In this document: positions 1-64,000 of the stretch, piece after piece
How the letters are laid out: every line of letters starts with the position of its first letter
Numbering within the stretch: position 1 is the first letter of the stretch
Source of the DNA: Tissierellales bacterium
GTDB lineage: Bacteria > Bacillota > Clostridia > Tissierellales > Tissierellaceae
NCBI GenBank assembly: GCA_014360205.1
Contig: JACIXZ010000005.1
Span: forward strand, 1-64,000
Length of the DNA: 64,000 nt
Direction: 5' to 3'
Program-made: the position numbers and the translations under genes
The notes under the pieces: generated by a model
Database searches by the model: none
Told to the model about the DNA's origin: nothing
What the model saw: the letters and a program-made list of their open reading frames with translations, nothing else

Positions 1-299
1 ATCTTTAGATGGGGGCCCTTAGCACTTGCCTTATTGTCATAATCATCTTGTGCTACTATAGCTGAATAACTTATCACTTCACGCAAATAAGTATCTAATA
101 GCACTACCTTTCCACGCTTTAATTCCCGGCTTAACGTTGCAGGGCTTACACCCATCCGTTCTGCCATTTTACGTTGGCTCAGTTTTTCTTTCTTCGGCGC
201 AGCGTTGTTTTGCTTTACCATTTCTTCTAATTCTTCTCTCTCGGAAAATGTTAGGTGTTTACCTTTTTGTCGTGTTCTGATACAATATACTAAGCTCAT
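1..299 (-). CDS. IS30-family transposase, N-terminal part (runs off the left edge)
   Basis: Ninety-nine codons are visible, starting at an ATG at 299. Residues 15-30 (HLTFSERE...) and a helix-turn-helix around residues 40-60 (QRKMAERMGVSPATLSREL) are the DNA-binding front end of IS30 transposases. Residues near 78-97 (YSAIVAQDDYD...KGPHLK) match the family's linker before the DDE catalytic domain, which lies outside the window. Integrity of the enzyme therefore cannot be judged. The gene points away from the interrupted istA. Confidence 0.85.
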   Translation of the reverse strand, partial: MSLVYCIRTRQKGKHLTFSEREELEEMVKQNNAAPKKEKLSQRKMAERMGVSPATLSRELKRGKVVLLDTYLREVISYSAIVAQDDYDNKASAKGPHLK

Positions 300-402
300 G
301 ATCTTCTCCGTTTCTGTTTATTGTCATTGATAACATTATAACAGAGAAGCTCTCATGAGCGTTGTTTTTTTAGTTGTGTTTCATTTAATTATACAATTCG
401 CC
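1..402 (-). mobile_element. IS30-family insertion sequence, right-hand (transposase 5') part
   Basis: The N-terminal part of an IS30-type transposase on the minus strand is followed by about 100 bases of non-coding end. The istA reading frame of an IS21-type element resumes at about 404, so the IS30 end must lie near 395-404; the exact terminal inverted repeat cannot be fixed because the other end is off the window. The segment is visibly richer in G and C than the cas genes nearby, consistent with recent arrival. Confidence 0.7.
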
Positions 403-403
403 A

Positions 404-655
404 TTAATTTCAGAAAACGGGTTAGAAAAAATAGAAACAATAATTTCTGAATTAGAAAAAATAAGCCCTTTAAATATTAATACAGAAAAAATCAAAATGT
501 TATGCAATAGGAATAAGGATTTTAAACAGACGACTAAGAATAAAAACAAAGAGACTACAGAGATAGAAGTTCAATCAAAATTAATATTAACTCAATATGC
601 AAGTATATTAAACAGCTCATCTGTAGCCTTTGATAGGGAGGTTACAATAATATGA
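404..655 (+). pseudogene. istA: istA transposase, C-terminal remnant
   Basis: An open frame of 83 residues with no start of its own runs from the IS30 junction to a TGA at 653-655 that overlaps the istB start (ATGA). It begins PLISENGLEKIETIISELEK and is lysine- and glutamate-rich. Position directly upstream of istB with a 4-base overlap identifies it as the IstA tail; the sequence alone would not. The DDE catalytic core is missing because IS30 inserted within the gene. It is non-functional unless the rest is contiguous beyond the IS30 copy. Confidence 0.75.
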
Positions 656-1422
656 GTATTAAAGAAAACAAAGAAAACATTGAAAGAATAAAGTTTCTTT
701 CTAAAGAGCTAAAATTACCATACATGATGGGTAATGTAGAAGATGAAATCAAAGAAGCAAATTTAGAAGGTAATACATTCGAAGATTTTTTAAGAGAAAT
801 ATTAGAAAGAGAATACGATTTAAGAAAAGAAAATGGTAAAAAAAGCAGAATTAGAGCAGCAAAGTTTCCGTATAAAAAATATATTGAAGATTTAGTAATA
901 GAAGATCTGCCAGAAGATGCTCGCACAAAAATTAAGATGTTTTCATCGTTAGAGTTTATCAAAACAGGCCAAAATATAATTTTAGCAGGTAACCCTGGTA
1001 CTGGAAAAACCCATATTTCAATAGGTCTTGGAATAAAAGCTTGTAATGCCGGATATAAGGTATTGTTTACAACAATACCCCTTCTGGTTAATGAGTTAAA
1101 AGAATGTAGATCACAAAGAACATTAAGAGCCTTTGAAAACAACTTTGAAAAGTACGATTTAATTATTGCAGATGAATTAGGGTACATATCATTTGATAAG
1201 GAAGCTTCTGAGCTACTATTCACTCATCTTTCTTTAAGGGCAGGTAGAAAATCTACAATTATTACTACAAATTTATCATTTGAAAGATGGGATGAAATTT
1301 TTAAAGACCCAGTTATGACCGTAGCTATGATTGATAGACTAACTCATAAATCATATATTGTTAATATGAATGGCAATTCATACAGATTAAAAGAAACAAA
1401 ACAATGGCTTCAAGAGCAATAA
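652..1422 (+). CDS. istB: IstB-like ATPase, IS21-family transposition helper
   Basis: A 256-residue AAA+ ATPase of the DnaC/IstB type that assists the IstA transposase. Walker A is GNPGTGKTH at residues 113-121 and Walker B is LIIADELGY around 170-178, with acidic residues at 174-175. An N-terminal helical region precedes the ATPase core, as usual in IstB, and the length is normal. A GGAGG lies at 636-640 and the start overlaps the istA stop, implying coupled translation. The gene is intact, but its partner istA is broken by IS30, so the element is probably not self-mobile. Confidence 0.93.
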   Translation: MSIKENKENIERIKFLSKELKLPYMMGNVEDEIKEANLEGNTFEDFLREILEREYDLRKENGKKSRIRAAKFPYKKYIEDLVIEDLPEDARTKIKMFSSLEFIKTGQNIILAGNPGTGKTHISIGLGIKACNAGYKVLFTTIPLLVNELKECRSQRTLRAFENNFEKYDLIIADELGYISFDKEASELLFTHLSLRAGRKSTIITTNLSFERWDEIFKDPVMTVAMIDRLTHKSYIVNMNGNSYRLKETKQWLQEQ

Positions 1423-1435
1423 TTTTTTGTTCCCC

Positions 1436-1475
1436 TAGGGGAAATTTCAATTAAAATTTAGGGGAATTTTCACTT
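1436..1475 (+). repeat. IS21 right-end multiple terminal repeats
   Basis: Two near-identical 17-base motifs, TAGGGGAAATTTCAATT (1436-1452) and TAGGGGAATTTTCACTT (1459-1475), are spaced 23 bases apart between the istB stop and the junction with cas1. Repeated transposase-binding sites at the ends are typical of IS21-family elements. A 12-base palindrome TCCCCTAGGGGA lies at 1431-1442. Confidence 0.7.
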
Positions 1476-1480
1476 GACAA

Positions 1481-1924
1481 TTACACAAAATCTAATTTTT
1501 TGCTCAAACTATCAATTTCAATTAAAAATTCATCCAGTTCTGCACCTCTAGAATTATAATATCTCAGATTACGATAAATGTTCGAACTAGCAGTTTTTAA
1601 AATTTCTTTAGCTATTGATAATCTCAATGTTTCGTCAATATAGTGTCTTACTTGATTCACTACTAAATATCCACTTACGTTGGTTTCTTTAGGATAATAA
1701 CTTCCACTATAGAAGCCATAATAGTTGAAAATATGGAGAATTATTCCTTTCTGAGATAAAAAATTCAATAGTTTTGTGTTTAAGTCTATTTCTCCAAATA
1801 AAAATATCTCATCAACCACTTCAGATTTAATATCCTTAATGTCTCCCTCTTTAGTTGTCATTCTTATATTGTTATCTTTCCTAGACAAAACTCCGTTTTT
1901 AAAAATATAAAATTTTTCTCCCAT
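1481..1924 (-). pseudogene. cas1: cas1, N-terminal fragment cut by IS21
   Basis: The frame opens MGEKFYIFKNGVLSRKDNN with a good site (TTAGGAG) 8 bases before the ATG, then the β-strand-rich N-terminal Cas1 domain (IILHIFNYYGFYSGSYYP). It ends after 147 residues, while Cas1 of this type is about 330 residues. The last codons and the stop come from the IS21 end (about 1481-1487). The catalytic helical domain with its Glu/His/Asp metal site is therefore absent. Cas1 is the spacer integrase, so this copy cannot integrate. The remainder of cas1, cas2 and any array should lie to the left, outside the window. Confidence 0.9.
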
Positions 1925-1940
1925 ATTTCATACTCCTAAA

Positions 1941-2435
1941 TTATATATAGCATAATTCATAATATGCACAAGACTTGCAAATTGGACTATTTATTGGTTC
2001 TGGTGGTATTTTAAGATCTTTAACTTTTTCTATTTCCCTTAATGTCTCTTCTAATATTATACAATCTTCTTCATCAAGATAAACCTCTTTCCTTTTTTTA
2101 ATTAAAGGATAGTCTAATACTCCTTTTTCAATATCCATTCCTTTGTTTTTTAAAACGTACATATAATATTTTAATTGGATAATTGAAGCTTCTTCAATCT
2201 TCCTCGATTTTTTTACTTCATGAACCACTTTCCAATCCTTTATAAAATCGACTTTTATGTTTTCGTCAATTAATATATCCTTTTTCTCTCTGTTGTATGA
2301 CTCATCATTTATTAGGCCCCCTATTTCTACCAATTCACTATTGTGTTCCATATTTAAATTGTGTGCATAATACCAGAGCTTTCTTTTGCAAACTATAAAA
2401 TAATATACTTCTAATCCAGTTATCGCTGATATAAT
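1941..2435 (-). CDS. cas4: Cas4 exonuclease; full-length frame starts at an ATT, no standard start codon
   Basis: Cas4 is a RecB-like Fe-S nuclease that trims prespacers. From an in-frame ATT at 2435 the protein is 164 residues, the normal family length. It contains the first cluster cysteine (IVCKRKLWYY), the nuclease D...EVKKS motif, QLKYYMYVL (QxxxY) and the C-terminal cysteines (CKSCAYYELC). The ATT is 8 bases past the cas3 stop and just after AGGAAGTG, a near-perfect ribosome site. The first ATG in frame (2351) would give 136 residues and lose the N-terminal cysteine. Either ATT or the following ATA is used, or the start codon has been lost by mutation. The frame is otherwise intact. Confidence 0.85.
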   Translation of the reverse strand: MISAITGLEVYYFIVCKRKLWYYAHNLNMEHNSELVEIGGLINDESYNREKKDILIDENIKVDFIKDWKVVHEVKKSRKIEEASIIQLKYYMYVLKNKGMDIEKGVLDYPLIKKRKEVYLDEEDCIILEETLREIEKVKDLKIPPEPINSPICKSCAYYELCYI

Positions 2436-2443
2436 ATCACTTC

Positions 2444-4693
2444 CTATATAAAATTATCTTGAATTCCTTTACTTTGACCATCAGGATTTAATATAATAAC
2501 TCCTTTATCTTTAGAATACTGACATGGAAACACTGGAATAATATCATGTTTAGATAGCTTTACCTCTTCTTTGATATAATTTTTATGTTTCACATAAGTA
2601 TGATAGCTAATATTCACAGTCAAATCTAATATTCTATTTCTAGCGATATTTCTTTGCTTTTTCAATTTAGCCTTTTCAGTACCACTTAATTTATTATCAA
2701 TTTTCATATTCAATATATTTAATGATTCAATAACCAAATCTTTATTTTGTTCGTATATTACTTGTGGAATTACTTGAGTTGTTAGTATGTTTCTAAATCT
2801 ATATTTTACTTCATTTTTGCTTTTTTCATAATCTTCAATATTGTTAACGTAATTCATAGTTTCGATTATCTTGTTAAAATAATTAGTTTTTCTAATATTA
2901 TCAATGCAATATACTGAGTTTATCATGTCTATTTTATCTTTTTCAGATATAATCCCATTGTACTTAATTATCTCTTCTCTAGACAAATTAAAAATTTCTT
3001 TATCTATCACATAGCCAATACCACTTGGAGTTGTTTCAGATTCACCAACAAAAACATAGCAATTGTATATGTCATCTTCTAGTGCTCTTTTACGGTAACA
3101 CCTCCCCATTCTCTGAAAAAGTCCATTTAAATCTGATAATTCTGTTATTAACAAATCAAAATCAATGTCTAAAGAAGCCTCAACAACTTGAGTTGCTATC
3201 CATATTCCACACTCATCTGATTTAACATCACCAATTTTAAGTATTGCTTCCTCTTTATCTTTTCTATCCTTTTTTATAAATGCACTGTGAATCAAATCTA
3301 CTTTGTCTACAACCGGTTCTAATTCATCGTATAATTCTTGAGCCTTTTTCACGGTATTTACTATTACGAGTACCTTATTATCCCTGTACATATTGACAAT
3401 AAACTCAGCATTCAAATTATCTTCGATAACCTTTATGCTATGCCTATTGAATGTTTCATCAATAAAAATCTCTTCTGGAATTATAAATTCTATTCCCTCT
3501 TGTCGTAATATTTCTGGTAGGAAACTTGGCAAAGTTGCTGTCATAATTGCAAATTTCCCACCGACTTCTTGAATATACCTCAGTCCAACAACTAGATATG
3601 CTATTAGGTCCGGAGAATACATTTGAACTTCATCAATAATTACTTTTGAATATGCTAATGTTGCTAGTTTTAGTTCAAATCCTCTATATCTATATACAAA
3701 GTCAAATAATTGGTCTAAAGTGCAAATGGTTAACGGCATACATAATTGTCTAGTTTTGCTAAAATATTCTTCAAAATCAATTAAATCATCATCAAGTTTC
3801 AAGTATTCATTATAAGTGTCAGAATGCAATAAACCTACTCTTTCTTCCAAATTTTCTAGAACTATATTATCCTTAATCCTTTTATAAATAGAATTAATTG
3901 CTGCCTTCAATGGCAATGTAAAAAATCCTTTATTATCCCCTATCCATAATAAGCCAGCTTCAGTTTTTCCCATACCTGTTTGAGCTACGACTATCACATC
4001 TTCGTTGCTATGTTTATACATATATTTTTGCAGATCATTCCACTCAGTATTTGTCTGGTTTCTCCATTTATTCATCATGCTTTCCAGAGAATTGATTAAA
4101 AAATCATTCTTATATTCTACGTCAAGATGTGCACTTGCGGAATAATCTATTCGATTTAGTAACCCTTTGATCAATACATATTTGTAAAACATATCTTTAT
4201 CGTTTCTCTTATATATATAATCATAATTAAAATATTTTTTAGATAATTTACTTACTTTAATATTGTCTAATTTCTCATAATTAAATTCATGCAATATTTC
4301 CTGTATCTCTTCTAATTGATATTCATATTCTTGCTTGTTATATTCGTATTCTCTTTCATGATGATAAGCAATAGCTGTAGCAAGTACCTTAATATCACTT
4401 TCAGTTAACCCTTTTTCAATTAAAACATTAGGTTCTAAAAATGAGATGCTTAAAAAAGAATGTGGTACTTCCACGATGTTTTTTAAATGTGATTGGATAT
4501 TTTTGTTCCCTATTTTTTCTTGAAATTTAGGATTTATCTTTCCTAAATCGTGATATAAACATGCGATATACAACATATCCCAATCTATTTCTAGATCAGG
4601 ATATGTTGACTTTAAAATCTTGTAGTTATTTATTAAATTATCTGTATGTTCTTGGATTGTTTCTTGTGGATTTGATTTTGCTAAAAATTCCAT
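2444..4693 (-). CDS. cas3: Cas3 nuclease-helicase (HD domain plus SF2 helicase)
   Basis: A 749-residue effector that unwinds and degrades DNA recruited by Cascade. The N-terminal HD nuclease has H16, YHDLGK (H48/D49), H78 and HH at 111-112. The helicase has Walker A QTGMGKT at 238-244, DEVQ at 354-357, TATLP at 385-389, TQVVEASLDIDFD at 501-513 and QRMGRCYR at 527-534. All key residues are present. I chose the ATG at 4693, with AAGGAG 7 bases upstream and 10 bases after the cas5 stop, over an upstream ATG at 4735 that would overlap cas5. It appears functional. Confidence 0.95.
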   Translation of the reverse strand: MEFLAKSNPQETIQEHTDNLINNYKILKSTYPDLEIDWDMLYIACLYHDLGKINPKFQEKIGNKNIQSHLKNIVEVPHSFLSISFLEPNVLIEKGLTESDIKVLATAIAYHHEREYEYNKQEYEYQLEEIQEILHEFNYEKLDNIKVSKLSKKYFNYDYIYKRNDKDMFYKYVLIKGLLNRIDYSASAHLDVEYKNDFLINSLESMMNKWRNQTNTEWNDLQKYMYKHSNEDVIVVAQTGMGKTEAGLLWIGDNKGFFTLPLKAAINSIYKRIKDNIVLENLEERVGLLHSDTYNEYLKLDDDLIDFEEYFSKTRQLCMPLTICTLDQLFDFVYRYRGFELKLATLAYSKVIIDEVQMYSPDLIAYLVVGLRYIQEVGGKFAIMTATLPSFLPEILRQEGIEFIIPEEIFIDETFNRHSIKVIEDNLNAEFIVNMYRDNKVLVIVNTVKKAQELYDELEPVVDKVDLIHSAFIKKDRKDKEEAILKIGDVKSDECGIWIATQVVEASLDIDFDLLITELSDLNGLFQRMGRCYRKRALEDDIYNCYVFVGESETTPSGIGYVIDKEIFNLSREEIIKYNGIISEKDKIDMINSVYCIDNIRKTNYFNKIIETMNYVNNIEDYEKSKNEVKYRFRNILTTQVIPQVIYEQNKDLVIESLNILNMKIDNKLSGTEKAKLKKQRNIARNRILDLTVNISYHTYVKHKNYIKEEVKLSKHDIIPVFPCQYSKDKGVIILNPDGQSKGIQDNFI

Positions 4694-4703
4694 TTTTTTC
4701 TCC

Positions 4704-6318
<1,615 letters not shown>

Positions 6319-6329
6319 TTTTATCCCCC

Positions 6330-7979
6330 TTAATTATTATTGTTTTCATTTTTATTGCTATCGCTTCCAGAAATTAGTCCGCTGACGAATGCATATCCGA
6401 TAGTCCTAAACGCTTCATCATCTTTCAAAATTTCTGTAATGATTTTTGGAACTTGTTTTCCTACATACAAGTAACAATTTAATATTGTATCCATAAAACT
6501 ATTTTTGTTGTTAGTTTTTAAGGAATTTAATAGTCTGTAGGATATGCCAGCAATTTTATTTTCATTAGATTTTGTCTCGTATTCAGTTCTTAAATAGTAG
6601 CCTTGAGCCTTTGCCTTATCAACTATTTCACTATTCCAATCCTCCATATAGCTTAACCCCCTTAAATAATTAAAATTAATTTCAATTATATTTACGATAT
6701 CTCTACTTGAATAATATGCATTATTTTTCCCCAATTTATAAGTTAAAAGTTTATGAATCAAAAGATATAAGTTTTGATTGTCTAATAAGTTCTTTGTCAC
6801 TTCTTCTTGTAAATAATATCTATTTTCATTCTCTAGATAGTATTTCCCAGACAAATAACCTAATTGATCTCTGTTTCTATAAATAACATTTAATACATTA
6901 GCATTCAATAAGCTAAACCTGTAATTATCATTTTCAAGCCTTACTACTTGAATGTCTGAAACCTCATACATAGTGGATTTTGCCATTACTTCATTCATGG
7001 ATTTTATAAAAGCACTGTATGTTGAATTTAAGTCATTTTTAAGGATTTCGTCTTCTATTTTATTGTTTATAGAAATTAAGTTTTCGATATCGTTATTAGC
7101 ATTTACAAATATTCCCTTGTAAGCCGTAAATACAAATCCAGCTGGTACACAAGAATATACTAATTTGCATATTGGGCATATTCCTAAATCATAATAAAAA
7201 TTCCAGACATGTGATGTTTTCCTCCCGATATCAAACCCGATTTTGTTCATAAATGCTAAGTTCTCATCTAGATTAGATATTTGATTTCCACAAGTTGAAC
7301 ATTTATGCGAATATTTGGTTTTATCTATTTCTAAATATTCTAATACGGGATCTATAAAATGCTCCTTATAGGATATATATGGATCCAATACTTTATCTTG
7401 CCTGTTTAAGAATGAAACATTACTCCAAGACCGATTTATATAGTTGTAAATAATATTTCTAGCAGCAAGATATCTTTTAGCTTTTGGTTTCTTTAGCTCA
7501 TCTATAATGATTTCAATTTTTTCAAAAGCATCTTCTATTTGCTTATATCCATCTTTTGATATTGTTTTAGGATTTATTTTTGTCAGCCCTTTTTCAAGTT
7601 CTAATAAATTATTCCTAGAGTCTATTAAAGGATACATTTTAGTATAGCTATTTCCTTTTAAATTCTTCTTTATATAATTTATTTGATCATTCAATATATC
7701 AATACTTTTATTGTCAAAATTAACAAAATTATCTTGTCTATAGTAGTCAATGAAATTTTGAAATTCAACTATTTTCCCCAATGGTATTAGTTTTTCATAT
7801 TTATAGATTAAATATGAAAAAAATTTATCTTCAAAATTATTTAATGCTTCTTTATCAAAGCTTATGCTATCCTTAGCTTTTACTATTTTCTCGCCAGAAT
7901 ATTTTAGTATATTATAAACACCTACAACTCCAGCGTTATAAAGCCAATCTTCTAGGTAAAGGGTTATTTTTTCTTCCAT
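6330..7979 (-). CDS. cas8b: Cas8b1/Cst1, large subunit with CxxC-CxxC zinc motif
   Basis: A 549-residue large Cascade subunit. The two cysteine pairs CSTC (227-230) and CPIC (268-271) mark the CXXC-CXXC (Cst1) subtype of type I-B large subunits, which recognise the PAM and help recruit Cas3. The rest is low-similarity, lysine- and asparagine-rich sequence, usual for this fast-evolving family. The ATG at 7979, preceded by AAAGGAGGG, is preferred over an in-frame ATG at 8039 that would overlap cas6. The C-terminus (SDSNKNENNNN) is disordered. Confidence 0.9.
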   Translation of the reverse strand: MEEKITLYLEDWLYNAGVVGVYNILKYSGEKIVKAKDSISFDKEALNNFEDKFFSYLIYKYEKLIPLGKIVEFQNFIDYYRQDNFVNFDNKSIDILNDQINYIKKNLKGNSYTKMYPLIDSRNNLLELEKGLTKINPKTISKDGYKQIEDAFEKIEIIIDELKKPKAKRYLAARNIIYNYINRSWSNVSFLNRQDKVLDPYISYKEHFIDPVLEYLEIDKTKYSHKCSTCGNQISNLDENLAFMNKIGFDIGRKTSHVWNFYYDLGICPICKLVYSCVPAGFVFTAYKGIFVNANNDIENLISINNKIEDEILKNDLNSTYSAFIKSMNEVMAKSTMYEVSDIQVVRLENDNYRFSLLNANVLNVIYRNRDQLGYLSGKYYLENENRYYLQEEVTKNLLDNQNLYLLIHKLLTYKLGKNNAYYSSRDIVNIIEINFNYLRGLSYMEDWNSEIVDKAKAQGYYLRTEYETKSNENKIAGISYRLLNSLKTNNKNSFMDTILNCYLYVGKQVPKIITEILKDDEAFRTIGYAFVSGLISGSDSNKNENNNN

Positions 7980-7993
7980 TTTTTCCCTCCTTT

Positions 7994-8719
7994 TTATGTT
8001 AAATCCAACATTCCAAATCCAGATGAACGTTGAGAACAAACACCAGCTTTGTAAAAATAATCTAACAAGTATGGTTTTGCCTGAATTTCAATAATAGCCA
8101 AATTTGATGGTATTACTATATCATAGTGCTTGACTCTCACTTCTTTAGCCTTTATAACTGATAGTCTTAAATCATCTAAATCATATTTTGCTTTATCGCC
8201 AAATTGGTCTAATGCTTGGATTTTTATATTGTGAAGAAATATGTCTTTACCTTTTTGTGTGTCAAGTAAATGATACCATGTTGTTTTGTTGTCTCCATGG
8301 TGTTCTCTTATTGAAATAGGACTGAGTGTTTTAAATTTAGCATAATCATTAAGTATTGGTTTTTCTTTTACATTTATTATGTTCTTAGCTGTGATTGAAT
8401 TTCCTTTAATGTCTATATTTTTATTTAAAATACCGATTATGGAATTATAAAACATTAAAGAATCATAGTTGTCATAAGAAGAGAATTCTAAATCGAATGA
8501 ACATGAAGGAATGATTATCTGATCTTGCAAGAATTTAGCTTGTGGCAAATAAGTACTGAATGTAAAGCTTTTTCGTTTTGGTTGGTTTTCTCCATAAAGT
8601 GATTCGTAGTAATCCCTATCATATTTACTATAAGCAGTTTTAAGCAATGAAAGAATCAATCTATTCTTATCTTTAGGTATGCTTTCATTGCTTAGGTTAA
8701 ATTTAACTCTAAATCTCAT
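7994..8719 (-). CDS. cas6: Cas6-like protein, second copy, lacks the usual N-terminal histidine
   Basis: A 241-residue RAMP protein with the Cas6 C-terminal glycine-rich loop (AGVCSQRSSGFGML, about residues 225-238) and the mid-protein FKTLSPI segment. Cas6 cuts CRISPR precursor RNA. Residues 14-45 correspond to the helix that carries the catalytic histidine in active Cas6 but contain no histidine here; the neighbouring copy has two. It may be an inactive paralogue, a partner subunit, or use another histidine (for example in REHHGD). The ATG at 8719 has AAAGGAGGGG upstream and is chosen over 8755. Confidence 0.85.
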   Translation of the reverse strand: MRFRVKFNLSNESIPKDKNRLILSLLKTAYSKYDRDYYESLYGENQPKRKSFTFSTYLPQAKFLQDQIIIPSCSFDLEFSSYDNYDSLMFYNSIIGILNKNIDIKGNSITAKNIINVKEKPILNDYAKFKTLSPISIREHHGDNKTTWYHLLDTQKGKDIFLHNIKIQALDQFGDKAKYDLDDLRLSVIKAKEVRVKHYDIVIPSNLAIIEIQAKPYLLDYFYKAGVCSQRSSGFGMLDLT

Positions 8720-8736
8720 CTCTTCTCCCCTCCTTT

Positions 8737-9462
8737 CTATATTTGTTGTATACATCCAAATCCTTGAGAGTTTTTACTTCCAACTCCAGCATCAAGAGCT
8801 AATTCAAGCAACCTTTTATCCCCGGTAAGTTTAAATTTGCCAGAATATCCCTTTATTAAAAAATCCTTATAGTATACTATGTTTAAATTAGTGTTTGATA
8901 TAGCTTTTATTGAAAAATCAACATCTTCTTCCAATTCTCCATAAAAGGCTGCGTATTTTTTTATTATATTATCTCTGATAATTCTTTGGAAATCGTTTTC
9001 ATTCGGTGAAAAATAGCAAGTATATTTACTTCCATTTTCTTTTAGAAAAGTCGAGTAGGCTACTATTGGCGAAAGTGTCTTTACGATTAGTTCTTGGTTA
9101 TCTACTTTTTCTTTTTTGAGTTGAGTTTTTTCTACTGATATGATATTGTTCCCGAGCAAAAATTGATCCTTTTGAAGCAAATAATTGCCGAATGAATTTA
9201 TAAATTCTTTTATAGGTGATTTAACAACCCATTCAGCTTTTTTGCCAAAATATAATTTTGAGTTTCGCAATTGCCCTTTTGTTAATATGTTAGAGTATGT
9301 AAATAACTTAAATTTTCTGCTTTCAAGAATGTAGCCTTTGTCATGTAGAAATTGAGCTAATTCATCATTTATATTGTTATATATAAATCCTTGCAAAATA
9401 TGATTATAATGGGTTGGTAATACTATATTGTTTTGTGATTGAAATACGATTTTTAGTTCCAT
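8737..9462 (-). CDS. cas6: Cas6 CRISPR RNA endoribonuclease
   Basis: A 241-residue Cas6 with the standard layout: the VLPTHYNHILQGFIYN helix carrying H18 and H21 (candidate catalytic histidine), VKTLSPIVAYS in the middle, and the glycine-rich loop DAGVGSKNSQGFGC at the C-terminus. It would cleave repeats to give crRNAs with an 8-base handle. AAGGGGTG precedes the ATG. It lies 11 bases after the HD-domain gene and 17 bases before the second cas6-like gene, so three genes ahead of cas8b form one transcript segment. Confidence 0.93.
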   Translation of the reverse strand: MELKIVFQSQNNIVLPTHYNHILQGFIYNNINDELAQFLHDKGYILESRKFKLFTYSNILTKGQLRNSKLYFGKKAEWVVKSPIKEFINSFGNYLLQKDQFLLGNNIISVEKTQLKKEKVDNQELIVKTLSPIVAYSTFLKENGSKYTCYFSPNENDFQRIIRDNIIKKYAAFYGELEEDVDFSIKAISNTNLNIVYYKDFLIKGYSGKFKLTGDKRLLELALDAGVGSKNSQGFGCIQQI

Positions 9463-9473
9463 CTATACACCCC

Positions 9474-9881
9474 TTAATCTGTAATTAACTCTTCAAAAGC
9501 TTTTTTAAAAAGTTTGTACCTTTCATGCCCTAGTATTTGTTCCCCTTTCCTAATATTATATTTGATATCTTCTATCTTAATTCTTCGTGCATCTTCATTG
9601 TTTTTTACTTTTCTAATATATTCCAAGTATGTCTCATCTTCTTTTTTATATAAATATTTACATATTTCAATAGTTTTTTCTGAAAATCCATTTTTTACCA
9701 AATCATCTATTGATAATTTCCCTTCTTCTAATGCATCATGAAATAAAGCTGCGATTTTCGCATCATTGGTTTTCATCTTTAGAGCTATTTCTATAGGATG
9801 TGATATAAACGGAACTCCATCATCATCCATTCTCCCATAATACATTTTATAAGATAACTCTATTGCCCGTTCAACATCCAT
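9474..9881 (-). CDS. Small HD-domain protein of the RelA/SpoT hydrolase type, in the cas operon
   Basis: A 135-residue stand-alone HD phosphohydrolase domain. It contains SHPIEIALKM (H28), AALFHDALEE (H48/D49) and RRIKIEDIKYN (D105), which line up with the manganese-binding HD residues of the (p)ppGpp hydrolase domain of RelA/SpoT and Mesh1. The synthetase domain is absent. The product could be a small alarmone or nucleotide hydrolase; the substrate is unknown. It sits 11 bases upstream of cas6 with its own AGGAG site, making it part of the cas transcript. It is distinct from the Cas3 HD domain, which is present separately. Confidence 0.75.
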   Translation of the reverse strand: MDVERAIELSYKMYYGRMDDDGVPFISHPIEIALKMKTNDAKIAALFHDALEEGKLSIDDLVKNGFSEKTIEICKYLYKKEDETYLEYIRKVKNNEDARRIKIEDIKYNIRKGEQILGHERYKLFKKAFEELITD

Positions 9882-9962
9882 TTTATCACTCCTAAAAATT
9901 TAGTTTTTCACGTTCTTATCATCTTGTAAATATTTTACCATAGATTGAGGCAATATATTGTC

Positions 9963-10910
9963 TTAATTATATATTTTATTTAAATATTCTATCTCTTTTT
10001 TTATATCTTCTCTAAGTTCGATAGGTTCTATTACATGAGCATATTTTCCCATACTTAATATCCAAGACTTTATTTCTTTATAGCCCATTATTTCAGATTC
10101 ATATAATATAGTTTCATCATCTATTTCAGTGATCTTGTGTGCGTTCGAAAACCCTTTTTCTTTTACAAGTTGGTTAAATGGATGTTTTATTTCTACTTTT
10201 AGTTTAAAAGGTTTATCATTAATTATCCCAAAAGATGTGCTCAATCTTTTATTAATGTCTATGTTTTTATTAATTTGAAATTCTTCATCTAAGATATCTA
10301 TCTTCTCTATTCTAGCTAATTTAAAATACCTTATATCTTTTCTAAGTTCACAATATCCAAAAAAATATACAGCTAAATCATACTCAAATACACCATAAGG
10401 ATGTACGATTCTTGTTTTTTTAGAATCGTCATTTTTTTCTAATGGTTTGTACTTAAGCTTTAATTTCCTATGTTTAGAGATGGCAGTATTTATTATTTCC
10501 CATGATTTTAGTTCTTTTTCTTTAACTAAATTTGGTCTTACAACATTTTTTGAGAAAAAGTTTATTTCTTCGTGCCCAGAGATATTGTTTAATATTTTTT
10601 TAGTAAGTTTATCAAATATTGGGGCATGTGGATAGTCTTTACTTTTTATAAGTTCATTTACCATCTTTAAAGAGTCTATTTCTTCTTTTGTTATGCCAAT
10701 GAAAGATAGCTCTAGTGGCATTTCTAAATAATATCCACCATCTGGTCCACGTTTTGACCCTATGTAAAACCCACTTTTTTCTAAGTCTTCCTTATATGTC
10801 TTTATCATTCTCTCACTTACTTCTAATTCTCTTGTTAAATCTTTAACTTTCATAGTCCCATTTTTATTTAATAGTTTAACCATGTTGATTGCGTTGGATA
10901 TCCGAGACAT
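9963..10910 (-). CDS. WYL-domain transcriptional regulator heading the cas operon
   Basis: A 315-residue regulator. Residues 1-60 form a DeoR/HTH_11-type winged helix (KDLTRELEVSERMIKTYKEDLEKSG). Residues about 150-215 form a WYL ligand-binding domain (HPYGVFEYDLAVYFFGYCELRKDIRYFKLARI), followed by the WCX-type C-terminal extension. WYL proteins are repeatedly found next to CRISPR-Cas and other defence loci and some repress cas transcription. Here it is 81 bases upstream of the HD gene on the same strand, so it likely controls this operon. Start ATG follows AGGGTGATTTT. Confidence 0.88.
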   Translation of the reverse strand: MSRISNAINMVKLLNKNGTMKVKDLTRELEVSERMIKTYKEDLEKSGFYIGSKRGPDGGYYLEMPLELSFIGITKEEIDSLKMVNELIKSKDYPHAPIFDKLTKKILNNISGHEEINFFSKNVVRPNLVKEKELKSWEIINTAISKHRKLKLKYKPLEKNDDSKKTRIVHPYGVFEYDLAVYFFGYCELRKDIRYFKLARIEKIDILDEEFQINKNIDINKRLSTSFGIINDKPFKLKVEIKHPFNQLVKEKGFSNAHKITEIDDETILYESEIMGYKEIKSWILSMGKYAHVIEPIELREDIKKEIEYLNKIYN

Positions 10911-11001
10911 AAAATCACCCTATCCCCACTTTTAAATATATTTTTGTTTCTATATATTTTCCCATTTTTGTAAATTTTATTCACTAACCGAAATATTTTC
11001 A

Positions 11002-11030
11002 TTTACACTTTACAATTAATAAGCTAGAAT
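11002..11030 (+). promoter_or_regulatory. Candidate sigma-A promoter for the M29 aminopeptidase gene
   Basis: TTTACA at 11002-11007 and TAGAAT at 11025-11030 are separated by exactly 17 bases, about 30 bases upstream of the GTG start. The region also divides the cas operon from the rightward gene; no equally good promoter for the WYL gene was seen. Confidence 0.6.
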
Positions 11031-11060
11031 ATTTACATAAACAATATATGAGGTGATTAA

Positions 11061-12296
11061 GTGAAGAGTTTTGAAGAAAAAATATCTGATTATGCAAAAT
11101 TAGTAGTTGAAGTAGGTATCAATATTCAACCGAATGAGCCACTTGTTATAACTGCACCTGTTGAAGGAGTTGAATTTGTTAGGAAACTTGCAAAAGTTGC
11201 TTACGAAAAGAAAGCTTCAGAAGTATTCGTAAATTGGAATGATGATGTGCTGACTAGATTAAAATACGAAAATGCACCTATGGAAGTTTTTGAAGAATTT
11301 CCAAAGTGGAGAGCAGACATTATAGAGTATTATGCTAAGAAAGGTGCAGGTTTTATTAGCGTCCATGCAAATGACCCAAATTTATTAAAGGGAATTGACA
11401 CAGAAAAAATTGCTGTTGCAAATAAAGCCTCAAGTATAGGGCTAAAGGATGTTAGAAAATATACTATGAATGATATCAATTCATGGTGTGTAATTTCTAT
11501 TCCTACAAAAAATTGGGCGAAAAGTCTTTTCCCTGATATGAATGTTGAAGATGCAGTTGCAAAACTTTGGGATGCAATTTTTAAAGCGACTAGAGTTGAT
11601 TTAAATGATCCTGTTAATGCTTGGAAAGAACATTTAGACTCCCTTGAGAGAAGAATGAACTATTTAAACGAAAAGAAATTTGAAACTCTGCATTACACTG
11701 CATCTAATGGAACAGATCTTACTGTAAAATTGCCAAAAAACCATATTTGGGCTGGTGGTGGTGGGAAAAACAGCAAAGGTGTTTACTTTGTTGCCAATAT
11801 GCCTACTGAAGAAGTATTCACTATGCCTCATAAATATGGTGTGGATGGTGTTGTTTACAGTTCAAAGCCACTTAATTATTCTGGTAATTTAATCGAAGAT
11901 TTTAAATTAGTATTTGAAAATGGGAAAGTGGTGGATTTTGATGCTAGAGAAGGCAAATCCATTCTAGAGGAAATGCTTAACATGGATGAAGGAGCAAAGA
12001 GACTTGGAGAAGTTGCATTGGTACCATATTCTTCTCCTATCGAAAAAGCTGGATTTTTATTTAAAAACACACTATTTGATGAAAATGCAAGCTGTCATTT
12101 TGCTCTTGGAAAAGCTTATCCAACGAATATTGAAAATGGAGTAAACATGAGTGAAAAAGAATTAGATGAAAATGGTGTTAACGATTCATTGATACATGTT
12201 GACTTTATGATTGGAACTAGTGATTTGTCTATAGTAGGAAAGACTGAAAATGGAGAAGAATGCATTATTTTCAAAAATGGAGAATGGAATATATAG
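11061..12296 (+). CDS. M29-family aminopeptidase (AmpS/PepS type)
   Basis: A 411-residue cytoplasmic metallo-aminopeptidase that removes N-terminal residues from peptides. The motif NMPTEEVFTMPHKYGVDG, around residues 245-265, is the family's metal-binding signature; the N-terminal ADYAKLVVEVGINIQPNEPLVI-like region and the C-terminal HVDFMIGTSDLSI are also typical. The start is a GTG at 11061 preceded by GAGGTGA. It is a single gene ending at a hairpin that also serves the convergent genes. Family length is about 410, so it is complete. Confidence 0.92.
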   Translation: MKSFEEKISDYAKLVVEVGINIQPNEPLVITAPVEGVEFVRKLAKVAYEKKASEVFVNWNDDVLTRLKYENAPMEVFEEFPKWRADIIEYYAKKGAGFISVHANDPNLLKGIDTEKIAVANKASSIGLKDVRKYTMNDINSWCVISIPTKNWAKSLFPDMNVEDAVAKLWDAIFKATRVDLNDPVNAWKEHLDSLERRMNYLNEKKFETLHYTASNGTDLTVKLPKNHIWAGGGGKNSKGVYFVANMPTEEVFTMPHKYGVDGVVYSSKPLNYSGNLIEDFKLVFENGKVVDFDAREGKSILEEMLNMDEGAKRLGEVALVPYSSPIEKAGFLFKNTLFDENASCHFALGKAYPTNIENGVNMSEKELDENGVNDSLIHVDFMIGTSDLSIVGKTENGEECIIFKNGEWNI

Positions 12297-12315
12297 GCTG
12301 CTATTTGCAGCCTAT
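12293..12315. terminator. Bidirectional hairpin between aminopeptidase and small membrane protein genes
   Basis: The perfect 9-base arms ATAGGCTGC and GCAGCCTAT with a 5-base loop overlap both gene ends. Neither side has a long T run, so efficiency is uncertain. Confidence 0.6.
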
Positions 12316-12563
12316 TTCATTGTGAGTTCATGTTCTTTTGTTATATACATCTTAATAAATCCTGCCATAACTCCTATGGTTGTCAATCTGATTAATAAGT
12401 TTAAAAAATCATTTTTAATCCAAAGTGAAATAGCATTTCCAATTTCACCACCTATGATGATGCTGACTAAAAAGAGCAAGAAAATAAATCCCGAACCTAT
12501 TATAGATATGAGTATAATTATGCTGAAAATATTTTCTAAAATCGAGCTTATATTTTTTTTCAC
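12312..12563 (-). CDS. Small two-segment membrane protein next to the TRAP permease
   Basis: About 83 residues, with two hydrophobic stretches (roughly IFSIIILISIIGSGFIFLLF and LIRLTTIGVMAGFIKMYI) around a short polar link. The start is probably the GTG at 12563, with AGGAG 8 bases upstream, rather than the GTG at 12572. It follows the DctM-like gene on the same strand. TRAP small (DctQ) subunits are about 160 residues with four segments, so this may be a reduced counterpart or an unrelated small membrane protein. No family was recognised. Confidence 0.6.
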   Translation of the reverse strand: MKKNISSILENIFSIIILISIIGSGFIFLLFLVSIIIGGEIGNAISLWIKNDFLNLLIRLTTIGVMAGFIKMYITKEHELTMK

Positions 12564-12626
12564 TATTCTCACTCCTAATAAATATATTACTTTAACTAAT
12601 ATAATTTTAATTTCCTCTTCTTAATA

Positions 12627-13982
12627 CTATATAAATGGAACAGGCAGAATGCCTAATATTATTAGTATCGAAACTATCAAGTGAGAAAATACCCAATATA
12701 GTGCTAGTTTCATTGACTTTTTCATATCTGCTCCTGCAATACCAACCGCAGGATAAAGTGCCAAAGCTAATGGAGGTGTCATGCCTTCCATTCCACCAGT
12801 TATTGCTGGAAGCAATGCTGCAATCAATAGTGGATTTAATCCTACCTCCGATAAACTTGCAACGATTATTCCCCCAAATATGGCAACCTGTGATGAGCCA
12901 GGTAAAAACATGCCCAGTATCATCGTAAAAATCGGGAAGAATATCCCAAGACCAATACTGCCCATATTGAAGCTATTTATATATTCCCCGAGATTTTGTG
13001 CTAAATTTATATCTGTAAATAAAGCAGAAAGAGAATATGCAAAATATATAGTTGCAGCAACTGGAACTATTCTCGAGCTTGCACCCTTAAAGAATGTTCT
13101 CAATTTAATATCCTTTTTCGATTTGTCATATTTTGCTATTAAGAATGTATAAATCGCAGCTATCGCAGGGGCAAATAATATTACTGAGCTTGAAAAAGCA
13201 TTCGCACCGTCTTCTCCTAGCCTTGAAGCTATAAAAGTTTCTCCTAAGGTGAAATCAATCAAAAAAGGTGCAAATATAATGATAGGTATTATTAGCGCTT
13301 TCCAACCCTTTTTAAACGATTCTTTTACATTAGGGATATCATTTTTATCTAATGCATTTACATTGTATTTTCTGCAAAGTATATACAATAAAATTAACCT
13401 TTGAAGTATAAACCAGATTCCAATTCCCCAGACAACAATCCAAAAGCTAGAAAGATTGTAATCGTTTGGATATAAAGCATCCAAAACACCAAATGCTAAA
13501 AGTATTGTCCCAGATGGCGGAAGGATCGGCCCTAATGAACTAGCTGACATCTCGACTGTAGCTGCTAATTCCCTTGGAAAATTAGATTTTATCATAGTTG
13601 GGATAGTAAATACTCCGTCAGCGACAACATTCCCAGGCCCTGTACCTGAAAGAGATGCCATAAATGTGCTGGAAATAAGACTTGCATAACCTGCCCCTCC
13701 TCTAAATCTTCCTACGATAGAAATAATAAAGTTCACTATATCATCTATGACGTTAGTTTTGCTAAAAATATATGCAAGCGCTAAAAATTCAACTATAGCA
13801 AAAAATAGAGTATTCGTAGAAGGGGTTATTAAATATTTCCAAAGGTTTGCAATATTTCCCGTGATGACAGAAAGAATAACTAATCCTATAAACATTGCTT
13901 CATAAATAGGTCTTTTAAACCCAACAAATACAATCAATATCAAGGCTAATAATATGACTATATATAATATCTCTATAGGCAT
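12627..13982 (-). CDS. TRAP-type permease, large (DctM-like) subunit
   Basis: A 451-residue integral membrane protein with about a dozen hydrophobic segments. The segment SLSGTGPGNVVADGVFTIPTMIK...MSASSLGPILPPSG (about residues 110-160) and the C-terminal mirror MFLPGSSQVAIFGG / LLPAITGGMEGMTPPLALAL are the paired hairpin signatures of the DctM/ion-transporter superfamily, which moves organic acids or similar solutes with sodium. No periplasmic DctP binding protein lies in the window. AGAGGTGA precedes the ATG. Substrate is unknown; neighbours (peptidase, ATP-grasp ligase) hint at amino-acid-like compounds but do not prove it. Confidence 0.85.
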   Translation of the reverse strand: MPIEILYIVILLALILIVFVGFKRPIYEAMFIGLVILSVITGNIANLWKYLITPSTNTLFFAIVEFLALAYIFSKTNVIDDIVNFIISIVGRFRGGAGYASLISSTFMASLSGTGPGNVVADGVFTIPTMIKSNFPRELAATVEMSASSLGPILPPSGTILLAFGVLDALYPNDYNLSSFWIVVWGIGIWFILQRLILLYILCRKYNVNALDKNDIPNVKESFKKGWKALIIPIIIFAPFLIDFTLGETFIASRLGEDGANAFSSSVILFAPAIAAIYTFLIAKYDKSKKDIKLRTFFKGASSRIVPVAATIYFAYSLSALFTDINLAQNLGEYINSFNMGSIGLGIFFPIFTMILGMFLPGSSQVAIFGGIIVASLSEVGLNPLLIAALLPAITGGMEGMTPPLALALYPAVGIAGADMKKSMKLALYWVFSHLIVSILIILGILPVPFI

Positions 13983-13986
13983 AGAA

Positions 13987-14955
13987 TCACCTCTTTTTTC
14001 TGTTATATGCTAATAGAACTAATTTCTCAATTAAATCGTCATAGCTAATACCAGATTTTTCAGCCATTTTGGGAAAATCACTATAACCAGGTTCAAGCCC
14101 TGGAAGAGTATTTATCTCTATAAAATAAGGTTTGTTAAATCTGTCTAATCTTACATCGACTCTAGCATAATCCCTGAGTTCTAATGCCCTAAAAGCTTTT
14201 TTTGCATATTCTTTCAATTGTAATTCAAGCTCTTTATCTATATTAGCAGGGCATTCATATCCTGCTGCATCTTTAGCTTTGATGCTTACAGTCATAAAAT
14301 TAACTTCCATTTTAGAGTATATTATTTCTAGTATTTCAAAAACTTCTAATTCTTTATCCCCCAAAACACCAATGGTAAATTCCCTCCCGTTTATATATTC
14401 TTCTACTAGGGCGGGTTCTTTGAATGTATTTAAGATTTGATTAACTTTCTCATAAAGATTTTTTTCATTGTATACAACACTGTCATAATCTATCCCTAGG
14501 CTAGAGCCTTCACGCTCAGGTTTTACTATTAGCGGGAATTTCAAGTTTTTGTCTAACAATATTTCAGTGTTATAAAATAGCTGAGAATTTGGAGTTGGGA
14601 TCCCCACTCGTCTAAATAAAGTTTTACTAATTTCTTTATGAAGTCCAAAAATATGGCCTGACAAGCCACTGCCTACAAACGGTATATCTAATAATTCAAG
14701 CATTGCCACCACGTTGGCTTGTTCTTTCTTTTTTCTAATCCCTGTACAAGCATTGAAAATAACATCTACATTTGAGTTCTCTATTTTCGTTAGCATATCT
14801 ATACCTGCAGGAATCATTACTACTTCATAATTTTTCTTTTCTAATGCTAACTTTACTGCTTTCACAGTTTCCTCCATCTGACTACTTCCATGAGGATCAA
14901 TCATGGCATTTCTTGAATGTTTACTTGTATCAGTAAATATTAATCCAACTCTCAT
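13987..14955 (-). CDS. ATP-grasp ligase of the D-alanine-D-alanine ligase superfamily
   Basis: A 322-residue ATP-grasp enzyme. It shows HKEISKTLFRRVGIPTPNSQ, FPLIVKPEREGSSLGI (ATP-binding loop), EEYINGREFTIGVLG and the magnesium-binding DVRLDRFNKPYFIEINTLPGLEPGYSDFPKMAEKSG, all as in Ddl. The N-terminus (MRVGLIFTDTSKHSRNAMIDPHG) differs from canonical Ddl, so it may join other substrates. I place the start at the ATG at 14955 (AGGGTGATTTTA upstream) rather than 14991. It is 4 bases upstream of the TRAP permease gene and overlaps no other coding sequence on its strand, so the two are likely co-transcribed. Confidence 0.8.
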   Translation of the reverse strand: MRVGLIFTDTSKHSRNAMIDPHGSSQMEETVKAVKLALEKKNYEVVMIPAGIDMLTKIENSNVDVIFNACTGIRKKKEQANVVAMLELLDIPFVGSGLSGHIFGLHKEISKTLFRRVGIPTPNSQLFYNTEILLDKNLKFPLIVKPEREGSSLGIDYDSVVYNEKNLYEKVNQILNTFKEPALVEEYINGREFTIGVLGDKELEVFEILEIIYSKMEVNFMTVSIKAKDAAGYECPANIDKELELQLKEYAKKAFRALELRDYARVDVRLDRFNKPYFIEINTLPGLEPGYSDFPKMAEKSGISYDDLIEKLVLLAYNRKKR

Positions 14956-14965
14956 TAAAATCACC

Positions 14966-15505
14966 CTAACTAAATTTTTTACTCCAATCAATAAAATTGT
15001 CTACAACTTTGTCCAAATATTTAATTGTCCTATCATCTATAAATTCATCAGTTTCATTGAAAAGTTTGTTTACATTAGGTATAAGGACAAGATTTGAAGG
15101 CAATACATATGCATTTATCCCAGGTGAATTTAAAACTGTTCTTAAGTCCATTTGACTTCTGGCTGTTCCTACATTTCCATTAGATGCCCCAACTATAAAT
15201 ACTGGTTTTTTTGCTAGTACTCTATCCACTCTTGAACACCAATCAAGTGCATTTTTTAATCCCCCTGGTATTGAATGATTGTATTCAGGGCTTACGATTA
15301 AGACTCCTTCGGAAGCTTTAATTTTTTCTTTGAAATTTACTACCTCAATTGGAGGGTTGTTTTCAATATCTTCATTAAAAATCGGTAAATCAGGCAGTAA
15401 AATTTCAATATCTAATTTATCTTTGTATCTTTCTTTCATGAATTTTGCTATTTTCATATTGTAAGAATCTCTTCTTAAACTTCCAACTAAAGCTATTACT
15501 TTCAT
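14966..15505 (-). CDS. NADPH-dependent FMN reductase family protein
   Basis: A 179-residue flavodoxin-fold oxidoreductase. It has the N-terminal phosphate loop GSLRRDSYNMKIA (residues 8-20), SPEYNHSIPGGLKNALDW (about 73-90) and a GASNGNVGTARSQ loop, the classic set for NADPH:FMN/quinone or azo reductases. It is cytoplasmic and binds FMN. AAGGGGTGAG precedes the ATG. Its stop is 10 bases from the next ATP-grasp gene, suggesting an operon of reductase, ligase and permease. The physiological acceptor is unknown. Confidence 0.9.
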   Translation of the reverse strand: MKVIALVGSLRRDSYNMKIAKFMKERYKDKLDIEILLPDLPIFNEDIENNPPIEVVNFKEKIKASEGVLIVSPEYNHSIPGGLKNALDWCSRVDRVLAKKPVFIVGASNGNVGTARSQMDLRTVLNSPGINAYVLPSNLVLIPNVNKLFNETDEFIDDRTIKYLDKVVDNFIDWSKKFS

Positions 15506-15545
15506 TATTTCTCACCCCTTATTTTATATTTTACCCTTGAAATAA

Positions 15546-15574
15546 AAAATAACACCAGTTTATTGGTGTTATTT
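15546..15574 (-). terminator. Terminator after speE
   Basis: An inverted repeat (AAATAACACCA / TGGTGTTATTT) overlaps the speE stop and, on the minus strand, is followed by a TTTTTTATT run. It separates the polyamine genes from the FMN reductase gene. Confidence 0.75.
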
Positions 15575-16435
15575 CAAATCTTCTTCATTTGCTTCATCTA
15601 AAGCTTTTATAACATAGTTAGGCAATGCAAATGCCCCTTGATGAAGTGATGAATTGTAATATTTAGTTTCTATCCCAAACTTTTCCCACTCATCTTTTTT
15701 GTGATCTCTTAAAGGATCAAATGTCTTACTTGCAAATCCGAAAAGCCAATGTCCACTTGCATATGTAGGCATATGGAACTGATATACTTTGCATATTTCA
15801 AATATCCCTTTTAATTTTGCATGAGCCTTTTTCATCTCTTTGGCAGTATTAGGAAAATATGGGCTTTCGTGTTGATTAACCAGTATGCCATTTTCATTCA
15901 AAGCCTTATAGCAATTATTATAAAATTCCTTTGTGAATAACCCTTCACCAGGGCCTATTGGGTCAGTCGAATCCACTAAAATCAAATCATAAAAGTTTTC
16001 TTTTCCTTTTATGAATTCTACTCCATCAGTATAGAAAGCTTCCACCCTATCGTCATTCAATTTACACGCAGTCTGAGGAAGATACTCTTTGCAAAGCTCT
16101 ACTACCCTTTCATCAATTTCAACATGATGAATTAACTCAATTTGTTCATATCTAGTTAGCTCTCTAATTGTTCCTCCATCCCCGCCTCCAATTACCAAGA
16201 CTTTTTTAATATTAGGATTTACTGCTAGCGGAACATGTGTTATCATCTCGTGATATATAAATTCATCTTTTTCATTAACCATCATGTATCCATCAAGAGT
16301 GAAAAATCTGCCAAAATCATAAGAATCAAAAAATGCTATGTCCTGATATTTAGTTCTTTCACTATATATTTCATTTTTAACTTTTATTGTCAATCCGCAC
16401 GTTTGAGAATATTTCTCCGTAAACCAAAGTTCCAT
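15569..16435 (-). CDS. speE: Spermidine synthase
   Basis: A 288-residue aminopropyltransferase that transfers the aminopropyl group of decarboxylated S-adenosylmethionine to putrescine. It shows the methyltransferase-like VLVIGGGDGGTIRELTRY (about residues 80-97), the acidic EIDERVVELC, and the catalytic LILVDSTDPIGPGEGLF (about 152-168), plus the N-terminal YQDIAFFDS β-barrel region. All expected residues are there. It is preceded by CTAGGAGG, 11 bases after speD, forming a two-gene spermidine module. Confidence 0.96.
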   Translation of the reverse strand: MELWFTEKYSQTCGLTIKVKNEIYSERTKYQDIAFFDSYDFGRFFTLDGYMMVNEKDEFIYHEMITHVPLAVNPNIKKVLVIGGGDGGTIRELTRYEQIELIHHVEIDERVVELCKEYLPQTACKLNDDRVEAFYTDGVEFIKGKENFYDLILVDSTDPIGPGEGLFTKEFYNNCYKALNENGILVNQHESPYFPNTAKEMKKAHAKLKGIFEICKVYQFHMPTYASGHWLFGFASKTFDPLRDHKKDEWEKFGIETKYYNSSLHQGAFALPNYVIKALDEANEEDLK

Positions 16436-16446
16436 ACAATGCCCTC

Positions 16447-17241
16447 CTAGTAGTTTTTCCCATAGTATATTTCATGCATCTCCATGTTTAGTTTATATCT
16501 TATGTCCTCTTTTTCATCTTCCGTTAAGTCCTTTTCACTTTTTTCGAATATATAATTGTCTAAAACCAAATCTTTTATAAGCATTTTAGTGTGAAAAATA
16601 TTTTCTTCATATATATTTACATCTATCATGTTGTATTTATCTTTGTTTTCCTGAGAAATAAAATCCTGAATAGAGTTTATATCATGGTCTTTAAATAACT
16701 TTCTGCCATCTATATCTCTAGTAAAACCTCTTATCCTATAATCGCAAATGACTATGTCTGAATCAAATTTGTCAAAGAGAAAGTTTAATGCTTTAAGAGG
16801 CGAGATCTTCCCACATGTTGATACATCTAAATCAACTCTAAAGGTCATGATTCCCTTATCAGGGTGATACTCTGGATAAGTATGAACGCTTATATGGCTT
16901 TTATCCAGATGAGCAATTACATTTTTATACTCCAAATTAATTTCTCCTCTATTGCAAGAAGGATCAATCGACTCGTCATCAACTTTTTCCTCAGAAATCA
17001 ATAAATTTACACTTGCACCTTGAGGTTCATAATCTTGTTTTGCTATACTTAAAATATTTGCACCAATGATTTTTGTTATTTCTACCAATATTTGAGTTAA
17101 CCTAGTTGAATTATACTGCTCATCGATATATTCAATGTATTTTTTCTTATCTTCAGCAGATACCGCATAACAAACATCATAAATGTTGAAACTCAAACTC
17201 TTAGTCAAATTATTAAACCCATATAACCTTATTTTTTCCAT
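16447..17241 (-). CDS. speD: S-adenosylmethionine decarboxylase proenzyme (long bacterial type)
   Basis: A 264-residue proenzyme, the length of the Escherichia coli class rather than the short 120-residue class. The self-cleavage site is in [15 protein letters not shown], between K114 and S115; the serine becomes the pyruvoyl cofactor. It supplies the aminopropyl donor for SpeE, which follows directly. Conserved [22 protein letters not shown] and [12 protein letters not shown] are present. GAAAGGG precedes the ATG. Confidence 0.95.
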
Positions 17242-17253
17242 TTTTCAACCCTT

Positions 17254-17907
17254 TCATTCTATTATATTTAGTATATCTTTAGGATTATAGAAAATATAGT
17301 CTACATCAAACTTTTCTAAGTCTTTTAAATCTCTATATCCCCATGTAACAATTCCACTTTTCATATTAGCATTTTTAGCAGTAAGCACATCCACTTCGCT
17401 ATCTCCTATGTATATTATTTCTCCAGGTGATAATTTCATAGCTTCTGCTATCTCTAGACTCGTTTCTGGATGAGGTTTTCTTTTTTTCCCTTCTCTATCT
17501 CCATAAACCCTAACAAAATTTATATCAGAAAAAAATTTATCAACTAATTTCTTGGTGAAATAATCTTTTTTGTTAGAATTTACAGCCATCTTAACCTCTT
17601 TATTTTGTAATTCATTAAGTATATACTCTATGTCCTGAAATGGCTTTGTCTTATTCATATAGTTTTTTTCATACTCTTTTGTGAATATTTCAATCGCATT
17701 AGAAATAATATTTTCTTCTATTCCTTGTGGCAAGCTATTTATCATAAGATTCCTAAATCCATTTCCCAACATTTTTTTGTATTCATCATAATTATGCTTT
17801 GGAAAGCCAAGCTTTTCTAAGGTCTTATTTGCACTATCTGCTATATCATAAATAGTGTCTAAAATTGTCCCATCTAAATCAAATATTATACCATTTATTT
17901 TCTGCAT
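17254..17907 (-). CDS. HAD-family phosphatase, phosphoglycolate-phosphatase-like
   Basis: A 217-residue haloacid dehalogenase-fold hydrolase. Motif I is IIFDLDGTILDT (residues 7-18, nucleophile D10), motif II is in MAVNSNKKDYFTKKLV, motif III is the lysine in KKRKPHPE and motif IV is GDSEVDVLTAKNA. A helical cap domain follows motif I. The family includes phosphoglycolate phosphatase and pyrophosphatase PpaX; the actual substrate cannot be read from sequence. It ends just upstream of speD and follows the cobC-like gene by 8 bases. Confidence 0.85.
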   Translation of the reverse strand: MQKINGIIFDLDGTILDTIYDIADSANKTLEKLGFPKHNYDEYKKMLGNGFRNLMINSLPQGIEENIISNAIEIFTKEYEKNYMNKTKPFQDIEYILNELQNKEVKMAVNSNKKDYFTKKLVDKFFSDINFVRVYGDREGKKRKPHPETSLEIAEAMKLSPGEIIYIGDSEVDVLTAKNANMKSGIVTWGYRDLKDLEKFDVDYIFYNPKDILNIIE

Positions 17908-17915
17908 TTCAATAC

Positions 17916-18485
17916 CTATCCTCTTGCATTCAATTTCTTGATAAATTTATAGTCTTTATTTACCGAAATTATATTTATGCTCCCATTTGATGCTATAAAT
18001 TTATTGAAATAATCATCGCTATCAAACACCCATGAAAATGCTAATTTTATTATGCCTTCATGAGTGATCACCAGCATATTCTTATCTTCCTTTATTATAT
18101 CTTCAAGAAAATCTACTACTCTTTCATATGTCATTTTCAAACTTTCTCCATTGGGTATCTGGTAATTTTTCAAATCGCTAATCCATTTTTTGCCTTCTTC
18201 AGGGTAAACTTTCATGAATTCTTCATAGCCTAATCCTTTGAATATGCCAAAATCTATCTCCTTTACTCTTTCTTCCATTATCCCATCAATTCCTAGTATT
18301 TCACTGGTCTGAATTGTCCGTTTCAAAGGGCTTATATATACATTTTCATATTCAAGTTCTTCTACTAATGGTTTGATTTTTTTTATTTGTTCTTCTCCTC
18401 TTTTTGTAAGCAAAACATCATCTTTACTCAGTACCCTTTTTATATTATCTTCTGTTTCTCCATGCCTTATAAAAATTATATCCAT
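17916..18485 (-). CDS. cobC: Histidine phosphatase, likely alpha-ribazole-5'-phosphate phosphatase
   Basis: A 189-residue phosphoglycerate-mutase-like phosphatase with the FIRHGETED catalytic histidine motif at the N-terminus, an ISPLKRTIQTSEI arginine motif and LVITHEGIIKL with the second histidine. The family is broad, but the ATG overlaps the cobS stop, which makes the cobalamin enzyme CobC the best guess; it removes the phosphate from alpha-ribazole phosphate or adenosylcobalamin phosphate. The ATG at 18485, after GGGGGG, is preferred to 18500. Confidence 0.8.
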   Translation of the reverse strand: MDIIFIRHGETEDNIKRVLSKDDVLLTKRGEEQIKKIKPLVEELEYENVYISPLKRTIQTSEILGIDGIMEERVKEIDFGIFKGLGYEEFMKVYPEEGKKWISDLKNYQIPNGESLKMTYERVVDFLEDIIKEDKNMLVITHEGIIKLAFSWVFDSDDYFNKFIASNGSINIISVNKDYKFIKKLNARG

Positions 18486-19213
18486 TGTGCTACCCCCCAA
18501 AATACTAAAAGAGATATTATCTCTCCTAATTCAATTGTTGCACCATTCACATCTCCAGTTAGTCCTCCTATTTTTCCATCAGACCATCTAGCAAATGCTA
18601 ATCCGAAAATAATAGTTCCTATTAGAGGCAAAATATTGAATGGATTTACAATTAAAACTAAAATAATATATAATATCATGCTAATTATAACTTTCTTCAA
18701 AGGTTTGCTTTTATAGAATAAAAATCCCAATCCCTCATTTTTAGCACTATTCCTATGTGAAATATTTATGCTTGTTGCAAGTCTTGCATTCCCTAAAGAT
18801 AATATAATTGCTATAAGAGTAATATCTCTTATTTTATATATTAATATAATCTTACCCAATAAAACTAGAATTATAGCAATTGTTCCAAATGTCCCAATTC
18901 TACTATCCTTCATTATTTCTAAGGTCTTATCTTTATCTCTATTAGAAAAAAATCCATCAAATGTATCGGCTAAGCCATCTAAATGCAGTCCCCCTGTCAA
19001 TATCACAATAGATGTAACTGTCAAAAAACTTGCTATGAGTAAATCTAGTCGGGAAATCAAACTAAAAACAATAGCAGCAACAAAACCAATACAAAGTCCT
19101 ACAAATGGCATAAAGAATACACAAAAGGATATGTTTTTTTCTGTAAAATCCACATTTTTTCTAAGAGGCAGCCTTGAAAAAAATTCAAAAGCTAGTATAA
19201 GGCCATCTATCAT
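18476..19213 (-). CDS. cobS: Adenosylcobinamide-GDP ribazoletransferase (cobalamin synthase)
   Basis: A 245-residue integral membrane enzyme that joins adenosylcobinamide-GDP with alpha-ribazole (phosphate), the last assembly step of the nucleotide loop. The signature GLHLDGLADTFDGFF with metal-binding acidic residues (about residues 76-90) is present along with RIGTFG and several membrane segments. The start is the ATG at 19213, overlapping the cobU stop (ATGA), with GTGAGGT upstream. It is flanked by cobU and a cobC-like gene. Confidence 0.94.
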   Translation of the reverse strand: MIDGLILAFEFFSRLPLRKNVDFTEKNISFCVFFMPFVGLCIGFVAAIVFSLISRLDLLIASFLTVTSIVILTGGLHLDGLADTFDGFFSNRDKDKTLEIMKDSRIGTFGTIAIILVLLGKIILIYKIRDITLIAIILSLGNARLATSINISHRNSAKNEGLGFLFYKSKPLKKVIISMILYIILVLIVNPFNILPLIGTIIFGLAFARWSDGKIGGLTGDVNGATIELGEIISLLVFWGVAQWI

Positions 19214-19746
19214 TTTAACCTCACTTCTATTCCACAAATAACTATGAAAACTTCATCAGAAATGCTTGCTAAGCATTGATTTACTCGTCCTTGTATATCT
19301 CTAAACACTCTTGATATATGATTTTGAGGAACAATAGAATCTCCGAGTTCATTGGTCACTATAATCAAATTCTTGTTTGTTTTATTAATCAATGAAATAA
19401 ACTGATTCAGCTCTTTTAATATCTCTTTTTCAATCTGATTCTGAATACCATTATCTATGTAACTTTCATTTTTAGATAAATCAAACATTATATTTGAAGA
19501 TAAGTTTGTGACACAATCTAAGAGATAATAATTTTCTTCTCCCAATGCATTTTCTAAATTACGATATGCTTCAAAAGTTCTCCATTCACTAGGTCTATTG
19601 TTTCTATGATGTTTAACTCTCTCGGCCATTTCATTATCTTCTATTTTAGCAGTAGCAATATATACAACGTCTGTTTTCCCCGATAATCTATTCTGGGCAA
19701 AATTTGTCTTTCCACTTCGAGCACCACCAGTAACCATTGTGATCAT
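19210..19746 (-). CDS. cobU: Adenosylcobinamide kinase / adenosylcobinamide-phosphate guanylyltransferase
   Basis: A 178-residue bifunctional enzyme that phosphorylates adenosylcobinamide and then adds GMP. The Walker A GGARSGKTNFAQ is at residues 7-18, VYIATAKIEDNEMAERVKHHRNNRP contains the guanylylated histidine region, and IIVTNELGDSIVPQNHISRVFRDIQGRVNQCLA is the conserved C-terminal block. It follows cobT after one base and overlaps cobS, indicating coupled synthesis. Confidence 0.95.
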   Translation of the reverse strand: MITMVTGGARSGKTNFAQNRLSGKTDVVYIATAKIEDNEMAERVKHHRNNRPSEWRTFEAYRNLENALGEENYYLLDCVTNLSSNIMFDLSKNESYIDNGIQNQIEKEILKELNQFISLINKTNKNLIIVTNELGDSIVPQNHISRVFRDIQGRVNQCLASISDEVFIVICGIEVRLK

Positions 19747-19747
19747 T

Positions 19748-20830
19748 TCATTTCTCCTCGTCTTTGCTTATATCTACTAAAAATTCTTTTTCAATCTCTG
19801 CCTCTTCAAATGTTGCCATATTATTTAAAGTATATATTGAAGTATCTATTATTTGGAATGCCAAAGTACACCCTGTTCCTTCACCAAGTCTCATAGATAA
19901 ATCAAGCATTGGTCTAAGTCCAATTTCATCAAACACAAATTTAGCACCAGGTTCTTTTGATAAATGTGATGGAATTATGTAGTCTTTTACTCTGTTGTCT
20001 AGCTTTATCGCACATAACGCTGCAGTCTGTGATATAAATCCATCCATCACAATAGGTCTGCTATTTTTAGCTCCAGATATATAAATCCCTACAAGTCCAG
20101 CTATATCTAGACCTCCTACTTTAGACAAAACATCGATTATGTCATCTTTATTTGGCTTATGAATATCAATGGCTTTAACAATTGCATTTTTCTTTAAAAT
20201 TAGCTGTTCATCAGTTATTCCTGCTCCTTTACCTACTATGTCATCTATGTTTAAGTTGGTTATTGCTTTTATAACAGCTGCAGAAGTAGTGGTATTACCT
20301 ATTCCTACTTCTCCTGTTCCTAATATGTTATATCCTTTATTGAATAGTTCGTCTGCAATTTCTATTCCTGTTTCTATAGCTTTAATGGTTTCATCATATG
20401 TCATAGCTTTAGCTTTTGTAAAATTATTTGTACCATATCTAATCTTTCTATTGATTATTTTCTCTTCTTTTACATTTCCATTTATACCAATATCTACTAC
20501 TACTACATCAGCTTTAACTGACTTAGACATTACACTAACCCCAGTCATTTCCTTAGCCATTTTTTCAGCTAAAATTCTAGTAAATATTTGCGGAGAAGAA
20601 GTCACATTTTCTTCTACAACCCCGTTGTCACTAGCCATGACTAATACAGCTCTTTTATCTATTGAAAATTTAGTTTTTCTGTAAATTCCAGATAATTTTA
20701 TCGTGATTTCTTCCATCAATCCTAAGCTACCTATAGGTTTAACAAGAGAATCCCATCGTCTTTTGGTTTCATTCATGGCTTCAAAATCTAGTTCTTTAAT
20801 AGAATTTAAGCTGCTTTTTATTTTTTCCAT
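19748..20830 (-). CDS. cobT: Nicotinate-nucleotide-dimethylbenzimidazole phosphoribosyltransferase
   Basis: A 360-residue enzyme that activates the lower-ligand base (dimethylbenzimidazole or analogues) to alpha-ribazole phosphate. Conserved blocks include RWDSLVKPIGSLGLME, VMASDNGVVEENVTSSPQ, NILGTGEVGIGNTTTSAAV and the catalytic glutamate in HLSKEPGAKFVFDEIGLRPMLDLSMRLGEGTG. The ATG at 20830 has GGAGG 5 bases upstream; an in-frame TTG at 20842 is less likely. First of the cob genes, 18 bases after an ATP-grasp gene. No cobalamin riboswitch was seen upstream. Confidence 0.95.
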   Translation of the reverse strand: MEKIKSSLNSIKELDFEAMNETKRRWDSLVKPIGSLGLMEEITIKLSGIYRKTKFSIDKRAVLVMASDNGVVEENVTSSPQIFTRILAEKMAKEMTGVSVMSKSVKADVVVVDIGINGNVKEEKIINRKIRYGTNNFTKAKAMTYDETIKAIETGIEIADELFNKGYNILGTGEVGIGNTTTSAAVIKAITNLNIDDIVGKGAGITDEQLILKKNAIVKAIDIHKPNKDDIIDVLSKVGGLDIAGLVGIYISGAKNSRPIVMDGFISQTAALCAIKLDNRVKDYIIPSHLSKEPGAKFVFDEIGLRPMLDLSMRLGEGTGCTLAFQIIDTSIYTLNNMATFEEAEIEKEFLVDISKDEEK

Positions 20831-20848
20831 AATTTCCTCCAATAATGA

Positions 20849-22036
20849 TTATTCTCTGCCAATAGCTTTCTTAAACATTTTACCTATGACAGTTCCCACA
20901 AAATATATACCTGGATAGGGATCAGCCCATGACCATGTGGAATGTACTTTCTTAAAAGTATTATCTCTTATAATATCGCCTATTGTCATCTGTCCTGTTT
21001 TTAAATAATTTCTAATTGCAAATAAATCTTCGTACATGTAGTGAAAAACATATCCTGTCTCATATTCAATGGCTTTAGGTTCTGGAAGCTTATCTGTCAT
21101 TTCTAAGTATGCGATGTACGGAAAATTCAATCCAGCTTTGTATAGCATTTCATTGAAATTTATAGTCCTTACATTTACCTCTATTAAATAGATTCTCCCA
21201 GTATTTACATCTCTTTTTAATTCACATTCTGCAAATCCTTTAAATCCAATGCCTTCTAAAAACGGCTTGCATATTTCATGCAATTCCGGTATCCAAGTCT
21301 GTTTAGCATATGTTGATGCCCCAAAATTATTTGGCCATTGTCTTATCTTATATGCTGCAGTGTAGTGAGTAACTTTTGAATCCTGATTAAGATATGCATC
21401 ATAACAATAGCAATTTTTTTCAGGTCCTGGTATTATTCTTTGGATAGTTATCCCGTGTCCATCTTTGTGTATCATATTTACTTTTTCTATAAGTTCTTCT
21501 TCTGAATTAATAATGAATACTTTTCTTCTATATGCTTTTACAAATGATGCAGAATCCATAGGTTTTATGATACAAGGATACTTGATCTCTTCTCTTACTC
21601 TTTCTACTAAATTTTCATCTTTTGAATTAATTGTTTCAGGCACTAAGACTCCATGCTTTTTAGCCAATAAGCTCATTGTATATTTATTCATTACTTCTGT
21701 CCAAAATCCTTTTCTATCCATAGGAAATAAATAATGCTCTTTTAATTCATCAAAATATTTATCTATAAATTCAACATAAGGATCGGCTCCAGGGTAAAGA
21801 ACTGGTTTAGCTTCTTGATTCTTTGAATATTCTATTAAAAAATTTAGCAATCCCTCAGGATTTTCTTTATAATGTGGTGCTAAATGTTTTTCACTTAAAT
21901 ATTTAGATTTTGCGCCATAACGGCTTTCTTCACTATAATCAACTGCAACTACATGAACTCCCTCTCTACCCAAACATCTTATTATACTCAATCCTACATA
22001 GTAATTTGTTCCTAAGACTACAGCCTTATTCTTCAT
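20849..22036 (-). CDS. ATP-grasp carboxylate-amine ligase (D-aspartate-ligase-like)
   Basis: A 395-residue ATP-grasp protein. An N-terminal Rossmann-like domain (AVVLGTNYYVGLSIIRCLGREGVHVVAVD) is followed by IKYPCIIKPMDSASF, the ATP-binding strands, and RIYLIEVNVRTINFNEM with the metal-binding acidic residues. The layout resembles ligases that attach D-aspartate or similar amino acids to peptidoglycan precursors (AslA type). The real substrate is not readable. The ATG at 22036 (GGGGTGTAAAG upstream) is preferred over 22051. It precedes the cob genes on one strand; whether that means a shared role is unclear. Confidence 0.75.
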   Translation of the reverse strand: MKNKAVVLGTNYYVGLSIIRCLGREGVHVVAVDYSEESRYGAKSKYLSEKHLAPHYKENPEGLLNFLIEYSKNQEAKPVLYPGADPYVEFIDKYFDELKEHYLFPMDRKGFWTEVMNKYTMSLLAKKHGVLVPETINSKDENLVERVREEIKYPCIIKPMDSASFVKAYRRKVFIINSEEELIEKVNMIHKDGHGITIQRIIPGPEKNCYCYDAYLNQDSKVTHYTAAYKIRQWPNNFGASTYAKQTWIPELHEICKPFLEGIGFKGFAECELKRDVNTGRIYLIEVNVRTINFNEMLYKAGLNFPYIAYLEMTDKLPEPKAIEYETGYVFHYMYEDLFAIRNYLKTGQMTIGDIIRDNTFKKVHSTWSWADPYPGIYFVGTVIGKMFKKAIGRE

Positions 22037-22121
22037 CACTTTACACCCCACATGTGTTTTACTTATATTTAATTGTTATGTAATATATTATAACATTTTA
22101 ATAATAAAAATACTCATAAAA

Positions 22122-22144
22122 ATAAGCTCCTTAACGGAGCTTAT
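22122..22144 (-). terminator. Terminator after the ECF S-component gene
   Basis: Perfect arms ATAAGCTCC / GGAGCTTAT with a 5-base loop, overlapping the stop codon and followed on the minus strand by TTTTTATG. Confidence 0.8.
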
Positions 22145-22626
22145 AAGTTGATTTTATCTTTTAATAATTTATAGAGTATACTAGCAGCAATTGCACCAAA
22201 TAATCCCTGAACAATATTTGCTGGCAAATTTATCAACGAGGCATTAAATCCAAACATAAATATTTCAGCAACAAAATAACCAATCGCCATTACTATACCA
22301 CCTATTGATGATGGTAATATCGGGTATTTCTTACCTAATTCCTTTTCAAAAATAGCCCCTGCTACATACCCTTCTAGTCCTTTTGCAATCAATGTTACAG
22401 GTGCAAATATACTATATCCTAATAATATATCAGCAAGAGCTGACCCAACACCTCCAACTATAAACCCAGCTTTTTTGCCAAGGAAAAAAGCAGCAATAAA
22501 TATTACCATATCTCCTAAGTTTATATAACCAGTTTGAGCAGGTGATGGAATATGTATTACCATTGTCATTACTACAGTCAGAGCCATCAATACTCCGTAA
22601 GATACCAATCTTTTAGTGTTATTCAT
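22141..22626 (-). CDS. ECF transporter S component (vitamin uptake, substrate unknown)
   Basis: A 161-residue membrane protein with about five or six hydrophobic segments. INLGDMVIFIAAFFLGKKAGFIVGGVGSALADILLGYSIFAPVTLIAKGLEG, in the first half, is the core of the PF07155-type S components that bind a vitamin and dock on the shared EcfAAT module. No EcfA or EcfT genes are in the window, so it uses a module encoded elsewhere. The nearby cob genes make a corrinoid or its precursor possible, but the gene has its own terminator and no riboswitch was visible. A good AGGTAT-type site precedes the ATG. Confidence 0.85.
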   Translation of the reverse strand: MNNTKRLVSYGVLMALTVVMTMVIHIPSPAQTGYINLGDMVIFIAAFFLGKKAGFIVGGVGSALADILLGYSIFAPVTLIAKGLEGYVAGAIFEKELGKKYPILPSSIGGIVMAIGYFVAEIFMFGFNASLINLPANIVQGLFGAIAASILYKLLKDKINL

Positions 22627-22718
22627 ATAATACCTCCAAAAGTGTATTGTTACAGTTATATGTAATTTATTACTGTACCCATTAATATGATAACACTTTA
22701 GATTTTAAAAATCAATAT

Positions 22719-23771
22719 CTATAACCATTTTTTATTCTTTAAATATTTAAGCATTGTGATTGTTATTAATATGCTTACTATCCAAAAACCTAAATATCCA
22801 TATCTGAATTTAAGTTCTGGAAAATATATAAAATTCATTCCATAAACTCCAGCTAAAAATGTAAGTGGAATGAAAATAGTCGAAAATATTGTCAATATCT
22901 TCATTACTTCATTGGTTTTAGAACTTATGCTCGATAAGTATATATCCATCATTCCTGATACAGTATCTCTATATGTTTCTATTAACTCTATCACTTGTAT
23001 TGAATGGTCATATATATCTCTAAAATAATAGGATGTCTTTTGGTCAATTAAATTCATCTCTCCTCTAGATAAAGTGTTAGCGATATCTCGAACTGGCCAT
23101 ATAGTGTTTCTAAAATAAACGATTTGTCTTTTTAAAGAATAGACTCTGTTTAAAGTTTCTTTTTCTGGATCATCCATTAATTCGTTTTCTGTCTTGTCTA
23201 TTTCTTCACTTAAAATTTCCATTATGTCAAAATATCCATCCACTATAGAATCCACTAATGCATAGGTAAGATCATCTGCCCCAAGCCCTCTTACATATGC
23301 CCCTTCATTGAGTCTCTTTTTAATATTCTCAAATGCTTTGTTGTTGTATTCTTGAAAAGTTATGACCATGTTTTCTTTTATGATGATTGATATTTGATTT
23401 GATACTATTTCAATATCTTCTAAGATTGAAAGTTTTTTTATTACCAAAAATAATGCATCATCATATTCTTCCAATTTTGCTCTTTGTCTTATATTTACTA
23501 TGTCTTCTAAGATAAGCCTGTGTAGTTTTAATTTTGCACCTATTTCTTCTATTGTTTTTATATTAGATAATCCAATTACATCTAGCCATTTTACACCTAA
23601 ATTTTCTTCGTTTATAAATTCGTCTACTGATTTAATCTGCTTATGTACTATTTTTTCTTTATTGTAAGTAGTTAAATAAAGCTCTTGAAAATTATCTGTT
23701 TGTTCTCCTGTATATACTAGAGTTCCTGGTGGTTGGTTTTTCTTTTTATAGTAATTCTTCTTAGCACTCAT
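22719..23771 (-). CDS. corA: CorA-type magnesium/cobalt transporter
   Basis: A 350-residue protein with a long cytoplasmic funnel domain and two C-terminal membrane helices. The pore signature GMN appears in AGVYGMNFIYFPELKF around residues 311-326, followed by the second helix and basic tail KYLKNKKWL. The family forms pentameric channels for Mg2+ (sometimes Co2+, Ni2+). Length and topology are normal. GGAGGG precedes the ATG. It is monocistronic, with terminators upstream (23790-23812). Confidence 0.93.
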   Translation of the reverse strand: MSAKKNYYKKKNQPPGTLVYTGEQTDNFQELYLTTYNKEKIVHKQIKSVDEFINEENLGVKWLDVIGLSNIKTIEEIGAKLKLHRLILEDIVNIRQRAKLEEYDDALFLVIKKLSILEDIEIVSNQISIIIKENMVITFQEYNNKAFENIKKRLNEGAYVRGLGADDLTYALVDSIVDGYFDIMEILSEEIDKTENELMDDPEKETLNRVYSLKRQIVYFRNTIWPVRDIANTLSRGEMNLIDQKTSYYFRDIYDHSIQVIELIETYRDTVSGMMDIYLSSISSKTNEVMKILTIFSTIFIPLTFLAGVYGMNFIYFPELKFRYGYLGFWIVSILITITMLKYLKNKKWL

Positions 23772-23789
23772 TTTTTCCCTCCATAAAAA

Positions 23790-23812
23790 AAGAGTAGATT
23801 ATATCTACTCTT
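23790..23812 (-). terminator. Terminator after the MATE exporter gene
   Basis: The arms AAGAGTAGAT / ATCTACTCTT with a short loop are followed on the minus strand by TTTTTTTATGG. Confidence 0.85.
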
Positions 23813-23819
23813 GATTATA

Positions 23820-25214
23820 TCACATATTATTTCTAGTAATTAGAGCTTTTTCTTCTGCCTTTTGTCTTTGAACATTTATTTGAACATTTAATTCAATCCC
23901 TTCATTTCTTATCAACATAAATGCTGCTAAACTAGCTAAAAAGTCAGATATAGGGTAAGATAACCAAACTCCAAGACTGCCAAAGTTTAAGCCTTTAACA
24001 AGCAATATTGAAATAGGAAGCATTATAACTAATTGCCTTAAAACTGCTGTCAATATCGAAGTCTTAGCTTTGCCCATAGCTTGGAAATAAAATATTGAAA
24101 CATAATATACACTCAGTAAAGGAAATGCAGAAATCATTATCCTAAATGCAAATGCAGCATCTTCTATAATTGCTTCGTCCTGAATGAATAAACTAATCAT
24201 ATTTGGAGCAAATATCAATGAAAATATCCAAAGTACAGTTGATGCAACCAATGAAAACATTATTGTCTTTGACATCAGTTTCTTTAGCCTTCCTAGTTTG
24301 TTCGCACCGAGATTATATGCTGCTATTGGCTGCATAGCTTGTGCAATCCCAAATATAGGTATGAATAAAAACATATAAACTTTAGAAACTACTCCTAATA
24401 TTACAAGTCCTTCATCCCCTATAGTCCCTGCTAATAGGCTACTTAAATTACCCATAAGTATTCCATCTTCAGCCTCGATGACAAACGAGGAAATTCCAAC
24501 TAAAAGTATTGGTATGATATATGATGGATTTATATTAAGCTTAAGTGATATTCCATATTCTTTTTTCATTTCTTTGAATTTGTAAAAAGCATAAATAAAG
24601 CCTACTATTTGGGAAACTGTTGTTGATATAGCCGCCCCTTTAATTCCCATTCCATAGTTTATTACTAGTATATAATCAAATATAATATTTGTTAATGCTC
24701 CCAAACTTGTGCTTATAATAGATACTCTGGTATTACCTAGAGCTATCATAGTATGCGATATATATACTGTAAGACCTAAAAATATAACTCCAAATGAAAT
24801 TATACCTAGATATTCAGATGCTAGTGCTTCTACTACTTCACCTGCTCCTATTATTCCAATGATGTTTTGTTTGAAAAACATGACTAAAAGCACTATAGGT
24901 GCCATTACTGCTAATATCATTGAAAATCCAGAATTCAGTACTTCTTTGGCCTTGTCATAGTCTTTTTGTCCATTATATCTAGAAAAAGATGTCATTGCCC
25001 CTACAGCTATCATCACACTTAGTGCAACAATTATCCTTTGAAATGGAAATACAGCAATAATTGCAGCAATCCCTTCTCCACCTACTGTCCTACCTATAAA
25101 AAAGGTATCGACCATATTATATAATTCATTAACGAGCATTGATATTATTACTGGAATAGAAAATTTTATCAACAATCTTGATATTTTTTCTTCTCCAAAT
25201 TCTTTGTTGCTCAT
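23820..25214 (-). CDS. MATE-family multidrug exporter
   Basis: A 464-residue polytopic membrane protein with about 12 segments. The N-terminal KFSIPVIISMLVNELYNMVDTFFIGRTVGGEGIAAI and the internal repeat near residues 235-300 (VGISSFVIEAEDGILMGNLSSLLAG, IAQAMQPIAAYNLGANKLGRLKK) are the paired MATE halves. These exchange sodium or protons for drugs and toxins. Start ATG follows GGGGG. An inverted repeat lies 16-34 bases upstream (see 25230). Substrate unknown. Confidence 0.92.
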   Translation of the reverse strand: MSNKEFGEEKISRLLIKFSIPVIISMLVNELYNMVDTFFIGRTVGGEGIAAIIAVFPFQRIIVALSVMIAVGAMTSFSRYNGQKDYDKAKEVLNSGFSMILAVMAPIVLLVMFFKQNIIGIIGAGEVVEALASEYLGIISFGVIFLGLTVYISHTMIALGNTRVSIISTSLGALTNIIFDYILVINYGMGIKGAAISTTVSQIVGFIYAFYKFKEMKKEYGISLKLNINPSYIIPILLVGISSFVIEAEDGILMGNLSSLLAGTIGDEGLVILGVVSKVYMFLFIPIFGIAQAMQPIAAYNLGANKLGRLKKLMSKTIMFSLVASTVLWIFSLIFAPNMISLFIQDEAIIEDAAFAFRIMISAFPLLSVYYVSIFYFQAMGKAKTSILTAVLRQLVIMLPISILLVKGLNFGSLGVWLSYPISDFLASLAAFMLIRNEGIELNVQINVQRQKAEEKALITRNNM

Positions 25215-25229
25215 ATTAAAACCCCCATT

Positions 25230-25248
25230 TGATAAATATATTTTATCA
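25230..25248. promoter_or_regulatory. Palindrome upstream of the MATE gene, possible operator
   Basis: TGATAAA and TTTATCA form perfect 7-base arms around 5 bases, placed 16-34 bases before the exporter start, where a -10 element would lie on the minus strand. AT-rich palindromes occur by chance in such DNA, so the call is tentative. Confidence 0.35.
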
Positions 25249-25356
25249 TTTGAGGGAATTTAAGTAATTGACTGTGTTGTCCTTCTTTTCGGATTAAATT
25301 AGGTTTTTTTAATTTTTTAAAAAATTAAATTATCTTAACATAGTACATTATATAGC

Positions 25357-27327
25357 TTAATTTAGTCCATAATTAAAAGTAAATAGTACGCATCCATTTG
25401 GCTTTATCTTTGCTACTAAATTGAACACACTTGTTTTTTCAGAAAAGTAAAAACTTACATAAGGGTGCACATAGTTATCTAACAAACTCCAATTTTCACT
25501 TGTAAGCCTTTCAGGAGAGCCCAAATATATCCACTTGTCATATACCGAACCATGACTTTTGTTTAAATCATATTTAGTAATTTGAAAATTATGCTCCGTG
25601 TTAAAAAAATTCAAAGAGATCTTTTTTTCTTTCAACTTTTTATTTACATCATCCCCATATATCTCTTCTTCACTTATTTTTTCTGGATTATATAGTAATA
25701 TCTGATATCCTGATTCGGATCTTGTTATTATATGCCCCTCGTCTTTATATAAAACTTCGTCACCTAAAAGCGACAAGAATTTAAATGCATAAAAAGATGG
25801 CTTATTTAGATAGTTAGCTGTGAATAGCCCTTTCCCTCCAAAAAAAGTTTCATTCGTCAGCACAGTGTCTTTAGATATTTCATCGATTACATTCATGACA
25901 ATTTTACGGTTTTCAATAGTATAACTGTAAATGATATAGTTTGCCATTAGAAGTGTATCATGCTTTGTGTTTATATCGAATAAAGGATAGGTGATATTAA
26001 AATCATCCAAGCTTAGCTCAAGATATTTTTCTAAATTTGAGTATGTCTTAGAGAATGTATTTATAAAGTCATCTACTATATGCTTTTGAACTCCATTTGT
26101 CGATATGATTGGAATGAGTTTTATATCTTCTAAAAAATCAAGTATTATCTCTACTCTAGTCCAATTGATAAATCTTTTATTTTTCCCTTTATAAATATCC
26201 ATATCGTCAGAGAATAGATTGTTTACAATTAAATATTTAAACCCAATTTCTTCCTGAATTTCTTTTAATATCCTTCTGTTTTCTTCTTCAAGTAATAAAG
26301 AAACATCTCCTATGTCGATTATTTCAGGTTTTTTAAAGCTATCTATAGGTTCTTTTTTTAAGTCAATATCCAATTTTATTATTCTATTATCATAATTATA
26401 TCTTTCATAATCAAATAAATAGCTTTCTAAATAGTTTATTGCTTCTAAAAGATTTATGTTCTCTACTCTTTTTAACTTTTCTAATTCTTTGTCGCTTACT
26501 TTATATTTTTTTCTATATTGAAGTGGGGTCATATTGTAATGATTTTTAAAATGCTTATTATAGTATCTTACATGAGAAAACCCAACATCTTCAGCTATCT
26601 CACTGATCGACTTGTTTGTATCCAATAGAAGCTTTGTAGATTCTTCAACTCTTATCTGGTTTAAGTATTCGTTAAATCCTTTCCCGAATACTTCCTTTAT
26701 TTTATAGGATAAATATTGAGAGCTTAAAAATTCTTGTTTAGCGATGTCTTTTAGGCTTACTTTGTTCATGTAATTGTTACTTAGATATTTCATTATTCTA
26801 TGATATCTTTCTAATTGAATTTCATCATCTTTTAAACTTTCTTCATCATAGAATAAATAATGAAAATTATTCAAAAGATGATACATAACATCTAAAAGCT
26901 TTTCTTCAACTATATCTTCATAATCATCTAATTTTGATATAACTTCATATAGTATTATGGCTAGCAATTTCTTTAGCTTATAATATTTCTCTTTATCTTG
27001 ATCTCCTAGATTTGCTGAATCTGTGTAGTAAAATATATCTTTTGCATCTTCGTAATATGATTCAAAAAACATTGGATCTATTTGAAAAATTAAAAGCAAA
27101 TTATCTTCGTCAATTGCCTCCATACTGTAGACTTCATCTGGGTTGATTATTTCTATTTCAGTTTCCTTCAGTGGATATCTCTCTGCTTCTACATTTAGCA
27201 TGATGCTACCTTTTAGCATAAATAATATTTCTAAACTATTTTGCCAATGCAGAGGATATTCTTTGACTCTCAAAAGTTCTATGTTTAAAGGCAAGTCCTT
27301 TAAATATTCTACTCTTTCTCTTCGCAT
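25357..27327 (-). CDS. AraC-family regulator with C-terminal glycosidase-39-like domain
   Basis: A 656-residue protein. Residues about 10-90 form a cupin-like sensor (PLHWQNSLEILFMLKGSIMLNVEAERYPLKETEIEIINPDEVYS). Residues about 180-280 hold two AraC helix-turn-helix units (SLKDIAKQEFLSSQYLSYKIKE, SISEIAEDVGFSHVRYYNKHFKNHYNMTPLQYRKKY). The remaining 370 residues resemble the glycoside hydrolase 39-like barrel fused to some AraC regulators, though the catalytic acids are not evident. ATG at 27327 after AGGTGA is preferred to 27345. It is divergent from the TIM-barrel gene across a 92-base region with a palindrome. Confidence 0.82.
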   Translation of the reverse strand: MRRERVEYLKDLPLNIELLRVKEYPLHWQNSLEILFMLKGSIMLNVEAERYPLKETEIEIINPDEVYSMEAIDEDNLLLIFQIDPMFFESYYEDAKDIFYYTDSANLGDQDKEKYYKLKKLLAIILYEVISKLDDYEDIVEEKLLDVMYHLLNNFHYLFYDEESLKDDEIQLERYHRIMKYLSNNYMNKVSLKDIAKQEFLSSQYLSYKIKEVFGKGFNEYLNQIRVEESTKLLLDTNKSISEIAEDVGFSHVRYYNKHFKNHYNMTPLQYRKKYKVSDKELEKLKRVENINLLEAINYLESYLFDYERYNYDNRIIKLDIDLKKEPIDSFKKPEIIDIGDVSLLLEEENRRILKEIQEEIGFKYLIVNNLFSDDMDIYKGKNKRFINWTRVEIILDFLEDIKLIPIISTNGVQKHIVDDFINTFSKTYSNLEKYLELSLDDFNITYPLFDINTKHDTLLMANYIIYSYTIENRKIVMNVIDEISKDTVLTNETFFGGKGLFTANYLNKPSFYAFKFLSLLGDEVLYKDEGHIITRSESGYQILLYNPEKISEEEIYGDDVNKKLKEKKISLNFFNTEHNFQITKYDLNKSHGSVYDKWIYLGSPERLTSENWSLLDNYVHPYVSFYFSEKTSVFNLVAKIKPNGCVLFTFNYGLN

Positions 27328-27359
27328 TATTTCACCTACATTCAAATTTAATAATTATA

Positions 27360-27389
27360 TTGATAATATTATACCCAATTGGGTAATAT
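27360..27389 (+). promoter_or_regulatory. Promoter with a 14-base palindrome between -35 and -10
   Basis: TTGATA (27360-27365) and TAATAT (27384-27389) are 18 bases apart. Between and touching the -10 lies the perfect palindrome TACCCAATTGGGTA (27372-27385). This is where a repressor would block both this promoter and the divergent araC-like gene. Confidence 0.55.
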
Positions 27390-27419
27390 AACGATATAGA
27401 AATTATTAGGAGGTTTGTT

Positions 27420-28100
27420 ATGGATAAAGATAAAGAAAAATATGTCCCAGAGATAAGCACAAAATTAAGAGGAAAAATTGTAAAAGTTCCTGAAGTAATA
27501 TATCGTGCTAGCGGTATTAAAATACTTGGTACAAGGATTAAGTCTTTATTGTTCTCAACTGATGTAGCTATCATAAAAAACACAAATGCAGACTCTATAA
27601 TTGCTGTATATGCTTTCACCCCTCAGCTTTCCATAATTCATTCTATTCTCAATGTAGCAAATGTACCTGTTTTTGCAGGAGTAGGCGGTGGACTGACTAC
27701 AGGTGAGAGATCTATACAAATTGCTTTGCAAGCAGAACTTTTAGGTTCTTATGGTGTAGTAGTTAATGCACCAACTAAGCCTGAAGTTATAAAAAGAATG
27801 TATGAAGTAGTTGACATACCCATCATAGGAACAGTGGTATCTTCAAAAGATGATTACAAGAGCAAAATCGATGCTGGAGTGAGAATTCTTAATGTTTCAG
27901 GTGGTCCAAAAACACATGAAATTGTTAAGATGATAAGAGAGGATATAGGGAATGAATTCCCAATAATTGCTACCGGAGGACCAACAGATGAGACTATTTT
28001 GAGGACTATAGAAGCAGGAGCAAATGCTATAACTTATACTCCTCCTACTAGTGGTGAGATATTCTCAGAGATAATGGAAAAATATAGAAAAGAACAATAA
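27420..28100 (+). CDS. TIM-barrel-like protein of unknown function
   Basis: A 226-residue cytoplasmic protein without signal or membrane segments. Alternating βα units are clear: ADSIIAVYAF, VPVFAGVGGGLTTGERSI, SYGVVVNAPTKPEVIKRM, VVDIPIIGTVVSSKDDYKSKIDAGVRILNVSGG, and EFPIIATGGPTDETILRTIEAGANAITYTPP. The last two are phosphate-binding loops as in HisA/TrpF/ThiE-type barrels. NCBI-type labels for such proteins are often just hydrolase. Substrate is unknown. AGGAGG precedes the ATG, and it probably runs into bioY, whose start is 60 bases downstream. A divergent AraC-type regulator may control it. Confidence 0.75.
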   Translation: MDKDKEKYVPEISTKLRGKIVKVPEVIYRASGIKILGTRIKSLLFSTDVAIIKNTNADSIIAVYAFTPQLSIIHSILNVANVPVFAGVGGGLTTGERSIQIALQAELLGSYGVVVNAPTKPEVIKRMYEVVDIPIIGTVVSSKDDYKSKIDAGVRILNVSGGPKTHEIVKMIREDIGNEFPIIATGGPTDETILRTIEAGANAITYTPPTSGEIFSEIMEKYRKEQ

Positions 28101-28111
28101 TATTGAAATTT

Positions 28112-28161
28112 TACTTGCCTCATAGTATCCTATAATAAAAACTATTGCTGTGAGGTAAGTA
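28112..28161 (+). promoter_or_regulatory. Hairpin covering the bioY ribosome site
   Basis: TACTTGCCTCATAG (28112-28125) pairs with CTGTGAGGTAAGTA (28148-28161) over 14 positions; the two departures from a perfect inverted repeat are both G-U pairs in RNA. The right arm contains the Shine-Dalgarno GAGGT and the A of the start codon. The loop holds a TATAAT (28131-28136), so the element could instead be a DNA operator around a promoter. Confidence 0.5.
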
Positions 28162-28694
28162 TGAAATTAAAAACAACAGATATTACAAAAATAGCTTTAT
28201 TTTCAGCACTAACTACTATTGGAGCATTTATTAGTATTCCATTAGGACCAGTTCCTATAACACTGCAAAGCTTGTTTGTGATGTTATCAGGATTTCTATT
28301 AGGTCCATATTTAGGAGCTTTTTCTCAAATTGTTTACATAGTTTTAGGACTAATTGGTTTGCCTGTCTTTGCATCGCTTACAGGTGGTATTCAAACTATT
28401 TTCAAACCAAGCTTTGGATTTCTTCTAAGCTTTATATTATCAGCTTTTATTTGTGGCCATTTGACTAAAAACAAAAAGACCTTATCAAATTTTTTCAAAG
28501 CTAGCATATTATCCAGCTTAGCAATGTATTTGATAGGTCTTCCTTATATGGCATTTATTTTGAATTATTATTTAAATCAATCTATAAGTGTGATTTATAT
28601 ATTACAAATCGGTTTTCTTGTTTTCATCCCAGGTGATATAATAAAGCTTATTCTAGCATCTGTGTTAGGTTATAGGCTCAAAGATAAAGTATGA
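28161..28694 (+). CDS. bioY: Biotin transporter BioY (ECF S component)
   Basis: A 177-residue protein with six hydrophobic segments. ISIPLGPVPITLQSLFVMLSGFLLGPYLGAFSQIVYIVLGLIGLPVF and the following GGIQTIFKPSFGFLLSF are the BioY signature; this S component binds biotin with nanomolar affinity and uses the EcfAAT module. No biotin synthesis genes are visible here, so the cell may rely on uptake plus BirA. The gene converges with birA with no spacer. A stem-loop blocks its ribosome site. Confidence 0.94.
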   Translation: MKLKTTDITKIALFSALTTIGAFISIPLGPVPITLQSLFVMLSGFLLGPYLGAFSQIVYIVLGLIGLPVFASLTGGIQTIFKPSFGFLLSFILSAFICGHLTKNKKTLSNFFKASILSSLAMYLIGLPYMAFILNYYLNQSISVIYILQIGFLVFIPGDIIKLILASVLGYRLKDKV

Positions 28695-29441
28695 TTATAT
28701 TTTTATATGAACTTCCGAAGAATTTAAAGGAACTATTCTCCCATCTTTTAATACTAGCAAATTACCAAAATCATCTATATCTATTGCCTTAACCTCATAT
28801 TTCTGATTGCCAATTTGAACGATGATTTCTTTGCCTAAAATGTTTGATTTTTCAATTAGAAATGATTTATATTTAGAAAAATCCTTTGTTTTTTCAAAAT
28901 CAGATATGATTTCTTTTAAGATAGATACTATCTTGTTAAAAAGGATTTCTTTATCTATTATTATTTTTGTTTCGTCTTCTATTGAGGTAGCAACGATATT
29001 CAATTTTTTAAATTCATCCTGATTACTTTTAACATTTATTCCTATCCCGATTATTATACCATGATATTCTCTTGTTTCAATAAGCTCAGTTAGAATTCCA
29101 CATGCTTTTAAGCCATTTATGAAAATATCATTTGGCCATTTAACTTTTGCATCAATCGAAAATTCATTTAATGCTTTCAAGACTGCTATAGCCGCTAACT
29201 GTGTAAATATAGAAATCATCGAGATATCAACTTTCGAGTGGTGAATAATACTAAAGTATAATCCTCCATTATTTGATAAGAAACTTCTCCCAGCTCTTCC
29301 TCTTCCTTTGGTCTGTTCATCTGCTATTATTATTGTTCCATTTTCTAGATGTTTAAAATTTTCCTTTGCATAATCATTTGTTGAATTAATTGATTTAAAA
29401 TGAATTATCTTTCCCTCAATTCGATCATTTTTTTTATTCAT
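28695..29441 (-). CDS. birA: Biotin-protein ligase without DNA-binding domain
   Basis: A 248-residue group I biotin ligase that makes biotinyl-5'-AMP and attaches biotin to carboxylase or decarboxylase carrier proteins. GRGRAG at residues 46-51, KWPNDIFING near 98-107 and GIGINVKSN around 130 are the active-site motifs. There is no N-terminal helix-turn-helix, so unlike E. coli BirA it cannot itself repress bioY. It starts one base after the glutaredoxin stop with only a weak ribosome site, suggesting translational coupling. Confidence 0.93.
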   Translation of the reverse strand: MNKKNDRIEGKIIHFKSINSTNDYAKENFKHLENGTIIIADEQTKGRGRAGRSFLSNNGGLYFSIIHHSKVDISMISIFTQLAAIAVLKALNEFSIDAKVKWPNDIFINGLKACGILTELIETREYHGIIIGIGINVKSNQDEFKKLNIVATSIEDETKIIIDKEILFNKIVSILKEIISDFEKTKDFSKYKSFLIEKSNILGKEIIVQIGNQKYEVKAIDIDDFGNLLVLKDGRIVPLNSSEVHIKI

Positions 29442-29442
29442 T

Positions 29443-29676
29443 TTAATTCAAAATATTTTCTTTCAAAAAATCAATTATATCATCTGATTCATATAACGGT
29501 TTGCCGTCAATAGAAAGCATTGGTACTTGATCTTTTTTCCCAATTGACAATAATTCATCATGATTTTCCTTTATATTTATGTTTTTAAGTTCTATATCTA
29601 TATTGTTTTCTTTTATAAAGTTTAAAACTTTAATACAAAATGGGCAGTAATCCATATAATATAATTTTAAATTCAT
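29443..29676 (-). CDS. Glutaredoxin-like thiol-disulfide protein
   Basis: A 77-residue glutaredoxin fold with active site CPFC at residues 11-14, the cis-proline segment DQVPMLSIDG near 50-59 and the C-terminal helix. Reduces disulfides or glutathione-type mixed disulfides; in anaerobic clostridia such small proteins often work with thioredoxin reductase. AGGAGG precedes the ATG. It lies upstream of birA and after fni by 37 bases. Confidence 0.9.
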   Translation of the reverse strand: MNLKLYYMDYCPFCIKVLNFIKENNIDIELKNINIKENHDELLSIGKKDQVPMLSIDGKPLYESDDIIDFLKENILN

Positions 29677-29713
29677 TTTTGCCTCCTAAATTATGGAATG
29701 ATTCACTAATTCA

Positions 29714-30724
29714 TTAAACTATCTCTCTTAATTTCCCAGTTAATTTGTAATCTACTTCTCTTAGTTCATTTATATTTTTCTTTCCTAATAACATCATGAT
29801 TACTTTTAATTTATAAATAGTATTGTCCATATATTCTTTTGCATTTAGTATGCCACCATGAACTAGGTAGGAGAGTATTTCTCCACTAATCCCCGCAATG
29901 TCTGCACCAAGCACTATTGATTTTACAATATCCATGCTAGTTCTTATGCCGCCACTTGCGATTATTCTCAAATCGTCAGGTAATTTTCTAACTTGAATGA
30001 TGCTTGCTGCTGTTGGTATTCCCCATGAATATAAATCTGTAAAATCCATTGAAGGATTTCTTAAATTTTCAATCTCAATGAAGTTTGTGCCTCCAAATCC
30101 AGATATATCAATATATCTTACGCCTATATCGTATAACCTCTTTGCGACATCATAGCTTATGCCAAACCCTACTTCTTTTACTATCACAGGAACATTAACA
30201 TTCTTTACTATTGATTCTATATTTTGAAGAACTCCTTTAAAATCTCTATCACCTTCATCCATCACAAGCTCTTGAGCTACATTTAAATGAATTTGCAAAG
30301 CATCTGCCCTCAAAATATCTATTGCAATTCTTGCATCCTCAACTGTTGAAAGGCCACCTATATTGCCAATAACTATACCTTCATCACCAATGGTTTCTCT
30401 GACAACTTTAAATGATTTTTCGGCCTCATCGTCTTCTAATGCAATTGTTTCAGATCCTACTGCCATAGGTATATTGAAATCTCTAGCAATAGTTGATAAA
30501 TCTCTATTGATTTCTTCGCTAAAATCAGATCCACCTGTCATTGCGTTTATCAAAATTGGAAAATTAATTTTCTTGTTTAAAAAAATAAGGGATGTGTCGA
30601 TATCTTCGAAATTCAATTCTGGCAATGCATTGTGTGGCAAATATACATCTCCTAATAAGTTGTCGCCTTTAAAAGAGGTTCTTAGGTAATTTTCAACATG
30701 CTCTTTTTTTCTGGCTTTTCTCAT
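29714..30724 (-). CDS. fni: Type 2 isopentenyl-diphosphate delta-isomerase
   Basis: A 336-residue FMN-dependent enzyme interconverting isopentenyl and dimethylallyl diphosphate. The N-terminal RKARKKEHVENYLRTSF, MTGGSDFSEEINRDLS, the AVGSET FMN loop and IDISGFGGTNFIEIENLR with IIASGGIRTSMDIVKSIVLGAD are all diagnostic. No other isoprenoid gene is in the window. AGAGGTG precedes the ATG, 22 bases after the LCP gene. Confidence 0.95.
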   Translation of the reverse strand: MRKARKKEHVENYLRTSFKGDNLLGDVYLPHNALPELNFEDIDTSLIFLNKKINFPILINAMTGGSDFSEEINRDLSTIARDFNIPMAVGSETIALEDDEAEKSFKVVRETIGDEGIVIGNIGGLSTVEDARIAIDILRADALQIHLNVAQELVMDEGDRDFKGVLQNIESIVKNVNVPVIVKEVGFGISYDVAKRLYDIGVRYIDISGFGGTNFIEIENLRNPSMDFTDLYSWGIPTAASIIQVRKLPDDLRIIASGGIRTSMDIVKSIVLGADIAGISGEILSYLVHGGILNAKEYMDNTIYKLKVIMMLLGKKNINELREVDYKLTGKLREIV

Positions 30725-30746
30725 TCTAACACCTCTTTGAATTTAT

Positions 30747-31691
30747 TTAGGGAACTAAGGGTTCCACTATGTAATCTCCAAACATGCTGTTTACTAATTC
30801 TTGCAATTGTTCACCATCATAGATAAAATAACTTATATTCCCTATATACTGTCCCTCTCCTGGTATCGTAGCAGTCTCCATTTGCTCAGGATCGATCTTA
30901 TTAGCCATTGTTGCGGCTTTTAACATATAATTAAGGGGTATATTTGTATCTACATTGTCATAATATGTTTTTATAAGACTAGGTATTTTGAATATATTTT
31001 TAGGTGTTAGTGTTTGTTTTACCAATTCTTTAATGAAATACTGTTGGGTTTTTATTCTTCCAACATCTCCTTCGGGGTATCCTACAGTGTAATCGTTGTT
31101 ATGTCTAAATCTTATAAAATCATGGGCTTGTTCTCCATCTAAAACCTGCAGCCCTTTCTTTAAATTTATGTGGAGTGGAGGATCAGAAGTTGGATCATCA
31201 TATTTCATATTAAAAGGAACTTCTACCTCTATACCGCCAATTGCATCGACAACATCTTTTACTATTTGGTAATCTAGCAAAACATAATAGTCTATATCAA
31301 AGCCAACTAAGTTGCTTACAGATTCAAGAGTCATATCTACTCCGCCATATGCATGAGCAGCATTTATTTTGTCTAATCTCCCATTTACTATAGTTCTAGT
31401 GTCTCTAGGTATAGATAACATTGTTATTTTACCTGTATCAAAATTTACCCTTGTTAACATTATGGTATCAGTTCTAGCACCTTTTGCATGCCTAATATCT
31501 TTAGCATCTACTCCTAAAAGCAAAAATATCAATTCATTTTTATCATTTTTCACAAAATCATCTTCATCAATGTTTAGTGGGTCTTCTGCAACGACCTCTT
31601 GATTTTTGAAGACTGTATTTGCTAATATCCCATATACAGACATAAACACTATTAATGAAACCAAAAATACCATTAAAAATTGCTTTTTCAT
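30747..31691 (-). CDS. LytR-CpsA-Psr (LCP) family cell-wall glycopolymer ligase
   Basis: A 314-residue protein with an N-terminal signal anchor (residues about 5-26) and an extracellular LCP domain. LFLLLGVDAKDIRHAKGARTDTIMLTRV, TMLSIPRDTRTIV, KINAAHAYGG and DFIRFRHNNDYTVGYPEGDVGRIKTQQYFIKEL carry the acidic and arginine residues that bind the polyprenyl-phosphate substrate. These enzymes attach teichoic acids or related polymers to peptidoglycan, in line with tagO-like and wecB genes nearby. Promoter region has a 13-base palindrome ATACTATAAGTAT. Confidence 0.93.
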   Translation of the reverse strand: MKKQFLMVFLVSLIVFMSVYGILANTVFKNQEVVAEDPLNIDEDDFVKNDKNELIFLLLGVDAKDIRHAKGARTDTIMLTRVNFDTGKITMLSIPRDTRTIVNGRLDKINAAHAYGGVDMTLESVSNLVGFDIDYYVLLDYQIVKDVVDAIGGIEVEVPFNMKYDDPTSDPPLHINLKKGLQVLDGEQAHDFIRFRHNNDYTVGYPEGDVGRIKTQQYFIKELVKQTLTPKNIFKIPSLIKTYYDNVDTNIPLNYMLKAATMANKIDPEQMETATIPGEGQYIGNISYFIYDGEQLQELVNSMFGDYIVEPLVP

Positions 31692-31762
31692 CTTGCACCT
31701 CTTTAAATATTATATTGTTATAATACTATAAGTATAGTTCAATTACAATAATTTAAAAATAT

Positions 31763-31788
31763 AAAAGATGAGTTTTAACTCATCTTTT
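31763..31788 (-). terminator. Terminator after the DJ-1-like gene
   Basis: Arms AAAAGATGAGTT / AACTCATCTTTT overlap the stop codon; T-rich on both sides. Confidence 0.8.
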
Positions 31789-32349
31789 ATTTTCAACTAT
31801 ATCTAACAGTATTGTTTTTCTAAGCTCTTTTGCTTTTTCAGTTCCTCTTAAGGCTTCGACAATTTTAACTGCAAAATGGTTCGCTGCTGCTGGTCCCATA
31901 GCAGTGATTATATTTTCATCTCTAACAACTATTTCATTAACTACTTTAGCACCTGTAAGTTTTTCGCCATATCCTGGAAAACAAGTCACTCTTTTTCCTT
32001 CTAATATGCCAGCTTCATGTAGTACCGTTGGTCCTGCACAAATAGAGGCAACTAACTTATCCTCTTCATAAAATTCTCTAACTAGTTCAAGAACTCTTTT
32101 GTTGTTCTTTAAATTTGTTGCTCCAGGCTGCCCTCCTGGAATGATAATACCTGAATAATTAACTGTTGAAAGTATTTCATCTAATGTCTTATTTGCTAAG
32201 ACTTTTATCTTATGAGACCCTTCTACTACCTTTTCATTGCTTATAGACACCAAAACCGCTTCAATACTAGCTCTTTGAAGATAATCTGCACAAGTTAATG
32301 CTTCAACTTCCTCAAATCCATCAGCAAGCATTATAAGAATTTTATTCAT
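31780..32349 (-). CDS. DJ-1 family protein (YajL/ThiJ type)
   Basis: A 189-residue DJ-1/PfpI-fold protein with the conserved E15 (GFEEVEAL) and the nucleophilic cysteine C104 in ASICAGPTVL. GIIIPGGQPGATNL and HFAVKIVEALRG are typical. These proteins act as protein or nucleotide deglycases or stress-responsive chaperones; the exact role is unsettled. GAGGAG precedes the ATG. It lies downstream of a radical SAM gene and may share its transcript. Confidence 0.92.
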   Translation of the reverse strand: MNKILIMLADGFEEVEALTCADYLQRASIEAVLVSISNEKVVEGSHKIKVLANKTLDEILSTVNYSGIIIPGGQPGATNLKNNKRVLELVREFYEEDKLVASICAGPTVLHEAGILEGKRVTCFPGYGEKLTGAKVVNEIVVRDENIITAMGPAAANHFAVKIVEALRGTEKAKELRKTILLDIVENKR

Positions 32350-32375
32350 ATAATCAACTCCTCGTATAATATACT

Positions 32376-33290
32376 CTAGCTATAATTTATTCCTTGAAAA
32401 ATAAGGAGTTCTTTTAATCTCTTGTCAATTGAAGAAATAACTCCTAATTTATCAGAACTCCATTTTGGTTCAAAAAGGAGATTTCTGTCTGCATCTCCAG
32501 TGAGTCTATGAATTACCATTTCTTTAGGTAAATAAGTTAAAGACTCACATACTATATCTACATATTCTTCTTTGCTAAGCAGCTTAAATTTGTTTTCAAG
32601 ATAATATTTATACAGTCTTGAATTAGTTTGTATGTATAGAGAATGAAATTTTACTCCCCATATACCTGTTTTAGAAATATATTTTACAGTTTCTATCATA
32701 TCATTCTTATCTTCATTTGGTAATCCAAAAATCAAATGAGTCACTACCTTAATGTTTCTTTTTCTCAATTCAAATAAAGCTGTTTCATAAACTTCTTTGT
32801 CATATCCTCTATTAATTAGTTTTGCTGTGAAATCATTTGTTGTCTGCAGTCCAAGTTCTAACCATAAAAAAGTTCTACCATTTAATTCTTCCAAATAATC
32901 GTAAATTTCATCGCTTAAACAGTCAGGTCTAGTAGCAATAGCTAATCCAACAACTTCTTTTCTATTAAGAGCTTTTTCATATTTGGTTCTCAAATCTGAT
33001 AAATCTCCATAGGTATTTGTAAATGATTGAAAATAAGCTATAAATTTATTTGCATCCCATTTTTTTCGTATAATTTCAATTTGCTCAGAAATCTGTTCGT
33101 TTATATCTAAATTTGCCCTAGTAAACTCTCCTGCACCTTTTTCGCTGCAAAAAAGGCACCCTTTATCACTTATAAGTCCATCTCTATTTGGGCAAGTAAA
33201 GCCTCCATCAATGGATATTTTAGAAACTTTTTCATTAAAAAATCTATAGAGTTCATCATTTAATGTGTTGTATCGCTTTCCACTTAACAT
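32376..33290 (-). CDS. Radical SAM protein of the YhcC/TIGR01212 family
   Basis: A 304-residue radical SAM protein. The cluster cysteines are C33, C45 and C48 in CPNRDGLISDKGCLFC, followed by TNTYGDLSDLRTKYE and LEELNGRTFLWLELGLQTTND in the barrel. The ATG at 33290 has GAGGG 6 bases upstream and overlaps the glycerate kinase stop, so I prefer it over 33314. The biological target is unknown for the family. Confidence 0.9.
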   Translation of the reverse strand: MLSGKRYNTLNDELYRFFNEKVSKISIDGGFTCPNRDGLISDKGCLFCSEKGAGEFTRANLDINEQISEQIEIIRKKWDANKFIAYFQSFTNTYGDLSDLRTKYEKALNRKEVVGLAIATRPDCLSDEIYDYLEELNGRTFLWLELGLQTTNDFTAKLINRGYDKEVYETALFELRKRNIKVVTHLIFGLPNEDKNDMIETVKYISKTGIWGVKFHSLYIQTNSRLYKYYLENKFKLLSKEEYVDIVCESLTYLPKEMVIHRLTGDADRNLLFEPKWSSDKLGVISSIDKRLKELLIFQGINYS

Positions 33291-33291
33291 A

Positions 33292-34422
33292 TCAGCCCTC
33301 GAATTGTTTATCATTTATTATTCTGATTATTGATTCTACTGTTTCAACAAGAATCTCGTGAGGTTCAATATAGGAATTCGTCATATGCAGTCTGTTTTTA
33401 TATAATGAGTAAATGCCTGTAAAGCCTAATTCATACAATTTTTGAACTCCGTTATCGGCATATCCAAATATTCCTACAACCGGAACATGGTTTTTGTGTG
33501 CTATGTCTGTCATGTCCATCATTATACGATTTAGATTGTCGATTCTTAAAATTTCAGTAGCTCCTGTAAAAACTATGTCAGCATCATAAATATTTTCTTT
33601 TAAATTGCTTATTTCATAAAATGCATCTATTGAGGAGATTATGTCTGCATTTAAAAAGCTGCATAAACCAGCCCCAACTCCTCCTCCAGCTCCAGCTCCT
33701 CTTATCTTTTCTACATCCACTCCTATTTCTTTCTCTACTACCAATGAGAAATTTCTAAGACCTCTATCTAAAGATTCGATCATTAAAGGAGTTGCACCTT
33801 TTCTAGGGCCATATGTGTAGGCTACTCCATGAAGACCAGAAAAATCACCATTATAGTCGGTAACTACTGTGAATGTGGATTCCAGAAGTCTCGAATCCTT
33901 TTTTGATGAATCAATGTATCTCAAAGCATAAAGTCCTTTAGCATTACTCTCAACTTCTTTGTTATTAGAGTCTAAAAAATTAAAGCCCAAAACATTTAAT
34001 ATTCCTAATCCTGCATCATTTGTCGCACTTCCATGAGTATAAATATAAAAATCTCGATAACCTTTGTTTAAAGCATCTAAAATTAAAATCCCTGTGCCTT
34101 TAGTATTTGTATAAAGAGGATTTCTTTCTTCAACATTTAAATGATGCAGTCCTGAACTTTCTTTTAATTCAATGATTACTTTATCATTTATAACAGCATA
34201 CTTTGCATGAACTTTTCTGCCTAAAGGGTCTAAAGTCTCTTTTTCATAAACTCTAGCTCCTAATACTTGAAATTGTTCTATAGCTGAATCTCCATTTGTC
34301 AGTGGATATTTATATATATCTGCATTCTTAACGATATTTCTAACGCCATCTTCTATGCATAATGCCATATCGTTAGAATTTAGAATGTTTTTAATCCCGC
34401 TTGGTGCAATTATTACTTTCAT
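33292..34422 (-). CDS. Glycerate kinase (GarK/GlxK type)
   Basis: A 376-residue enzyme that phosphorylates glycerate with ATP. MKVIIAPSGIKNILNSNDMALCIEDG, KYPLTNGDSA, GTGILILDALNKGYRDFYIYTHGSATNDAGLGIL and RGAGAGGGVGAGLCSFLNADI are the class I glycerate kinase signatures. The substrate position (2- or 3-glycerate) cannot be told. Overlaps the radical SAM gene start. Confidence 0.92.
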   Translation of the reverse strand: MKVIIAPSGIKNILNSNDMALCIEDGVRNIVKNADIYKYPLTNGDSAIEQFQVLGARVYEKETLDPLGRKVHAKYAVINDKVIIELKESSGLHHLNVEERNPLYTNTKGTGILILDALNKGYRDFYIYTHGSATNDAGLGILNVLGFNFLDSNNKEVESNAKGLYALRYIDSSKKDSRLLESTFTVVTDYNGDFSGLHGVAYTYGPRKGATPLMIESLDRGLRNFSLVVEKEIGVDVEKIRGAGAGGGVGAGLCSFLNADIISSIDAFYEISNLKENIYDADIVFTGATEILRIDNLNRIMMDMTDIAHKNHVPVVGIFGYADNGVQKLYELGFTGIYSLYKNRLHMTNSYIEPHEILVETVESIIRIINDKQFEG

Positions 34423-34580
34423 TTGTTATCCTGCTTTCTAGAGTATTTTCATATACTGATTATACCCAAAGCATTTTATTTATAACATAGCATTTTCTGC
34501 CATTTATATTCATTTTATTTATTAAATACCTCTAATATTGTCTAAAAATATAAGTCAACTCAAACTAAGTTCATATAAAA

Positions 34581-34604
34581 AAGCCTCGATATTGTATCGA
34601 AGCT
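34581..34604 (-). terminator. Terminator after the threonine aldolase gene
   Basis: AAGCCTCGAT and ATCGAAGCTT form a stem with one bulged base, followed on the minus strand by TTTTTTATATG. Confidence 0.75.
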
Positions 34605-34606
34605 TA

Positions 34607-35629
34607 TCATTTATAGTAATTTTCTATTTCTTTTATAAACAAATCTATGTCTTCTTTAGTAGTGTCAAAAGATGTGACAAGTCTCACTAATCCATTTTTT
34701 TCATCAGTTATATAAAATCCAAATTTGTCATGAAGTACTTCTATTAAATCTTTAGGCATATATGCAAAGATCATATTAGCTCTTACTTGTGATCTTAGCT
34801 TTATTTCTTCGAATTTCTCTAGTTCTTTAGCGAAGTATATTCCCATCTCATTAGCATTTTTTGCATTTTCTTCCCACACACCATCCAAATATGCTATAAA
34901 CTGACTAGATATAAATCTCATCTTAGATACCAATTGCATAGCTTGTTTTCTATAGAAGTGATACCTTCCTTTTAATTCGTCATTAAACACTACAATTGCT
35001 TCGCCTATCATCATTCCATTTTTTGTTCCACCAAAACTGACCAAATCTACCCCTGTATCTGTTAACATCTCTTTAAAAGATGAATTCAATGCACATACTG
35101 CATTAGCGATTCTAGCCCCATCTAAATGCAAATATAACCCATTTTGATGAGCAAAATCTGCTAATTCTTTTATTTCTTCTACCTCGTATAGTGTTCCTAA
35201 TTCAGTAACTTGAGATATAGAAATAATCCTTGGTTGGACTGCATGTTCATCCCCTAGTACTTCAAGAGTATCTTTTACTATATCTGGATATATCTTGCCA
35301 TCATCTGAATGAACTTGAATAATTTTATTCCCTGAAAATTTTTCTAAAGCTCCACATTCATCTACATTTATGTGTGCGCTATCTAAAGCTACTACCCCTT
35401 CGTATGATCTAAGAGCTCCAGATAGTGCTATTACATTAGCTGATGTACCAGTTGTGACAAAGAAAACATCTACATCTTTACCTAATATTTCTCTGAATTT
35501 TTCAATAGCTTTTTGTGTTATTGCGTCCGATCCATAAGCACTTTCATGTTCTACGTTTGCATTTACAATTGCTTCCAAAATTTTGAGATGAATACCGGAT
35601 GTGTTGTCGCTTTTAAACATTTTCAACAC
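34607..35629 (-). CDS. ltaE: Low-specificity L-threonine aldolase
   Basis: A 340-residue PLP enzyme that splits threonine or allo-threonine to glycine and acetaldehyde. The N-terminal FKSDNTSGIHLKILEAI, HINVDECGALEKF, YLHLDGARIANA and the lysine in DLVSFGGTKNGMMIGE (Schiff-base site) are present. Starts at a TTG (35629) with GGAGG 8 bases before it; the ATG three codons later would be 14 bases away. It is the last gene after the DEAD-box helicase on this strand. Confidence 0.92.
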   Translation of the reverse strand: MLKMFKSDNTSGIHLKILEAIVNANVEHESAYGSDAITQKAIEKFREILGKDVDVFFVTTGTSANVIALSGALRSYEGVVALDSAHINVDECGALEKFSGNKIIQVHSDDGKIYPDIVKDTLEVLGDEHAVQPRIISISQVTELGTLYEVEEIKELADFAHQNGLYLHLDGARIANAVCALNSSFKEMLTDTGVDLVSFGGTKNGMMIGEAIVVFNDELKGRYHFYRKQAMQLVSKMRFISSQFIAYLDGVWEENAKNANEMGIYFAKELEKFEEIKLRSQVRANMIFAYMPKDLIEVLHDKFGFYITDEKNGLVRLVTSFDTTKEDIDLFIKEIENYYK

Positions 35630-35643
35630 TATCGCCTCCAGAA

Positions 35644-37272
35644 TTAATATTGTTTTCTGCTTTTTTTCTTTTTAGCGTTTGCTCTTTCTACTCTTACTTT
35701 AGTACCCCTTATTTTTTTCCCGTTTAGTCCATTTATTACTATCTCATCATATTCAGCTGGGACTTCTATAAATGAAAAATCATCATAAAGGTCAATGTTC
35801 CCAATTATTTTTTTGCTTAACCCTGTTTCTTCAAAGATCGCAGACAATATATGTCTAGGACTGATTCCCGAGGATTTACCTACGTTTAAATGCAATCTAG
35901 TATTTATTCCACTTGAGTTGTATTTCTTTTTAGTATCTATTTGTTCTATTTCTTCATGACCTTCAAATATTTTCTTTTCATCCAAATACATCTTTAAAAG
36001 CGCAAGAGCAATGTCAAATGAACTATACTCTTCTAAAAGCAGTGTATCTAATATTGGATTGTATTTAGTTAAATCATTTTCTTCTATAGCTTCTATCTCT
36101 TGTTTTATCTTTTCTTGTATGCTTTCAGTATATTTTGCTTGAATATCTTTTAATGTCGGTATTTCTCTTCTTTCAATTGTTGTTTTGGTATATTTTTGTA
36201 TATCTTTAAGTTTATAAATTTCTCTACCTGATACAAAACTAAAAGCCCTTCCACTTCGACCTGCTCTAGCAGTCCTACCGATTCTATGGACATAATTTTC
36301 TTCATCTTGAGGCAAATCATAATTTACAACCAAGTCAATATCATCAACATCTAATCCCCTAGCAGCTACATCTGTTGCGACTAATATATCAATGGTAGAA
36401 TTTCTAAATTTGTTCATTACCATATCTCTTTGATTTTGCTTTAGGTCTCCATGTAGCCCATCTGCTAGATATCCCCTTGACTGTAGCTCAGTCGTAAGCT
36501 CATCTACTTTTTTCTTTGTATTGCAAAATACCAATGTCAATTTTGGGTTATAAATATCTATAAGTCTACTAAGTATTTCAGTTTTCATCTGTGATCTTAC
36601 TTCATAATATGACTGTTCTACCTTTGGCACAGTCAATTCCTTATGCACAACTTTTATATACTGTGGGTTCTTTTGAAACTTCTTTGCAAATTGTCTTATC
36701 TCTTCAGGCATAGTCGCTGAGAAAAATATCGTTTGTCTATCTTCTGGCAAAGTGTTCATTACCAATTCAATATCATCTCTAAATCCCATATCAAACATCT
36801 CATCAGCTTCATCAAGAACCATGTACTTTATTTTGTCTGTTTTTATAGTCTTTCTTCTTATGTGATCAATCACCCTTCCAGGTGTACCAACAACTATCTG
36901 CACCCCTGTTCTTAAACCTTTTAACTGTCTTTCTATTGGTTGTCCACCATAGACAGGCAATATATTTAACCCCTTTATGTGTTTAGCTAGATTGGTTAAT
37001 TCTTCTGCTACTTGCACTGAAAGCTCCCTAGTCGGACATAGTATGAGTGCTTGAGTTGTTTTAACACTTGCATCTACCATTTCTAATAAAGGTATGCCAA
37101 AAGCCGCTGTTTTACCAGTTCCCGTTTGAGCTTGGCCTATTACATCAATTCCTTGTAAAAGAATTGGTATTGCTTGTGATTGGATAGGAGACATTTCTTC
37201 AAAACCCATATCTCTAATCCCTTTCTTCACAGCCTCACTAAATTCCATTTCATCAAATCTTAATTTCTCCAT
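35644..37272 (-). CDS. DEAD-box RNA helicase with C-terminal RNA-binding domain
   Basis: A 542-residue RNA-dependent ATPase. Q motif near 27-34, AQTGTGKT (48-55), PTREL (80-84), DEAD (154-157), SAT (185-187) and HRIGRTARAG in the second RecA domain are all present. Residues about 460-540 form a DbpA-type RNA-binding domain (IGNIDLYDDFSFIEVPAEYDE) with a basic tail KKKKSRKQY. It resembles CsdA/DeaD, used in ribosome assembly and cold response. GGAGG is 12 bases from the ATG, longer than usual. Confidence 0.95.
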   Translation of the reverse strand: MEKLRFDEMEFSEAVKKGIRDMGFEEMSPIQSQAIPILLQGIDVIGQAQTGTGKTAAFGIPLLEMVDASVKTTQALILCPTRELSVQVAEELTNLAKHIKGLNILPVYGGQPIERQLKGLRTGVQIVVGTPGRVIDHIRRKTIKTDKIKYMVLDEADEMFDMGFRDDIELVMNTLPEDRQTIFFSATMPEEIRQFAKKFQKNPQYIKVVHKELTVPKVEQSYYEVRSQMKTEILSRLIDIYNPKLTLVFCNTKKKVDELTTELQSRGYLADGLHGDLKQNQRDMVMNKFRNSTIDILVATDVAARGLDVDDIDLVVNYDLPQDEENYVHRIGRTARAGRSGRAFSFVSGREIYKLKDIQKYTKTTIERREIPTLKDIQAKYTESIQEKIKQEIEAIEENDLTKYNPILDTLLLEEYSSFDIALALLKMYLDEKKIFEGHEEIEQIDTKKKYNSSGINTRLHLNVGKSSGISPRHILSAIFEETGLSKKIIGNIDLYDDFSFIEVPAEYDEIVINGLNGKKIRGTKVRVERANAKKKKSRKQY

Positions 37273-37340
37273 ATAAAAAAATTTCCTCCTTGTCTTTAAC
37301 TAAATCAGTATATATCTAAGTCGACATAAAAGCAAGAAAA

Positions 37341-37364
37341 AAGTTTAGAGTGAACTCTAAACTT
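37341..37364 (-). terminator. Terminator after msrB
   Basis: Arms AAGTTTAGAGT / ACTCTAAACTT overlap the end of msrB; the minus strand continues with TTTTTTCTTGC. Confidence 0.85.
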
Positions 37365-37791
37365 TATCCAAGTAATCTTTATACCCTTCTTTTTCCATGT
37401 CCTCTTTTTTGATAAACCTTAAACTCGCTCCATTTATACAATACCTTAACCCGCCTCTTTCCTTTGGGCCATCATTAAAAACATGGCCCAAATGAGAATC
37501 CGCCTCTTTGCTTCTTACTTCTGTTCTAATCATGCCATGAGAAAGGTCTTTTCTTTTAACAATATTCTCTTCTTCTATCGGCTTTGCAAAACTTGGCCAG
37601 CCACATCCTGCATCGAATTTGTCCTTTGAAGAAAAAAGAACTTCTCCAGAAACTATATCTACATATATCCCATCTTCAAAATTGCTTTCTAGAGGACTTG
37701 AAAATGGCTTTTCTGTAGCATTTTCTTGTGTTACTTTGTAAGAAATTGGACTTAACTTATTCTTTAATTTTTCTTTATCTATATCTTTCAT
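37357..37791 (-). CDS. msrB: Peptide-methionine (R)-S-oxide reductase
   Basis: A 144-residue repair enzyme for oxidised methionine. [57 protein letters not shown] and [13 protein letters not shown] are the MsrB blocks, the last with the catalytic cysteine. The zinc-binding cysteine pairs of some MsrB proteins are absent. The ATG at 37791, with AGGTG 5-8 bases before it, is preferred to 37800. Confidence 0.94.
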
Positions 37792-37892
37792 AATCATCAC
37801 CTTTGAGTATTTATATATCCATAAATTTATTTTTCAATCAATAAAACTGATTATATTTAAATGATTTATTCCTTTATTAATATAAATTTTCT

Positions 37893-37920
37893 TTGAATGA
37901 GTTTAAACCTATGTTATAAT
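37893..37920 (+). promoter_or_regulatory. Extended -10 promoter of the pepF-like gene
   Basis: TTGAAT at 37893-37898 and TATAAT at 37915-37920, 16 bases apart, with the TGT extension just before the -10. It lies 35 bases upstream of the TTG start. Confidence 0.65.
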
Positions 37921-37955
37921 TTTAGTGTATCGAAATAAATAGAGAGGTGATAAAT

Positions 37956-39746
37956 TTGCGTTGGAGTCTTAAAGAATTATATCCATCATTTGATAGCCAA
38001 GAATTCCAATCAGACCTAGTTGCTTTTAAAGAACTGGTCAGAGAAATAAATGATTGGACTGCAGAAGCTTTTTTAAATACCGAAAATGTAGTAGAAAAGT
38101 TAGAATCCTACATTGAATATTTAAAAAAATACAGATACTTAGTATCTAGGTTAGCTTCATTTGCACAATTAACTAATTCCGTAGATGCTAATGATGAAGC
38201 TTCTTTTAAATATCTTGACAAGATTGAAGTAATAGCTAATGAAATAACACCTGCTATAGTAAAATTCCAAAATTTCTTGATTGAAGTTGATAATTTAGAG
38301 GAAATTATTGCAAAATCTCCTCTATTAAATGAGCATAGATACTTTTTATTATCAAATAAAGAGAGAGCAAAATATCTATTGCCAGAAGATCAAGAAATCA
38401 TTATTTCTAAGCTAGTAAATACTGGTTCTTCAGCTTGGGAAGCTTTACAAAACAAAGTTGTTTCAACTCTTGAGGTAGATATTGAAATTGATGAAAAGAA
38501 ACAAACACTTCCCCTTCCTGTAGTAAGGAATCTTGCTTATGATAAAGACCCAGCTATAAGAAAAAGTGCTTATTTTGCAGAACTTGAATCTTACAAAAAA
38601 ATAGAAGATGCTTCTAGCGCGGCGATAAACGGTATAAAGGGAGAAGTAATTACCCTTACAGATTTAAGAGGATATAAATCACCTCTTCATGAAACTTTAA
38701 TAAAATCTCGTATGGATGAAGAAACTCTAAATGCAATGTTAGAAGCAATGAATGAAAGCTTAGGGATATTTCATAAATATTATAAGAAAAAAGCTGAATT
38801 GTTAGGCCACAAAGGTAGCCTTCCATTTTATGATTTGTTCGCTCCTGTAGGAAATAATGATAGAACTTTTTCGTATGAAGAAGCAATGAATTATATAATA
38901 GACAATTTCAGAACTTTTAGTGATAGGTTAGCAGATTTTGTTAAAAATGCTTATGATAATAATTGGCTTGATGTTGAGCCTCGAAAAGGTAAAAGAGGTG
39001 GCGCATTCTGTTATAATCTTCATTGCATAGGTCAAAGTAGAATAATGGCAAACTTCAATGGAAGTTTTTCAAATATGACAACTTTAGCTCATGAACTCGG
39101 TCATGCTTATCATGGATTTAATTTGAAAGATGAGTCAATATTAAATAGTTCTTATCCAATGCCAATAGCTGAAACTGCTTCAATATTTTGTGAGACTATC
39201 GTAGTAAATGCAAGTTTAAAAGAAGCTAATAGTATTGATGAGAAGATTGCTATATTAGAAGAATCTATATCAAGTTCTGGACAAGTAATAGTTGATATAT
39301 TGAGTAGATTTTTATTTGAATCTGAAGTATTTGAAAGAAGAAAAGATCATCCACTTACTGTGAAAGAATTGAATGAAATAATGCTTGACTCACAGAAAAA
39401 AGCTTATGGTGATAGTCTAGACGAAAATTATTTACACCCATATATGTGGATAAATAAATCTCACTACTACTCAGCTGATTTAAGCTTCTATAATTTCCCT
39501 TATGCATTTGGACTATTGTTTTCAAAAGGTCTATATGCAAGATATCTAGATGATAAAGAAACTTTTGTCAAACAATATGATGCTTTATTACGAGAGACTG
39601 GAAAAAACAATATTTATGAAGTAGCAAAAATGATGGATGTTGATGTCCATGACAAAAATTTCTTTAAAAGTTCTCTAAATTTGATTGAAAAAGAAATAGA
39701 TATGTATTTAAAATTAGCAGATGAAATAATACAAGACATGGCTTAA
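37956..39746 (+). CDS. pepF: Oligoendopeptidase F, M3 family
   Basis: A 596-residue cytoplasmic zinc oligopeptidase. The catalytic HELGH is at residues 379-383 within TTLAHELGHAYHGFNLKDESILN, followed by the third ligand in AETASIFCET (about 405). The rest is the long helical shell of M3 peptidases. Starts at TTG 37956 (AGAGGTGA, about 8 bases upstream), giving the usual MRWSLKELYPSF beginning; an in-frame GTG at 37947 overlaps the ribosome site. It ends in a strong terminator shared with the next convergent gene. Confidence 0.93.
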   Translation: MRWSLKELYPSFDSQEFQSDLVAFKELVREINDWTAEAFLNTENVVEKLESYIEYLKKYRYLVSRLASFAQLTNSVDANDEASFKYLDKIEVIANEITPAIVKFQNFLIEVDNLEEIIAKSPLLNEHRYFLLSNKERAKYLLPEDQEIIISKLVNTGSSAWEALQNKVVSTLEVDIEIDEKKQTLPLPVVRNLAYDKDPAIRKSAYFAELESYKKIEDASSAAINGIKGEVITLTDLRGYKSPLHETLIKSRMDEETLNAMLEAMNESLGIFHKYYKKKAELLGHKGSLPFYDLFAPVGNNDRTFSYEEAMNYIIDNFRTFSDRLADFVKNAYDNNWLDVEPRKGKRGGAFCYNLHCIGQSRIMANFNGSFSNMTTLAHELGHAYHGFNLKDESILNSSYPMPIAETASIFCETIVVNASLKEANSIDEKIAILEESISSSGQVIVDILSRFLFESEVFERRKDHPLTVKELNEIMLDSQKKAYGDSLDENYLHPYMWINKSHYYSADLSFYNFPYAFGLLFSKGLYARYLDDKETFVKQYDALLRETGKNNIYEVAKMMDVDVHDKNFFKSSLNLIEKEIDMYLKLADEIIQDMA

Positions 39747-39756
39747 AGCCATGTCT
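39733..39756. terminator. Bidirectional terminator between pepF and the deacetylase gene
   Basis: Arms AAGACATGGC / GCCATGTCTT with a 4-base loop overlap the pepF stop. T-rich DNA follows rightwards. Confidence 0.75.
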
Positions 39757-40623
39757 TTATTTGAGCGTTGAATTTTCAATTGTTCTTAATAACTCCTCTT
39801 TCTTTATGGAATTAGTTATATTTATTCTCGGAATTTTCTTCAAATCATTTACAGTTTTAAATTCTCTAATGCCTTCATCTGATGTTAGACTTCCTTTAAA
39901 ACCAAAACTATAAATTGCTGATTCCGTTAAATCTGAATACATCCCATATGGATATGCAATAAAAGATGGAATATGACCTGTATTATTGTATGTTAAATAA
40001 TTCAATGTAATTAGATCATCCCTCAACCTAATCCTATATCTATAGTTATTCTCACCATTTAACTTCATCATTCCCTTTGCAGTTGGATTGTTTAATCCAA
40101 GGCTGTATCCTTCAGGGGAATGTAGGTCATATGTATGATTTTGAATATCTATCAATCCACTGTCTAACATTTCTTTTGCTTCTATCCAAGAAAAGTGAGG
40201 TATAATAGGCGTCTTATTATCCATCATCTTATCCCGTCCTACCGACCAACCTATTATTGAAACCGTGAGTTTCATATTAGTTTCCTGTGATATTGGATAA
40301 GCTATTTCATAGAATGAAGAATATCCATCATCAAATGTAATTATTATTGGCTTATCTGGCAAAGTAGTGTTTCCTTGTAAATATTCATAAAGGTCCGTTA
40401 AAAATATTCCCTCATATCCAGCTTCTTTTAATGTTATCATATCCTCATAAAATTTGTCTTTGCTTACCACCATAGAATTGTTGACTTCATCGCTAATATG
40501 ATGATACATAAGAACAGGAACTTTAATTGGTTTTATTCCTTCAGTAGCCTCTATTCTTGTAGAGCTGATAAACAAGAATAAAAATAAAATCATAAAACTT
40601 TTAATAATATATTTTTTATTCAT
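39757..40623 (-). CDS. Exported polysaccharide deacetylase (NodB fold)
   Basis: A 288-residue carbohydrate esterase 4 protein with an N-terminal signal or anchor segment (residues 7-22). VPVLMYHHISDEVNN, IITFDDGYSSFYEIAYP (catalytic and metal-binding aspartates), IDIQNHTYDLHSP (histidines) and FIAYPYGMYSDLTESAI are the NodB blocks. Such enzymes de-N-acetylate cell-wall or exopolysaccharides. Its start region is shared with the divergent DUF4349 gene, which carries a WalR-like box. Confidence 0.9.
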   Translation of the reverse strand: MNKKYIIKSFMILFLFLFISSTRIEATEGIKPIKVPVLMYHHISDEVNNSMVVSKDKFYEDMITLKEAGYEGIFLTDLYEYLQGNTTLPDKPIIITFDDGYSSFYEIAYPISQETNMKLTVSIIGWSVGRDKMMDNKTPIIPHFSWIEAKEMLDSGLIDIQNHTYDLHSPEGYSLGLNNPTAKGMMKLNGENNYRYRIRLRDDLITLNYLTYNNTGHIPSFIAYPYGMYSDLTESAIYSFGFKGSLTSDEGIREFKTVNDLKKIPRINITNSIKKEELLRTIENSTLK

Positions 40624-40702
40624 TTCTGCCCCCTAATTTATAGTTATATATATCATTATACATAATATCGGCAATAAAATCTAAATATTTAATGACAAAT
40701 AA

Positions 40703-40719
40703 TGTAATTTATTTGTAAC
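40703..40719 (+). promoter_or_regulatory. WalR/PhoP-type direct-repeat box
   Basis: TGTAAT, five bases, TGTAAC matches the OmpR-family TGTWAH-N5-TGTWAH consensus exactly. It ends 20 bases before the extended -10 TGCTATAAT (40737-40745). There is no good -35, as expected at activated promoters. Confidence 0.55.
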
Positions 40720-40767
40720 CACTTTTTATTTGATGGTGCTATAATATTCTAAAGGAGATGAATTATA

Positions 40768-41697
40768 ATGAAGAAATATAAAAAGCTAAGTTTGATTTTA
40801 TTGTCGTTGATACTTACTTTTTCAATCATATCTGGTTGTAGCAAAGCTGATGAATCTTCTCAAATTGACTCCGGAATAGTCAGTCCTGAACTTCCAAGAG
40901 AAACCCCTGAATTTACCGGTGATAAGAGTAGCTCTATAGAGCCAGAAAAAGTTATCACTACGATCACTATGAACATGGAAACTCTAGAGTATGAGAAAAC
41001 TCTAGATAGGTTAAATCAGTTAATAGAAGCAAATAATGGTTATATAGTAAATTCTCAAATTTCTTACGATAGTTATGTAACAGAAAATTATAATAAATAT
41101 GATAGATATGCTTATTATGAGATTAGAATCCCAAAAGATTATGTAATGAATTTTAAAAAAGCAATTGCCGATATTGGCAATATTACAAGTGAATATACAT
41201 CAAAACAAGATGTATCAAAGTACTATAAAGATACTGAATCAAGGTTAAGAGTCCTTGAAACAAAAGAAGAAAGGCTCTTAAGCCTTTTGGAAAAAGCTGA
41301 AAGGATAGAAGATATAATTGCGATTGAAAATCAATTAAGTGATGTGATAACTCAGAAAGAATATTTAAAATCAGAATTACAAGGCCTTGATGAAAGAATT
41401 GATTTCACAACTTTTAGTGTTTCTATTTACGAGGTCAACAAATTGACTAGTTCTGCAGGTGTAAATGCAAGCTTTTTTACTAAATTGAAAGTTGCATTTA
41501 ACGATGCGATTGATAGATTTTCTAGCTTTATTGAACAATTCATTATATTTATAGTCTCCAATATTTTCTTCATAGTTCTCCTCGCTGTGCTAATCTATTT
41601 CATAGTAAAATATTTCATGAAACGTAATAACATGAAACGTAATAAAAAGAATTTAAATTATCCACCTGAAGAAAATTCGGAGAAAAATAAATCCTAA
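40768..41697 (+). CDS. DUF4349-family lipoprotein with C-terminal membrane helix
   Basis: A 309-residue protein exported as a lipoprotein: signal helix and lipobox IISGC with C24. The extracellular part (about 60-220) has the DUF4349 pattern MNMETLEYEKTLDRLNQLIEANNGYIVNSQ... and a coiled-coil VLETKEERLLSLLEKAERIEDIIAIENQLSD. A single membrane helix lies near residues 253-283. The function is unknown. The cytoplasmic tail carries a 15-base duplication (41616-41645) encoding MKRNN/MKRNK. AAAGGAGATG precedes the ATG. Confidence 0.88.
   Translation: MKKYKKLSLILLSLILTFSIISGCSKADESSQIDSGIVSPELPRETPEFTGDKSSSIEPEKVITTITMNMETLEYEKTLDRLNQLIEANNGYIVNSQISYDSYVTENYNKYDRYAYYEIRIPKDYVMNFKKAIADIGNITSEYTSKQDVSKYYKDTESRLRVLETKEERLLSLLEKAERIEDIIAIENQLSDVITQKEYLKSELQGLDERIDFTTFSVSIYEVNKLTSSAGVNASFFTKLKVAFNDAIDRFSSFIEQFIIFIVSNIFFIVLLAVLIYFIVKYFMKRNNMKRNKKNLNYPPEENSEKNKS
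41616..41645 (+). repeat. 15-base perfect tandem duplication
   Basis: CATGAAACGTAATAA occurs twice in tandem near the 3' end of the DUF4349 gene, adding five residues to the basic tail without breaking the frame. Confidence 0.8.
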
Positions 41698-41718
41698 GGC
41701 ATTAATGCCTTAGGATTT
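41689..41718. terminator. Bidirectional terminator between DUF4349 gene and wrbA
   Basis: AATCCTAAGGCAT / ATGCCTTAGGATT with a 2-base loop; both flanks are A/T-rich. Confidence 0.85.
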
Positions 41719-41722
41719 ATTC

Positions 41723-42334
41723 TTATTCTCTTCCCTTTTTAATCCAACTAGCAACTTCAACAGTTCTTCTAGCTTGGAATCTTACTGCAGGTTCGACATT
41801 ATCTACTATGCTTCCATCCATTGCAACGGTAGCAGATGTCCCATAAGGATTGCCGCCAGCTCCATATGATGACTCATCTATAAATCCAGGAGTTACGATG
41901 ATTGCTCCCCAATGCATCATAGTTGTTAGAATAGCTTTTACTGTGCCTTCTTGTCCTCCATGAGGATTTTGTGCTGAAGACATTGCAGAAACTACCTTAT
42001 TTGCCAATAGACCTTTTGCCCAAAGCCCTCCTTGCATATCTAGAAAGTTTTTAAGTTGCGATGGAACATTCCCAAATCTGCTTCCTGCACTAAAAATAAA
42101 AGCATCTGCCCAAACTAAATCATCAGAAGTAGCAACAGGAATGTCTTTGGTTGCTTCTTTCATAGCTTTTAAACCTTCATTTGAATTGATTATTTCATCA
42201 GGAATCAATTCTTGAACTTTCAAAAGCCTAACCTCTGCTCCAGCTTTTTCAGCTTCATCCTTTGCCCATTGAGCCATTTTAAAGTTTGTGCCATACCCAC
42301 TATAAAATATTACTGCCAACTTTACCTTGTCCAT
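41723..42334 (-). CDS. wrbA: WrbA-type NAD(P)H:quinone oxidoreductase
   Basis: A 203-residue flavodoxin-like enzyme. IFYSGYGTNFKMAQWA is the FMN phosphate loop, AFIFSAGSRFGNVPSQLKNFLDMQGGLWAKG and VSAMSSAQNPHGGQEGTVKAILTTMMHWGAIIVTPGF are the WrbA signatures. It reduces quinones by two electrons and protects against redox stress. Located next to the perR-like regulator, it could be part of its regulon. Confidence 0.93.
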   Translation of the reverse strand: MDKVKLAVIFYSGYGTNFKMAQWAKDEAEKAGAEVRLLKVQELIPDEIINSNEGLKAMKEATKDIPVATSDDLVWADAFIFSAGSRFGNVPSQLKNFLDMQGGLWAKGLLANKVVSAMSSAQNPHGGQEGTVKAILTTMMHWGAIIVTPGFIDESSYGAGGNPYGTSATVAMDGSIVDNVEPAVRFQARRTVEVASWIKKGRE

Positions 42335-42436
42335 AAAATAATCCTCCTATATATTAATGTATTATTATCGTAAGACTAATATACCCTAGGAGTAAATTCT
42401 ATAAACAAATTCTTACTATTTTTGTAGGAATTATTT

Positions 42437-42838
42437 CTATTCGCAGTCTGGGCATATGCCAGATACCAATACTTGCATATCTTCTATGTTAAAACCTTCC
42501 AATACGCTTGTTATTTCTTTTTCATTCATTGGTATGTCATAAATATTTCCACACTCTCTGCATTTAAAATGTCCATGAAAACCCCTCTGTGCTTCAAATC
42601 TCAGTTCATTTCCTTCAATGTTTATAGCTTTTACTATTCCTTTTTCAATAAATAATTTTAAAGTGTTGTAAACTGTTGTTTTCGATAAAGTCAAAATTTC
42701 TTTTGAAAGTTGTTCATATATTTCATCTACAGTAGGGTGGATTCTGGATTCCACTAAAAGAGTGTATATCTTAACTCTTATAAAAGAAGGTCGCATTTTA
42801 TTCTCTTTTAATACGGTTACAATATTCTCATTATTCAT
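42437..42838 (-). CDS. perR: Fur-family regulator, PerR-like
   Basis: A 133-residue regulator: winged helix in the first 85 residues (RPSFIRVKIYTLLVESRIHPTVDEIYEQLS), then a dimerisation domain with structural zinc cysteines CRECG and CPDC. HFKC and the His/Asp residues near GFHGHF would bind the sensing iron. PerR and Fur cannot be told apart with certainty, but the neighbours (wrbA, flavin reductase) favour peroxide response. Its own promoter contains a 19-base palindrome overlapping the -10. Confidence 0.85.
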   Translation of the reverse strand: MNNENIVTVLKENKMRPSFIRVKIYTLLVESRIHPTVDEIYEQLSKEILTLSKTTVYNTLKLFIEKGIVKAINIEGNELRFEAQRGFHGHFKCRECGNIYDIPMNEKEITSVLEGFNIEDMQVLVSGICPDCE

Positions 42839-42852
42839 ATCAACAACTCCAT

Positions 42853-42896
42853 TTATATTATGTTAATATAATAACTTATTTGTAATAATTGGTCAA
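42853..42896 (-). promoter_or_regulatory. perR promoter with palindromic Fur-family operator
   Basis: On the minus strand, TTGACC (42896-42891), a 17-base spacer and TATTAT (42873-42868) form a strong promoter. TTATATTA-TGT-TAATATAA (42853-42871) is a perfect 8-3-8 palindrome overlapping the -10 and start site, resembling PerR boxes and suggesting autoregulation. Confidence 0.7.
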
Positions 42897-42945
42897 TTAA
42901 TTTTACTTTTAATAAATTTAATTTTTTACGGATAAAAAAGCAAAA

Positions 42946-42968
42946 AGAATCCAGTAAATATGGATTCT
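42946..42968 (-). terminator. Terminator after the flavin reductase gene
   Basis: Arms AGAATCCA / TGGATTCT overlap the stop; the minus strand continues with TTTTTGCTTTTTT. Confidence 0.8.
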
Positions 42969-43668
42969 AATAACCTTGGAAAGAGTCAGTCTTGATATTT
43001 TGCTTTTCTACTCCCATATCAATAAGTTTTTCTGTAAACATCTTGTTCATTCCTGGAGACCCTGAAATATAATAGTATGCATCATTTAAGTATTCACTAG
43101 TGAATTTATCTAACTCGTTTATAAAAGTTTCTCTATTAGAGATTAATAACACCTCTATTCCTTTAACTTTTTCTCCAATTCCAATAAGTTCTTCTTTATA
43201 AGCAAATTCATTTCTATCATCTGAGTAAAGAAGTCTAATCTTTTTAACCTTTTTATTATTCAATTCAATGTCTTTTAAAAATGCTCTCATTGGAGTAACT
43301 CCTATACCTCCAGCTATAAGTAAAGTTGGTTTATCTAAATCTTCTAGTAAAAATTTACCCATAGGTTTGTCTATGAGCATTATATCCCCTGGAACGAGTT
43401 TAAGTAAATTTTTCTTGAAGTTTGTACAGTTTTCTACAATTCTAGTTGAAAACATGAAGTCTTCTTCTTCTTTTACAGAAGCTATGCTAAATATTCTATG
43501 TTCTTTTTCATCTTCAGCTAATGGAATTTTTAATTCTTTAAATTTAAAAATTGTATGTTGTCCAGCATCCCAAATATAATCTTTAGGCTTTTCAAATACA
43601 AATGAGTATATATCACTAGTTTCTTTGACAACTCTTTTTAGCATAATTTCTTTGTTTAAACTTTCCAT
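42967..43668 (-). CDS. FAD/NAD(P)-dependent oxidoreductase of the ferredoxin-reductase type
   Basis: A 233-residue two-domain flavoprotein: FAD-binding barrel (WDAGQHTIFKFK, HRIFSIAS around residues 62-70) and NAD(P)-binding domain (LLIAGGIGVTPMRAFLKDI, YISGSPGMNKMFTEKLIDMGV). The C-terminal DSFQGY is the usual aromatic end next to the flavin. No [2Fe-2S] domain is attached. Electron partner unknown. The ATG at 43668, with AAAGGGG 8 bases upstream, is preferred to 43686. Confidence 0.9.
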   Translation of the reverse strand: MESLNKEIMLKRVVKETSDIYSFVFEKPKDYIWDAGQHTIFKFKELKIPLAEDEKEHRIFSIASVKEEEDFMFSTRIVENCTNFKKNLLKLVPGDIMLIDKPMGKFLLEDLDKPTLLIAGGIGVTPMRAFLKDIELNNKKVKKIRLLYSDDRNEFAYKEELIGIGEKVKGIEVLLISNRETFINELDKFTSEYLNDAYYYISGSPGMNKMFTEKLIDMGVEKQNIKTDSFQGY

Positions 43669-43728
43669 ACTATTCGCCCCTTTCATTTACTTTATATTGA
43701 TACCCGATTTTTAACTTTATCACCAATT

Positions 43729-44073
43729 CTATCCTAAAATATCTCCATTTTTTACTTTCCTTTCAGGAACGACTAAAACAACTCCTCCTTCAGAATAAGT
43801 CCCAAGCACTAAAACTTCAGATTGAAAACCAGCAATATTTTTAACTGGGAAATTTACTACAGCTAATACTTGTTTCCCAATTAAATCTTCTTTTGTATAA
43901 TGTTCTGTTATTTGAGCACTTGATTTTTTTATGCCAATGTCTTCCCCAAAGTCAATTTCCAATTTATATGCTGGTTTTTTTGCTTTCTCAAATTTAAAAA
44001 CATCTATGATTTCTCCAACTCTTATATCTAATTTGGCAAAATCTTCAAAGGTTATGGTTTCTTTTATATTCAT
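43729..44073 (-). CDS. csaA: CsaA-like tRNA-binding domain protein
   Basis: A 114-residue stand-alone OB-fold tRNA-binding domain: FAKLDIRVGEIIDVFKFEKAKKPAYKLEIDFGE..GIKKSSAQITEHY, then VNFPVKNIAGFQSEVLVLG. This matches CsaA, a small dimeric protein implicated in secretion and chaperoning that binds tRNA. One base downstream of folA, so co-transcribed with it. Confidence 0.93.
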   Translation of the reverse strand: MNIKETITFEDFAKLDIRVGEIIDVFKFEKAKKPAYKLEIDFGEDIGIKKSSAQITEHYTKEDLIGKQVLAVVNFPVKNIAGFQSEVLVLGTYSEGGVVLVVPERKVKNGDILG

Positions 44074-44074
44074 G

Positions 44075-44581
44075 TTACCACCTTATCCTTCCATAATCGA
44101 CATATCTATAATATATTCCATTTTCTTCGAATACTTCAGATTCATTGACAACTTTCCAGTCAGGATCTAAATCTAGATTTGGTATAAATGTATCAGCTTC
44201 TGGAAAATCCATGAATATTTTTGTTATATATGCTTTATTGGAAAAAAGCAACAATTGCCTAGCTATAGTTCCTCCACCTGTTACAAATACTTCCTTTTCT
44301 TTATTGGGATTTATTTCTTTAAGTAGCGGAAACAAATCTTCTAGTGAATTTAGGACTATAAATCCTTCTTGATTATAGCTTTTATTCCTTGTAACAACTA
44401 TATTGACTCTGTTCTCAAGTGGTTTTTTTTCAGGTAATGCTTCAACAGTTTTTCTACCCATGATTATAATATGCCCTTCAGTTATTCTTCTGAATCGATG
44501 CAAATCCTCCTCTATGGTAACTAACATCTTCCCGTTTGATCCTATTCTCCAATTTCCATCTACTGCGAATATCAAATTCAT
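44075..44581 (-). CDS. folA: Dihydrofolate reductase
   Basis: A 168-residue NADPH-dependent enzyme regenerating tetrahydrofolate. GNWRIGSNGKMLVTIEEDLHRFRRITEGHIIIMGRKTVEALPEKKPL and TGGGTIARQLLLFSNKAYIT are the family blocks; the active-site acidic residue sits in the EDLHRFR helix. TTAGGAG precedes the ATG. Confidence 0.93.
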   Translation of the reverse strand: MNLIFAVDGNWRIGSNGKMLVTIEEDLHRFRRITEGHIIIMGRKTVEALPEKKPLENRVNIVVTRNKSYNQEGFIVLNSLEDLFPLLKEINPNKEKEVFVTGGGTIARQLLLFSNKAYITKIFMDFPEADTFIPNLDLDPDWKVVNESEVFEENGIYYRYVDYGRIRW

Positions 44582-44683
44582 ACCCTATCACTCCTAAGTT
44601 GATTTCTTTGATTATAACTGAATATAGTTCATATTTAAATTAATTATACTATAAAGGAACAAGTATTGTAATATAAACGTAAA

Positions 44684-44712
44684 TTGATTATTTATTGTAA
44701 ACATGATATGAT
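44684..44712 (+). promoter_or_regulatory. Promoter of the GerMN lipoprotein gene
   Basis: TTGATT (44684-44689) and TATGAT (44707-44712), 17 bases apart, 36 bases before the start. Just upstream TGTAAT-N5-CGTAAA (44667-44683) is a one-mismatch WalR/PhoP-like box. Confidence 0.55.
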
Positions 44713-44747
44713 TTATTTGAGAATAGCAATATAGAAAGGAGATTATT

Positions 44748-45335
44748 ATGAAAAAGTTTTTGATTTTGAGCTTGTCAGTGCTTTTGATTCTTTCTCTGTC
44801 TGCATGCTCAACCAACAATGATGAATTGAATGAACCTGAAATTCCAATAGATGAAACTCCTATTGAAAATCCAGATAACGGAAATACAACTGAGCCAGAG
44901 CCAGAAGAAAATTATACAAAAGAAGTCACTCTTTATTTTGCCAACAATGATTATGTTGAAACAGGGAATGAAGAATATGATTGGTTGATAGAAGAAAAAA
45001 GAGAAATTAATTTTGAAGGAACTACTCTAGAAGAAGCTGTTGTCCGCGAACTTATGAAAGGTCCTGTAGACACAGAAAATATGAGCACAGGTTTTCCTAG
45101 TACTGTTAAGTTAATAGATGTTAAAGTAGATGAAAACAAGACTTGTTATGTTAATTTTGCTCAAGATGGTCTGTACGGTGGTAGCATGGAAGAAAGTTAT
45201 ATAATTGCCCAAGTTGTAAATTCATTAGTAGGTTTGGATAGTGTCGATAGAGTCCAATTTTTAATTGACGGTAAGCCTGCTGAAACTTTAATGGGTCATA
45301 TAAGTATAGAAGAGCCTTTTGAGTCTTTTGAATAA
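44748..45335 (+). CDS. GerMN-domain lipoprotein
   Basis: A 195-residue exported lipoprotein with lipobox LSAC (C20), a proline- and glutamate-rich linker (EPEIPIDETPIENPDNGNTTEPEPEE) and one GerMN domain (TLYFANNDYVETG... TLEEAVVRELMKGP ... FPSTVKLIDVKVDENKTCYVNFAQDGLYGGSMEESYIIAQVVNSLVGLDSVDRVQFLIDG). GerMN domains occur in spore germination proteins and in general cell-wall lipoproteins; the function here is unclear. AAAGGAG precedes the ATG. Confidence 0.9.
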   Translation: MKKFLILSLSVLLILSLSACSTNNDELNEPEIPIDETPIENPDNGNTTEPEPEENYTKEVTLYFANNDYVETGNEEYDWLIEEKREINFEGTTLEEAVVRELMKGPVDTENMSTGFPSTVKLIDVKVDENKTCYVNFAQDGLYGGSMEESYIIAQVVNSLVGLDSVDRVQFLIDGKPAETLMGHISIEEPFESFE

Positions 45336-45337
45336 AA

Positions 45338-45372
45338 TATAATAAAGCGTAGCTAAGCTACGCTTTATTATA
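45338..45372. terminator. Bidirectional terminator, long perfect palindrome
   Basis: ATAATAAAGCGTAGCT and its complement around a single A. T-rich tails on both strands; it serves the GerMN gene and the convergent glyoxalase-like gene. Confidence 0.9.
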
Positions 45373-46213
45373 TTTCTAAAATTATTTTGTTACCAGCTGG
45401 GTCTTTAGTGAGAATTTTTTCATCATTTTTTTGGGTTAAATAATTATTCTCAATTAATTTCTTTTCTAAATCCATAAGTTTTTCTTTTGTTGAAACTTTA
45501 ATAGTATAATAATCTAGACCGATAGCATTTTCAGGTGGTGGTGGAATTTCCCTTCCATTCCATACATTAAACCCAATGTGATGATGATACCCTCCTTGAG
45601 AATAAAAATATGCTGAATTAGGCAATGCCAATGTTTTCTCAAAACCTAACAGTTCATAAAATATAGCATTTTTTTCTAAATTATCAACATAAAGATGCAT
45701 ATGCCCAAGAACTGCTTCTTTTGGCATCCCATCCCATATATCTCCCTGTGCTAGACTCATTAATTCTCTATAATCTAGAGGATCTGTCACCATCTTAAGC
45801 TTGCCGTTAACAAACCAATTTTTTTCGTCAGTATCAGCATAAATTTCGATACCATTTCCCTCATAATCCTCGATATAAAATGCTTCACTCACGCCATGAT
45901 TAGCTCCACCTACTATTTCTATGTCTTTGTCTTTTACATGATTTATGAATTTCCCTAAATCAAGTCTTGATGGCAACTTAATCGCATAATGATATAATCC
46001 TGTAGTGTGGGGTGGTTTTATGATCGCATTATTAGGCCTTGTAATTATCACTAGAGGATTTATTAAATCTGCTGACAGCTTATATTCTTCTCCCTCCTCG
46101 ATGATTGTAAGACCTAGTATTTCTGTATAGAACTTTAAACTTTTTTCTAAATCCATCACTTTTAGTTTTAAATTAGCCGGATAACTTAATGGATGTCTAT
46201 GATATCTTGACAT
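45368..46213 (-). CDS. VOC-family dioxygenase/glyoxalase (CatE-like)
   Basis: A 281-residue protein with two vicinal oxygen chelate modules (repeated βαβββ): LKVMDLEKSLKFYTEILGL near residue 18 and LGHMHLYVDNLEKNAIFYELLGFEK near 165. Metal-ligand histidines and the glutamate (GNGIEIYADTDE, HHHIGFNVWNGREIPP) are present. It resembles CatE catechol-2,3-dioxygenase-like proteins; the true substrate is unknown. The ATG at 46213, after GAAGGTG, is preferred to 46222. Confidence 0.88.
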   Translation of the reverse strand: MSRYHRHPLSYPANLKLKVMDLEKSLKFYTEILGLTIIEEGEEYKLSADLINPLVIITRPNNAIIKPPHTTGLYHYAIKLPSRLDLGKFINHVKDKDIEIVGGANHGVSEAFYIEDYEGNGIEIYADTDEKNWFVNGKLKMVTDPLDYRELMSLAQGDIWDGMPKEAVLGHMHLYVDNLEKNAIFYELLGFEKTLALPNSAYFYSQGGYHHHIGFNVWNGREIPPPPENAIGLDYYTIKVSTKEKLMDLEKKLIENNYLTQKNDEKILTKDPAGNKIILEI

Positions 46214-46270
46214 ATCGATCACCTTCTATATATTGGTGAGAATAATATACCCCGTATATGTATAATTAAA

Positions 46271-47125
46271 CTAATTAATTATTTTAGCTCCCTCTAAATC
46301 AATATTATGTTCAAACACTTTCCATTCTCCTGATATTTTTTTTAATCTAGAACTTATATTGTCTTTAAACTCTTTATTTTTAATATGAGTAATACACATT
46401 ATAGTTGGTCCTGCTCCACTTAAAAATACAGCTAATGCACCTAACTCATATGCAGTATTAAATACTATATTAGAATTTTCTATTAAATCCATTCTATAAG
46501 GCTGATGAATTTTATCTTCTACTGCCCACTTAAGTAAATCGAGATTCCCATTTATTAATGAAGATACGAGCAAAGCAGTTCTTTGAATGTTAAATACTGC
46601 TGTATCCAATGAAATCTCTCTAGGTATTACCTCTCTGGATGATTTTGTGGACAATTCAAAGCCTGGTATAAGTGCAGTAAATTTAATAGACTCATTTGGT
46701 ATTATCTTATTTGTTAACACTTTGCCATTTTTAACTGCATTTATAGTTAATCCTCCATATAGTGCAGCAGATACATTATCAGGGTGCCCTTCAATCGAAT
46801 TTGATAGATTGAGCAATTCCTCATTGTTTAGAGGAAAATTTAAGATTTTATTAGCTGCCAAAACTCCTGCAACTATACAGCTTGCAGATGAACCCAACCC
46901 TCTGCTTATTGGTATATTGCTGTCTGAACTTATTTTTATTTCTATGATTTCTTCATTTAAATGCTTAAATACTTCATAATATGACTTATAAATTAAATTG
47001 TCCCCTTTAAATCCTTTGGGTGCTTTTTCAATTTTAAAGGTATTGTACAAATCAATGGCAATAGCCAGGCAGTCAAAACCTGCCCCGAGATTTGCACTAG
47101 TAGCTGGAACTTTTATATTAAACAT
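46271..47125 (-). CDS. thrB: Homoserine kinase
   Basis: A 284-residue GHMP kinase that phosphorylates homoserine. VPATSANLGAGFDCLAIAI, NIPISRGLGSSASCIVAG (phosphate loop) and LSGAGPTIMCI are the three GHMP motifs. Last gene of the threonine operon; its ATG at 47125 overlaps the thrC stop by 8 bases with AAGGTGG just before it. The in-frame GTG at 47134 is less likely. Confidence 0.95.
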   Translation of the reverse strand: MFNIKVPATSANLGAGFDCLAIAIDLYNTFKIEKAPKGFKGDNLIYKSYYEVFKHLNEEIIEIKISSDSNIPISRGLGSSASCIVAGVLAANKILNFPLNNEELLNLSNSIEGHPDNVSAALYGGLTINAVKNGKVLTNKIIPNESIKFTALIPGFELSTKSSREVIPREISLDTAVFNIQRTALLVSSLINGNLDLLKWAVEDKIHQPYRMDLIENSNIVFNTAYELGALAVFLSGAGPTIMCITHIKNKEFKDNISSRLKKISGEWKVFEHNIDLEGAKIIN

Positions 47126-48584
47126 TTGAACCACCTTGTTTTATAGTATTTAGTAATTTTTCTTTCATATTGTCTTTACTAACAACTATTTCCTTTGATT
47201 TATGATTATTTAAAATATCCATTATTTGCTTAGGAATCTCATTTCCTGATAATATCGAAAGCTTATTTATGCTATCTATTTCATCCTTATAGGTTATTTT
47301 AAATGCATCCATTATTTCATTTGGAAACTTATATGGGCTTGCTGTTGATACTATCACAGTATAAGTTTTGTCTTTAGTTTCATTTAGATATTTTTGATAA
47401 ACTCCATATGCAACAGCAGTGTGTGGATCGATTATATAGTTATACTTATCAAATACAATCCTTATATTGTTTTTCGTTTCCTCTTGTTTTATATAGTCAG
47501 CAAAAAACAAATCACTTTGAATATTTATACTATATGAGCCTACTTCAAAGAGTTCTTTCATTTTATCCTTAATCAGTTTATCATCATTGGTTAGATCAAA
47601 TAGCAACCTCTCTAAGTTGCTAGATACCAAAATGTCCATAGAAGGAGATATGGTTTTGACAAGATTTCTGTTAGCATTGTATTTCTTGGTTCTAAAGAAA
47701 TCTGTAAGCACATTGTTTTCGTTTGAGGCTATAATTAACTTATTTATTGGCACACCTATTTTATATGCATAATATGCTGCTAAAACATTTCCAAAATTTC
47801 CAGTTGGCACACAGAAATTAATTTTATCGGCTTTTGACAATTTTCCTTTTCTCAAACTCTCTAAATATGTGTAAACATAATATACAACCTGAGGAATTAG
47901 TCTTGCTATGTTGATAGAATTAGCTGATGAGAGCTTTAAATTCATTTTATTTAATTCCTCTATAAATTCTTTATCTGAAAATAACTTTTTGACGCCTCTT
48001 TGAGCATCATCAAAATTTCCCAAAAGCCTAAAAACATAAGTGTTTTTTCCTTCTTGGGTGATCATTTGTTTTTCTTGAATAAAGCTTACTCCATCATCCG
48101 GGAAGAATACTGCTATTTTAAATCTTTCTAAATCTTTGAATCCCTCAAGTGCAGCTTTTCCAGTGTCTCCTGATGTTGCAGTCAATATTAGAATATCTTC
48201 TTCTGTTTTTTCTATCTCCATTGCTAACTTCATAAGTTCTGGAAGTATAGATAGTGCAATGTCTTTAAAAGATAAAGAAACTCCATGATAAAGTTCTAAA
48301 AATCCAATGTCTCCAAAATCTTTTAGCTCGATAACACGATCTTTAAATTTTGCATCATAAGCTCTATCAACAGCTTCATCTATGCCATATTTCATATCGT
48401 CAAAGAAATAATTTAAAATGTACTTACAAAGCCTATTATATGAATATCCAATAAATGAATCTAAATTCTCTATTTTCCTAAATTCTTCAGGTACAAAAAG
48501 ACCTCCGTCTTCAGCAATCCCTTGAATTATAGCTTTCGAAGAACTAACAATGTTTGTTTTATCTCTTGTGCTAATATATCGCAT
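47118..48584 (-). CDS. thrC: Threonine synthase (long form)
   Basis: A 488-residue PLP enzyme making threonine from phosphohomoserine. YISTRDKTN at the start, HGVSLSFKDIALSILPELM with the PLP lysine, LTATSGDTGKAALEGF and PTGNFGNVLAAYYA are typical of the longer Gram-negative/yeast-like class, rather than the about 350-residue Bacillus class. GGGTGATGAA precedes the ATG. It lies 9 bases after hom. Confidence 0.94.
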   Translation of the reverse strand: MRYISTRDKTNIVSSSKAIIQGIAEDGGLFVPEEFRKIENLDSFIGYSYNRLCKYILNYFFDDMKYGIDEAVDRAYDAKFKDRVIELKDFGDIGFLELYHGVSLSFKDIALSILPELMKLAMEIEKTEEDILILTATSGDTGKAALEGFKDLERFKIAVFFPDDGVSFIQEKQMITQEGKNTYVFRLLGNFDDAQRGVKKLFSDKEFIEELNKMNLKLSSANSINIARLIPQVVYYVYTYLESLRKGKLSKADKINFCVPTGNFGNVLAAYYAYKIGVPINKLIIASNENNVLTDFFRTKKYNANRNLVKTISPSMDILVSSNLERLLFDLTNDDKLIKDKMKELFEVGSYSINIQSDLFFADYIKQEETKNNIRIVFDKYNYIIDPHTAVAYGVYQKYLNETKDKTYTVIVSTASPYKFPNEIMDAFKITYKDEIDSINKLSILSGNEIPKQIMDILNNHKSKEIVVSKDNMKEKLLNTIKQGGSNV

Positions 48585-48593
48585 TTCATCACC

Positions 48594-49790
48594 CTATTCT
48601 TCAACCTTTATGATAGAGTAATCTTCATTTTTAATTTCTTTGATATACTCTATTAAGTCTAAAATATTGATTTCATTTGTAATGATAACAAACGGTTTTT
48701 CTTCAGATATGATTTCTTTAATATACTCTTTAGGTATATTTATTTTTTCGTTACTCATTCTTAGATAAAAAATGCCTTTGAAGTTGGTTATTGAGTTTTC
48801 AAATCCCCTAGCTCTCAATGGATTTGAAAAGTCTTTGTCTAAAATTGTTTCAATTAAATCAGATAATACCGAATTTGCTGTTTCATACATTCCTGCTCCT
48901 TCGCCAATAAAACTCAATTCACCGACCTTATCTCCTGTAAAACTAATTATGTTTTTTCTATAATCTATATTGTAAAAAATATCTTTTGCGCCTATTGCTG
49001 TAGGAAATACACTTACTTCGTATTTTCCATTAAAAGCATTTGCATTTGCAATTAGTTTGACTTTAAGTCCTCTTTCTTTAAATATATTTATATCATAAGA
49101 TGATATATTCCCAATTCCATGAAATAAAATATCATCTTCCACTATGCTTGTTCCAAATCCAAGTGTAGAAAGTATCCTAATCTTTCTTTTTGAGTCTATT
49201 GCATCTATATCATCACTAGGATTTTGTTCTGCATATCCTAATTCTTGAGCTCTTTTAAGAGCTTCGTAAAAACTTATGTTTTTTTCATATATATTTGAAA
49301 GTATATAGTTTGTAGTTCCATTTAAAATAGCACGAATGTTGGTTACTTCGTTTAACTTTATTTGGATTTTTAATTCTCTAATGATTGGTATTGCACCACC
49401 TACACTGGCTTCATAAAGAAATTTTAAATTTTTATCTTCAAATAATGTAGATAACTCTTCATAATATGCACTGACTAAGGCTTTATTTGAAGTAATGAAA
49501 TGTTTGTTTTGTGAAAGAGCTTTTTTAGCATACCTATAAGCATCATCTATACTTGGAGTAAGTTCTATTATTATGTCAATTTCTTCATCTAAAAATATAT
49601 CGTCCTCATCAATCGTTAAAATATCAGGTTTTACCGTTACTTTCCTATCTTTATTGAGATTTTTTACCAAGATCTTTTTAATGTTTATCTGATTTTTTAA
49701 AATCAGTTCAAGATAATCTTTCCTCTCCATAATCATGTTGTAAACACCAATCCCTACAGTTCCAAACCCTAAAAGACCTATATTAATCAT
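48594..49790 (-). CDS. hom: Homoserine dehydrogenase
   Basis: A 398-residue enzyme reducing aspartate semialdehyde to homoserine. The NAD(P) site GLLGFGTVGIGVY is at residues 4-16; EASVGGAIPIIRELK, LNGTTNYILS and AQELGYAEQNPSDDIDAIDSKRKIRIL are the catalytic blocks. The C-terminus is a short, ACT-like tail. Its ATG shares a base with the asd stop (TAATG), implying coupling. Confidence 0.95.
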   Translation of the reverse strand: MINIGLLGFGTVGIGVYNMIMERKDYLELILKNQINIKKILVKNLNKDRKVTVKPDILTIDEDDIFLDEEIDIIIELTPSIDDAYRYAKKALSQNKHFITSNKALVSAYYEELSTLFEDKNLKFLYEASVGGAIPIIRELKIQIKLNEVTNIRAILNGTTNYILSNIYEKNISFYEALKRAQELGYAEQNPSDDIDAIDSKRKIRILSTLGFGTSIVEDDILFHGIGNISSYDINIFKERGLKVKLIANANAFNGKYEVSVFPTAIGAKDIFYNIDYRKNIISFTGDKVGELSFIGEGAGMYETANSVLSDLIETILDKDFSNPLRARGFENSITNFKGIFYLRMSNEKINIPKEYIKEIISEEKPFVIITNEINILDLIEYIKEIKNEDYSIIKVEE

Positions 49791-50770
49791 TAGATAGCTC
49801 CTTTCTTAAGAAGTTCTTCTGCGATCTGAATAGCATTTGTCGCTGCGCCTTTTCTAACATTATCTGCGACCACCCATAAATTTAAGGCATTTTCTGTACT
49901 ATAATCCCTTCTAATCCTACCTATGAAAACCTCATCTCTGCCCTCAGCATGAATTGGCATAGGATATTTATTGTTTTTTACATCATCAACTACCACAATC
50001 CCATTAAATTGGCTTAAAGTTTCTCTAATATCATCTAAATCAAAATCACTTTTCAATTCAACATTTATTGATATGCTATGTCCAACTCTAACCGGAACTC
50101 TTACCGTAGTTGCAGTTATCTTCAGATCATCGTCATGAAGTATCTTCTTTGTTTCATTTATCATTTTCATTTCTTCCTTAGAATAGCCATTATCTAAAAA
50201 TGAATCAATATGAGGAATAACATTGCCTTTTATTTGAAATGGATAAAAATCACTTCTACCAGTATCTAAATCATTTAATCCTTTCTGCCCAGAACCAGAA
50301 ACTGCTTGATAAGTTGAATATATTATTCTTCTTATACCATATTTATCATATAACGGTTTTAGGGCAACTACACTTTGAATTGTAGAGCAATTTGGATTTG
50401 CTATCAAAGTTTTATTGATATTTAAATCCTCAGGATTTACTTCAGGAACTACCAACCCAACATCTTCTCTCATCCTAAAAAATGAACTATTGTCTATGCT
50501 TATTACTCCTCTTTTCATCAATTCAGGTATATACTTTTCACTTATATTAGATCCAGCTGCAAAAAATACCAAATCAAAATCAGTTTCAAGAAATGTCTCA
50601 TTTAATTCTTCAATGTATATGATATCATTGTTAAAATATATTTCCTTCCCCTTAGATTTAGATGATGCAAAAAGTTTTAATTCTTTAATAGGAAATTTTT
50701 TTTCTTCTAATATACTTATGATATTTCTTCCAACAAGTCCAGATGCCCCTACTACGCCTACTTTTAACAT
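49790..50770 (-). CDS. asd: Aspartate-semialdehyde dehydrogenase
   Basis: A 326-residue enzyme. GVVGASGLVGRNII is the NADP loop, ANPNCSTIQ holds the active-site cysteine (about residue 127), and TYQAVSGSGQKGL and VRVPVRVGHSISINVEL are conserved. Feeds both lysine/peptidoglycan and threonine branches; here it is between lysC and hom. GGAGGG precedes the ATG. Confidence 0.96.
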   Translation of the reverse strand: MLKVGVVGASGLVGRNIISILEEKKFPIKELKLFASSKSKGKEIYFNNDIIYIEELNETFLETDFDLVFFAAGSNISEKYIPELMKRGVISIDNSSFFRMREDVGLVVPEVNPEDLNINKTLIANPNCSTIQSVVALKPLYDKYGIRRIIYSTYQAVSGSGQKGLNDLDTGRSDFYPFQIKGNVIPHIDSFLDNGYSKEEMKMINETKKILHDDDLKITATTVRVPVRVGHSISINVELKSDFDLDDIRETLSQFNGIVVVDDVKNNKYPMPIHAEGRDEVFIGRIRRDYSTENALNLWVVADNVRKGAATNAIQIAEELLKKGAI

Positions 50771-50782
50771 AACTAACCCTCC

Positions 50783-52105
50783 TTAGTTATAAAATGACTT
50801 GTAAATAGCTCTGATAGCTGTTTCAAAATCACTATTTTCTAACCCTATGATTATGTTTAATTCACTCGAACCTTGTGATATCATTCGAATATTAACTCCA
50901 GCATCAGATAAAGCTGTAAACACTTTTGCTGAAATCCCCTTTGTTCTAATCATCCCCCTACCTACTACTGCAACTAATGCCATGTTTGACGATGAAATTA
51001 TATTGTCAGGATTTAAATAAATGCGTATTTCTTCAATGATTTTTGAAAGTTTTCCATTTAAATCTATATCAGAAACAATAATGGAAATTGAATCAATTCC
51101 TGAAGGCATATGCTCAATTGAAATATCGTTTGTTTCGAACACAGATACCAATTTTCTCAAAAAACTTTTATCGCTATTCATTAGAGTTTTTTCAACTGTA
51201 ATAACAGTAAATCCTTTTTTACCTGCGATACCAGTTATCAAGTTTTCTTTACTAAAATTCCAAGTATCTGGCACGATTAAAGTACCTTTATCATAAGGTC
51301 TGTTTGTGTTCTTTATATGAATGGGTATTCCTTTATTTTTTACTGGAAAAATTGCCTCTTCATGCAATACTTTAGCTCCCATATAAGATAACTCTCTTAA
51401 TTCCTTATATGTTATATGCTCTATCTCTTTTGGGTTTTCAACAATTTTAGGATCTGCAACTAAAAATCCTGAAACATCTGTCCAGTTTTCATAAATCTTA
51501 GCGTCTATAGCATTGGCTATTACTGAACCAGTTATATCTGAACCTCCTCTTGAAAAAGTTTTAATCTCTGATTTAAATGAACCATAAAATCCAGGAACTA
51601 CATATCTTTTTTTGTCTCCTAATTTGATTTTATTCTGCAATTCTTCAATAGTCTTTTTTTCATCGACTTCATTCATCTCATTAAAAAATATAACTTCGGC
51701 TGCGTCAATAAATTCAAAACCTAAATATTTTGCAAGCAATATCCCATTGAGGTGTTCTCCCCTGCTTGCACAATAATCTATGCTTCTATTATTTTCTATG
51801 TTGGTCTTTATTTCATCCAATATTTTTTCTAAATCTACATCTATGGAAAGATTATCTCGGATTTCAAAAAACCTTTCTGCTATCATCTTAAAAATATCAT
51901 CAAATTTAAGTCCATGTGAAGATAATTGATGACACATATATAGCAAATCAGTAATTTTATGATCCTTTTCATCTCTTTTCCCCGGTGCAGAGGGCACTAC
52001 CACTTTTATATTCTCATTTTTATTTACTATCTCTTTTACTTTCTTATATTGCTTGGAGGTGGCTAATGAGCTTCCTCCAAACTTAGAAACAAAAAATTCT
52101 GTCAT
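50783..52105 (-). CDS. lysC: Aspartate kinase
   Basis: A 440-residue kinase with N-terminal KFGGSSLATSKQYKKV, the central GRGGSDITGSVIANAI-like block (FSRGGSDITG) and two C-terminal ACT domains (FTVITVEKTLMNS; AVVGRGMIRTKGISAKVFTALSDAGVNIRMISQGSSELNIII) for allosteric control. First gene of the threonine operon, so it is likely the threonine-responsive isoenzyme. ATG at 52105 with AGGAGG 8 bases upstream is preferred to a GTG at 52114 inside the ribosome site. Confidence 0.95.
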   Translation of the reverse strand: MTEFFVSKFGGSSLATSKQYKKVKEIVNKNENIKVVVPSAPGKRDEKDHKITDLLYMCHQLSSHGLKFDDIFKMIAERFFEIRDNLSIDVDLEKILDEIKTNIENNRSIDYCASRGEHLNGILLAKYLGFEFIDAAEVIFFNEMNEVDEKKTIEELQNKIKLGDKKRYVVPGFYGSFKSEIKTFSRGGSDITGSVIANAIDAKIYENWTDVSGFLVADPKIVENPKEIEHITYKELRELSYMGAKVLHEEAIFPVKNKGIPIHIKNTNRPYDKGTLIVPDTWNFSKENLITGIAGKKGFTVITVEKTLMNSDKSFLRKLVSVFETNDISIEHMPSGIDSISIIVSDIDLNGKLSKIIEEIRIYLNPDNIISSSNMALVAVVGRGMIRTKGISAKVFTALSDAGVNIRMISQGSSELNIIIGLENSDFETAIRAIYKSFYN

Positions 52106-52116
52106 AAAATCCACCT

Positions 52117-52340
52117 CCTAAAAAAATAGTGCTTGTCCTAAAAAGGACAAGCACATACTTGTATCCACCTAAATATCAAAATACCTTAACGTTAGCACAC
52201 GCTCAAACTTACTTATGTTCAGAATGAGAACTCGGGAAGCGGTATTTCAGTTAGTATTAACTAAGAAAGTCTTTCAGCCGGTGAACTTTCTTCTCTTTTA
52301 GTCATGGTCTAACTTACTTTCAACCCTCATCGTTTTTTAT
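52117..52340 (-). ncRNA. T-box leader, threonine type (specifier ACC), upstream of lysC
   Basis: The transcript starts near 52335 with ACGATGAGGG and AAGTAAG, then a stem I with AGAGAAG bulge and CACCGGCTGAAAG apical loop, TGAAATACCGCTTCCCGAG, a stem GTTC/GAAC, CTAACGTTAAGG and the antiterminator box AGGTGGATAC (52170-52161). The codon ACC (52243-52241), followed by G, is the likely specifier for threonine tRNA. UGGA in the box would pair with the tRNA acceptor end. Uncharged tRNA would allow transcription of the threonine operon. The order of elements fits T-box leaders better than a lysine riboswitch. Confidence 0.8.
52121..52154 (-). terminator. Attenuator terminator of the lysC T-box leader
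   Basis: On the minus strand GTGCTTGTCC / GGACAAGCAC form a perfect 10-base stem with a 6-base loop followed by TATTTTTT, just before the lysC ribosome site. The antiterminator box pairs with its left arm. Confidence 0.9.
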
Positions 52341-52341
52341 T

Positions 52342-52370
52342 ATTTTATAGCGTTAAATTAACAATGTCAA
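52342..52370 (-). promoter_or_regulatory. Sigma-A promoter of the threonine operon
   Basis: TTGACA (52370-52365) and TAAAAT (52347-52342) are separated by exactly 17 bases. The -35 contains the TGA stop codon of the upstream PfpI-type gene. Confidence 0.85.
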
Positions 52371-52879
52371 GAATTTTTAATCAACTTCAAAAATTCTTTC
52401 ATAAATGCAGGAAGGTCATTAGGATTTCTAGAAGTTATTAAATTCCCGTCAACAACAACTTCTTTATCCACCCAATTTGCACCTGCATTTACTAAATCAT
52501 CCTTTATGCTGAAGAAAGATGTAACCTCTCTTCCTTTAAGATCACAACAAGATGCGAGCATCCAAGGCCCATGGCAAATTGCTGCTATTGGCTTATTTAG
52601 TTTATTAAATTTCCTTACTAATTCTTTTGTATTCTCATTTCTTCTCATAAAATCAGGAGAAAAGCCTCCGGGAATAATTAGTCCTAAATATTCTTCAGGC
52701 TCTATCTCAGAAGAACTGTGAGTGCTTTTAATCTTAAATCCGGCTTTACTCTCGTAAACCTTATCTTTTTCACTCCCGACTAGATTTACTTCAAATTCTT
52801 CTCTAAGTCTATGGTATGGGAATATCAATTCCTGTTCATCAAACATGTTTTCAATCAATATTGCTACTTTTTTCATCAT
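52367..52879 (-). CDS. DJ-1/PfpI-family protein
   Basis: A 170-residue PfpI/YraA-type class I glutamine-amidotransferase-like protein. LGLIIPGGFSPDFMRRN, the nucleophile C102 followed by H103 in AAICHGPWML, and E15-like acidic residues make the family's active site. Members act as stress proteins, deglycases or peptidases. GGAGGG precedes the two adjacent start codons (MM). A TGTAAA/TTTACA inverted repeat sits directly upstream. Confidence 0.9.
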   Translation of the reverse strand: MMKKVAILIENMFDEQELIFPYHRLREEFEVNLVGSEKDKVYESKAGFKIKSTHSSSEIEPEEYLGLIIPGGFSPDFMRRNENTKELVRKFNKLNKPIAAICHGPWMLASCCDLKGREVTSFFSIKDDLVNAGANWVDKEVVVDGNLITSRNPNDLPAFMKEFLKLIKNS

Positions 52880-52986
52880 GATCCCTCCTGTAAATTTTTA
52901 CATTCATTATGTACCCGAAATATTTTTTTTCTAATCTAAAATTGTATTGAATCTTTATTTCTATTTATATATAATTATATTTAGTT

Positions 52987-53073
52987 GCAGGTATGGCGGA
53001 ATTGGCAGACGCGCTAGATTCAGGTTCTAGTGAAGGTATCTTCATGCAGGTTCGACTCCTGTTACCTGCACCA
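52987..53073 (+). tRNA. tRNA-Leu (anticodon CAG)
   Basis: A long-variable-arm tRNA of 87 bases. Acceptor GCAGGTA/TACCTGC closes, anticodon stem CTAGA/TCTAG frames the loop TTCAGGT with anticodon CAG, the T arm is CAGGTTCGACTCCTG, and CCA is encoded. Confidence 0.95.
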
Positions 53074-53159
53074 AATCATATTATGAAATAAAATATATTT
53101 AAAAAAAACTGTTGCATTTTGTTTTTTAATATTATATAATATAAAAGTCGGTAAGATGT

Positions 53160-53236
53160 CGGGGTGTAGCGCAGTTTGGTAGCGCACGTGGTTTGGGACC
53201 ATGGGGCCGGGGGTTCAAATCCTCTCACCCCGACCA
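53160..53236 (+). tRNA. tRNA-Pro (anticodon TGG)
   Basis: A 77-base tRNA. Acceptor CGGGGTG pairs with CACCCCG, the anticodon loop TTTGGGA lies between CGTGG and CCATG, giving TGG, the T arm is GGGGGTTCAAATCCTCT, and CCA is encoded. It follows tRNA-Leu by 86 bases. Confidence 0.95.
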
Positions 53237-53251
53237 TATTTTAAATGATTT

Positions 53252-53275
53252 AATCGCAGTCTTTTGACTGCGATT
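53252..53275 (+). terminator. Terminator after the tRNA pair
   Basis: Arms AATCGCAGTC / GACTGCGATT with a TTTT loop, followed by TTTTTATTT. Confidence 0.9.
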
Positions 53276-53282
53276 TTTTATT

Positions 53283-53337
53283 TGTAACATATTTGTAATA
53301 TAATTGTAACTCTTTAATAATATATATGCTCTATAAT
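53283..53337 (+). promoter_or_regulatory. Triple WalR/PhoP-type box and -10 of the phosphodiester glycosidase gene
   Basis: TGTAAC (53283-53288), TGTAAT (53294-53299) and TGTAAC (53305-53310) repeat every 11 bases. The last ends 21 bases before TATAAT (53332-53337). No recognisable -35 is present, implying an activator. Confidence 0.65.
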
Positions 53338-53369
53338 GTAGGCAGTGTGTAAACAGAAAGGAGCAAGAT

Positions 53370-56198
53370 ATGAAAAAAAGAATATTTAGCTTAGCCTTAT
53401 TATTATTTATTGTTTTTATTGTGATGCCTTCTTATACTTTAGCATCAAGTACCGCAACATTGCCTGCCACTATATATGAAAGAGTTGAAGAGACCCCTCT
53501 TTCATTGGGAGCTACTCATCAAAGGATACAAAGATTTACTACAGCTGGTTGGATGCAAATAAATGTAATAAAGATAAATTTAAATGATGAGTACACTCAA
53601 GTTAAAGCAATGTATAATCTAGAAGGATTGAGCTTAAGAGATACTGTAACAAATATGGTTGATAAAACAGGTGCTATCGCTGGGATAAACGGAGATTATT
53701 TTAACTATAATCCAGTACCAAATTCCCTAGGGACTCTGATAAATGATAGTACTTTGATAACATCACCAATTAGAAGTCCTTATACTTTACCAACATTTTA
53801 TATAGATTATAACAATAATGCTTTCATTGATTATGTGGATCAAACCATGTCTGCAAAAAATCTAAGGACAGGTAAAACGATAAACATTAGCACATATAAT
53901 AAAGTTTCAACAGATCAAACTGTTGTAACATTATTAGACAAAAATTGGGGTCCAAAATCTTTAGGCGGTACATATAATAAAGAGCTAGTTGAGGTTCTTA
54001 TTGTAAATGGCATCGTCACTGAGAAAAGAGTTGGAGGGGAACCTTTCAATATACCTAGAGAAGATAATTCATATGTACTTGCAGTAAAAAACCATCTATT
54101 GAATGATCTCGAAATTGGTGATGAAGTAAAACTTGATATACAAATAAAACCTGACATCTTTAATATAAAAACTGCATTAGGTGCTGGCAGCATAGTTCTA
54201 AAAAACGGACAGGTTACTTCAACAAATATACAAAGCGCTGGTATACATCCTAGAACAGGTATAGGAATAAATAAAGACAATGATGTAGTTTATCTTGTTA
54301 CAGTAGATGGTAGACATAGCTCCTTTAAAGGAATTGAGCAACCAATGTTAGGAGCAGTACTAAAGGATTTAGGGGCTTACAATGGCGTAAATTTAGATGG
54401 CGGTGGCTCTACTACTATGGCGTTAAAACCAAAAGGAGTTTCAAAACCATATCTAGTGAATATCCCAAGTGAAGGCAGCCAGAGATTAGTAGTAAATGGA
54501 TTGGGCGTGTATTCAAATGCACCTATTGGCGATTTAACATACTTACAAATAATTCCTAAATCATCTAAAATATTTGCTGGAGGTGAAGTAAGTTTTACTG
54601 TGCAAGGCTTTGACCAGCATTACAATCCAATTGACATTGATAAACAAAAGTTAATATGGTCTACCTCAACAGATGACTCTTATGTCGAAAATTTAGTATT
54701 TAAGGCAAATAGCAAGGGTTTAGTAACTATTACTTGTGAATATGAAGGAATAAAAACTTCTGCAGAAGTCGAAGTTTTGGGAGAGGTTAAAGAAATAAAT
54801 CCATCTGTAGAAAAATTCAATATTTCTCCAGGAGGTTCACGGTCGCTTGGATCATTTGTAGGAAAAGATGAAGAAGGTAAAACAGGAGCTTTGAGTCTGT
54901 CAAATTTAAGTTTTGAAGTGATAGGAGATATTGGAGAAGTAAAAAATGGTGTATTCTATGCATCAAATAAAAATGGATCAGGTGCTATAGTTGTAAGAAG
55001 TCAAAATGCTGTTTCGAGCATATTAGTTTCAGTTGGTTCAACTCAAAATGTTGTTAACTCCTTTGAAACTGAAACAAATATTAACTTTACCAGCTACCCT
55101 AATGATGTAACAGGAAGTGTTTCATTAGTAAATGAAGCAAAACATGGCAATAAAAGCATTGCACTAAAATATGATATGTCAAAAGGAAGTGGCACAAGAG
55201 CTGCTTATCTAAATTTTTCACATACAAAAAATGGTTATCCTCTAAGTGGAAATCCCCCCAAAATCGGAATTTGGGTAAAGGGAGATAATTCAAATACTTG
55301 GCTTAGAGGTACAATAATAGACAAAGCTGGAAAGTCATATGTTATCGACTTTTCTAAATCAATTGATTTTAATGATTGGAGATATTTAGAGGCAAGTGTC
55401 CCTAGTGGAATATCCTATCCTATAAGTTTACAACGTATTTATGTTGCAGAAACTAATTCAGATAGAAAGCCTTCAGGAACTATATTAATAGATGCACTAA
55501 CATCTTATACTCAAACGCCGTATATGACTAATGGTTATCCAGCTTCTACTAAAGTAACTGACCCCTTAGAAAAAAATGTTGAAACTACTAATGAAAGCAA
55601 AAAGATTGCTGTATACACAGAACCGAAGATAACTGGAAATACACTTATGTCTAAAATAATCGACACTAGCAGGCTAAAAGGACTTAAAAATTCACTTTCA
55701 ACATCTAACATAGGCATACAAATGGGTAATATGAGTGCAGGGTTTAGAAACGGAATAAATCACAATGCAATCATAGATGGAACAAAATCCTATGGCACTT
55801 CAAAAAATGGTGATGCTTATTTCATCACATTAAGATCTAATAACGAAGGAATAAGAGCATTTGACAGCAGTCAGTGGACTAAATTAATAAATGATTTAAA
55901 CACAAGACCAGAAAAAAATATAATCATAACCCTACCAGCTTCATACAAAAATTTCGCTGATAAATTAGAGTCAGATTTGCTGCATGAAGTATTGAGCAAA
56001 GCTAGCAATACAGGAAAAAATATTTTCTTGGTGCAAGTAGGAAACACAAGCAGAACTGAGTTAAAAGATGGTGTTAGGTATATTACAATAAACGATTCAA
56101 ATGTATCAACGCCCGAAGGTTTAAAAAATTATTCATATGTAGAATTTGTATTAAATGGCTCTACAATTAATTATAAATTAGTCTATCCATTTAAATAA
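53370..56198 (+). CDS. Secreted phosphodiester glycosidase family protein, multi-domain
   Basis: A 942-residue exported protein with a signal peptide (about 1-26). The NAGPA-type phosphodiester glycosidase domain runs to about residue 375, with IAGINGDYFNYN, HPRTGIGINKDN (about 292-303) and GVNLDGGGSTTMAL (about 341-353). A Big-like domain (about 385-465), a jelly-roll carbohydrate-binding-like domain (about 555-725) and a C-terminal region of unknown type (about 755-942) follow. It probably acts on cell-surface glycans or teichoic-acid sugar phosphodiesters. AAAGGAG precedes the ATG. Confidence 0.88.
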   Translation: MKKRIFSLALLLFIVFIVMPSYTLASSTATLPATIYERVEETPLSLGATHQRIQRFTTAGWMQINVIKINLNDEYTQVKAMYNLEGLSLRDTVTNMVDKTGAIAGINGDYFNYNPVPNSLGTLINDSTLITSPIRSPYTLPTFYIDYNNNAFIDYVDQTMSAKNLRTGKTINISTYNKVSTDQTVVTLLDKNWGPKSLGGTYNKELVEVLIVNGIVTEKRVGGEPFNIPREDNSYVLAVKNHLLNDLEIGDEVKLDIQIKPDIFNIKTALGAGSIVLKNGQVTSTNIQSAGIHPRTGIGINKDNDVVYLVTVDGRHSSFKGIEQPMLGAVLKDLGAYNGVNLDGGGSTTMALKPKGVSKPYLVNIPSEGSQRLVVNGLGVYSNAPIGDLTYLQIIPKSSKIFAGGEVSFTVQGFDQHYNPIDIDKQKLIWSTSTDDSYVENLVFKANSKGLVTITCEYEGIKTSAEVEVLGEVKEINPSVEKFNISPGGSRSLGSFVGKDEEGKTGALSLSNLSFEVIGDIGEVKNGVFYASNKNGSGAIVVRSQNAVSSILVSVGSTQNVVNSFETETNINFTSYPNDVTGSVSLVNEAKHGNKSIALKYDMSKGSGTRAAYLNFSHTKNGYPLSGNPPKIGIWVKGDNSNTWLRGTIIDKAGKSYVIDFSKSIDFNDWRYLEASVPSGISYPISLQRIYVAETNSDRKPSGTILIDALTSYTQTPYMTNGYPASTKVTDPLEKNVETTNESKKIAVYTEPKITGNTLMSKIIDTSRLKGLKNSLSTSNIGIQMGNMSAGFRNGINHNAIIDGTKSYGTSKNGDAYFITLRSNNEGIRAFDSSQWTKLINDLNTRPEKNIIITLPASYKNFADKLESDLLHEVLSKASNTGKNIFLVQVGNTSRTELKDGVRYITINDSNVSTPEGLKNYSYVEFVLNGSTINYKLVYPFK

Positions 56199-56220
56199 GG
56201 AGATGCTTTAGCATCTCCTT
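56197..56220 (+). terminator. Terminator after the phosphodiester glycosidase gene
   Basis: Arms AAGGAGATGC / GCATCTCCTT overlapping the gene end, followed by TTTTAT; also at the end of convergent mbl. Confidence 0.85.
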
Positions 56221-56221
56221 T

Positions 56222-57247
56222 TTATCTGTATCTACTTTCTTCGATTTTTTGCGAATTTTTTTCTAATAAATTCAATGATTCTAATGACTTTCCAGTGCCT
56301 ATAGCTACACATTCTATTGGATTATCTGCAATTTTGGTTTTTATGCCAGTTTCATGTTCAATCAATTTATCAAGCCCATAAAGTAGTGCTCCCCCACCAG
56401 TTAAATAAATCCCAAAATTACTTATGTCTGCTGCTAATTCAGGTGGTGTTCTCTCAAGCACATAGTGCACTGCATCAATTATTTCTCTAACCGGCTCGCT
56501 CAAAGCTTCAAGCATATCATTTGACGATATTTTTATAGTCAATGGCAATCCATTTAGCAAATTCCTGCCTTTTACTTCAGCAAACTTTTCTTTTTCAAAT
56601 GGATATGCACATCCTATTTCTTTTTTTATGTTTTCAGCAGTCATATCTCCAATCATCATATTGTATTTCTTACGGATATATTTTACTATCGCCTCGTCAC
56701 ATTCATCTCCCGCTACTTTGATTGATTTACTTTCCACTATTCCTCCTAAGGAAATAACAGCTACATCTGTAGTCCCACCACCAATATCAACTACCATATT
56801 TCCACTTGGTTGGGTAATGTCAAGTCCTGCTCCAATAGCTGCAGCTACAGGTTCTTCTATTAAATAAGTTTTGCTTGCTCCAGCTTCACTACTTGCTTCC
56901 ATTACAGCTCTTTTTTCAACCTCAGTTACTCCACTAGGTACACAAATTATAATCCTTGGCTTTAAGATCATTCTTCCTATAGCTTTCTGAATGAAAAACT
57001 TTAGCATTCTCTGTGTGATATCATAATCAGATATTACTCCATCTTTTAAAGGTCTTATAGCTACAATATTTCCCGGAGTCCTACCAATCATTCTCCTAGC
57101 TTCTTCTCCTACAGCTAAAAATTTGTTGGTGTACTGGTCAATTGCAACAACAGATGGTTCCCTTAGCACTATTCCTTTTCCTTTGATATACACTAAAATT
57201 GAAGCGGTACCTAAATCAATTCCAACATCGGCTCTAAGTGCACTCAT
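56222..57247 (-). CDS. mbl: MreB/Mbl-type actin homologue
   Basis: A 341-residue bacterial actin that positions the lateral cell-wall machinery under the membrane. [28 protein letters not shown] (phosphate 1), [19 protein letters not shown] (phosphate 2) and [16 protein letters not shown] (adenosine) are conserved. Mbl is a choice based on position after murA; MreB or MreBH is possible. The ATG at 57247, after GGAGATGA, is preferred to 57262. It follows murA by 18 bases. Confidence 0.92.
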
Positions 57248-57265
57248 TAAAATCATCTCCATTTA

Positions 57266-58522
57266 TCATAATTCTATTCTATAGATATTAGCTCCTAGTT
57301 TTCTAAACTTATCTTCTATTTTATCATAACCCCTGTCAATATGATATATCTCGTCAATATATGTTTTTCCTTCTGCTATTAATCCAGCTAATACCAATGC
57401 TGCTCCAGCTCTTAAATCTGTAGCTCTAACTTCAGCACCAATTAATTTTTTTATTCCTACAATTGTGGCAGATCTTTCTTCTATAGTTATATTAGCACCC
57501 ATTTTCTTAAGTTCTTCTACATGCATAAATCTGTTTTCGAATACTGTTTCTATAACTGTACTTTTCCCTTCTAGTATAGTCATAAGTGCCATAAATTGGG
57601 CCTGCATATCCGTAGGAAAGCCAGGATAAGGCATAGTTTTTATATCAATAGCTCTTAGATTATTATTCCCTATTACCCTTATACTGTCAATATCTTCTTC
57701 TACTATACACCCGCATTCCTTCAATTTTGCAGTAATTGGTTTTAAATGGCTTGTAATAACATTTTCTACTGTTACATCACCTTTAGTTATTGCAGCACCT
57801 ATCATCAATGTACCCGCTTCAATTCTATCTGGAATGATCGAGTGCCTTGCCCCACCTAGATATTTCACACCTTTGATTCGAATAGTCGAAGTACCTGCAC
57901 CTCTAATATCGGCGCCTAGTTTGTTAAGAAAATTAGACAAGTCAACAATCTCAGGTTCCATTGCAGCATTATCTATGATTGTTTCTCCTTCAGCCATAGT
58001 TGCAGCCATCATTATATTCTCTGTAGCTCCAACAGAAGGAAAATCTAAATATACAGTATTGCCGATTAAATTGTCAGAGTAAGCAGACACTTCATCATCA
58101 TTTTGTTTGATATCAGCCCCCAAAGCTTTGAAACCTTTTAAATGCAAGTCGATAGGTCTAGCTCCTATTGCGCAGCCTCCTGGAAGAGAATTTTTAGTCT
58201 TTCCAAGCCTTGTTAAAAGTGGTCCCATAACTAAAAAAGAAGCTCTCATTTTATTCATAAGTTCATATTTTGTCTCATAATTATTAAGATTTTTTGAATT
58301 TATTCTTATCGTATTTGGCTCTAAATATTCAACGAAACTTCCTAATGATTTTAGGACCTCACACATTATCTCCACATCTTTTAAATTTGGAACTTCATCT
58401 AATATTATATCCTCAGTGCCTAAAAGTGAAGCAGCTAAAATAGGCAAAGCAGCATTCTTAGCACCACTTACTCTTACAGTTCCCTGCAAAGGCGGACTTT
58501 TCTCAACTACAATCTTTTCCAA
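57266..58522 (-). CDS. murA: UDP-N-acetylglucosamine 1-carboxyvinyltransferase
   Basis: A 418-residue enzyme for the first committed step of peptidoglycan synthesis. The phosphate-binding K22-N23, the fosfomycin-target cysteine C117 in NSLPGGCAIGARPIDLHL, and MPYPGFPTDMQAQFMAL and the final DRGYDKIEDKFRKLGA are all present. It starts at a TTG (58522) with GGAGG 8 bases upstream; an earlier TTG at 58537 overlaps the ribosome site. Confidence 0.95.
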   Translation of the reverse strand: MEKIVVEKSPPLQGTVRVSGAKNAALPILAASLLGTEDIILDEVPNLKDVEIMCEVLKSLGSFVEYLEPNTIRINSKNLNNYETKYELMNKMRASFLVMGPLLTRLGKTKNSLPGGCAIGARPIDLHLKGFKALGADIKQNDDEVSAYSDNLIGNTVYLDFPSVGATENIMMAATMAEGETIIDNAAMEPEIVDLSNFLNKLGADIRGAGTSTIRIKGVKYLGGARHSIIPDRIEAGTLMIGAAITKGDVTVENVITSHLKPITAKLKECGCIVEEDIDSIRVIGNNNLRAIDIKTMPYPGFPTDMQAQFMALMTILEGKSTVIETVFENRFMHVEELKKMGANITIEERSATIVGIKKLIGAEVRATDLRAGAALVLAGLIAEGKTYIDEIYHIDRGYDKIEDKFRKLGANIYRIEL

Positions 58523-58592
58523 ACAAATCTCCTCCAAATATATTTAGGTCGTTATTTTCATTTATATGTATTTCTTATTTCTCTAAAACTGT

Positions 58593-59702
58593 TTATTTAG
58601 ATAATTTATCCACTAAAATATCAACTATTCTTTTGCTAGCATTTCCATCACCATAAGGATTTACAGCTTTTGCCATTTTTAAATATTCTCTGTTATCTGT
58701 CAATAGTCTTTTTAAATTTATATAAACATTTTCTTCTTTTGTACCTACTAATCTAGCCGTCCCTGCTTCTATACCTTCAGGTCTTTCTGTTTCATCTCTT
58801 ATAACCAGAACTGGTTTTCCAAGAGCTGGTGCCTCTTCTTGTAACCCGCCTGAATCAGTGATTACTATGAATGATTTTGCCATTAAATTTGTAAATGACT
58901 CATATTCCAAAGGTTCTATAAGGTATATATCTTCATTTCCATCAAATACCCTATTTGCAATTTCTCTTACTTTAGGATTCAAATGCACTGGAAAAACTAC
59001 AATTGCGTCATTTACTTCTTCAACTGCTCTCTTTATTCCTCTAAAAATGTTCTCCATTTTTTCCCCAATATTTTCTCGTCTGTGGCTAGTTAGTAATATG
59101 ACTTTTTTCTTCTCAAAATCGATATTTTTTAGCTTATCTGCACTAAAAACATAATCTTCTTTTACAGTGTATTTTAATGCATCTATAACTGTATTTCCAG
59201 TTATAAATATGTTTTTTTCTTCATATCCTTCTCTCAACAGATTTTTCTTATTCGAATCGGTAGGAGCAAAATGATAGTTTGTTAGCACACCTGTTAATTT
59301 TCTATTTGCTTCTTCTGGATAAGGTGAATAAATATTGTAGCTTCTTAAGCCTGCTTCAATATGCCCTATTTTTATCTTTTTATAAAATGCTGCAAGTGCT
59401 CCAGCAAATACTGTTGTTGTATCCCCTTGAATCAGAAGAATATCTGGGGATTCTTTCTCTAAAACTTCTTCTAAACCCTTTAATGCATTTATAGTGATAT
59501 CTGTAAGCGTCTGCCCTTGTTTAAATATATTTAAATCATAATCTGGTTCTATTTTGAATAAATCCAAAACTTGATCTAGCATCTGTCTATGCTGAGCAGT
59601 TACACAAACAACTTGATTTATTTTTCTCTTTTCAAGTTCCTTTATGATAGGAGCCATTTTTATGGCTTCAGGTCTTGTCCCAAATACACTCATCACCTTC
59701 AT
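58593..59702 (-). CDS. wecB: UDP-N-acetylglucosamine 2-epimerase (non-hydrolysing)
   Basis: A 369-residue enzyme making UDP-ManNAc for teichoic acid linkage units or capsules. VFGTRPEAIKMAPII, VTAQHRQMLDQVLDLF, IQGDTTTVFAGALAAFYKKIKIGHIEAGLRSY and TDSGGLQEEAPALGKPVLVIRDETERPEG are diagnostic. Its ATG overlaps the stop of the next upstream transferase gene (ATGA), so both are co-translated. Confidence 0.95.
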   Translation of the reverse strand: MKVMSVFGTRPEAIKMAPIIKELEKRKINQVVCVTAQHRQMLDQVLDLFKIEPDYDLNIFKQGQTLTDITINALKGLEEVLEKESPDILLIQGDTTTVFAGALAAFYKKIKIGHIEAGLRSYNIYSPYPEEANRKLTGVLTNYHFAPTDSNKKNLLREGYEEKNIFITGNTVIDALKYTVKEDYVFSADKLKNIDFEKKKVILLTSHRRENIGEKMENIFRGIKRAVEEVNDAIVVFPVHLNPKVREIANRVFDGNEDIYLIEPLEYESFTNLMAKSFIVITDSGGLQEEAPALGKPVLVIRDETERPEGIEAGTARLVGTKEENVYINLKRLLTDNREYLKMAKAVNPYGDGNASKRIVDILVDKLSK

Positions 59703-60745
59703 TTTTGATCCACCCCTTTATTTGAGTTAGATGAAAACAGTCCTATGCGAGAAGCTAAAAGTACTGCAACAACGAAAACTCCAGCTGCGACAAATAGAGC
59801 AAATTTCGAGTTTATTCGAGATACCATGATTGCAAAAAAGCTAAATATAGCTGAAATCATATATAGAATTAACACTGTTTTTTTATGTGAGTATCCATGC
59901 TCTAGCAATCTATGGTGAAGATGTTTTTTGTCTGCCTCCATTATTGATTGTCCATTTATAAATCTTCTTAGAATCGCAAAGGTAGTGTCAAAAATTGGTA
60001 AACCGAGTATTATTATTGGCACTACAAATGAGATAGTAGCCACACTTTTCATGACTCCTTCAATCGAAATTATAGAAAGGATAAATCCTAAAAAAAGTGC
60101 TCCTGTATCTCCCATAAATATTTTTGCAGGATTAAAATTATAAGGCAAAAATCCTAAGGTCGCTCCAGCAATTAAACTAGCTAAAGTAGCAATCCCAAAA
60201 TGGCCATAAAGTGCAGCAACTATGATAAAAGATAGACTTGATATAAATGATACTCCTGCTGCAAGTCCATCTAATCCATCAATTAAATTTAAAGTATTAG
60301 TTATGCCAACAATCCAGAAAAATGTTAAAGGAATGCTTAACCACCCTAAATAAATTATGCTACCAGTTGAGGAAAATGGGTTTGTCAGAAACTCTATCTT
60401 TACACCAAATGCAATAACTATAGAAGCTGCTATTAACTGGTAGATTAGCTTTTCTTTTGCAGTTGTTCCCTTTATGTCATCTTTTATACCAGCCAAAAAC
60501 ATCACTGTTGCCCCTACTATAACTGCTTTCATTTCAGTTGATAATGGCACAAATAGTATTAGACCAATTATTACGGAAATATACAAAGACACTCCGCCTA
60601 ATAATGGTATGGGTTTTTTGTGCATTCTTCTGTTATCTTTTGGAATATCTAAAGCTCCTAATTTAGGGGCAACCTTTATCATAACTGGAGTTAATAAAAG
60701 TGAAATAATAAAGGAAGTAAAGAAAGCTATTATCGTAATGTTCAT
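59699..60745 (-). CDS. tagO: Undecaprenyl-phosphate GlcNAc-1-phosphate transferase (TagO/WecA type)
   Basis: A 348-residue MraY-family membrane enzyme with about 10 helices. GAT-MFLAGIKDDIKG, LNLIDGLDGLAAGVSF, IFMGDTGALFLGF and KKHLHHRLLEHGYSHKKTVLI hold the Mg2+-binding aspartates and the basic loop. It attaches GlcNAc-1-phosphate to undecaprenyl phosphate, beginning wall teichoic acid or related polymer. Partnered with wecB. Confidence 0.93.
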   Translation of the reverse strand: MNITIIAFFTSFIISLLLTPVMIKVAPKLGALDIPKDNRRMHKKPIPLLGGVSLYISVIIGLILFVPLSTEMKAVIVGATVMFLAGIKDDIKGTTAKEKLIYQLIAASIVIAFGVKIEFLTNPFSSTGSIIYLGWLSIPLTFFWIVGITNTLNLIDGLDGLAAGVSFISSLSFIIVAALYGHFGIATLASLIAGATLGFLPYNFNPAKIFMGDTGALFLGFILSIISIEGVMKSVATISFVVPIIILGLPIFDTTFAILRRFINGQSIMEADKKHLHHRLLEHGYSHKKTVLILYMISAIFSFFAIMVSRINSKFALFVAAGVFVVAVLLASRIGLFSSNSNKGVDQK

Positions 60746-60773
60746 TTTTCTTCTCCTATTAAACTAGTTTTAT

Positions 60774-61415
<642 letters not shown>

Positions 61416-61434
61416 TCAAAATTCACTTTAAGTA

Positions 61435-61881
61435 TTATAACATAGATTGCTCTATAGCACTAATTTTTTCTATTCTTCTCAAATGCCTACCACCTTCGAA
61501 ATTAGCAGATAAATAAGCATTTAATATTTCTTTAGCTAAATCAACTCCTAACACTCTTCCTCCTAATGCAATCATGTTAGCATTGTTGTGCTCCATGCTC
61601 ATTCTAGCAGAGTAAGTGTCAGAACAAAGTGCACATCTTATTCCTTTTATTTTATTTGCTGCAATTGAAATTCCAATTCCTGTGCCACAAATTACAACAC
61701 CTCTTTCAACTTCTTTATTGATAACCGCTTCTGCTACTAGTTTTGCATAATCAGGGTAATCTACCGAAGATAAATCGTTAGTTCCAAAATCTACTACTTC
61801 AATTCCTTTTTCAATCATATATTTTTTTAATTCTTCTTTTAATTCATATCCACCATGATCTGAACCAATCCCTATTTTCAT
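61435..61881 (-). CDS. rpiB: Ribose-5-phosphate isomerase B
   Basis: A 148-residue RpiB/LacAB isomerase. GSDHGGYELKEELKKY at the start, VVICGTGIGISIAANKIKGIRCALCSDTYSARMSMEHNNANMIALGGRVLG with the active-site cysteine and histidine. Its ATG overlaps the ywlE stop (ATGA). Length is normal. Confidence 0.96.
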   Translation of the reverse strand: MKIGIGSDHGGYELKEELKKYMIEKGIEVVDFGTNDLSSVDYPDYAKLVAEAVINKEVERGVVICGTGIGISIAANKIKGIRCALCSDTYSARMSMEHNNANMIALGGRVLGVDLAKEILNAYLSANFEGGRHLRRIEKISAIEQSML

Positions 61882-62333
61882 TCTCTCTCCCCCTCAATTT
61901 TTTCAATAAATTTATCAATATAGTATTCCAATTCTTCCATTGTCCTTTTATAATCAGTGATAGAGCCTCCAAATGGATCTATTATATCTTTTTCTTTGCC
62001 AATCGCTATCTCGCTTAACAACTTTATTTTATTTCTAAACATAGGGTATTGAATTAATAACTGATTTTTTTGAGATTTAGTCATTACCAATACATAATCT
62101 GCCCAAGACATATCATCAGCAGTTATGCTCTTAGCTCTGTGTTTAGATATATCTGCTATGCCTTTCATCACCAACAAAGCATTTTTATTTGGCAAATCAT
62201 TATCTATCGCATATAATCCCCTTGATTTAACATTGATTCTCTTATTAAGCCTCTTTGATTTGCTTTTCAATAAAGCTTCTGCCATAGGACTTCTGCATGT
62301 GTTTCCAGTGCATACAAATAATACATTCATCAT
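61878..62333 (-). CDS. ywlE: Low-molecular-weight phosphatase, likely protein-arginine phosphatase
   Basis: A 151-residue enzyme with loop VCTGNTCRSPMAEALL (residues 7-22) and DPFGGSITDYK near 114-124. The threonine after the cysteine-glycine-asparagine part (CTGNTCRS) is the feature associated with arginine rather than tyrosine phosphate in YwlE. The genomic position between tsaC and rpiB is conserved with Bacillus. GGAGG precedes the adjacent MM start. Confidence 0.9.
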   Translation of the reverse strand: MMNVLFVCTGNTCRSPMAEALLKSKSKRLNKRINVKSRGLYAIDNDLPNKNALLVMKGIADISKHRAKSITADDMSWADYVLVMTKSQKNQLLIQYPMFRNKIKLLSEIAIGKEKDIIDPFGGSITDYKRTMEELEYYIDKFIEKIEGERE

Positions 62334-62347
62334 ATATCCTCCAAAAT

Positions 62348-63388
62348 TTAAGCAATATTTCCTCCACTAGATTTTTTTAACCTATTCATTATGGCAAGTC
62401 CTATTCCGTCTTCTTTTACTCCTTCACATAATATCACATCAACACCTAAATTATCTATTTCTCTAATTGATTTAAATAAATTATGAGCAACAGTTTTTAA
62501 ATCTTTTTCTGTGCCAAGGCTAAATATAATATTAGCATCATATTTACCTAAATTTTCATCAACGGTAAGTATTCCAACTTTCTTTCCTTGATTAGTTAAT
62601 TCATCATATTTTTTATTTATTCTTGAAGTCATGTCATCTGAATAGGTAAATAAAATCATTTCAGCTTTAGGTGCATAATGCCTGTATTTTTGACCAGGTG
62701 CTATAGGTTTTTTTATCTCTCTTCCATCTAACAATGCAGGATCAAGTTCTACTCTTTCAAAATATTTTTTTAAATCATCTATGGTTATTTCCCCAGGTCT
62801 TAGTATCATCGCATTTCCTTTAGATAAATCAACAACAGTAGACTCTAAACCTACCCTAGCATCTCCACCATCTATTATCAATGGTATTCTACCTTTCATA
62901 TCTTCATATACATCTTTAGCGCAAGTTGGGCTAGGTTTTCCGGATGTATTCGCCGAAGGTGCAGCAATTGGCATTCCAAGTTTTTCAATTAGCTTTAGAG
63001 CTATCTTATTATCTGGCATCCTGATGGCCACCGTATCTAATCCAGCTGTAATGACATCAGGAACATTAGCTTTTCTCTTAAATATTATCGTGAGTGGCCC
63101 TGGCCAAAATTCATTCATAAGTTTCCTTGCATCTGTAGATATATCTTCAGCAATCTGTTCAACCATTTCTATTGAACATACATGTAGGATTAAAGGATTA
63201 TCTTGAGGTCTGTTTTTAGCTATGAAAATTTTTTCTACTGCTTCACTAATAAGTCCAGCTGCCCCGAGTCCATAAACTGTTTCTGTAGGAAATGCTACTA
63301 ATTCTTTGTTTTTTAATATTCCAACTGCTATATTCATTAAATCATCTTCTGGATTTAGAGGGTCAACTTTTAAAATTTTTGTTTCCAT
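62348..63388 (-). CDS. ywlC: L-threonylcarbamoyladenylate synthase (YwlC/Sua5)
   Basis: A 346-residue enzyme for the first step of tRNA t6A37 modification. The YrdC domain occupies about the first 205 residues (AFPTETVYGLGAAG, KRPQDNPLILHV-like NRPQDNPLILHVCSIE, APSANTSGKPSPT), followed by linker SPGMKYRHYAP-like APGQKYRHYAPKAEMILFTYS and the Sua5 C-terminal domain. GAGG precedes the ATG. Confidence 0.95.
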   Translation of the reverse strand: METKILKVDPLNPEDDLMNIAVGILKNKELVAFPTETVYGLGAAGLISEAVEKIFIAKNRPQDNPLILHVCSIEMVEQIAEDISTDARKLMNEFWPGPLTIIFKRKANVPDVITAGLDTVAIRMPDNKIALKLIEKLGMPIAAPSANTSGKPSPTCAKDVYEDMKGRIPLIIDGGDARVGLESTVVDLSKGNAMILRPGEITIDDLKKYFERVELDPALLDGREIKKPIAPGQKYRHYAPKAEMILFTYSDDMTSRINKKYDELTNQGKKVGILTVDENLGKYDANIIFSLGTEKDLKTVAHNLFKSIREIDNLGVDVILCEGVKEDGIGLAIMNRLKKSSGGNIA

Positions 63389-63415
63389 AGAATTCCTCCA
63401 TTTTTACTTAAAAAA

Positions 63416-63433
63416 AAAGGGGATGTCCCCTTT
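63416..63433 (-). terminator. Terminator after prfA
   Basis: Arms AAAGGGGA / TCCCCTTT overlap the prfA stop; the minus strand continues with TTTTTT. Confidence 0.85.
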
Positions 63434-64000
63434 AGCTGATATTTTTTAATCTCTCTGCTTGATCTGTGGTAATAAGAGCATCAATCATCTCATCAAGATC
63501 TCCGTCGATAAAGTTGTTCAACTTGTATAGGGTTAAATTAATCCTATGATCAGTAACTCTTCCTTGAGGGAAATTATAAGTTCTTATTCTCTCTGACCTA
63601 TCTCCTGTACCAACTTGCCCTCTCTTCATCTGAGCCAGTTCTTCATTTTGCTCTCTGAGTTTCATCTCATAAAGCCTAGATTTTAATATTTTTAATGCCT
63701 TTTCTTTGTTCTTTAATTGACTCTTTTCATCCTGACAAGATATAACTATGCCTGTTGGTATATGCGTAACCCTTACTGCTGAATCTGTAGTATTTACGGA
63801 TTGACCCCCATTTCCTGATGATCTGAATACATCAATTCTTAAATCAGAAGGATTTATTTCAATGTCTATGTCTTCAGCTTCTGGAAGCACAGCAACAGTA
63901 GCAGTTGATGTATGAATTCTGCCGCTTGATTCAGTTTCAGGAACTCTTTGAACTCTATGCACACCAGATTCATATTTTAATCTTGAATAGGCGCCCTTTC
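63432..64000 (-). CDS. prfA: Peptide chain release factor 1, C-terminal part (runs off the right edge)
   Basis: About 190 residues of RF1 are visible. The frame continues without a break past the edge ([21 protein letters not shown]), so the GTG at 63962 is internal. [23 protein letters not shown] contains the GGQ loop that triggers peptidyl-tRNA hydrolysis, and [29 protein letters not shown]-like [21 protein letters not shown] is the following block. The 3' end is complete. Confidence 0.97.

Follow-up and report, generated by a model that had tools for sequence, protein, structure and literature searches.

An HD protein related to small alarmone hydrolases, with an apparently altered substrate shell, encoded beside a second cas6 in a type I-B CRISPR operon of the genus Soehngenia

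Results

Gene content of the operon

The window, that is, the whole stretch of 64,000 nt that was analyzed, is contig C45 of a 1.98-Mb genome (G000). It contains a type I-B operon of the Cst kind (TIGR01908, TIGR02585 and TIGR01895) in which cas6 is doubled. In order of transcription, the genes encode a WYL regulator, an HD protein, Cas6a, Cas6b, Cas8b1, Cas7, Cas5, Cas3, Cas4 and a truncated Cas1 (Table 1). HD and cas6a lie at the same place in both other genomes of the Soehngenia genus that were searched, S. longivitae (G002, locus L032) and a Tissierellaceae MAG (G001, locus L033), and the locus is flanked by the same genes, which we take to be AmpS-like and CitT-like. In all three genomes HD is the first operon gene after the WYL gene and is 1-11 nt from cas6a.

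Table 1 Features of the operon region in window coordinates
Feature	Coordinates	Strand	Basis or remarks
WYL-domain regulator with HTH	9963..10910	-	Pfam WYL 4e-15, WCX, HTH_11; PADLOC WYL
WYL-HD gap, probable promoter/operator	9882..9962	-	Interspecies conservation; elements read by eye
SAH-type HD protein	9474..9881	-	135 aa; metal ligands H28, H48, D49, D105; changed shell Y14, R17, D20, F25, E53, R111, E114
Cas6a, first Cas6	8737..9462	-	TIGR01877 1.7e-42
Cas6b, second Cas6, usual one in Cst-type I-B operons	7994..8755 (start may be 8719)	-	TIGR01877; labels in 40-locus survey
Cas8b1/Cst1	6330..8039	-	TIGR01908; PADLOC Cas8b 9e-145
Cas7/Cst2	5434..6318	-	TIGR02585 1.4e-61
Cas5	4704..5456	-	TIGR01895 7e-32
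Cas3 with own HD nuclease domain	2444..4735	-	TIGR01587, TIGR01596
Cas4	1941..2351	-	PF01930 1e-41
Cas1, truncated, 147 aa (330 aa in sister genome)	1481..1924	-	ORF and NCBIfam search
istB-like ORF beside broken cas1 end	652..1422	+	ORF list

The cas1 gene is cut short next to an IS21-like element, whose ORF is presumably istB. On contig C11 of the same genome (L238), a Cst-type array with 42 copies of one 22-mer ends at an ORF that we take to be istA-like. By synteny with S. longivitae, the broken cas1 and the array end on C11 may flank a single insertion, in which case cas2 and the remainder of cas1 were lost at this locus. In S. longivitae itself (L185, C1:26000-45000) cas4-cas1 is missing, and no ORF of at least 90 aa lies between cas3 and the arrays.

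Sequence identity changes along the operon. Cas3, Cas4 and Cas1 are about 96-97 % identical to those of the sister genome, compared with 76 % for HD and Cas6a, and the closest pair is L032/L033 in HD but the window and L033 in Cas3. This jump, together with the differing closest pairs, suggests recombination among strains.

The HD gene and the gap upstream of it

The HD ORF runs on the minus strand and encodes 135 aa from an ATG; the plus-strand frame of the same interval is not open, with stops throughout. The first-pass annotation had described a 135-residue ORF with H28, H48, D49 and D105, located 11 bases ahead of cas6, and both the translation and the ORF coordinates bear this out. The protein is 76 % identical to the copies at the same locus in both other genus genomes, and the dN/dS values of the three pairs are 0.07, 0.11 and 0.11 (0.05 to 0.24 for the other operon genes within the genus). 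Since it is kept at this identity in the same place and under such constraint, the ORF is a real gene and not a chance frame, and the dN/dS values likewise rule out a decaying pseudogene. With a pI of 5.2-5.7 in the genus, inside the range of other SAH (small alarmone hydrolase)-type proteins (median 6.1), the protein is mildly acidic, which does not favor RNA binding.

The 81-nt gap between WYL and HD has a p-distance of 0.16-0.19 between species, with 6 of the first 55 sites differing in each pair, while synonymous p in WYL and HD is 0.37-0.69. This conservation is not special to the gap because the gap between WYL and AmpS is similarly conserved (p-distance 0.13-0.23). By eye, an extended -10-like element (TGGTAAAAT, hexamer 9937-9932) and a GTAAA..TTTAC palindrome (9938-9926) were seen, and the gap is a probable promoter/operator. 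The consensus promoter scan listed no site within it, and promoter-like sites in the region were fewer than in shuffled sequences (14 vs 21.4).

Fold and family of the HD protein

When the HD protein was compared with PDB sequences, the best match was 7smg, a (p)ppApp hydrolase (E-value 1.6e-16; next match 1.4e-4), which a profile search also recovered (E-value 1.5e-17). Matches to family models were weaker. The full-length SpoT/RelA model TIGR00691 gave an E-value of 5e-7 and 28 bits (model cut-off 499), and Pfam HD_4 gave 19.5 bits, under its gathering cut-off of 27.2. In PHROGs the match was phrog_990, metal-dependent phosphohydrolase (1.2e-22), and none of the PADLOC defence models matched at E 0.001.

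An AlphaFold (AF2) model built from three sequences reached a pLDDT of 93.4 and a pTM of 0.88, with two of the five models scoring lower (79 and 77). In a Foldseek search four 7smg chains were on top (E-values 4e-8 to 2e-7). VIA-align, applied to the candidates supplied by Foldseek, gave Z 18.4 for 7smg, 13.8 for PaSAH, 13.6-13.5 for Mesh1 and about 7-9 for general HD phosphohydrolases; a Z below about 13 may reflect a common helical arrangement, and 7smg lies above that. Because the sequence matches and the predicted fold both place 7smg first, the HD protein descends from RSH-type SAHs and, in the model, has their fold.

Active-site residues

The residues of the HD protein were compared with SAH-type proteins taken from the fetched loci. 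The 151 hits came down to 105 once identical tails were merged; 102 of these are from outside the genus, and 52 of the 102 are from viral contigs. Seven residues (H28, H48, D49, E52, K102, D105 and N109) are invariant in all 102 and in the three genus members. Seven other positions, nearly invariant elsewhere, are changed in all three genus members: H14 (100/102) to Y, Q17 (97/102) to R, K/R20 (101/102) to D/E, Y25, the Tyr before H-P (101/102), to F, D53 (101/102) to E, D/N111 (99/102) to R/K and R114 (100/102) to E. The changes at positions 20 and 114 are charge reversals, and the one at position 53 turns the catalytic ED pair into EE.

The alignment with characterized enzymes gives these positions a meaning. 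In RelSeq, Mn2+ is coordinated through His53, His77 and Asp144 (PMC13299517), which align with H28, H48 and D105. In Acinetobacter baumannii SpoT, alanine at Y51, E82, D83 or N147 abolishes hydrolysis; K46 is described as redundant, and the contribution of K140 and R144 is five- to tenfold (PMC9974481). By our own mapping, based on spacing, these SpoT residues correspond to F25 (Y51), E52 (E82), E53 (D83), N109 (N147), D20 (K46) and K102 (K140); R144 aligns with I106, a position that is not Arg in other SAHs either, with one exception. From the residue comparison and these alignments, the metal ligands are kept and the substrate shell appears to be altered. Both Y25 to F and D53 to E are milder than the alanine substitutions made in SpoT, and the charge reversal at position 20 may matter less than it seems because the SpoT lysine aligned there is redundant. 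Judged from sequence, (p)ppGpp hydrolysis by the HD protein is doubtful. As the gene is under purifying selection (dN/dS 0.07-0.11), the pattern looks like a new function rather than decay.

We therefore consider it unlikely that this is an ordinary SAH hydrolyzing (p)ppGpp or (p)ppApp, which would lower alarmones in defence or protect the cell from toxic alarmone synthetases. In its favor, the closest relative of known structure hydrolyzes (p)ppApp, the metal ligands, E52, K102 and N109 are retained, the position-20 lysine is redundant in SpoT, and the Y to F and D to E changes are conservative. Each of the three genus genomes also encodes two RelA_SpoT-domain proteins, of which one resembles Rel in its length and HD match. 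Against this stand F25, E53, D/E20 and E114 in 3/3 genus members, where 101 (Y), 101 (D), 101 (K/R) and 100 (R) of the 102 other proteins have the usual residue, the alignment of F25 and E53 with SpoT residues whose replacement by alanine abolishes hydrolysis (PMC9974481), and the location of the RelA_SpoT domains on other contigs than the operon. No neighboring synthetase of the toxSAS type was found; the RelA_SpoT domains of the window genome are on contigs C2 and C15, and the operon is on C45. The HD protein may still be a toxSAS antitoxin acting in trans. The second RelA_SpoT-domain protein is present in all three genus genomes (L186:4171-5529, L187 and L188) in frames of 462-470 aa, and its only NCBIfam match in the window genome is GTPPhKinYjbM, far below the cut-off.

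The same residues bear on a non-enzymatic role, in which a metal- or nucleotide-binding protein would regulate Cas6a or the WYL repressor. Two catalytic positions are changed (Y to F and D to E), as is the likely phosphate-binding side, and the gene has the regulator on one side and effector genes on the other. For binding alone, the four metal ligands together with E52, K102 and N109, all kept in 3/3 members, would be unnecessary, and we regard this role as distinctly unlikely.

The first-pass annotation had named the protein a SpoT/Mesh1-like HD hydrolase. The structure searches uphold the fold and the alignment upholds the metal ligands, and the reading as an alarmone hydrolase is weakened by the seven shell changes.

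Distribution and evolution of the HD gene

In a tree of 105 rows the genus HD proteins form one clade (100/100). Its stem measures 2.36 changes per site, where the median terminal branch measures 0.29; bootstrap values were not yet stable, and the tree does not fix the place of the genus clade within the family. The long stem, followed by dN/dS of 0.07-0.11, suggests either that the function changed or that the clade descends from a branch missing from the sample.

A pattern scan of 84,980 species genomes, which requires exact short peptide matches and in which the genome of the window itself may be absent, matched only two genus members and one long RSH-like ORF. Searches of the class and the phylum yielded many SAH relatives; outside the genus the top score was 100 bits, compared with 278-282 inside. 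Loci of the best hits were inspected (11 distant ones as stretches of about 19 kb, 27 in the class and 15 in the phylum with flanks of about 1.5 kb), and no SAH was found within a cas operon among them; cas genes were recognized by BLAST to the window's own proteins and by reading, so other Cas types could be missed. At one of the 11 distant loci, L044 (G093:C13), an ordinary SAH is located some 2 kb from the far end of a repeat array of 71 copies, and it is the array that Cas1, Cas4 and Cas3 follow. This proximity was taken as chance, since the residues of the protein are those usual for SAHs and the four sequences closest to it in the tree (L010-L013) have no cas label in their stretches. 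A weak WYL-like match (E-value 3e-4) lies beside the SAH of L068. Among the open-licence PMC papers listed by literature searches, there was no report of a SAH/SpoT-like gene in CRISPR operons.

Co-occurrence in distant genomes, proposed earlier as the sign of a true accessory gene, did not emerge: as far as searched, the gene is seen in this position only in the genus. Its presence at unrelated loci in close relatives, which was to speak against such a role, was seen only for ordinary SAHs that belong to other branches and share 33-37 % identity, encoded in three genomes (G004, G015 and G021) from the family of the window genome. Since there are three carrier genomes, all at one locus, the co-occurrence of HD with cas genes counts as a single event.

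SAH-type HD genes are common in viral contigs (L241-L320) and in phage records of many hosts, where they may serve counter-defence or host control. The HD protein matched 162 of 50,697 phage records (55 covering at least 80 %) and 265 of 72,556 plasmid records (241 covering at least 80 %), and at least 498 of the 600 pattern matches listed in viral contigs were relatives by the SAH alignment; the A1 pattern gave 46 matches in viral contigs and no relatives. Together with the restriction of the gene to one genus, these counts would fit a passenger, a SAH from a mobile element that landed with cas6a and whose function is unrelated to CRISPR. We hold this to be rather unlikely, as HD is the first operon gene in 3/3 genomes, 1-11 nt from cas6a and under purifying selection. 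An HD-alarmone enzyme of jumbo phages has been interpreted as targeting alarmone signals in host immunity (PMC7824862), so either an alarmone role or a mobile origin stays conceivable for HD.

Related Cas8b1 loci and the HD-Cas6a pair

A Cas8b1 search matched 23 of the 391 genomes of the class and 27 of the 150 relatives, two sets that overlap and both include the three genus genomes. Forty Cas8b1 loci outside the genus were fetched (the weak hits G033 and G453 were left out), and none of them contained an HD relative (HD model, E up to 1). Absence from all 40 of these loci rules out HD as a core Cas subunit and agrees with the first-pass annotation, which had set it apart from the core of type I-B. 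The gene upstream of Cas6 was visible in 35 of the loci; the other five are cut off by a contig end or lack a Cas6 label. WYL was directly there in 17 of the 35, and in the other 18 Cas6 was preceded by a different ORF, which in a few loci ran on the opposite strand. The order WYL-Cas6-Cas8b1 is thus common among related loci. Because WYL is directly before Cas6 in 17/35 and HD is found in 0/40, HD and Cas6a look like a genus-specific insertion of two genes.

Cas6a relatives and repeat arrays

Relatives of Cas6a were present in 53 of 199 order genomes. No HD label was found in the 27 non-genus Cas6a loci (flanks of about 1.5 kb, BLAST labels), which rules out HD as a constant companion of Cas6a, nor did the HD model match in eight wider non-genus neighborhoods (L229-L236, in a run that also took in four genus stretches, 12 in total). 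In three of these eight (L230, L231 and L235) Cas6a heads a full cas operon, and in the other five the Cas6a relative is without other labelled cas genes. The operon of L230, the only neighborhood typed, is Csh I-B (Csh1 and Csh2). Repeats containing ...CCTATAAGGAAT... occur in L230 and L235, and a similar repeat in L229.

The same second-type repeats were counted in the genus, with 52 in the window genome, 179 in S. longivitae and none within 2 mismatches in G001. Cst-type repeats numbered 67, 41 and 297, respectively. Both array types directly follow the operon in S. longivitae (L185), the Cst-type array with 41 copies and the second-type array with 93. From the operons of its relatives and the repeat counts, Cas6a, the extra Cas6, plausibly serves the second array type, with G001 as an exception: this genome has HD and Cas6a without second-type repeats, which makes the link with such arrays a loose one.

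A stretch of 19.9 kb in S. longivitae (G002:C5, L240) has type III genes (a TIGR03986 RAMP, a TM1812-family protein and Csx20) near an 87-copy second-type array. No Cas6 label was found within it, and Cas6a may serve this array from a distance.

Type III genes beside a second-type array would also be in keeping with the suggestion that HD degrades a CRISPR second messenger such as cyclic oligoadenylate. We judge this very improbable, as TIGR03986 has no match in the window genome or G001 and no convincing Cas10 was found in the three genus genomes, HD being present in all three regardless. The two PF22335 (Cas10) hits in genus genomes are a protein of about 1,760 aa, which we read as a signalling protein. 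This Cas10 test is weak because the control search also matched in E. coli, which is not known to have Cas10.

Proposed function

The reading we favor, although we give it somewhat less than an even chance, is that a SAH entered the operon together with a second cas6 and now acts, alongside Cas6, as a metal-dependent phosphohydrolase whose substrate has changed. A small alarmone hydrolase would have joined the I-B operon of an ancestral Soehngenia along with cas6a. Its product would still be a metal-dependent phosphohydrolase, its substrate would no longer be (p)ppGpp or (p)ppApp, and it would be co-produced with Cas6a and act in the same step. SAHs can accept more than one substrate; XccSAH takes ppGpp, pppApp and NADPH (PMC9765508).

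The step thought most likely is the treatment of phosphate ends on RNA or nucleotides from crRNA processing. This chemistry is favored because a 2'-3' phosphate is usual on crRNAs produced by Cas6 (PMC3945376) and because CCA enzymes with a functional HD domain use it to remove 2'-3' cyclic phosphates (PMC10673834). Some HD-domain enzymes elsewhere remove 2',3'-cyclic, 2'- and 3'-phosphates. Against it, the relationship to the HD domains of CCA enzymes is only a distant one. By this analogy HD could be a dedicated crRNA-end enzyme, a SAH-derived RNA-processing subunit that opens or removes the 2',3'-phosphate left by Cas6 (or another processing end), an idea that we regard as improbable in this specific form.

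For the first-pass annotation as a whole, the observation is confirmed and the interpretation is partly supported: fold, ligands and non-core status hold, the alarmone role is weakened, and co-occurrence in distant genomes was not seen. The locus is a well-preserved instance in which a relative of alarmone hydrolases appears to have been recruited into a CRISPR operon with the residues around its metal site rewritten. If HD acts on crRNA ends or on a new signal, type I immunity would have an extra step; if HD still acts on alarmones, the locus would link CRISPR expression to the stringent response. It is also an example of an operon that acquired an additional cas6, perhaps for reading arrays of a second type.

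Comparison with known systems

Compared with 7smg, the (p)ppApp hydrolase of Bacteroides caccae, the HD protein is alike in its predicted full-length fold (Z 18.4, rmsd 2.5, 135 residues aligned, 26 % identity), size, metal ligands and the E of the ED pair. The two differ around the metal site, where 7smg has HSGQ, D-K, Y, ED and N-M-D-I-T-R and the HD protein has YYGR, D-D, F, EE and N-I-R-K-G-E. With small alarmone hydrolases and MESH1 (Pfam HD_4) it has in common a single HD domain, the H...HD...D metal ligands, N109 and K102, but it falls below the HD_4 cut-off, has the seven shell changes and is located in a cas operon. The common ground with the Cas3'' HD nuclease domain is the HD superfamily. 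Cas3 of the same operon carries its own HD domain, and a Pfam search at E 0.001 listed only HD_4 for the HD protein, with no match to Cas3_HD.

The Cst-type I-B operons of other members of the class and order are alike in the order Cas6-Cas8b1-7-5-3-4-1, in WYL before Cas6 (17/35) and, in many, in the presence of arrays. They have one Cas6 directly before Cas8b1 and are without HD, whereas here HD and Cas6a stand between WYL and Cas6b.
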